From positions 1-23,608 of the IMG/VR virus record IMGVR_UViG_3300023242_001040: DNA of 23,608 nt; one strand, written 5' to 3'. This document shows positions 1-23,608 of this stretch, piece by piece. The DNA is from a virus. Position 1 is the stretch's first letter; every line of letters starts with the position of its first letter. Under the pieces are notes generated by a model. That model did not search any database and was not told the origin of the DNA. It saw only the letters and a list, made by a program, of their open reading frames with translations. Both the position numbers and the translations under genes were made by a program.

Positions 1-1
1 A

Positions 2-97
2 AACTACATTGATTTTTTATGTATAAAATCAGCCGAACAAGAAAATGAAATAGAGCAATTAAAAATATTAGTTAAACAATTAATTGATAGAGGATAA
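2..97 (+). CDS. C-terminal end of a tail fibre/spike-like protein (partial)
   Basis: Only the last 31 codons are inside the window; the frame is open from the left edge to a TAA that overlaps the next ATG (TAATG). The visible peptide ends in a heptad-like, charged helix (SAEQENEIEQLKILVKQLI). Helices of this kind close many phage fibres and spikes with an S74-type intramolecular chaperone domain (family knowledge). The fibre assignment is an inference from this tail and from the structural-looking BACON protein that follows with translational coupling. The sequence to the left is needed to settle it. Confidence 0.55.
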   Translation, partial: NYIDFLCIKSAEQENEIEQLKILVKQLIDRG

Positions 98-816
98 TGT
101 CAAGAGTAACCAACGGAATAGTAACTTTTGCAGACCTAGCTTATATGGTTGCAAATGATGGATTTAAGTTAAAAGGTTCAGCAGTTCCGTCATCAAATAA
201 ATGTATGACGAAATCCGAAATAGAAAGTTATATTTATTTTGATACAGATGTTATATTCAGTTATGACAATAATCAATTGGTACCCTTTCAGAAAATTACA
301 AAGGGTATTTCTTTAAGTATAACATCCCCACAAAATATAAATTTTAATGGGGGTACTTACTCTTTTGATGTTATAAGTACTACAGATTTTTCTATTTCGG
401 ATAATGTAGCATGGTTAAGTTTATCCCCTTCATCGGGCATAACTGGTATAACGACTATAACAGCTACTTTTAACTTAAATCCTAATAATAGCACAAGAAA
501 CGCAAATCTAAGGGTTACTTCTTTATTTACAGGTGAGATTTTAGATTTAGTATTAATACAAGGTGCAAACGCGGGAGTACCTACGGACTTAGTTCAGTTA
601 GCTTTTGGAAGCTCTTACGGTAATGCCTGTACTGAATACAGCTTAGGTAATGTCTCTTCATTCTTTATACCAGACGGACAAACCTTTGAATTTGCAACAG
701 ACTTATTTATAAACTCTAATGGAGCAACCAGAGCAATATCAGGACATTATTCAGATGGTTCATTTTCTAGGTTTTGGATAGGTTCTAATTTTAATGCCTT
801 TACAGACTTATGCTAA
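97..816 (+). CDS. BACON-domain phage protein, probable virion/adhesin component
   Basis: A 239-residue protein starting in the TAATG overlap with the preceding fibre-like gene. Residues about 71-157 read as a BACON-type immunoglobulin-like domain: a beta-rich stretch, the WLSLSPSSG signature near residues 106-114, an N-x-x-R-x-A segment near 131-136, and a closing strand ending in LVLIQGA. BACON domains occur in Bacteroidota glycan-binding proteins and in crAss-like phage proteins, where binding to mucin or surface glycans has been proposed. The last 80 residues are beta-rich and Ser/Asn-rich with no family I recognise. There is no signal peptide, which fits a virion protein rather than a secreted one. 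Glycan binding is inferred from the family and is not shown by any residue here. Confidence 0.7.
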   Translation: MSRVTNGIVTFADLAYMVANDGFKLKGSAVPSSNKCMTKSEIESYIYFDTDVIFSYDNNQLVPFQKITKGISLSITSPQNINFNGGTYSFDVISTTDFSISDNVAWLSLSPSSGITGITTITATFNLNPNNSTRNANLRVTSLFTGEILDLVLIQGANAGVPTDLVQLAFGSSYGNACTEYSLGNVSSFFIPDGQTFEFATDLFINSNGATRAISGHYSDGSFSRFWIGSNFNAFTDLC

Positions 817-830
817 AAACAAGTAAGAAT

Positions 831-929
831 ATGGAAACAATCGGATTAGTATTAATAGTAGCAGCAATCGTAATTGCAATGATTAGAAGAAAAAACACAA
901 TCGTAGTAAGGAAAATGATTCCACAATAG
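831..929 (+). CDS. Tiny single-span membrane protein
   Basis: A 32-codon reading frame starting ATG GAA ACA. It is a hydrophobic helix (residues about 4-18, GLVLIVAAIVIAMI) followed by a basic tail (RRKN...VVRK), so it is predicted to sit in the inner membrane with the basic C-terminus in the cytoplasm. It lies between the BACON gene and the P-loop kinase, two genes before a probable u-spanin. A small holin-like or lysis-accessory role is possible from position, but one-span proteins this short cannot be assigned from sequence. Confidence 0.5.
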   Translation: METIGLVLIVAAIVIAMIRRKNTIVVRKMIPQ

Positions 930-943
930 ATACAAAATTCAAA

Positions 944-1447
944 ATGGATCCTAAAACACTAGTTACAAAAACATTATTAAAACAGGTTAACCGAGAAAAT
1001 ATATATATTATTCTTGGCACGACCAAATCGGGTAAATCCACTATTGCACGCGAGATATCGGCTAAACTTGACCGTAAAATGATAAATACTGATGATATAC
1101 GTGAGCAAACAGGAGATGAAAATAGAACTATAGATAGACTAGAGAGTATATTTTTAAATTATCATTATTCTAATAGACCGGTCATTATATCAGGTGTTCA
1201 TTGTGTTAGACTTGTAAGAAGAATAGCTATGAAGAAGAACATTAAATTAAACATAATTAAAGTCGATTGTGATGATTCTACCATCGAGTATTTCTATCGT
1301 AAAGATAATGAATACCATAAATGGAGAAATGTTCAACGATTTAATAAAGCCCTGAATACTATTTGGAGACAATTTAAATCATTATCTCGAGGGAAAATTC
1401 AACATCAAATAGTGTACCTTAACACATCTTTAGAAAAAGTAAAATAA
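944..1447 (+). CDS. P-loop kinase, polynucleotide-kinase-like
   Basis: A 167-residue P-loop NTPase. The Walker A motif GTTKSGKS is at residues 25-32 directly after a hydrophobic strand (IYIIL), and INTDDIRE at 48-55 matches the D-D-x-R type motif of small polynucleotide/nucleotide kinases that follows the first helix. A later strand (PVIISGVH, near residue 85) resembles the Walker B/beta-3 strand of this superfamily, although the usual acidic residue is not evident. Substrate is not determinable: DNA or RNA 5'-ends, nucleotides or small molecules are all possible. The 3' end overlaps the ATG of the next gene (TAATG), so translation of the two is probably coupled. Confidence 0.65.
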   Translation: MDPKTLVTKTLLKQVNRENIYIILGTTKSGKSTIAREISAKLDRKMINTDDIREQTGDENRTIDRLESIFLNYHYSNRPVIISGVHCVRLVRRIAMKKNIKLNIIKVDCDDSTIEYFYRKDNEYHKWRNVQRFNKALNTIWRQFKSLSRGKIQHQIVYLNTSLEKVK

Positions 1448-1875
1448 TGAAAAAAATATTAATTGCGTTAACCATCTTAATGATGGTAGGTTGTGGGGCT
1501 AGGAAAGCCACTACAAATATTTCAAAAGTTAAAACGAAGATGGAATTGGTTGATACAACGTCAACTGTTACCAAAATTAATGCGAGTACTAACGTGGATT
1601 TTACATCACTTACTATAGTACCAATAGATACATCAAAACCAATAATAATAAATAAAATACCAATTAAAAATGCAAGAATTAAGTTTATCCAACAATCAGA
1701 AAAGGACACAGTTACTAAATCAATTACAGAAACAAGAGGAGAAAGTAAGACAGTTGATACAACAAGTAGAACAAAATCAAAAACCACTAACTCAAATAAC
1801 CTTTATTGGATAATTGGTATGGTTTTATTGGGAGTAATAACAATGGTAATTTACTTAAAATTTACTTATTTTTAA
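1447..1875 (+). CDS. Probable unimolecular spanin (lipoprotein with C-terminal membrane anchor)
   Basis: A 142-residue protein with a classic lipoprotein signal: basic start MKK, hydrophobic core, and a lipobox ending MMVG before Cys16. The middle is a Thr/Ser/Lys-rich, beta-prone periplasmic stretch. The C-terminus is a transmembrane helix at about residues 118-138 followed by a short tail. An N-terminal outer-membrane lipid anchor together with a C-terminal inner-membrane helix is the defining architecture of u-spanins such as T1 gp11, which fuse the two membranes at the end of lysis. I do not see an obvious endolysin or canonical holin beside it, so the lysis cassette may be dispersed. A lipoprotein of other function with a membrane anchor remains possible. 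Its 3' end overlaps the convergent minus-strand gene by 21 bases. Confidence 0.72.
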   Translation: MKKILIALTILMMVGCGARKATTNISKVKTKMELVDTTSTVTKINASTNVDFTSLTIVPIDTSKPIIINKIPIKNARIKFIQQSEKDTVTKSITETRGESKTVDTTSRTKSKTTNSNNLYWIIGMVLLGVITMVIYLKFTYF

Positions 1876-2925
1876 TCCTATTTTAATTCCGAATATATTA
1901 TTAAATGTATTCTCCATCACCATTTTAATTACACCACTTTTATTAATATCTGGAAATATTATACTATCATGTAATGAAATACATGGTATATTTTTATTAT
2001 AAAGATATTCAATCGATTTACTTATAACCTGATATTCATATTTTTGTAATAACATAGCTAATTTTTTATTACCATGTTTTACTTTAATAGAATATATAAA
2101 ATTCCATAATGATGGAAATAACTCTTTAAATGTATTAGATAATTCATTATTCATGTATTTAGCTTTATTATACCATATATTCTTATAAAATTCTTCTTTA
2201 GTACAATTTAAAGTACTATATATATTCCCATTTTTACATATATTTAATAATTCTTGTACATCTTTAGGTAATTCACCATATTGTTTATTATACAATCCAA
2301 TAGCAATTACTATTTGTGATGCTGATATATCAACTTGATTTAATGTATTATTATTCCATCTTAAATATTGTCTATTTTCTTTTTTTAAATTACAAATTAG
2401 TGTATAAATACGAGAATCTTCATGTGGTTGTGCAATATAATGATCTTTATTTTGAATTCTATTTAATATTACTTCCTGAACTTCAGATATATCATTAATT
2501 TCAGGTAATTCTACTGTAATTTCATTAAGGTATTGGAAATATTTATTTAATAAATCACCATAATCTTGGTGTTCATTTTTTAATTCTAATACTTTTGATT
2601 CTACTACTTTACCTTGTTGAAAATATGTTTGAACAGTATATCTTCTACATGAAGTACGGACTCTACGTTCACGAGATACTGATATTATATTATGTTGTTT
2701 GAAGAAATTAAATATTCTTGTATAGTCTTTAGAACCTGATATATTTAGTTTACCTTTTTCAATTCTATAATGAATTGGTGCACCTAAATGATTATTTATT
2801 TGTCTTGTTAATATAAGAGTATAAATATATAAATAACGTTCTATCCATAATTGTTGTTTTTCACCAAATTTGGATGTTTCAGTTTCTAAAAGTTGTAGGA
2901 GTTGTTGATTTTGTAGTAATTTCAT
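1855..2925 (-). CDS. Solitary polymerase-like protein (family-A-like palm motifs), function unknown
   Basis: The only convincing minus-strand gene in the window, 356 residues. The C-terminal half carries an ordered set of motifs reminiscent of the palm of single-subunit family-A DNA polymerases and T7-type RNA polymerases: an R-x-x-x-T-L block (about 172-177), LNQVDISASQ with Asp199 (motif A-like), YKNIWYNKAKY with Lys248 (possibly motif B-like), MLLQKYEYQVI (292-300) and ISLHDSIIFP with His319-Asp320 (motif C-like). The N-terminal 165 residues hold a basic, possibly winged-helix region near 65-100 (RERRVR, CRRY). There is no exonuclease domain, and it is much shorter than a replicative polymerase. 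It resembles conserved hypothetical proteins with an 'R..TNL...DI..SQ ... LHDSI' pattern that I recall from Bacteroidota genomes, but I cannot name a family. It has its own promoter motif and a structured leader. Polymerase activity is an inference from the motifs. Confidence 0.6.
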   Translation of the reverse strand: MKLLQNQQLLQLLETETSKFGEKQQLWIERYLYIYTLILTRQINNHLGAPIHYRIEKGKLNISGSKDYTRIFNFFKQHNIISVSRERRVRTSCRRYTVQTYFQQGKVVESKVLELKNEHQDYGDLLNKYFQYLNEITVELPEINDISEVQEVILNRIQNKDHYIAQPHEDSRIYTLICNLKKENRQYLRWNNNTLNQVDISASQIVIAIGLYNKQYGELPKDVQELLNICKNGNIYSTLNCTKEEFYKNIWYNKAKYMNNELSNTFKELFPSLWNFIYSIKVKHGNKKLAMLLQKYEYQVISKSIEYLYNKNIPCISLHDSIIFPDINKSGVIKMVMENTFNNIFGIKIGLKISKF

Positions 2926-3023
2926 AATTCTGGTTTTTAGTATATTATCTGGTTTTTTTTAATAGGGACCAGAACCTGCGGGGTACTAAGCCGCAGGAAC
3001 CCTATCCACTAATCTAATAGTGG
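2926..3023 (-). ncRNA. Structured 5' leader of the polymerase-like gene
   Basis: Read on the minus strand from 3023, the RNA starts with a hairpin of 6 perfect pairs (CCACTA/TAGTGG, 3023-3006). A composite stem follows: an outer 6-bp arm ATAGGG/CCCTAT (3005-3000 with 2967-2962) and an inner 7-bp arm CCTGCGG/CCGCAGG (2997-2991 with 2981-2975), with a 9-base loop. The arms are separated by an asymmetric internal loop (UU opposite UUCUGGU). The loop UUCUGGU (plus 2968-2974) is perfectly complementary to ACCAGAA at plus 2928-2934, two bases before the AUG, and 6 of 7 bases match a second ACCAGA at plus 2948-2953. An A8 tract follows the stem, so this is not a terminator for the gene. A cis-acting translational switch is the inference; a separate small RNA is possible. 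Confidence 0.6.
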
Positions 3024-3381
3024 CACATATAAATATGTTAAAATTATTAAAACCTCAATATTTTATTATAAAGCCATGAACAACTTTTGTTCATAACTAT
3101 TATATATTTAATTGTTCTTCTTATTATTATTGTTAATATACAATTAATTATTTGCTTCTCCAAATTTTTTATTAATTGTTTTTTTATTATTATTTGGTTT
3201 CATTTTGTATTCATAGCAGGGACCATGGCATTTATGTACTAGATTATTGGTTTTTTTACTATTATTATTATTATTCTTATTATGTTGTTATCACAGCAGG
3301 GGTTATTATATTTTATTATTATATTATATATTCATATGGGGTGCATTTTCAAATATTCATATGTATCAACAAAATTAAATT
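3024..3381. other. Long non-coding region with inverted repeats and low-complexity direct repeats
   Basis: Together with the leader this is the longest gap between genes (456 bases). Contents: a perfect 8-bp hairpin ATGAACAA/TTGTTCAT with a 3-base loop (3076-3094); the octamer TTAATTGT at 3108-3115, its inverse ACAATTAA at 3140-3147 and the direct form again at 3172-3179, each 32 bases apart; two imperfect units of about 80 bases made of a T-run, TTATTATT tract and TCAyAGCAGGG (ends at 3211-3221 and 3291-3301); and ATTCATATG at 3330-3338 and 3356-3364. The frame spanning 3176-3385 is mostly Tyr/Phe from these tracts and is not a convincing gene. A replication origin, regulatory region, or remnant of an insertion are all compatible. 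Confidence 0.5.
3028..3036 (-). promoter_or_regulatory. Minus-strand copy of the ATATTTATA phage promoter motif
   Basis: The plus strand reads TATAAATAT, which is ATATTTATA on the minus strand. It lies 103 bases before the ATG of the minus-strand gene and 4 bases before the first leader hairpin. A start site 4-7 bases downstream would put the 5' end of the RNA at the base of that hairpin. Its orientation with the gene supports a promoter function. Confidence 0.5.
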
Positions 3382-3804
3382 ATGAATTGGATGTATCAAA
3401 ATAAAGAATTAGAACAAATACCAAAATTAACCATCGGGTTCATATATCGCATTATTAACCAAGATTCACTGGTATTTTACATTGGTAAGAAATTAATATG
3501 GAGTACGGTGAACAAGAAATTAGGTAAGAAGGAAGCGGCTAATCTACCAACTAAACGAGGTAGGAATCCTACAACTAAAAAAGTAATAACTGAATCTAAT
3601 TGGAGAAATTACTATGGTTCATCTAAACCATTATTAGAAGATATTAAACGATTAGGGAAGGATAAATTTACTAGGGAAATATTATTATTTTGTGATTCTA
3701 AACGCGACTTAACATATCAAGAAGTAAAATATCAATTTCAGTATAATGTTTTAGAAGTAGATAGCTATAATAATACAATACTTGGAAAATTTTACCGACA
3801 GTAA
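3382..3804 (+). CDS. Putative GIY-YIG-like phage endonuclease
   Basis: A 140-residue protein. GFIYRIINQDSLVFYIGKK (from about residue 19) fits the G-x-x-Y...FYIGKK form of the GIY-YIG core, and NWRNYYGSS (about 74-82) followed by LLEDIKRLGKDKFTREILLF matches a conserved second block that I recall from small uncharacterised nucleases of large phages. Glu residues in the later helix (QEVKYQFQYNVLEVDSYNN) could be the metal ligand. The role is probably DNA cleavage, as a homing or structure-specific nuclease; the substrate is unknown. ATG at 3382 is used, with an in-frame ATG three codons later. It is the first gene after the long non-coding region. Confidence 0.55.
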   Translation: MNWMYQNKELEQIPKLTIGFIYRIINQDSLVFYIGKKLIWSTVNKKLGKKEAANLPTKRGRNPTTKKVITESNWRNYYGSSKPLLEDIKRLGKDKFTREILLFCDSKRDLTYQEVKYQFQYNVLEVDSYNNTILGKFYRQ

Positions 3805-3886
3805 CCGATATCCTCACCTATTACCATTAGTTAATATAAGGTATCGATCAAAAACAGTAAATATAAAATAACGGCTAACAATTTAT

Positions 3887-3921
3887 TTGGTTTATATTAG
3901 ATAATTTCGTATATTTAAGTA
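3887..3921 (+). promoter_or_regulatory. Host-type Bacteroidota promoter
   Basis: TTGG at 3887-3890, a 19-base spacer, then TATATTTA at 3910-3917, 20 bases before the ATG at 3937. This fits the Bacteroidota primary-sigma consensus (TTTG about -33, TAnnTTTG about -7), except that the last base is A. The 16-mer TTCGTATATTTAAGTA (3906-3921) recurs exactly at 4427-4442. Confidence 0.65.
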
Positions 3922-3936
3922 AATAAAATATAAGTT

Positions 3937-4371
3937 ATGGAGTTTTTAAAAAATTATAAAAAAGGTACATTCATTACAATTGAAACTAAGCGTGATGCTA
4001 AAGTTAAAAAATCATGTGATGTAAAAATAGAAAAAATATCAATATATAAGAATGCTAGATTAGGTATTTCTTATGATAACATATCTCAAACACAAGAAAA
4101 AAGACAAATAGGTGAAGCACCAAAAACAAATGCTGGTTTACCTTGGGGTGAATGGAAAATAGATGGTTATGTAATTACTCATAAAGGAAACGATTACTTA
4201 AGAATATACGCTGATAGAGATTTAATTGAAACTACCTGGTTAGTAAATGGAATTGAAACAAGTAAAGAAGAAATAAGTAAACATTTACTATCAAGTGAGA
4301 TAAACAGTAATATCAAAGATAAATATCTTACCCTTACAATCAATCAGATCAATATTATGAATGTCTTTTGA
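3937..4371 (+). CDS. Conserved phage protein of unknown function (GLPWGEW type)
   Basis: A 144-residue soluble protein without signal peptide or membrane helix. The N-terminus is basic (KKGTFITIETKRDAKVKK), followed by a segment (LGISYDNISQTQEKRQIGE) and the distinctive AGLPWGEWK at about residues 67-75, then beta-strand-like VITHKGNDYLRIYAD. I recall phage hypothetical proteins with the same 'YDN...K..R..G......AGLPWGEW...I.HKG..YLR' order, but no function is known to me. It is driven by its own host-type promoter and separated from the genes on both sides by gaps of about 90-130 bases. An expression early in infection from host RNA polymerase is a fair inference. Confidence 0.6.
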   Translation: MEFLKNYKKGTFITIETKRDAKVKKSCDVKIEKISIYKNARLGISYDNISQTQEKRQIGEAPKTNAGLPWGEWKIDGYVITHKGNDYLRIYADRDLIETTWLVNGIETSKEEISKHLLSSEINSNIKDKYLTLTINQINIMNVF

Positions 4372-4389
4372 GGTTTCAGATTTAGTTTA

Positions 4390-4398
4390 ATATTTATA
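4390..4398 (+). promoter_or_regulatory. ATATTTATA motif upstream of the envelope cassette
   Basis: An exact copy of the phage promoter-like motif, 64 bases before the ATG at 4463 and just upstream of a host-type promoter. If both work, the envelope cassette could be read by both the host sigma and a phage factor. By composition alone an isolated copy in this AT-rich DNA may be chance. Confidence 0.3.
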
Positions 4399-4407
4399 CT
4401 CGATTAC

Positions 4408-4442
4408 TTGGTTACCCGAAATATTATTCGTATATTTAAGTA
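4408..4442 (+). promoter_or_regulatory. Host-type Bacteroidota promoter (twin of 3887-3921)
   Basis: TTGG at 4408-4411, a 19-base spacer and TATATTTA at 4431-4438, 24 bases before ATG 4463. Box sequence, spacing and the 16-mer around the -7 box are the same as at 3887-3921, while the spacers otherwise differ, as expected of two selected promoters. Confidence 0.68.
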
Positions 4443-4462
4443 TAATTTAAAATGTCAAAACA

Positions 4463-5041
4463 ATGAAAAAATTATTAGTATTACTTACCTTATTAATTTC
4501 CCCACTTATCTACTCACAAACTGAATATAAAGTTTATATTCCTTTAAAAACATATCACTTTGATAGAACTCCAAAATATGAATACATTAAAGGTGAAGGA
4601 GGAAATTTAGGTGCAATTTTTATTTATAGAAAAAACACCAATAATAATTGGTTTAGAGATATTTCATCAGGTGTAATCAGAAATTCATATGGTAATTTAT
4701 CAATTTTAGGTACTTTAGGAATAGGTAAAAAAATAGGTAAATTTGAAGCTTCATTAAATATTGGACTAATATCAGGTTATAAGAATTTATTTGAAGATAA
4801 AATAATCCCATTTAAAAAGGAATTTACATTAGATGGAGAATTTCATGTTTATGAAGGAACTAACAAGATAAAAAACACAAATATATATAAAAATAAATTA
4901 CCAGATTGGATGGTAAAAGGAGGAATTATTCCAGCTGCAAGTTTAACATTGAATTACAGAACAGGTTTGGTATCTCCATTAATAGTAATATCTCCAGAAT
5001 ATATCAATGTAGGAATTTTAATAAATATAACAAAAAAATAA
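4463..5041 (+). CDS. Predicted outer-membrane beta-barrel protein
   Basis: A 192-residue protein with a signal peptide (MKKLLVLLTLLISPLIYS, cleavage near SQ at 18-19, a common flavobacterial ending). The mature part alternates hydrophobic and polar residues in strands with aromatic ends (GNLGAIFIYRK, NLSILGTLGIGKK, EASLNIGLISGY, AASLTLNYRTG, YINVGILINITKK), which suggests a small barrel of about eight strands. The segment RNSYGNLSILGTLGIG resembles a motif I recall in phage-carried outer-membrane proteins. Such proteins may alter the host surface, for example to exclude other phages, but no catalytic residues can be assigned. It is cotranscribed with the lipoprotein 4 bases downstream, from a host-type promoter, and ended by a strong terminator. 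Confidence 0.62.
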   Translation: MKKLLVLLTLLISPLIYSQTEYKVYIPLKTYHFDRTPKYEYIKGEGGNLGAIFIYRKNTNNNWFRDISSGVIRNSYGNLSILGTLGIGKKIGKFEASLNIGLISGYKNLFEDKIIPFKKEFTLDGEFHVYEGTNKIKNTNIYKNKLPDWMVKGGIIPAASLTLNYRTGLVSPLIVISPEYINVGILINITKK

Positions 5042-5045
5042 ACAA

Positions 5046-5318
5046 ATGAAAAAATTAAAATTATTATTAGTACTAGGTTTAGGTTTAATATTTATAAACT
5101 GTGAAAAAAATTACGAACCAGTATCATTATGTGTTACTGAGTTATATATTACACCTGAATCATATATTCCACCAGGTACAGAACCTCAAGAAAATTGGAT
5201 ATTAGTTAGTTCTAATACTATTTATAATAATTTTAATTCCTATAGTAAATCAGAAATAATGTATACTGAAGAAGGAATAAATTATTACAGAATAAATACT
5301 TGTAATGTAATCAATTAG
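5046..5318 (+). CDS. Small lipoprotein
   Basis: A 90-residue protein with a lipoprotein signal: MKKLK, a Leu/Gly-rich hydrophobic stretch and a lipobox-like IFIN before Cys19. The mature 72 residues contain two further Cys (in SLCVTEL and NTCNV) that could form a disulphide, and a Pro/Glu-rich middle (ESYIPPGTEPQEN). It is predicted to be anchored in the outer membrane. It sits 4 bases after the barrel gene and is followed only by the terminator, so the two form a two-gene envelope cassette. No family is recognised; a superinfection-exclusion lipoprotein is one possibility from context. Confidence 0.6.
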   Translation: MKKLKLLLVLGLGLIFINCEKNYEPVSLCVTELYITPESYIPPGTEPQENWILVSSNTIYNNFNSYSKSEIMYTEEGINYYRINTCNVIN

Positions 5319-5358
5319 AATTTATTTAGGTTTTACTGACATTTTACCTAAGTAGTAA

Positions 5359-5390
5359 CCCTCACAAGATAACTGTGAGGGTTTTTTCTT
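5359..5390 (+). terminator. Strong intrinsic terminator after the envelope cassette
   Basis: CCCTCACA (5359-5366), loop AGATAAC, TGTGAGGG (5374-5381): 8 perfect base pairs, then T6 and a further T-rich tract (5382-5390). It isolates the host-promoter cassette from the sigma-like gene downstream. Confidence 0.92.
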
Positions 5391-5416
5391 TCTCTGCAGG
5401 TTTTAGTTATCACAAC

Positions 5417-5425
5417 ATATTTATA
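5417..5425 (+). promoter_or_regulatory. ATATTTATA motif upstream of the sigma-like gene
   Basis: An exact ATATTTATA, 20 bases before ATG 5446 and just after the terminator, so a new transcript must start here or nearby. No TTG box is found about 19 bases upstream. If the encoded factor recognises this motif, the gene is self-activating. Confidence 0.5.
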
Positions 5426-5445
5426 CCCATATATAATAAAATATT

Positions 5446-6009
5446 ATGACAATAAATCAAAAAAAGGCAGAAATAGATCAATGGTTTAAAAATAATTATA
5501 ACCAATTATTAATTAATACAAAAAAAGTAACTACAACAAGATTCAATATGTTTGGTATTGATTTACTTACTCATATAGTTCAAGATTTCCTTAGTAAATC
5601 TATTGAAGATCAATATATAATTTTAGATGAAGGTAATTTAGAAAATTATCTAACTAAGAATATGAGTCTCCAAATTAAATCATCCTCGTCCCCATTCTAT
5701 TACAAATATAGAAAGTCAACTATGGCTATTAGAGAGTTACTCCCCATCGATTATAGTAGATACGATAATAATGATTTAAATGAAGAAGATAAAAATTTAC
5801 AACATAAATTAATAGATTGTATAAAACAAGAAATAGAATTATTAAATCCATATGAACGTGAATTAATTAATCAAAAATTAGCAAATGGTGAAAAATATGA
5901 AGATTTATGGAAAAAATGGAAAATAAGTAAATCTCATTTAGTTAATGATTTAAAAATAATAAAACATAATATCAGATGTAACTGTATAAAAAAATTAAAA
6001 ATACAATAA
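5446..6009 (+). CDS. Phage sigma-70-like factor (divergent)
   Basis: A 187-residue soluble protein with the two-domain layout of small sigma factors. Residues about 10-90 form a helical domain (DQWFKNNYNQLL, then a helix with D39-L40-L41 and HIVQDFLSK, then SPFYYKYRK) comparable to sigma region 2. Residues about 118-180 resemble region 4: LNPYERELINQKLANGEKYEDLWKK then a recognition helix-like ISKSHLVNDLKIIKHNIR. The 'L.p.er.li.......y.e.....g.s...v...l' spacing is characteristic of the region 4 helix-turn-helix. Similar proteins are known in Bacteroidota phages. It heads an operon of small genes and has an ATATTTATA element upstream. Replacement or supplementation of the host sigma for middle/late genes is inferred. 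Confidence 0.68.
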   Translation: MTINQKKAEIDQWFKNNYNQLLINTKKVTTTRFNMFGIDLLTHIVQDFLSKSIEDQYIILDEGNLENYLTKNMSLQIKSSSSPFYYKYRKSTMAIRELLPIDYSRYDNNDLNEEDKNLQHKLIDCIKQEIELLNPYERELINQKLANGEKYEDLWKKWKISKSHLVNDLKIIKHNIRCNCIKKLKIQ

Positions 6010-6010
6010 T

Positions 6011-6199
6011 ATGACAAATTTAAACTCTGGAGAACAACTATTTATAATCACTTTAACCGTATCTTTCGCGGTATCTCTATATTATAATATACTCCCATAC
6101 ATTAAACAAATAACCGCATTATATCGGCTAAAAATGCGTTTATATATTGAAAAAATAGTTATTGATTACCTAAAAACACTATCTAAAGATGATAATTAA
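6011..6199 (+). CDS. Small single-span membrane protein
   Basis: A 62-residue protein starting one base after the stop of the sigma-like gene. One transmembrane helix at about residues 9-30 (FIITLTVSFAVSLYYNILPYI) is followed by a basic amphipathic tail (YRLKMRLYIEKIVIDYLKT). It is expected in the inner membrane. It overlaps the next small gene by 11 bases. No family is recognised. Confidence 0.6.
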   Translation: MTNLNSGEQLFIITLTVSFAVSLYYNILPYIKQITALYRLKMRLYIEKIVIDYLKTLSKDDN

Positions 6200-6341
6200 A
6201 AAACCTACAAAACAAGAAATATTAAATTTTATCTATGAAAAAGACTTACAATGGGATTTATTAGATAGTATTAATAGACAACGCCAAAGAATAATAAGAT
6301 TATCCCAAGTAGCTGAACAATTACAAGAAAAATTAAAATAA
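6189..6341 (+). CDS. Small helical protein, unknown
   Basis: A 50-codon frame beginning with an ATG inside the end of the previous gene. The peptide (MIIKKPTKQEILNFIYEKDL..., ending AEQLQEKLK) is charged and largely helical, with heptad-like spacing in the second half. The overlap with the preceding gene and its place within a closely packed operon support it as real. It is too short to assign. A new ATATTTATA element follows before the next gene. Confidence 0.5.
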   Translation: MIIKKPTKQEILNFIYEKDLQWDLLDSINRQRQRIIRLSQVAEQLQEKLK

Positions 6342-6364
6342 ATCGAGGTTTACATTCTCTTATA

Positions 6365-6373
6365 ATATTTATA
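6365..6373 (+). promoter_or_regulatory. ATATTTATA motif upstream of the GIY-YIG endonuclease gene
   Basis: An exact ATATTTATA copy in a 47-base gap, 15 bases before ATG 6389. That spacing would allow a short leader. Confidence 0.45.
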
Positions 6374-6388
6374 GGTATAACAATTAAA

Positions 6389-6847
6389 ATGTCAAATAAA
6401 ATGAAAAATTGCAAAAAGTGTCAAACAGAAAAAGAATTAAATCAATTTAGTAAAAATAAATCATCTAATGATGGATTACAATCTTGGTGTAAGTCATGTA
6501 AAAGTGAAACAGAAAAGGACTATTACGGAACAGAAAAATGGAAATCATCTAAAAATAGATGGAAATACAAATTATCCCCAGCTGTATATGAAATAAGAAA
6601 CACATTAACAAATAAAGTATATATTGGTCAATCAATTGAACCTAATAAACGTATACAACAACATTTCTCTAATTTAAAAGGAGGATATCATGATAACCCA
6701 AATTTACAAGCTGATTTCGATTTACATGGTGAATCAGTATTTGTAAGTAATATTTTAGAGAATTGTGAACCATTAGAATTAGAGAAACAAGAAACAAAAT
6801 ATATAAACAAAAACAGAAGGAGAATATATAATATCCAAAAAGCATAA
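6389..6847 (+). CDS. Zinc-finger GIY-YIG homing-type endonuclease
   Basis: A 152-residue protein of two modules. Residues about 8-38 form a Cys4 finger, CKKC...CKSC, with the intervening pattern K-x-x-N-x-F...DGL. Residues about 66-150 form the GIY-YIG nuclease: AVYEIRNTLTNKVYIGQS contains both signature strands, followed by K74-type basic residues, R-x-x-Q-H, and a Glu in LELEKQETKYI as expected for the metal ligand. Free-standing GIY-YIG enzymes of this size are commonly homing endonucleases in phages. The finger is closely similar to the one in the protein at 7713-8474. Its stop overlaps the next ATG (ATAATGG). Confidence 0.85.
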   Translation: MSNKMKNCKKCQTEKELNQFSKNKSSNDGLQSWCKSCKSETEKDYYGTEKWKSSKNRWKYKLSPAVYEIRNTLTNKVYIGQSIEPNKRIQQHFSNLKGGYHDNPNLQADFDLHGESVFVSNILENCEPLELEKQETKYINKNRRRIYNIQKA

Positions 6848-7098
6848 TGGAAATAATAGGTTTATCTATACTGGGAATAATGTTTGCACATTGGTTTACA
6901 CCAATTCAGGGTATTAAAGATTGGTTAGTATTTAAATTACCATTACCTGAATCAGTTAAAGAAGCATTATATTGTGTTAAATGTTGTGCATTTTGGTTAA
7001 CATTATTAGTTACGTTTAATCTATATTACGCTGCAATAAGCGCATTATTAGCCGTTATTTTTAATTACATAATAAATTACATACAAACCGATGAATAA
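6847..7098 (+). CDS. Small membrane protein with CxxC-C-x-FW motif
   Basis: An 83-residue protein with hydrophobic segments at about residues 3-17 and 48-76 and a cysteine motif CVKCCAFW at residues 43-50 at the start of the second segment. The interfacial Cys-x-x-Cys followed by Phe-Trp is reminiscent of small phage membrane proteins I recall from Bacteroidota phages ('C.KC..FW'), which have no known role. The cysteines could bind metal or act in redox chemistry. It overlaps the upstream endonuclease by one base and the downstream small gene by 8 bases. Confidence 0.65.
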   Translation: MEIIGLSILGIMFAHWFTPIQGIKDWLVFKLPLPESVKEALYCVKCCAFWLTLLVTFNLYYAAISALLAVIFNYIINYIQTDE

Positions 7099-7207
7099 AC
7101 AAGAAACACCCACTAATTTATATCAATTTACATTTATTGATACAATTATAGAAGAAGCAACAAAAAGAATGAATGATAAATTAGAAACATGGAACAAACA
7201 AAATTAA
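7091..7207 (+). CDS. Very small protein, unknown
   Basis: A 38-codon frame (MNKQETPTNLYQFTFIDTII..., ending KLETWNKQN) starting within the end of the membrane-protein gene and overlapping the next gene by 19 bases. The ATG-stop overlaps on both sides are typical of tightly packed phage operons. The peptide is hydrophilic and helical. No assignment. Confidence 0.4.
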   Translation: MNKQETPTNLYQFTFIDTIIEEATKRMNDKLETWNKQN

Positions 7208-7374
7208 ACCAATTATCACGAGTATTAAAATTAGTAAATATAAACGCTGATTTACCAACATTAGATATTATATTCCAAACTTCAGAACTATTAGAAGACA
7301 TGAATAACGATATAACATTAGGAATGATGGACGAGTTAGTAAACAAAGTACTAGCAAATTATAAACAATCATGA
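7189..7374 (+). CDS. Small acidic helical protein, unknown
   Basis: A 61-residue protein (MEQTKLNQLSRVLKLV..., ending VNKVLANYKQS), predicted mostly helical with Leu/Ile-rich amphipathic segments. The last gene of the operon that begins with the sigma-like factor; a terminator lies 60 bases downstream. No family recognised. Confidence 0.55.
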   Translation: MEQTKLNQLSRVLKLVNINADLPTLDIIFQTSELLEDMNNDITLGMMDELVNKVLANYKQS

Positions 7375-7432
7375 GTTTCCTAGGTAATATATTATCGGAG
7401 ACGCACTAGAATTATAATTAATTTCTTTCCTC

Positions 7433-7476
7433 AACGCGCCGACATAGGTGTCCTATCTATGATCAGCGCGTTTTTT
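7433..7476 (+). terminator. Intrinsic terminator with branched stem
   Basis: AACGCGC (7433-7439) pairs with GCGCGTT (7466-7472), enclosing a second inverted repeat (CATAG/CTATG or ATAGG/CCTAT), and is followed by a run of T (7471-7476). It ends the operon that runs from 5446. Confidence 0.85.
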
Positions 7477-7489
7477 AAAATTAAAACAT

Positions 7490-7771
7490 ATGAAATATAC
7501 ACAGAAAAATATTAATTATATAATTGAGAAATGGATCCCCGTAAGAGGTACAAGAATGTTACGTCCAACAATGGATATATATCTAGAAACAGAACGGATA
7601 TTATTAGACGCAGAAAAACCAAGAATAATAGGATGTACTTGTAATTCAACCTATTTAGTAAGACAAGTAGAGTTTTTATATAAAAAACATGAATCAGAAA
7701 TTAAACGACGTTATGATGAATATAGAATTAAAAAGGTGCCAAAAGTGCCAAAACCAAAAACCAAAAAATGA
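7490..7771 (+). CDS. Small basic protein, unknown
   Basis: A 93-residue protein starting 14 bases after the terminator. The first 70 residues are mixed helix and strand with a CTCNS segment (49-53). The tail is strongly basic and Pro-rich (RIKKVPKVPKPKTKK), suggesting nucleic-acid contact. Its last 59 bases are read in another frame by the next gene, where they encode the first zinc-finger. Both frames look constrained. No family recognised. Confidence 0.5.
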   Translation: MKYTQKNINYIIEKWIPVRGTRMLRPTMDIYLETERILLDAEKPRIIGCTCNSTYLVRQVEFLYKKHESEIKRRYDEYRIKKVPKVPKPKTKK

Positions 7772-8474
7772 ATTTAGAATTAATAATGCTAAAAAAGATG
7801 GTTTAGATATATATTGTAAAGTATGTAGAAAAGAATATGATTCCAATCTTTTAAAAAATCCAAAAAGAAAAACCAAAAAATATATTTGGTTCCACCCTGA
7901 ATATTCAATTGATGGAATTGGACCATATGATTATAAAGAAATAAGAAGTTATGTTGAAGAATTTTATCCTAAAGAAAAACCAAATAATCAATATATATTT
8001 GGAGAAATAATAAAAGATAAAATTACAAATGTTAAAGGATGGGTATTAGATAAAAATAAATTCAAAAATCTATACAAATTAAATAACAATTGGGTTTTTA
8101 GAAATACAGAACCTAAAAATACAAAACCTAAAAATACAAAACAAATAGTACAAATACCAAAAAGTGGACAAACAGAAATACAATGTAAAAAATGCAATGA
8201 AACTAAATCATACATTCATTTCTTCCAATATCAGGGTAATATAACACACCCATGTAAGGAGTGTATATCAACTAAAAAAACTAAAAAACAAACAGTATTG
8301 AATAAGAAAACATTAAAACAAGAAACAAGACCTCAATTAACAAGAGATGCCAAAAAAATATTTGAATTACCTAAAGTAAGAAAATGTAATAAGATTACAA
8401 ATAAATCAAGTAAGTATCTAACCAAAGGGGAAGTAGAACAATTAACGTGTGATATATACAATGATAGAATATAA
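7713..8474 (+). CDS. Zinc-finger protein with homing-endonuclease-like DNA-binding modules
   Basis: A 253-residue basic protein; ATG 7713 or 7716 is preferred to the more upstream 7689 because the Cys4 finger begins six codons later. The first finger (RCQKC...YCKVC) is closely similar to that of the GIY-YIG protein at 6389. The middle section (about 55-120: WFHPEYSIDGIGPYDYKEI ... TNVKGWVLDKNKF) resembles NUMOD/IENR-type modules of homing endonucleases, where a small helix-turn-helix ends in KGW. An NTKPK repeat follows, then a second finger (QCKKC...PCKEC). No GIY-YIG or HNH catalytic core is evident, so it may be a regulator or a homing endonuclease that lost its nuclease. Confidence 0.6.
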   Translation: MMNIELKRCQKCQNQKPKNEFRINNAKKDGLDIYCKVCRKEYDSNLLKNPKRKTKKYIWFHPEYSIDGIGPYDYKEIRSYVEEFYPKEKPNNQYIFGEIIKDKITNVKGWVLDKNKFKNLYKLNNNWVFRNTEPKNTKPKNTKQIVQIPKSGQTEIQCKKCNETKSYIHFFQYQGNITHPCKECISTKKTKKQTVLNKKTLKQETRPQLTRDAKKIFELPKVRKCNKITNKSSKYLTKGEVEQLTCDIYNDRI

Positions 8475-8492
8475 TATACCTTGTAAGGAAAT

Positions 8493-8501
8493 ATATTTAT
8501 A
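8493..8501 (+). promoter_or_regulatory. ATATTTATA motif at the head of the tail-fibre module
   Basis: An exact ATATTTATA, 88 bases before the first gene of the fibre operon (ATG 8590). No TTG -33 box. A hairpin begins one base downstream. Confidence 0.5.
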
Positions 8502-8520
8502 GGGGACCAAATAGGTCCCC
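8502..8520 (+). terminator. GC-rich hairpin between operons
   Basis: GGGGACC (8502-8508), loop AAATA, GGTCCCC (8514-8520): 7 perfect pairs. The downstream sequence ACTTTATT is only a weak U-tract. It may terminate transcripts coming from 8474, or form near the 5' end of RNAs starting at the adjacent promoter motif. Confidence 0.55.
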
Positions 8521-8589
8521 ACTTTATTAGAGAAATAATCCATCAATAGAGAAAACTAATAACATAATATATAACCATAAATAAAATCG

Positions 8590-8952
8590 ATGGCACAAAC
8601 ACAATCAACATATAATTTCCCTCCTCACATTAAGGGAGATACATTTAATGGACAATTATTTAGATTCTCTACTTCAAATGGGGAAACAAGTGGTTCAATA
8701 GATCTAACCGATGCTACTGCAAAATTACAATTAAAGGAATCATATCAAAGTAGCCCGGCATTTACATTTAGTACTGAGAATGAACAGATCACATTACCAA
8801 ATCCGTCAAATGGAGAATTACAGTTAGAAAGCACCATAATTAATATAGATGCTGGTAAATATATATATGACCTACAAATAACATTCCCAGATGAAAGTGT
8901 ACAAACATATTTACGAGGAGAATGGGTAATAATTAATGATGTAACTCGATAA
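8590..8952 (+). CDS. Baseplate/tail accessory protein (BppU N-terminal-like)
   Basis: A 120-residue beta-rich protein. The order NFPPHIKGDTFNG, then SIDLTDATAKLQLK, then GELQLESTIINIDAGKYIYDLQITFPD and finally a terminal DVTR matches the small phage domain that begins BppU-type baseplate upper proteins ('kGDtf ... dLtga.i.~~ ... ag.Y.YDlq ... tr.G.w.v..dvT'). In many phages it stands alone before fibre genes, as here. A role in joining fibres to the baseplate or virion is inferred. First gene of the fibre operon. Confidence 0.68.
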   Translation: MAQTQSTYNFPPHIKGDTFNGQLFRFSTSNGETSGSIDLTDATAKLQLKESYQSSPAFTFSTENEQITLPNPSNGELQLESTIINIDAGKYIYDLQITFPDESVQTYLRGEWVIINDVTR

Positions 8953-8959
8953 TAAAAAC

Positions 8960-11692
8960 ATGGAACAAACCAACATAACTGTAATAGAGAACGTTAATAA
9001 CCAATTAGTAAACGTTACAGAATCAAATAATATAGTAGAGATTGAAATAATCAATCCTAGTGGTTCACAAGGACCAGCTGGTCCTGGATTACCAGCAGGT
9101 GGAAGCGATGGACAATTAATATTTAAATCAGGTAGTGCAGACTACGATACTGAATGGATAACATCACCTTACGTTGAATCAGGTAGTGGGGTAAGTAATT
9201 TCCAAAACGATGCAAATTATACCGTAAGTGGGTCATCAAATAGTCAATTTACAAATGACGAAAATTATATAAGCGAAGGGGATAATATATCTGAATTAAA
9301 TAACGATGCAAACTACACTACTTCAGGCTCAGCGATTAGTCAGTTCGACAACGATGCCTCATATACTCCATCAGGCTCTAATATTTCACAATTCGCAAAC
9401 GATGCAGACTACATTGAGAGTGGAAGTAATATATCTGAATTAAATAACGATGAAAATTACATTACATCTGGCTCAGGAGTAACTGAACTTTCCAATGATG
9501 CTAATTATATTATATCAGGTAGTGGTAATTCACAGTTAGACAATGATAGCGACTATATTCAGTCAGGTAGCGCAGTATCTCAACTAGCTAATGACGCCGA
9601 TTACGTTGTATCAGGTTCAGGTAATTCACAATTTATAAATGACGAAAATTTCATTATATCAGGTTCAGGTAACAGTCAACTAGAGAATGACAGTAATTAT
9701 GTTATATCAGGTTCATCAAATAGTCAATTCGTTAATGACGAAAACTACATTGCAAGTGGTTCAAATATAAGCCAACTAGCTAATGACGCAGGTTATCTTA
9801 CAACTGTTTCAGGTTCAAATATAAGTATATTCAATAACGATACTGGTTATATAACAACATATAATGTAACTGAAGGAGACGTAACACAGTATCAAGGTGC
9901 CTTATTTGTAAGTGCATCACAAATAGTAGATTTACCTACCTACCAATTATTATCTGAAAAAGGACAAGCATTAGGATACGTTCCATTAAATGCAGGTGCC
10001 AAAATCGCTGAGTCATATTTACCAGATTCTATATTAGGACAAGTTTCATATCAGGGTACATATAATGCATCAACAAATACACCAACTTTAGCTGGTTCTC
10101 CTGCTTCAAATACAAAAGGTGAATATTATGTTGTAGATACAGCTGGAACGCAGTTTACGATTGAATTCGCAGTCGGAGATTGGATTATATCAAATGGAAC
10201 ATCATGGCAAAAGGTAGATAACTCAGATGCAGTTACAACTGTATTTGGAAGAATGGGTAATATAATAGCAGTAGCCACTGATTATGATTCATTCTATTTA
10301 TCTAAAGCGGAAAATTTAAATGATTTACCAAATAAGACAACAGCTAGAACAAACCTAGATGTATATAGCAAATCTGAAGTAAATAGTAATTTCTATAGTA
10401 CTTCCAATCCAAGTAATTTCATTACAAGTGGTTCAAATATAAGCCAATTAAATAATAACAACAACTTCGTACCTAGTGGATCAGCGATTAGTGAGTTCGA
10501 TAACGATAAAAACTATACTATATCAGGTTCTGATGTATCACAATTCGCAAACGATGCAAATTACGTTGTATCAGGTTCATCTATAAGCGAATTTAATAAT
10601 GATATTAACTACGTTATATCAGGTTCATCAAATAGTCAATTTATAAACGATGAAAATTATACTGTAAGCGGTTCTAGTAATTCACAATTTACTAATGATG
10701 AAGGGTATATAACAAGTTTCCAAAATAATTATGTTGAAACAGTTAATTTTAATCCTGCAACAGGTTTATTCACAGCAACAAGATTAGGTTTATCATCATT
10801 ATCATCATCATTTGATGGTAGATACGCATTATCAAGTTCCTTATCAAATTATCAATTAACAAGTGAAAAAGGTGTAGCAGGAGGGTATGTACCATTAAAT
10901 GGTTCTGGCATAATAGATACATCATATTTACCTTCATTTGTAGATGATGTGTTAGAGTACGCAGATTTAGCTGCCTTCCCTGCTACAGGAGAGACAGGTA
11001 AGTTGTACGTAGCACTAGACACTAATTTCATTTATAGATGGTCTGGTTCTACCTATGTTCAAGTAGGTGGTGGTGGAGCAGGTTTAGTAGATTCTGTTTT
11101 CGGTAGAGTTGGTGGTATCACTGCGGAAGTAGGGGATTATTCAGCTTTCTATTTAGGTATAGATGCAAAGGCAGCAGATTCTAATTTATTAGACGCTTTA
11201 GACTCTACAGAGTTTTTAAGAAGTATAGCTTCAGATTATAGTGGAGACTTAAACGATATAACTATAAACGGTAAACACCGAATTACAACAGGAGCTACAA
11301 ATTTTCCTAGCGGAGCAACTACTATAGGTTCTACTTTAATTAATTACACTTGGGATGCTAATGCAGCTAAACAAGTATATTATGAGTATAACACTGATAG
11401 AATTTTCACTAGAAGGAAAGTAAATACATGGCAGCCTTGGGTAGAAACTTGGACTTCTGGAAATGACGGAGCAGGTAGTGGATTAGATGCAGATACTCTT
11501 GATGGCTTACAAGGTTCACAATTCTTACGTAGTGATACTAACAGCGCATCTACTGGTAATATTACAGCACCAAACTCAATAACAAATGAAACAGATTCCT
11601 TTGGTGATAAAACCTCAAATATAATTACCCTCACTCAGGCTCAATACGATGGTATAACACCAGATGATAACACTTTATACTTTATAATATAA
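8960..11692 (+). CDS. Tail fibre protein with 20 copies of a 16-residue repeat
   Basis: A 910-residue fibre. After a short collagen-like patch (GSQGPAGPGLPAGG, residues 35-48) comes an array of 14 repeats of the form S-G-S-x-x-S-Q-(F/L)-x-N-D-x-x-Y-x-x (residues 72-297), then a globular module (YQLLSEKG...GYVPLN, SYLP, VFGRMG...DY..FYL). A second array of six repeats (from 10421) is followed by a second version of the same module. The C-terminus has DADTLDGLQGSQFLRSD and a terminal TLTQAQYDGITPDDNTLYFII, common in phage fibres. A trimeric beta-structured shaft is inferred from the repeat. Its stop overlaps the next ATG (TAATG). Confidence 0.85.
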   Translation: MEQTNITVIENVNNQLVNVTESNNIVEIEIINPSGSQGPAGPGLPAGGSDGQLIFKSGSADYDTEWITSPYVESGSGVSNFQNDANYTVSGSSNSQFTNDENYISEGDNISELNNDANYTTSGSAISQFDNDASYTPSGSNISQFANDADYIESGSNISELNNDENYITSGSGVTELSNDANYIISGSGNSQLDNDSDYIQSGSAVSQLANDADYVVSGSGNSQFINDENFIISGSGNSQLENDSNYVISGSSNSQFVNDENYIASGSNISQLANDAGYLTTVSGSNISIFNNDTGYITTYNVTEGDVTQYQGALFVSASQIVDLPTYQLLSEKGQALGYVPLNAGAKIAESYLPDSILGQVSYQGTYNASTNTPTLAGSPASNTKGEYYVVDTAGTQFTIEFAVGDWIISNGTSWQKVDNSDAVTTVFGRMGNIIAVATDYDSFYLSKAENLNDLPNKTTARTNLDVYSKSEVNSNFYSTSNPSNFITSGSNISQLNNNNNFVPSGSAISEFDNDKNYTISGSDVSQFANDANYVVSGSSISEFNNDINYVISGSSNSQFINDENYTVSGSSNSQFTNDEGYITSFQNNYVETVNFNPATGLFTATRLGLSSLSSSFDGRYALSSSLSNYQLTSEKGVAGGYVPLNGSGIIDTSYLPSFVDDVLEYADLAAFPATGETGKLYVALDTNFIYRWSGSTYVQVGGGGAGLVDSVFGRVGGITAEVGDYSAFYLGIDAKAADSNLLDALDSTEFLRSIASDYSGDLNDITINGKHRITTGATNFPSGATTIGSTLINYTWDANAAKQVYYEYNTDRIFTRRKVNTWQPWVETWTSGNDGAGSGLDADTLDGLQGSQFLRSDTNSASTGNITAPNSITNETDSFGDKTSNIITLTQAQYDGITPDDNTLYFII
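9173..9850 (+). repeat. Fibre repeat array 1: 14 units of 48 bp
   Basis: Thirteen units of 16 codons plus a final unit of 18. Each contains SGS at the start, a Ser-Gln or Ser-Glu with Phe/Leu in the middle and ND plus an aromatic at the end. Nucleotide identity between units is far lower than protein similarity in most units, so the array is old or has been diversified, with a few recent copies (for example GGTTCAAATATAAGCCAA). Confidence 0.9.
10421..10708 (+). repeat. Fibre repeat array 2: 6 units of 48 bp
   Basis: Six exact 16-codon units of the same type as array 1, from ITSGSNISQL to NDEGY. Several units match units of array 1 closely at the DNA level, indicating duplication or gene conversion between the arrays. 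Confidence 0.9.
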
Positions 11693-13011
11693 TGAAATTC
11701 GGAAACATAAATATACAAGGTGTAAAATTCGGAAGTACACAAGTAAAAAAAGTATATTCAGGTACTGATGTTGTATGGACTAATGATACACTTGCACCTG
11801 TAGTAGGTACGCTTAGTTCTGTGGTTAGGAATAATATTGAAGTAGCTACACTTACTTGGACAGCAGCTACAGATAATATAGGTATATCAGGTTATAAAAT
11901 ATATAGAAGTTCAGAAGGAGTTGATAGTGGATTCACATTATTAAAAACTGTAGGGAATGTTCTTACAACAACTGATACTACAATAACTAATTTTAATGAT
12001 ACCTACTATTATTATATAACTGCTGGAGATGCTGCTGAAAATGAATCAAGTGGTTCTAACCATGTATCTGTAGCTGTAGTATCTTCAACAGATATATTCC
12101 CTTCTGATACTCCAATATCGGATAATAAAACAGAGGGTACTAATTTAACTGTGTTTACACCTGCTAGATTCTCTGTACCTTATGTTGATACTGTAGAGGA
12201 ACAAGTAGGTACTAGATGTCTTAGAATTGAGTCTGTAGGAACTGATGTGCAACAGTATAGGGATAGTTTCCATCCAGTAGTAAATGGTATAACATATGTT
12301 GTAAAATTCTTGGCAAAAGCATCCGAAGTAAGTAAGTGTCAATTGAATTTTGGTTTTAGTACGACTATTAATATAGACTCTTTAACTTGGATATCTTATG
12401 AAGTAACTATTAAAGCAACTGCAACTACTAATTTAAGGTTGTACTGGTACACCTTAAAACCAGGTGCTACAGGAAATGGTACTGAAAAACTATGGGTAGA
12501 TGATTTTAGAATATATGAATTAAATGATGGAGTTCCATTAAAAATATCATCTGGATTATATTTGGGTAATGATGCTGGTTCTGGTAATTTAGAAGAAACT
12601 AATACTATAAGTGGTGATTGGTCAGGTGTAGGTGGTACTACTACACTAACATCATCAACAGAGAATGCAGGTGATGGTAGTTCATATTCATTGGAATGTA
12701 TAAATACATCTGGTGTTTCTGGGCATCAAGAGTATATAATTAGTGGGTTTGGTTCTGGTACCTTTAATATAACGTTCGATGCAAAATCAGAAACCAGTGC
12801 AGGAGCTAATGGTTTTGCACAACTTAATTTAGCATCTAGTAATGGGGCTAGTGCTGGTGTAATAATCGCCTCAAACATTTGGTTTAGTAGGTCAATATCA
12901 AAGGCTGATTCCGGTAGTGATGGAATAATTAAATTAGAAATTGTACCATCTGTCGGAAATACGGTAGGTAATAGAGTATTCATTGATAATATAAGTGTAA
13001 ATAAAATATAA
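11692..13011 (+). CDS. Fibronectin type III plus jelly-roll receptor-binding protein
   Basis: A 439-residue protein. The N-terminus (MKFGNINIQGVKFGSTQVKKVYSGTDVVW) is of a type found in phage receptor-binding proteins. Residues about 34-130 form a fibronectin type III domain (LTWTAATDNIGISGYKIYRS ... YYYYITAGDAAENES). Two beta-sandwich segments follow (about 150-275, ending LWVDDFRIYEL, and 295-438, ending VFIDNISVNKI); the 'FID.I.V' endings are typical of carbohydrate-binding jelly-roll modules. Translationally coupled to the fibre gene. A host-glycan adhesin at the fibre tip is a reasonable inference, with no binding residues assignable. Confidence 0.68.
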   Translation: MKFGNINIQGVKFGSTQVKKVYSGTDVVWTNDTLAPVVGTLSSVVRNNIEVATLTWTAATDNIGISGYKIYRSSEGVDSGFTLLKTVGNVLTTTDTTITNFNDTYYYYITAGDAAENESSGSNHVSVAVVSSTDIFPSDTPISDNKTEGTNLTVFTPARFSVPYVDTVEEQVGTRCLRIESVGTDVQQYRDSFHPVVNGITYVVKFLAKASEVSKCQLNFGFSTTINIDSLTWISYEVTIKATATTNLRLYWYTLKPGATGNGTEKLWVDDFRIYELNDGVPLKISSGLYLGNDAGSGNLEETNTISGDWSGVGGTTTLTSSTENAGDGSSYSLECINTSGVSGHQEYIISGFGSGTFNITFDAKSETSAGANGFAQLNLASSNGASAGVIIASNIWFSRSISKADSGSDGIIKLEIVPSVGNTVGNRVFIDNISVNKI

Positions 13012-13014
13012 AAT

Positions 13015-13386
13015 ATGGCAAATAAATCAAATAAAGTAGAATTCATAATGATGAAACGAGAAATGAAGGATCGAATTATCGATGAAACATTGACTTGGAG
13101 AACATTTTGTGATATATGTAAAGAAAAATACAATATAGGTAAAGATCAAGCAACCAAAGTATGGAAACTGTGTTGGGAAGATATAGATAAACAAGTTGAA
13201 AAACATGATTTAATTAAAGTAACCCAATTAATCAATAATCTAAACGAATTATCAAATGATGATAATAAACATATCAGACTTAAAGCGATAGAGCAATTAA
13301 GAAAAATAGGTGGTTTAGATGCAACTGAAAAACAAGAAGTGACCCATAAAGGTGATATTAAATTATCATGGGGATCTCCTTCATAA
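13015..13386 (+). CDS. terS: Terminase small subunit (probable)
   Basis: A 123-residue helical, basic protein. Residues about 28-60 can form a helix-turn-helix (TWRTFCDICKEKYNIGKDQATKVWKLCW), followed by a helical oligomerisation region (residues 62-105) and a flexible tail EKQEVTHKGDIKLSWGS. A tail like TEKQEVxHxGxI is typical of phage small terminases. The role is recognition of the packaging site and activation of the large terminase. It lies immediately before the large-subunit gene. It starts 3 bases after the preceding stop. Confidence 0.75.
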   Translation: MANKSNKVEFIMMKREMKDRIIDETLTWRTFCDICKEKYNIGKDQATKVWKLCWEDIDKQVEKHDLIKVTQLINNLNELSNDDNKHIRLKAIEQLRKIGGLDATEKQEVTHKGDIKLSWGSPS

Positions 13387-13390
13387 TAAT

Positions 13391-13399
13391 ATATTTATT
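13391..13399 (+). promoter_or_regulatory. ATATTTATT motif upstream of terL
   Basis: A copy of the phage motif 5 bases after the terS stop and 100 bases before terL. A leader starting here would contain the two hairpins at 13409-13486. Confidence 0.4.
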
Positions 13400-13408
13400 A
13401 ATACAATA

Positions 13409-13486
13409 TAGTATCTGAACCATACTAATAAAAAATCGGAGTAATTTAATTTTAACCAGGTTCAGGGGTTAATATTTTATTGCTCC
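13409..13486 (+). promoter_or_regulatory. Two hairpins in the terS-terL gap
   Basis: First: TAGTAT/ATACTA (13409-13414, 13422-13427) with a 7-base loop. Second: a long composite stem, GGAGTAA (13438-13444) with TTGCTCC (13480-13486; one G-T wobble) and, inside, TTAACC/GGTTAA (13452-13457, 13467-13472) with the loop AGGTTCAGG. The position between the terminase genes makes a packaging-site element or a translational control of terL plausible. No T-run follows, so not a standard terminator. Confidence 0.5.
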
Positions 13487-13499
13487 ACTTTTATTTATA

Positions 13500-14738
13500 A
13501 TGTCTAACCAAATTTCAATACAATTATTTACACCATATAATAAGCAAGAAGAAATCATCAATGGATTTGCTGACTCTATACATAAATTTGGGGTTGTATC
13601 TGTAGGTAGACAGGCTGGAAAAAGTTTATTAGCACAAAATCTAATATTATATTGGTTACTAGGTAAAAATGATCAAATAGGTGCATGGATAGCACCAACT
13701 TATAATCAATGTAGAAAGGTATTTAAGGAATTAAATAAATACTGTAAGGAAATAATAACCAATAATAACAAATCAGAATTAACAATTGAATTCATTAACG
13801 GTTCTACATTACAATTCCTATCAGCTGATAGACCAAACAACATTAGAGGTTTCTCCTTCCATTACATGGTTATTGATGAAGCAGCTTTCATACCTGAATT
13901 AGGTTTTAATGAATCAATATTACCTACATTAACTGCATTAGGTAAAAAATGTTTAATTATATCAACTCCTAAAAAAGGTTGGTTCCATACTTATTTCCTT
14001 AAAGGTCAAGATAAAGAAAATAATACTTATATTTCATTTGCAGGTACTTCTTATGATAATCCTTATGCTGATCACTCTTTTATTGATGAACAAAGAAAAT
14101 CATTACCAACTCCAATATTTGAACAAGAATATTTAGCTAAATTCACAGATGCATCAGCTGATGTGTTTAGAAATATTGATAATTCATGTTCTTTACGCGA
14201 TTTTAGCCGTAATTCTCCACTTAAATTATTTTTTGGTATAGATGTTGGCCTAGCAAATGATTATACAGTAGTTACGGTTATAGATCAATCTGGAAAGGTT
14301 ATAGATATTCTAAGATTCAATGGAGGTACTATAAATGATGCAAGTGAAAAAATATATAAATTCCTATCTCAATATAAATTAACAGGCGGTTATTGTGAAA
14401 CAAATAATATTGGTAAAGCTATATATGAAAATCTAAAACCTAAATTAAATTCAATTAAACCTTGGGTAACAACTCAAGATAATAAATTCCAAGCAGTATC
14501 AATGTTAATATCTGATATGGAGGAAATGAAATTAGAATTACCATCACGTGATTTATTTCCTTATTTATATAATGAAATGTCTGCCTGGATTTATAAAATG
14601 TCTCCAAATGGTAAAGTATCATTCACCCATCCATCAGGTTTAAATGATGATTGTGTCGATTCATTATGGTTAGCTAATTATGCTAGAAATACTATAGTTA
14701 CTGCCAATAGGATATATATAAATGGAAAATATATCTAA
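13500..14738 (+). CDS. terL: Terminase large subunit
   Basis: A 412-residue ATP-driven packaging motor with nuclease. The ATPase has Walker A GRQAGKS (residues 36-42), Walker B MVIDEA (123-128, Asp126 Glu127) and the coupling motif IISTPKKG (153-160). The RNase H-like nuclease has Asp248 in FFGIDVG, Glu300 in GGYCETN and an Asp pair/Asp in LNDDCVDSL (383-387) as the expected acidic triad. It is a normal length for the family. It cuts and threads the concatemer into the prohead. ATG 13500 follows directly on TTATTTATA, which could hint at a very short leader; the more distant motif at 13391 is the likelier promoter. Confidence 0.95.
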   Translation: MSNQISIQLFTPYNKQEEIINGFADSIHKFGVVSVGRQAGKSLLAQNLILYWLLGKNDQIGAWIAPTYNQCRKVFKELNKYCKEIITNNNKSELTIEFINGSTLQFLSADRPNNIRGFSFHYMVIDEAAFIPELGFNESILPTLTALGKKCLIISTPKKGWFHTYFLKGQDKENNTYISFAGTSYDNPYADHSFIDEQRKSLPTPIFEQEYLAKFTDASADVFRNIDNSCSLRDFSRNSPLKLFFGIDVGLANDYTVVTVIDQSGKVIDILRFNGGTINDASEKIYKFLSQYKLTGGYCETNNIGKAIYENLKPKLNSIKPWVTTQDNKFQAVSMLISDMEEMKLELPSRDLFPYLYNEMSAWIYKMSPNGKVSFTHPSGLNDDCVDSLWLANYARNTIVTANRIYINGKYI

Positions 14739-14764
14739 TTATCGAGTCTTGAAATAACAAATAC

Positions 14765-14773
14765 ATATTTATT
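14765..14773 (+). promoter_or_regulatory. ATATTTATT motif 3 bases before ATG (tail chaperone)
   Basis: The motif ends at 14773 and the ATG starts at 14777. The same 3-base spacing is seen at 20535-20543 and 22396-22404, so a leaderless transcript is suggested. Confidence 0.5.
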
Positions 14774-14776
14774 AAC

Positions 14777-15508
14777 ATGAAACAGAAAGTACAAATAAAA
14801 ATTCCAGATTTTCTTACATTAAAACAATTTAGTGAATTGACTAATATTGAACATTTAACTGAATTAAATAAAATGATAAGGATTATTACTGTTATAAGTG
14901 ATAAAACAGAAGAGGAAGTTAGAACATGGGATATAAATTCATTAGTTAAAATATCAACTGAATTAATGAAATTAATGGAAATACAAAATGAATTCCATCC
15001 TATAATTGAATATAAGGGTAAAGAATATGGTTTTGCTGCACTTAAAAATATGAAATTAGGGGAATATGTTGATTTAGAAAACCTATGTAAAAATAGTAAT
15101 GTAAATATTTCTAAAATAATCTCAATATTATATAGACCAATTAAGAAAAATAAATTAGGTAGTGCTAAATACCTTATTAAAAATGGAATTAAATTAAGAA
15201 AAAATTCATCTGAAAATATATTCAATCATTACACTATTCAGGATTATGATGAAATGAAGGACGATAAGGATTATGATGAAAAACATTTCGATGATTTCCC
15301 ATTACCATTTGCAATGGGTTCCTTGGTTTTTTTTTTAGCGACCGCAACTCTATACTTAAACAATATAAGTTCTTTGACCAAGTTGGAGAAGGAGATCAAA
15401 ATGGAGAAGATAATTCAAGAAGTTTTAATTCCTATTGGGGCTGGTTTGGGACAATTTATTCACTCTCAAAAAGTAATATCCTGTCCATTACAGGAGATAG
15501 CCGCATAA
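14777..15508 (+). CDS. Tail assembly chaperone, short (G-type) product
   Basis: A 243-residue product in the zero frame. It is mostly helical, with MKLGEYVDLENLC (about 95-105) and LYRPIKKNKLG typical of tail assembly chaperones in siphoviruses and myoviruses, followed by an acidic stretch and LPFAMGSLVFFLATATLYLNN (near 175-195). It is located between the terminase and tail genes, where G/GT-type chaperones often lie upstream of the tape measure. They bind the tape measure and help tail tube assembly. Residues 186-187 are coded by the slippery heptamer; after it the zero frame continues for 56 more codons. Confidence 0.72.
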   Translation: MKQKVQIKIPDFLTLKQFSELTNIEHLTELNKMIRIITVISDKTEEEVRTWDINSLVKISTELMKLMEIQNEFHPIIEYKGKEYGFAALKNMKLGEYVDLENLCKNSNVNISKIISILYRPIKKNKLGSAKYLIKNGIKLRKNSSENIFNHYTIQDYDEMKDDKDYDEKHFDDFPLPFAMGSLVFFLATATLYLNNISSLTKLEKEIKMEKIIQEVLIPIGAGLGQFIHSQKVISCPLQEIAA

Positions 15509-15612
15509 CAGATTTAAATTTTATATTTGTTCTGAATTATTTATCTATAGATCAAGATTTTAATAATATAGAAATGGAACAACAAAGAAAACAAATGAAT
15601 TTAATACGATAA
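14777..15612 (+). CDS. Tail assembly chaperone, -1 frameshift (GT-type) fusion
   Basis: The second product expected from the same start. Ribosomes that slip back one base at 15331-15337 read codons from 15337 (SDRNSILKQYKFFDQV ...) and continue to a TAA at 15610-15612, for a total of about 278 residues. The -1 extension is clearly protein-like: SYWGWFGTIYSLSK, then NFIFVLNYLSIDQDF and a charged helical end, QQRKQMNLIR. Such W-x-W...I..L...N.L endings occur in chaperone T-domains. It also fills the otherwise empty 108-base gap after 15508. An alternative is an indel error in the T-run. Confidence 0.72.
15331..15337 (+). promoter_or_regulatory. Programmed -1 frameshift site T TTT TTA
   Basis: A canonical slippery heptamer in the correct frame register (TTT TTA are the zero-frame codons 186-187), at the end of a run of 10 T (15327-15336). 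Both frames remain open for long distances after it. Confidence 0.75.
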
Positions 15613-15616
15613 TATT

Positions 15617-15808
15617 ATGGCGAAAGTACAAATAACTAGAAAAGTAAAACCTGAAGTAAAAAAGATTACTACTAAAGAAGTGAATATTAAAAAACAATCT
15701 AAAAAAGAAATTAAAGTAATAGAATTATCTAAATCTTTTGATCCAAATAGAATAGCATCAATGTTAGGTATTCACTTACAAGAGGTAAATAAAATTTTAA
15801 ATAAATAA
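15617..15808 (+). CDS. Small basic protein, possible helix-turn-helix
   Basis: A 63-residue, Lys-rich protein. The first 35 residues are basic and probably disordered (VKPEVKKITTKEVNIKKQ). The C-terminal 28 (IELSKSFDPNRIASMLGIHLQEVNKILNK) resemble a short helix-turn-helix with LGI at the turn. It starts 4 bases after the -1 frame stop of the chaperone. It may bind DNA or be a tail-assembly accessory protein; no family recognised. Confidence 0.5.
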   Translation: MAKVQITRKVKPEVKKITTKEVNIKKQSKKEIKVIELSKSFDPNRIASMLGIHLQEVNKILNK

Positions 15809-15810
15809 AG

Positions 15811-16233
15811 ATGTTAAATTATAAACAAATTATAGATGGATTTCAAACAGTAGTAGAATGTCATACAGCAGGTATTACATTTTCTTCTGGTCCTTTACAT
15901 TGGTTAGATGCATCAGATCAAAATAGAAAATTTCCATATATATTTCTTAGACCATTAACATCTCCAGGTATTCAGGCTAATGAGAATAATAGAGTATTTG
16001 AATTATATTCTTTAGATGTACCACCTTTAGATGAAGGTTCACCTACATTAAAAATGAGCCAGACTGAGCAGTATGGTTATGATATAATTGGTGGGGTTTT
16101 AAATGATTATAAACAAGATATAACTATTACAATACAAAATGTATCTCCTTTATGGGAATCTTTTCAAGATAGAGTATGTGGATGGTTGTATTCTATTACT
16201 GTTTCAACCACTCAGTCGATTCCTTGTTTATAA
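15811..16233 (+). CDS. Probable tail terminator / tail completion protein
   Basis: A 140-residue alpha/beta protein. FPYIFLRPLTSPGI, then a strand-like VFELYSLDVPPLDEG and helix TEQYGYDIIGGVLNDYKQ, and finally FQDRVCGWLYSITVSTTQSIPC. This order (Y.F..P......N......Y...D.......D......L.D........F.D...GW...........C) is what I recall from tail terminator proteins of Bacteroidota phages. The place between chaperone and HK97 gp10-like gene agrees. It would cap the tail tube and join it to the head. Confidence 0.6.
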   Translation: MLNYKQIIDGFQTVVECHTAGITFSSGPLHWLDASDQNRKFPYIFLRPLTSPGIQANENNRVFELYSLDVPPLDEGSPTLKMSQTEQYGYDIIGGVLNDYKQDITITIQNVSPLWESFQDRVCGWLYSITVSTTQSIPCL

Positions 16234-16267
16234 TGCAAGATAACGGTTAAAATCACGTAAAAATTAC

Positions 16268-16738
16268 ATGGATCCAATAATTAAAGCAGCATTAGATAAA
16301 ATAGGAGATAAGCTTAAAGATACTATGATAGATAATATCAAATCTAATGGATCTAATAATACAGGTAAATTAATAGACTCATTGGTCTTTACTAGTGAAG
16401 AAATATCAACTGGATTATATGGTATAAAACGCCAAATGATTGATTATGGTTTATTTGTTGATGAAGGTATAGGTAGAAATCCAGGTAATATTCCTCCAGT
16501 AACACCAATTATGGAATGGTTACAAATGGAATCAATTTCTATACCAAGCGGTCTAACTCGAGAACAATTTGCTTATGCAATTGCAATAAATATAGGTAAA
16601 CATGGTACTGATCCTAAACCTAAACCATTTATTCAACCTAGTATAAACGAAATTAAAAATGGATATGCTTTAAATGAATTAACAAAAGCATTTGAAACAG
16701 TAATTACAAATAATATAAATAATTTAATTAAAAAATAA
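16268..16738 (+). CDS. HK97 gp10-like head-tail joining / tail component
   Basis: A 156-residue protein. Signature features of this family: NTGKLIDSL (about 31-39), a VDEGIGRNPGNIPPV segment (68-82), and PKPFIQPSI (118-126) in place of the more usual 'R.FI.PAL'. These proteins join head and tail in siphoviruses and are found beside tail terminators. Its stop overlaps the ATG of the next gene (TAATGG). Confidence 0.68.
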   Translation: MDPIIKAALDKIGDKLKDTMIDNIKSNGSNNTGKLIDSLVFTSEEISTGLYGIKRQMIDYGLFVDEGIGRNPGNIPPVTPIMEWLQMESISIPSGLTREQFAYAIAINIGKHGTDPKPKPFIQPSINEIKNGYALNELTKAFETVITNNINNLIKK

Positions 16739-18276
16739 TGGCGATAACAATCACCCAACAACCTACTTATCCAGCTGCCGCTTACTCAGATATGATTTAT
16801 GTTGTATCTTCCAATAATGGGAGTAGAGATCAATTCAAATATGTTGTAGATATTAAGGATGAAGATGATAATTTACTTACCAGATTAAAACAATCTAAAA
16901 ACCCAAGTGGATATGGAGTATTTAATGTAGGTAGAATGTTATCTAATTACCTTGATTATAAATTACCTATGACAATAGTTGGAACTGGAGGTAATGTAAT
17001 AATAGGAGATGATAAGGGAGTTAAAAAATTCCTAATTAAGTTTGGGGAGGAATGGGCATTGAATCCTACTGGATCTTCTTTAGTTTATAATGGAATTAAT
17101 GATACAGTTGGTTTACCATCAAAAATTGGGGATGATTCAGTTGTTTATCCATTTGTGGTTGAAAGAACATCTGGAGATTTTAATTTTAATCCTTCACCCT
17201 ACTTATTTAATGATGTAACAGCAACATATTGGTCTCAAGTTGATATTGAATGGGCTTTAAATAGTAATTTATGGGGAGAAGCGTTTTCATTAGCTACTAA
17301 TAATTCTCCAATATTATCTAATAGACCTTATAAAACAGTTTCAACTAGAAAACCAATAGCTATCCACGAATATGAAACAATATCAGTATTAAATGGGGTT
17401 TGGGAAAGTGGGGGAAGTATTACTGCTGAAAATATATTCTTAAATGCTACAGTTAAATTTTATGATGAGGATGGTACTGTAATACAAATTCCAAGATTAG
17501 AAGATGGATCTTTATTTACAGATACATTATGGTTAGCTCAAAACTCAACTGATAATACTAATTGTGGACCATGGGGTACTGCAAGTGCAACTAATATTAA
17601 TTATACTGGAGCTACTTATAATTCAGTATTAGGTTCGTTAACTACTCCTATGCAATTATTACATATTGGTGTTGGACCTAGAAATATGTTAGCATGTAAT
17701 AAATCCCCATTATCTAATTCCACTACTTATAATTGGAGTTCATTAATATTAGGGGATGAATGGGAATATTATGAAGTTATCTTATCATTTAAAGAAACAT
17801 CATCCACTGCAACTACAGGTTCAGTTTCATTAATATATGAGAGACAAGAATGTCAAGTTGAAAACTCTACTAGATTTGCTTTTATAAATAAATTAGGAGT
17901 AATGGATTATTTTACTGCTAATGCTTCAGGGGATAAGAAAGGTTCAGTTAATAGAGAAACCTATGATAAAACATATGTAAATTATTCTACAACTGGAGGT
18001 ACTATATCATATAATTCACAAAATAGAGGTACAACTCAATATTACACTGAATTAGAGGATTCATATACTGCAGAAACAGATTGGTTAACTAAAGAACAAG
18101 CAGATTGGATTACTGAATTATTCGAATCTCCGCTTGTATTTATTCAAGATAATAGTCAGTTTATACCAGTAGTAGTTACTTCAAATAATTTTGATTATAA
18201 TATAAGTGAACGAGGACAAAAAATATTCAGATATTCAATAAAATATAAATATTCAAATAGTAAGAGAAATATATAA
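16738..18276 (+). CDS. Tail structural protein, unknown subtype
   Basis: A 512-residue beta-rich protein (MAITITQQPTYPAAAYSDMI..., VFNVGRMLSNYLDYKL near 60-75, C-terminal IFRYSIKYKY). No signal peptide or membrane helix. The opening 'I....P......a.n...v.v.s' is shared by large tail proteins of Bacteroidota phages that I recall, probably a tail tube, hub or distal-tail part. Coupled at both ends (overlap with 16738 and 18276). Function inferred from location. Confidence 0.55.
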   Translation: MAITITQQPTYPAAAYSDMIYVVSSNNGSRDQFKYVVDIKDEDDNLLTRLKQSKNPSGYGVFNVGRMLSNYLDYKLPMTIVGTGGNVIIGDDKGVKKFLIKFGEEWALNPTGSSLVYNGINDTVGLPSKIGDDSVVYPFVVERTSGDFNFNPSPYLFNDVTATYWSQVDIEWALNSNLWGEAFSLATNNSPILSNRPYKTVSTRKPIAIHEYETISVLNGVWESGGSITAENIFLNATVKFYDEDGTVIQIPRLEDGSLFTDTLWLAQNSTDNTNCGPWGTASATNINYTGATYNSVLGSLTTPMQLLHIGVGPRNMLACNKSPLSNSTTYNWSSLILGDEWEYYEVILSFKETSSTATTGSVSLIYERQECQVENSTRFAFINKLGVMDYFTANASGDKKGSVNRETYDKTYVNYSTTGGTISYNSQNRGTTQYYTELEDSYTAETDWLTKEQADWITELFESPLVFIQDNSQFIPVVVTSNNFDYNISERGQKIFRYSIKYKYSNSKRNI

Positions 18277-20507
18277 TGATAGGAAACGATAATAACTCAG
18301 TATTAAGAGCTTATAAGGATGGTATCCCACACGATTTAGATTTAACATCACAGTTACCTATACGTGTGAATATTAGTGCGGTAGAGAATACAGAAATTGG
18401 TCAATTATTTGGTATATCATCACAAAAGATTGTGTTACCTGGAACTAAGAATAATAATGCTTTCTTTAATAACGCTTATAATGTTGGTTCTAATAATATA
18501 CCAGGATTTTTCTCACCTGTTAGATGTGAAATTATCTCTAATAGTGAAATAATCTTAGAGGGCGATATTACATTAGATAATATTATAGCAGATGAGAATG
18601 GATATATATTATATGAAACTACTGTAAGTAATAACTTTATTGGATTCAAGGATGTATTAAAGAATAAACTTATTTCAGAAATAGATTTCAGTGAGTATAT
18701 ACATGATTATTCACCTGCAAATGTTACAGGTAGTTGGGAAAATGAATTGTTTGATGGGGATATATTCTATCCTTTAGTTGACCAAGGTATGGATCAATAT
18801 CATAATGAAAATACATTTGGATTCGTACAAGCTTCTGGTATTAATACTGGATTTGGTAGTTTTGATAAAACATTAACACCCATGGTAATTGAACAGTTTC
18901 AACCTGCTATACGAGTTAAGGTAGTAATGGGTAAAATATTTAAACAGGCTGGATTTTCATATTCATCTAATTTCCTATCATCAGCTGATTTTAATAATAT
19001 ATATGTATTACCTAAAGCAGATACATTCTTAGGTATTGCAAGTGATCAAGGTCAAAGTGTGGGATTTATTTCAAAACCATTAACAACATATAATAACCTA
19101 TCAGGTTCTACATCACCTTCTGCAGTAACTATTGCTAGAGTAAGAATGGATAGTGAAACATTTGATCCTGATAATAACTATAATACTAGTACATATACTT
19201 ATACTACCCCAATAGATGGTATATATCAATTTGAGGGTAATATTTTATTAGAGAACCAATTTAATAACCCAGAGGCCGAGGGTATAACTCAATTGGCATT
19301 AATAATTGGTGTATATGATACTAGTGTTAGTGTAATAAATGATAATGCTTATGCGATTGATTCAGTTATTGTGGTACAAAATGTAACTCCTAATACTAGT
19401 ATTAAGATTACAACTCCAAATTTAACATTACCATCAGGTACTGAAGTTACTATGATGATGAGAGTACAGAATATTACAGCAACAAAACTTAACACATGGA
19501 CAGTTAATCCATATATTACTTCATTTAAAACATTATATACACCAATTGATTGGTCTACTACTAGTACAGATATCGCTGGTGAGTTTGATGCTAAAGCTAA
19601 ATCATTGGATTTTGTTAAAGGTATATTTGAAAAGTTTAATTTAATAGCATCACCATCACCAACTGATATTAATGGAAATTTAATAAACAAACATTTTATT
19701 ATAGAACCATATAATGATTTTATAAATAATGGTGAGATTAAGGATTGGACAGCTAAGTATGATGCATCAAAAAGAGTATCAATATCTAATATGGTATCAG
19801 ACCAACCATCTATAATTACATTTACTGATGAAGATGATACTGATAGGTTATCACAGGAATCGAAAGATAATAATCCTAATGAACAATATGGTACGCATGA
19901 ATATAATTCACCATCTAGTATATCAAATGGTACTCGTAAGATAGGTTCATTCTTTGCTCCAATAATACCAGCAACAATATTAACTGATACATCAACTAAT
20001 ACTACTGTTAATATAAACAATGGAATACCTCATCTATATCAATTAGATGGAGATAAACCACGTAAAACAATTAAATTTAAACCTAAATTAGGATATAGAC
20101 GAGATAATATGTCGGTAGCTGGCCTAGCTAATAATTCATCAGAACCATCATTCTTATTTGGTGGTCAAAACTTTACAACATTCTCTACATTATCAAATAG
20201 AAATAATGATATAGTGCCAAAGGATTTATGGTATTCATCACAAGTTGGTAATGAAACAGATAATGCATATAAATTATACTGGTCAAATTATATCGATGGG
20301 TTATATTGGGATGAATCACGTAAGGTTACTTTAGATATCTTATTTATGCCTCATGAATATAAAGATATTTCTCTAAATGATAAAATATTTATTAAAGACC
20401 AGTTATATAGAATAAATAAAATAACAGGTTTTAATTTAAATCAGAAGGCAGTAACAAAGGTTGAACTAATTAGACTATACACTAACACAGGATATCTAAC
20501 TAATTAA
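18276..20507 (+). CDS. Large tail protein (distal tail/baseplate hub-like)
   Basis: A 743-residue beta-rich protein. N-terminal DLDLTSQLPIRVNISAVENTEIGQLFGISSQKIVLPGTKNN (residues about 19-58) resembles the opening of distal tail/baseplate proteins of Bacteroidota phages. Residues near 440-470 (DAKAKSLDFVKGIFEKFNLI) recall the 'V.D.L..I...FNL' block of baseplate hub proteins. The end (DKIFIKDQLYRINKITGFNL...TKVELIRLY) is typical of the same family. It starts in the TAATG overlap with the preceding gene, and the tape measure gene follows. Exact subunit identity cannot be determined. Confidence 0.58.
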   Translation: MIGNDNNSVLRAYKDGIPHDLDLTSQLPIRVNISAVENTEIGQLFGISSQKIVLPGTKNNNAFFNNAYNVGSNNIPGFFSPVRCEIISNSEIILEGDITLDNIIADENGYILYETTVSNNFIGFKDVLKNKLISEIDFSEYIHDYSPANVTGSWENELFDGDIFYPLVDQGMDQYHNENTFGFVQASGINTGFGSFDKTLTPMVIEQFQPAIRVKVVMGKIFKQAGFSYSSNFLSSADFNNIYVLPKADTFLGIASDQGQSVGFISKPLTTYNNLSGSTSPSAVTIARVRMDSETFDPDNNYNTSTYTYTTPIDGIYQFEGNILLENQFNNPEAEGITQLALIIGVYDTSVSVINDNAYAIDSVIVVQNVTPNTSIKITTPNLTLPSGTEVTMMMRVQNITATKLNTWTVNPYITSFKTLYTPIDWSTTSTDIAGEFDAKAKSLDFVKGIFEKFNLIASPSPTDINGNLINKHFIIEPYNDFINNGEIKDWTAKYDASKRVSISNMVSDQPSIITFTDEDDTDRLSQESKDNNPNEQYGTHEYNSPSSISNGTRKIGSFFAPIIPATILTDTSTNTTVNINNGIPHLYQLDGDKPRKTIKFKPKLGYRRDNMSVAGLANNSSEPSFLFGGQNFTTFSTLSNRNNDIVPKDLWYSSQVGNETDNAYKLYWSNYIDGLYWDESRKVTLDILFMPHEYKDISLNDKIFIKDQLYRINKITGFNLNQKAVTKVELIRLYTNTGYLTN

Positions 20508-20534
20508 TAGGTTACATATTAAAATTAAAAAACT

Positions 20535-20543
20535 ATATTTATT
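20535..20543 (+). promoter_or_regulatory. ATATTTATT motif 3 bases before ATG (tape measure)
   Basis: The motif ends at 20543, ATG starts at 20547, giving the same spacing as 14765-14773. It lies in the only gap (39 bases) within the tail operon after 16738. Confidence 0.5.
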
Positions 20544-20546
20544 AGT

Positions 20547-22388
20547 ATGAGTACAATTATAGAATATGATATTAAAGTAAACAATCAATCTGCTAAAAAG
20601 AATTTAGAGGCTATTGGAGGGGATATTAATGGAATTAAAGATTCCATAGATGCATTAACTGAAGCCCTAGGTAAATCAGTAGAACAAATATCTAAAATAG
20701 GTACTGAATCAGATGCTTTGGAAGAAGTAGAACAAAAAGCACAAGACGCAACTAAAGCAGTTAAAAATACTGGTAAGGCAGCTAAAGGTACTTCAACTGG
20801 AATTAATGCAATTGGTCTTGCTTTTAAAGCTATTGGTATTGGTATGGTAGTTGCATTATTAGCTAAATTAGGTGATGCATTTACACGTAACCAAAAGGTA
20901 GCTGATTTCTTAGCAAATGCAACTGAAACATTATCGATTGCTCTTAGTGATTTTGTTAATTTTGCAACTGATTCAACTAAGATAGTATCGTTTATGACTA
21001 CTGAATTTAAGAAGTTTGCAAACCTTATCAAAGCAGTGGTACTAAATAATATATCGAATTTAGTAAATTCATTAGGATTACTAGGTACTACCATTACTAA
21101 ACTATTTTCAGGTGATATTAAAGGAGCCGTTGAATCAGCTAAATCATTTGGTACTTCAATAAAGGAGGGTGTTATAGATAGTATAACTGGTGCTTCTTTA
21201 GTTTTTAATTATGCAACTGTTGCAATTACCAATTATGCTAAACAAACATATAATGCTGCTAAAGCCAATGTAGAATTAGCAAACTCAGCTAAGTTAGCAG
21301 TAGCTGAATTAGGTAAACAGTTAGCTATATCAGATATTGCAGCTGAAAAACAAAGACAAGTTAGAGATGATGAAACTGAATCATTTGAAAAAAGGTTAGC
21401 AGCTAGTGAGGCATTAAGATTAGAATTAGACAATAGAGAAAAAATAGTTAATCAACTAGCTAATGCTGAAATTGCTGTTGCTCAGGCTGAATTAGATAAA
21501 AATAACAATATTGAAAACCAAGTTGCGTTAATTGAAGCTCAAACTAAAAAAACAGAAGCATTAGCAGGTATTGAAGGACAACGTTCAGAACAAATAACAT
21601 CTGAAATATCTCTACGTAAAGAAAAGACTACAACAGAAGAAGAACAATTAGCAAAGGAATTAGAATTAAAACGTTCTAGTGCTGAATTAGATCGTGAATT
21701 GGATTTAGAATTACAAGAACTAAATGCTGAAACACAGGCTGAAATATTTGAAGCTAAACGAGCGGCAATTAGAGAAGAACAGATTAAGTTGTTAGAAGAT
21801 GAGAGTCTTACAGAACAACAACGTGTAATGATTAAAAAAATATCTGAGGCTAAAATAGCTAATTTAGAAAAACAAGCCAAAGATTTATCACAAAGTAATG
21901 AAAAGGAATCACAGAAATTCACAGTTGGAATAGCAAGTCAAACTGCAAGTACTTTAGCTGGGGTTTTAGGTGAAGAAACAGCTGCTGGTAAAGCCGCATC
22001 TATTGCTTCTACTACAATCGATACATATTCAAGTGCTATATCAGCATTTAGTTCATTATCAGGTATTCCTGTCGTAGGTCCTGCTTTAGGTGCTGTTGCC
22101 GCAGCTGCTGCAGTTGCTTCTGGTATTGCTACTGTTAAAAAGATTGCAAGTACTAAAACACCAGGTAATAAATCAGTTGGGACACCATCATTATCTACAC
22201 CTAGTTTTGCTAATGCAACTCCATCTATATCATCAACTAGAACTGTAGCTACACCATCATTTGATAATATTCAATCAGTATCACCGAATACTACATCTAA
22301 TACAACAGTTAGAGCATATGTTGTTCAAGGTGATGTTACAGACGCTGTTGAGGGTGATGCAAAAATTAATACAAGGAGATCCTTTTAA
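20547..22388 (+). CDS. Tape measure protein (short)
   Basis: A 613-residue protein with tape measure features: helical N-terminus (DIKVNNQSAKKNLEAIG), a hydrophobic segment (86-107, NAIGLAFKAIGIGMVVALLA), Ala-rich helices, a long charged coiled coil (about 360-460, rich in Glu/Lys/Ala), a Gly/Ala-rich hydrophobic patch (PVVGPALGAVAAAAAVASGI) and a Ser/Thr/Pro tail. It sets tail length and is ejected with DNA. It is rather short, which fits a short tail, and only its last part has coiled coil. It is downstream of the large tail protein. Confidence 0.85.
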   Translation: MSTIIEYDIKVNNQSAKKNLEAIGGDINGIKDSIDALTEALGKSVEQISKIGTESDALEEVEQKAQDATKAVKNTGKAAKGTSTGINAIGLAFKAIGIGMVVALLAKLGDAFTRNQKVADFLANATETLSIALSDFVNFATDSTKIVSFMTTEFKKFANLIKAVVLNNISNLVNSLGLLGTTITKLFSGDIKGAVESAKSFGTSIKEGVIDSITGASLVFNYATVAITNYAKQTYNAAKANVELANSAKLAVAELGKQLAISDIAAEKQRQVRDDETESFEKRLAASEALRLELDNREKIVNQLANAEIAVAQAELDKNNNIENQVALIEAQTKKTEALAGIEGQRSEQITSEISLRKEKTTTEEEQLAKELELKRSSAELDRELDLELQELNAETQAEIFEAKRAAIREEQIKLLEDESLTEQQRVMIKKISEAKIANLEKQAKDLSQSNEKESQKFTVGIASQTASTLAGVLGEETAAGKAASIASTTIDTYSSAISAFSSLSGIPVVGPALGAVAAAAAVASGIATVKKIASTKTPGNKSVGTPSLSTPSFANATPSISSTRTVATPSFDNIQSVSPNTTSNTTVRAYVVQGDVTDAVEGDAKINTRRSF

Positions 22389-22395
22389 AAAAAAT

Positions 22396-22404
22396 ATATT
22401 TATA
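22396..22404 (+). promoter_or_regulatory. ATATTTATA motif 3 bases before ATG (prohead protease)
   Basis: The motif ends at 22404 and ATG starts at 22408. Third example of the fixed spacing. Confidence 0.5.
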
Positions 22405-22407
22405 ACT

Positions 22408-23004
22408 ATGAAAATAATAAAACTAAACGTAGACGATACATTATTAGAGAATGGATTTGATTTTGTAGCATTAGTTAACAAACCTGCTATTGAAAAGAAT
22501 TTTCATGCATTTAATAAAGTTAAAGAAGTATATACTGAGGATGAAATTCTAGAGATGATATTAATGGATATAATGAATGATATTCCTAAAAAACAAATAT
22601 TTTCATTTATTGATGAAAAACAAATTTTAGTAGGACCATTAATGATTCCAGACAAATTAATTTTCAGGATTGATGATGAAACTAAAGAACAATTCCATGT
22701 TTATTTTGATGAAGTAGGTATTCGTAAGATTGCCTATAAAATGATGAAGGAAAAGAAATTAGATCAAGTAAATCTAGAACATGATGAAAACCAAGTGGTT
22801 GATGATGTTTATATGATTGAATCTTGGATTATAGAAGATCCTAAAGCAGATAAAGCAAATAAATTTGGATATGATTTACCTAAAGGTACTTGGATGGCTT
22901 CATATAAAGTAGATAATCAGGAAATTTGGGATTTAATTAAGAAAGGAAATATTAAAGGATTCTCTATTGAGGGTTATTTTATAAATGAAATAATAAATAA
23001 ATAA
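22408..23004 (+). CDS. XkdF-like prohead protease (S78-2 family)
   Basis: A 198-residue protein. The start at 22408 is preferred to an upstream ATG (22261) lying inside the tape measure gene, since the domain begins here. The family blocks are recognisable: FDFVALVNKPAIEKNF (18-32), VGPLMIPDKLIFRID (75-89), FHVYFDEVGIRKIAY (96-110), LEHD (His125), MIESWIIEDP (136-145), YDLPKGTWMASYKVDN (155-170) and IKGFSIEGYF (182-191, Ser186). The PBSX XkdF family is a Peptidase_S78-2 type protease that cleaves capsid/scaffold proteins. His125 and Ser186 are candidates for catalysis. It marks the transition to the head module. Confidence 0.88.
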   Translation: MKIIKLNVDDTLLENGFDFVALVNKPAIEKNFHAFNKVKEVYTEDEILEMILMDIMNDIPKKQIFSFIDEKQILVGPLMIPDKLIFRIDDETKEQFHVYFDEVGIRKIAYKMMKEKKLDQVNLEHDENQVVDDVYMIESWIIEDPKADKANKFGYDLPKGTWMASYKVDNQEIWDLIKKGNIKGFSIEGYFINEIINK

Positions 23005-23008
23005 ATAG

Positions 23009-23395
23009 ATGGAGAATATAATGCAGATTTTACCATATCTGGCCCCAATTTTATCTGCGGCAGCTGGTATTAAATGGGGAGGATTAATTTTAGATAAACT
23101 AAATATAAAAACGAAGAAAAATCAAGTTGAAGGGGAAAACCTAGATAATATTAAAAAAAACCTAGATTTATACCAGGAATTAGTCGATGATTTAAATGTA
23201 AAATATAAAGCTAGCCTTATTGATTTTGAAGCTAATTTTATTTCAGTTACTAATAGGTTAAAATCTGAAATTTCAGTGTTGAGGGAACTTAATAATGAAA
23301 TGGAATTAATGATTAAAGACCAGAAATTATTTATAATTAAACAAAGTAAATCTTTGACTTATTATGAACATAAATATGGTAATAAAAAGGAATAA
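23009..23395 (+). CDS. Membrane-anchored coiled-coil protein, unknown
   Basis: A 128-residue protein with a hydrophobic start (QILPYLAPILSAAAGIKWGG, one possible helix) followed by a long heptad-rich charged region to the end (VDDLNVKYKASLIDFEANF ... LREL). ATG 23009 is 4 bases after the preceding stop; ATG 23021 is possible too and lies 6 bases after GGAG, a plausible Shine-Dalgarno. Similar small proteins with an N-terminal hydrophobic segment sit near the protease and scaffold in other phages. No family recognised. Confidence 0.55.
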   Translation: MENIMQILPYLAPILSAAAGIKWGGLILDKLNIKTKKNQVEGENLDNIKKNLDLYQELVDDLNVKYKASLIDFEANFISVTNRLKSEISVLRELNNEMELMIKDQKLFIIKQSKSLTYYEHKYGNKKE

Positions 23396-23413
23396 TACCC
23401 CCTTTAGAAGAAT

Positions 23414-23422
23414 ATATTTATA
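23414..23422 (+). promoter_or_regulatory. ATATTTATA motif upstream of the head gene
   Basis: An exact ATATTTATA, 22 bases before ATG 23445. No TTG box. It would start the head transcription unit. Confidence 0.48.
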
Positions 23423-23444
23423 GATAACGATTAATAGGATAACA

Positions 23445-23608
23445 ATGAATAAAGAACAATTAAAAGCCTTAGTTAAACAACACTTCAATCTAACCGAAAT
23501 AAAATTAGCTACAGCTAAATTATCTGACGGTACAGTTATTGAATATGATGGTGAATTAGCAGAAGGTACAGAAATTAATATTGTAGCAGAAGATGAAACA
23601 AGATCGGT
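23445..23608 (+). CDS. Probable head scaffold or decoration-type protein (partial, 5' end)
   Basis: 54 codons are visible before the window ends. MNKEQLKALVKQHFNLTEIKLATAKLSDGTVIEYDGELAEG ... reads as a helical start and a beta-hairpin repeat (SDGTVIEYDGELAEGTEI). 'L.DGT.v..dG.l..GtEi.vv.ed' is a motif I recall from proteins downstream of XkdF-like proteases in Bacteroidota phages, interpreted as scaffold or decoration proteins. The identity rests on this recollection and location; the right flank is required. Confidence 0.5.
   Translation, partial: MNKEQLKALVKQHFNLTEIKLATAKLSDGTVIEYDGELAEGTEINIVAEDETRS

Follow-up and report, generated by a model that had tools for sequence, protein, structure and literature searches.

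A covarying pseudoknot leader before replication genes of Flavobacterium phages and mobile elements, and its possible role as a translational switch

What does a structured leader RNA do when one of its internal segments is complementary to the nucleotides directly before the start codon of the gene that follows? This question is raised by a virus record from IMG/VR of 23,608 bases (the window, i.e., the whole stretch of DNA analyzed here), in which such a leader, read on the minus strand, precedes a gene for a protein of 356 aa. A sequence-only reading of this DNA had proposed a translational switch or, alternatively, a noncoding RNA that partners the polymerase-like protein as in retrons. 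All leader features named in that reading were found at their place on the minus strand; they are given here with the basis of each assignment.

The leader of the window and the protein that follows it

3028..3036, minus strand: promoter-like ATATTTATA, a putative promoter ~25 nt 5' of the stem-loop
3006..3023, minus strand: 5' hairpin H1, CCACUA..UAGUGG, 6 bp (computed fold)
3000..3005, minus strand: outer stem S1, 5' strand AUAGGG (covariation)
2998..2999, minus strand: 2-nt linker UU on the 5' side, part of pseudoknot loop 1 (near-invariant in relatives)
2975..2997, minus strand: inner hairpin P2, 7-bp stem CCUGCGG/CCGCAGG, strands 2997-2991 with 2981-2975, loop 2982-2990 (covariation)
2968..2974, minus strand: 3' bulge UUCUGGU, the 5' strand of S2 (pairs with copy 1 or copy 2)
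2962..2967, minus strand: outer stem S1, 3' strand CCCUAU (covariation)
2948..2953, minus strand: copy 1 of the bulge complement, ACCAGA, 6/7, 8 nt 3' of S1
2928..2934, minus strand: copy 2 of the bulge complement, ACCAGAA, 7/7, ending 2 nt before the AUG at 2925
1855..2925, minus strand: 356-aa protein with a winged-helix-like N-terminus and family-A polymerase palm/fingers (homologs, model, fold)

The segment UUCUGGU had been described as a loop; the sequence is present, but it is actually the long (3') side of an asymmetric internal loop, and is called the bulge here. The parts follow one another as in an H-type pseudoknot (5' strand of S1, UU, inner hairpin, bulge, 3' strand of S1, linker, copy), in which loop 1 consists of the UU and the inner hairpin and there is no loop 2, with 0 nt between the bulge and S1. 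In the window, the computed helix energies were -8.1 kcal/mol for pairing with copy 1 and -8.8 kcal/mol for pairing with copy 2. Taken by itself, the window sequence makes a modest case that is suggestive only: the whole architecture reached the observed score in 8 of 5,000 dinucleotide shuffles of the 111-nt leader, and a plain fold of this leader gave z = -2.06. The argument that a perfect 7-mer would be unlikely by chance did not hold up, as 39% of dinucleotide-shuffled 111-nt leaders contain a perfect 7-mer inverted repeat. Judging from the sequences compared below, it is the comparative evidence, not the single sequence, that makes the leader structure real. Elsewhere in the window, boxes similar to ATATTTATA at 4389, 5416, 6364, 8492, 14764, 22395 and 23413 (plus strand) lie shortly 5' of ORFs, and the motif is not enriched over the window as a whole. 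A small protein encoded at 5446-6009 (plus strand) resembles sigma-70 region 4 by eye, and has homologs in several TerL-related viral contigs.

The 356-aa protein gave no significant match in Pfam, NCBIfam or PADLOC and a weak match to phrog_4756, while Pfam matches to SecD, GCN5L1 and the like were rejected as noise. Its relatives in our sets of viral contigs, genomes, plasmids and phages were very distant, with no close ones found; among the distant ones, a homolog in a 595-kb phage led to a family in large phages and other viral contigs. Across 52 homologs, R172, D199, K243 and D320 are invariant and H319 is nearly so, and the protein has the catalytic Asp of motif A (DISASQ) and the His-Asp of motif C (LHDS) expected of family A. 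In an AlphaFold model built with the homolog alignment (pLDDT 85.4), residues ~111-356 match the structures of family-A polymerases, among them Pol theta (Z 14.8, rmsd 3.7 over 232 residues) and Taq (Z 14.3, rmsd 3.1 over 229 residues). According to this model, the palm/fingers fold of PolA is present and the protein is a predicted polymerase; the N-terminal part, predicted to be helical with a beta wing, is probably a winged helix. The protein shares the motif A Asp, the motif C His-Asp and the palm/fingers fold with the phrog_4756 group (“Putative DNA polymerase I”), but it is very divergent in sequence and short, with a winged-helix-like part at its N-terminus, and leaves no space for an exonuclease. 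The window also holds terminase, tail and two GIY-YIG endonuclease genes, and in the simplest view its polymerase gene is the one that serves replication of the phage.

Relatives of the leader and covariation of its pairings

Those large-phage homologs of the 356-aa protein that were inspected lack a recognisable leader of this kind, and the leader is thus not tied to the protein family. A small phage contig with a distant homolog (L140), on the other hand, carries AGGG-UU-stem-UCUCUGU-CCCU followed by ACAGAGA-UA-AUG, which is the plan of the window leader with a bulge and partner that differ in sequence yet are still complementary. Among Bacteroidota genomes, the plan was present in two Flavobacterium loci (L177 and L178), and a profile search (A5) of Flavobacterium and Flavobacteriaceae yielded more homologs, with the plan in L207, L208, L211, L213, L214, L215 and L233. 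In addition, 299 Flavobacterium genomes were searched with R1, a covariance model that covers just the stem-loop; the downstream pairing partners were excluded from it, and it can miss true cases. At E <= 5e-4, this search gave nine further leaders (L270, L271, L273-L279), in which the complement of the leader's own bulge was found downstream as a perfect 7/7 match in eight and as a 6/7 match in one. One weaker match (L281, E 0.005) was retained because the full architecture is present, while four others (L280, L282, L283 and L284; E 0.001-0.07) were taken as false, the architecture being absent. The complete leader of L281 is followed by a frame that resembles an IS21-type transposase.

DNA-pattern scans of our viral contigs returned, among the matches listed, no true case besides L140; TerL relatives of the window phage in the same contigs had neither a homolog of the gene nor an RNA match, and the TerL of the window was not found among 150 Flavobacterium genomes. 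Whole-family and phylum scans with another model (R2) were empty, with 15-21 candidates scored per genome and the known positive G001 missed, so that this empty result says nothing about range. Neither the window nor ten relatives had a match at gathering score in Rfam 15, the best lax match (E 1.4) being taken as chance, and the literature searched held no description of this leader RNA. A different structured leader, with an ACATAG..CTATGT stem and an upstream hairpin and without the bulge rule, is shared by polymerase-family genes in Empedobacter (L179, L181 and L197). Two of the Flavobacterium loci have in common a large inverted repeat 5' of the leader (L177 3428-3500 and L178 3505-3575), of the type TTTCAG.CACATAAAG..CTTTATGTG.CTGAAA, which encloses smaller hairpins.

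Across the leaders, S1 has 5-7 bp, a clear copy 1 lies 5-12 nt beyond S1 in most (it is missing or weak in L140, L178 and L277), and copy 2 lies 19-48 nt away from S1. Each of the 21 leaders has an apparent start codon ~2-17 nt after copy 2; this codon is ATG, or TTG in L177, L178, L208, L214 and L270. Several leaders, namely L207, L208 and L274-L277, have a hairpin that takes up the stretch separating the two copies. Upstream, an element similar to TATATTTAT is present 5' of the leader in most relatives inspected, with TTGAC ~20 nt further upstream in several, and a hairpin of other sequence can be read by eye at the position of H1 in several relatives. As far as can be told from these sequences, the spacing of the parts is compatible with two H-type pseudoknots, of which only one can form at a time.

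The pairing itself was assessed by swapping bulges between leaders. A perfect 7-nt complement of the leader's own bulge lies just 5' of the start codon in 20 of the 21 leaders, 11 of the 21 having been picked in surveys in which paired bases were seen or required; the nine leaders found with R1 are the cleaner sample for this match. Swapped bulges found a perfect complement in 2.8% of cases, and none of 20,000 permutations equalled 20 perfect bulges, the largest number being 9. For covariation, an alignment of the leaders (A13; L140, L177, L178, L207-L281 and window positions 2928-3005) was composed of the stem strands, the bulge and the copies, with neutral spacers added by hand. The 17 pairs over 21 leaders were paired in 99.1% of cells, with two-sided changes in 14 of the 17, and the helix between bulge and copy 2 alone was paired in 99.2%, with two-sided changes in six of its seven pairs; for the helix with copy 1, for which a perfect bulge match is also rarer than for copy 2, the value was 85.7%. 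Alignments of this sort are fitted to or composed from the structure, and such percentages therefore lean towards it, an effect to which the swap test is less exposed. The covariation score was 0.863, compared to 0.217 for shuffled alignments (0/500 as good) and 0.06-0.15 when the pairing was slid, and the stems scored 0.865 in the model alignment. In other words, the check that the sequence-only reading had called for, covariation in relatives, came out in its favor for both stems and for the pairing of the bulge with copy 2, and the description of a structured 5' leader, with a bulge that pairs to the sequence preceding the start codon, stands. By the swap test and by covariation alike, this is a covarying pseudoknot beside the start codon of a replication gene. 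RNA helices usually tolerate some G-U pairs, yet these were found in 0 of 323 pair cells in alignment A13, which is unusual for helices that have diverged to this extent, and only three times in the longer model alignment, so that the constraint could be partly on the DNA.

The genes that follow the leader are of more than one kind: they encode members of the palm family, a divergent relative of 483 residues (L277) and other replication proteins. In L273, L278 and L279, the protein encoded after the leader is 243-271 aa long and lacks a polymerase domain, and the top PHROG hits of the three are to O-like and DnaD-like replication initiators and to replication initiation proteins; the replication-initiation families represented after the leader are phrog_678, 186, 270 and 4221, and two of these initiators have weak HTH or winged-helix matches. 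Over their full length, the various proteins encoded after the leader have no detectable common ancestry. Since the same RNA stands before palm proteins and before initiators that are not polymerases, we consider it, on the sequence comparison, a modular cis leader of replication genes. Its surroundings are prophage-like in L178, L409 and L410 (head proteins, head maturation protease, endolysin), with a small protein of one PHROG common to L178 and L410. An integrative element (L213/L406) encodes an HTH_17 protein and a serine recombinase, and carries an SNF2-type helicase and a DUF4391 protein, with similar neighbors in L407; another element (L408) carries type I restriction-modification genes, and L412 has a similar neighbor. 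In these mobile elements (L406, L407, L408 and L412), the gene that goes with the leader is that of the polymerase.

A candidate translational switch and its alternatives

We infer that the leader acts on translation as a pseudoknot switch with two partners, a reading to which we assign a probability of roughly 60% from the sequence evidence. The leader would fold into an H-type pseudoknot in which S1 is the outer stem and S2 is formed by the 7-nt bulge and a downstream copy, with copies 1 and 2 competing for the bulge. Pairing of the bulge with copy 1 would leave the start region free (ON), while pairing with copy 2 would occupy the nucleotides before the start codon and block initiation (OFF). 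Bacteroidota messages have an unstructured A/U-rich start region instead of a Shine-Dalgarno sequence, and because initiation needs this region, pairing with copy 2 should block it. The switch would presumably determine how much of the replication protein is made, or when, and its trigger may be the encoded protein, a host factor, an antisense RNA or the kinetics of co-transcriptional folding. The mutual exclusion of the two pairings suggests a switch, and the covariation of the stems together with that of the bulge pairing makes the translational switch, as proposed from the sequence alone, the best reading of the leader. Against it count the variable distance between copy 2 and the start codon (2 to ~17 nt), the absence or weakness of copy 1 in some leaders and the near-absence of G-U pairs.

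This last feature also keeps a role at the DNA level alive, in which the repeats would be iterons or an operator of a winged-helix replication protein, and the hairpin part of an origin or extruded or single-stranded DNA. Origins often adjoin rep genes, the weak HTH/winged-helix matches of two downstream initiators suit a DNA-binding protein, and three related sites, two direct and one inverted, would likewise change in concert. However, such sites would not be expected to place one 7-mer in a fixed bulge opposite a conserved UU inside covarying stems, to match the bulge perfectly more often in copy 2 than in copy 1, or to be flanked by a promoter-like box on one side and, ~2-17 nt on, a start codon on the other; we regard this reading as unlikely, if the least unlikely of the alternatives. 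The start of two hairpins right after the promoter-like box would also suit an action in cis on RNA polymerase, as an attenuator or in the manner of HK022 put, an antitermination RNA that acts in cis on RNA polymerase. Such promoter-proximal hairpins would leave the covarying pairing of bulge and copy 2 against the start codon unexplained, and we think this very improbable.

Two further readings involve the encoded protein. In autogenous repression, the replication protein would bind the stem-loop or pseudoknot and stabilize the OFF fold, by analogy to T4 gp43 and gp32; the downstream proteins are indeed replication proteins, and the leader is similar in both location and structure to the T4 operators (PMC3014915, PMC535899). 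Polymerase autorepression of the T4 gp43 type is weakened by the finding that one RNA design stands before proteins without detectable full-length common ancestry, and the large-phage polymerase homologs have no recognisable leader. Autogenous binding is not needed to explain the data, and we judge it improbable, somewhat more so than a role in DNA. The other reading is a partner RNA similar to those of retrons or telomerase, i.e., an RNA that is more than a leader, in which the PolA-like enzyme would take the 7-nt bulge as its template or prime synthesis there, and the copies would be the imprint of the reaction. While a palm-domain protein does follow the RNA in the window, and two direct copies equal the bulge complement, the RNA is not coupled to a polymerase gene, as it also precedes the 243-271 aa initiators of L273, L278 and L279. 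Moreover, the palm matches family A by the model and is probably not that of a reverse transcriptase: the best structural matches are family-A polymerases, retron or maturase RTs gave only weak Foldseek matches, and there was no RT match in Pfam or PADLOC, absence from such lists being no proof. The stems also show the same two-sided pattern as the bulge. The retron-like partner proposed earlier thus finds no support, and we give it the lowest probability of all; if true, it would mean an RNA-guided start of replication by a family-A palm.

Comparison with known leaders and significance

The two-partner translational switch can be set beside known systems. Control of rep translation by a leader that depends on a pseudoknot is known from ColIb-P9 repZ (IncI-type). 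In IncL/M plasmids (pMU604 repA), translation of rep depends on a leader pseudoknot and is prevented by an antisense RNA (PMC8125031). As in these plasmids, the pseudoknot described here lies beside the start of a replication gene, but theirs activates, is opposed by an antisense RNA and is coupled to a leader peptide, neither of which was noticed in the leaders inspected here. In the window-type leader, unlike in the plasmids, the bulge sits within a two-part hairpin and usually has two competing partners; the hosts are different as well, and no sequence relation was seen. By inference from this analogy, the RNA would work like the IncL/M kind, with its own architecture and with two partners in most members. 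T4/RB69 gene 32, a phage replication gene, likewise has an autoregulatory leader pseudoknot 5' of its start region (PMC535899). In T4, binding of the protein is nucleated at the pseudoknot and extends from it into a start region that is unstructured and contains UUAAA repeats (PMC535899), whereas here the pseudoknot partner itself adjoins the start codon. The leader of T4 gene 43 has a hairpin, with no pseudoknot reported (PMC3014915), and is as in the window that of a polymerase gene, but the window protein belongs to family A instead of family B, and polymerases are not the only proteins that the RNA precedes. Leaders of this design form a conserved RNA class without a match in Rfam 15, while leader pseudoknots of rep genes as such are already known.

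The RNA controls, or sits at, replication genes that belong to phages and mobile elements in Flavobacterium, in which RNA regulation has been little studied, and some of the elements that bear it have restriction or helicase cargo. As the pseudoknot is compact and has two partners with clear compensatory mutants, any effect it has on replication timing can be tested directly, and translation control without Shine-Dalgarno sequences becomes directly testable on the same leader. Found before several unrelated replication genes, the element has the look of a portable device by which Flavobacterium phages and mobile elements would control their replication.
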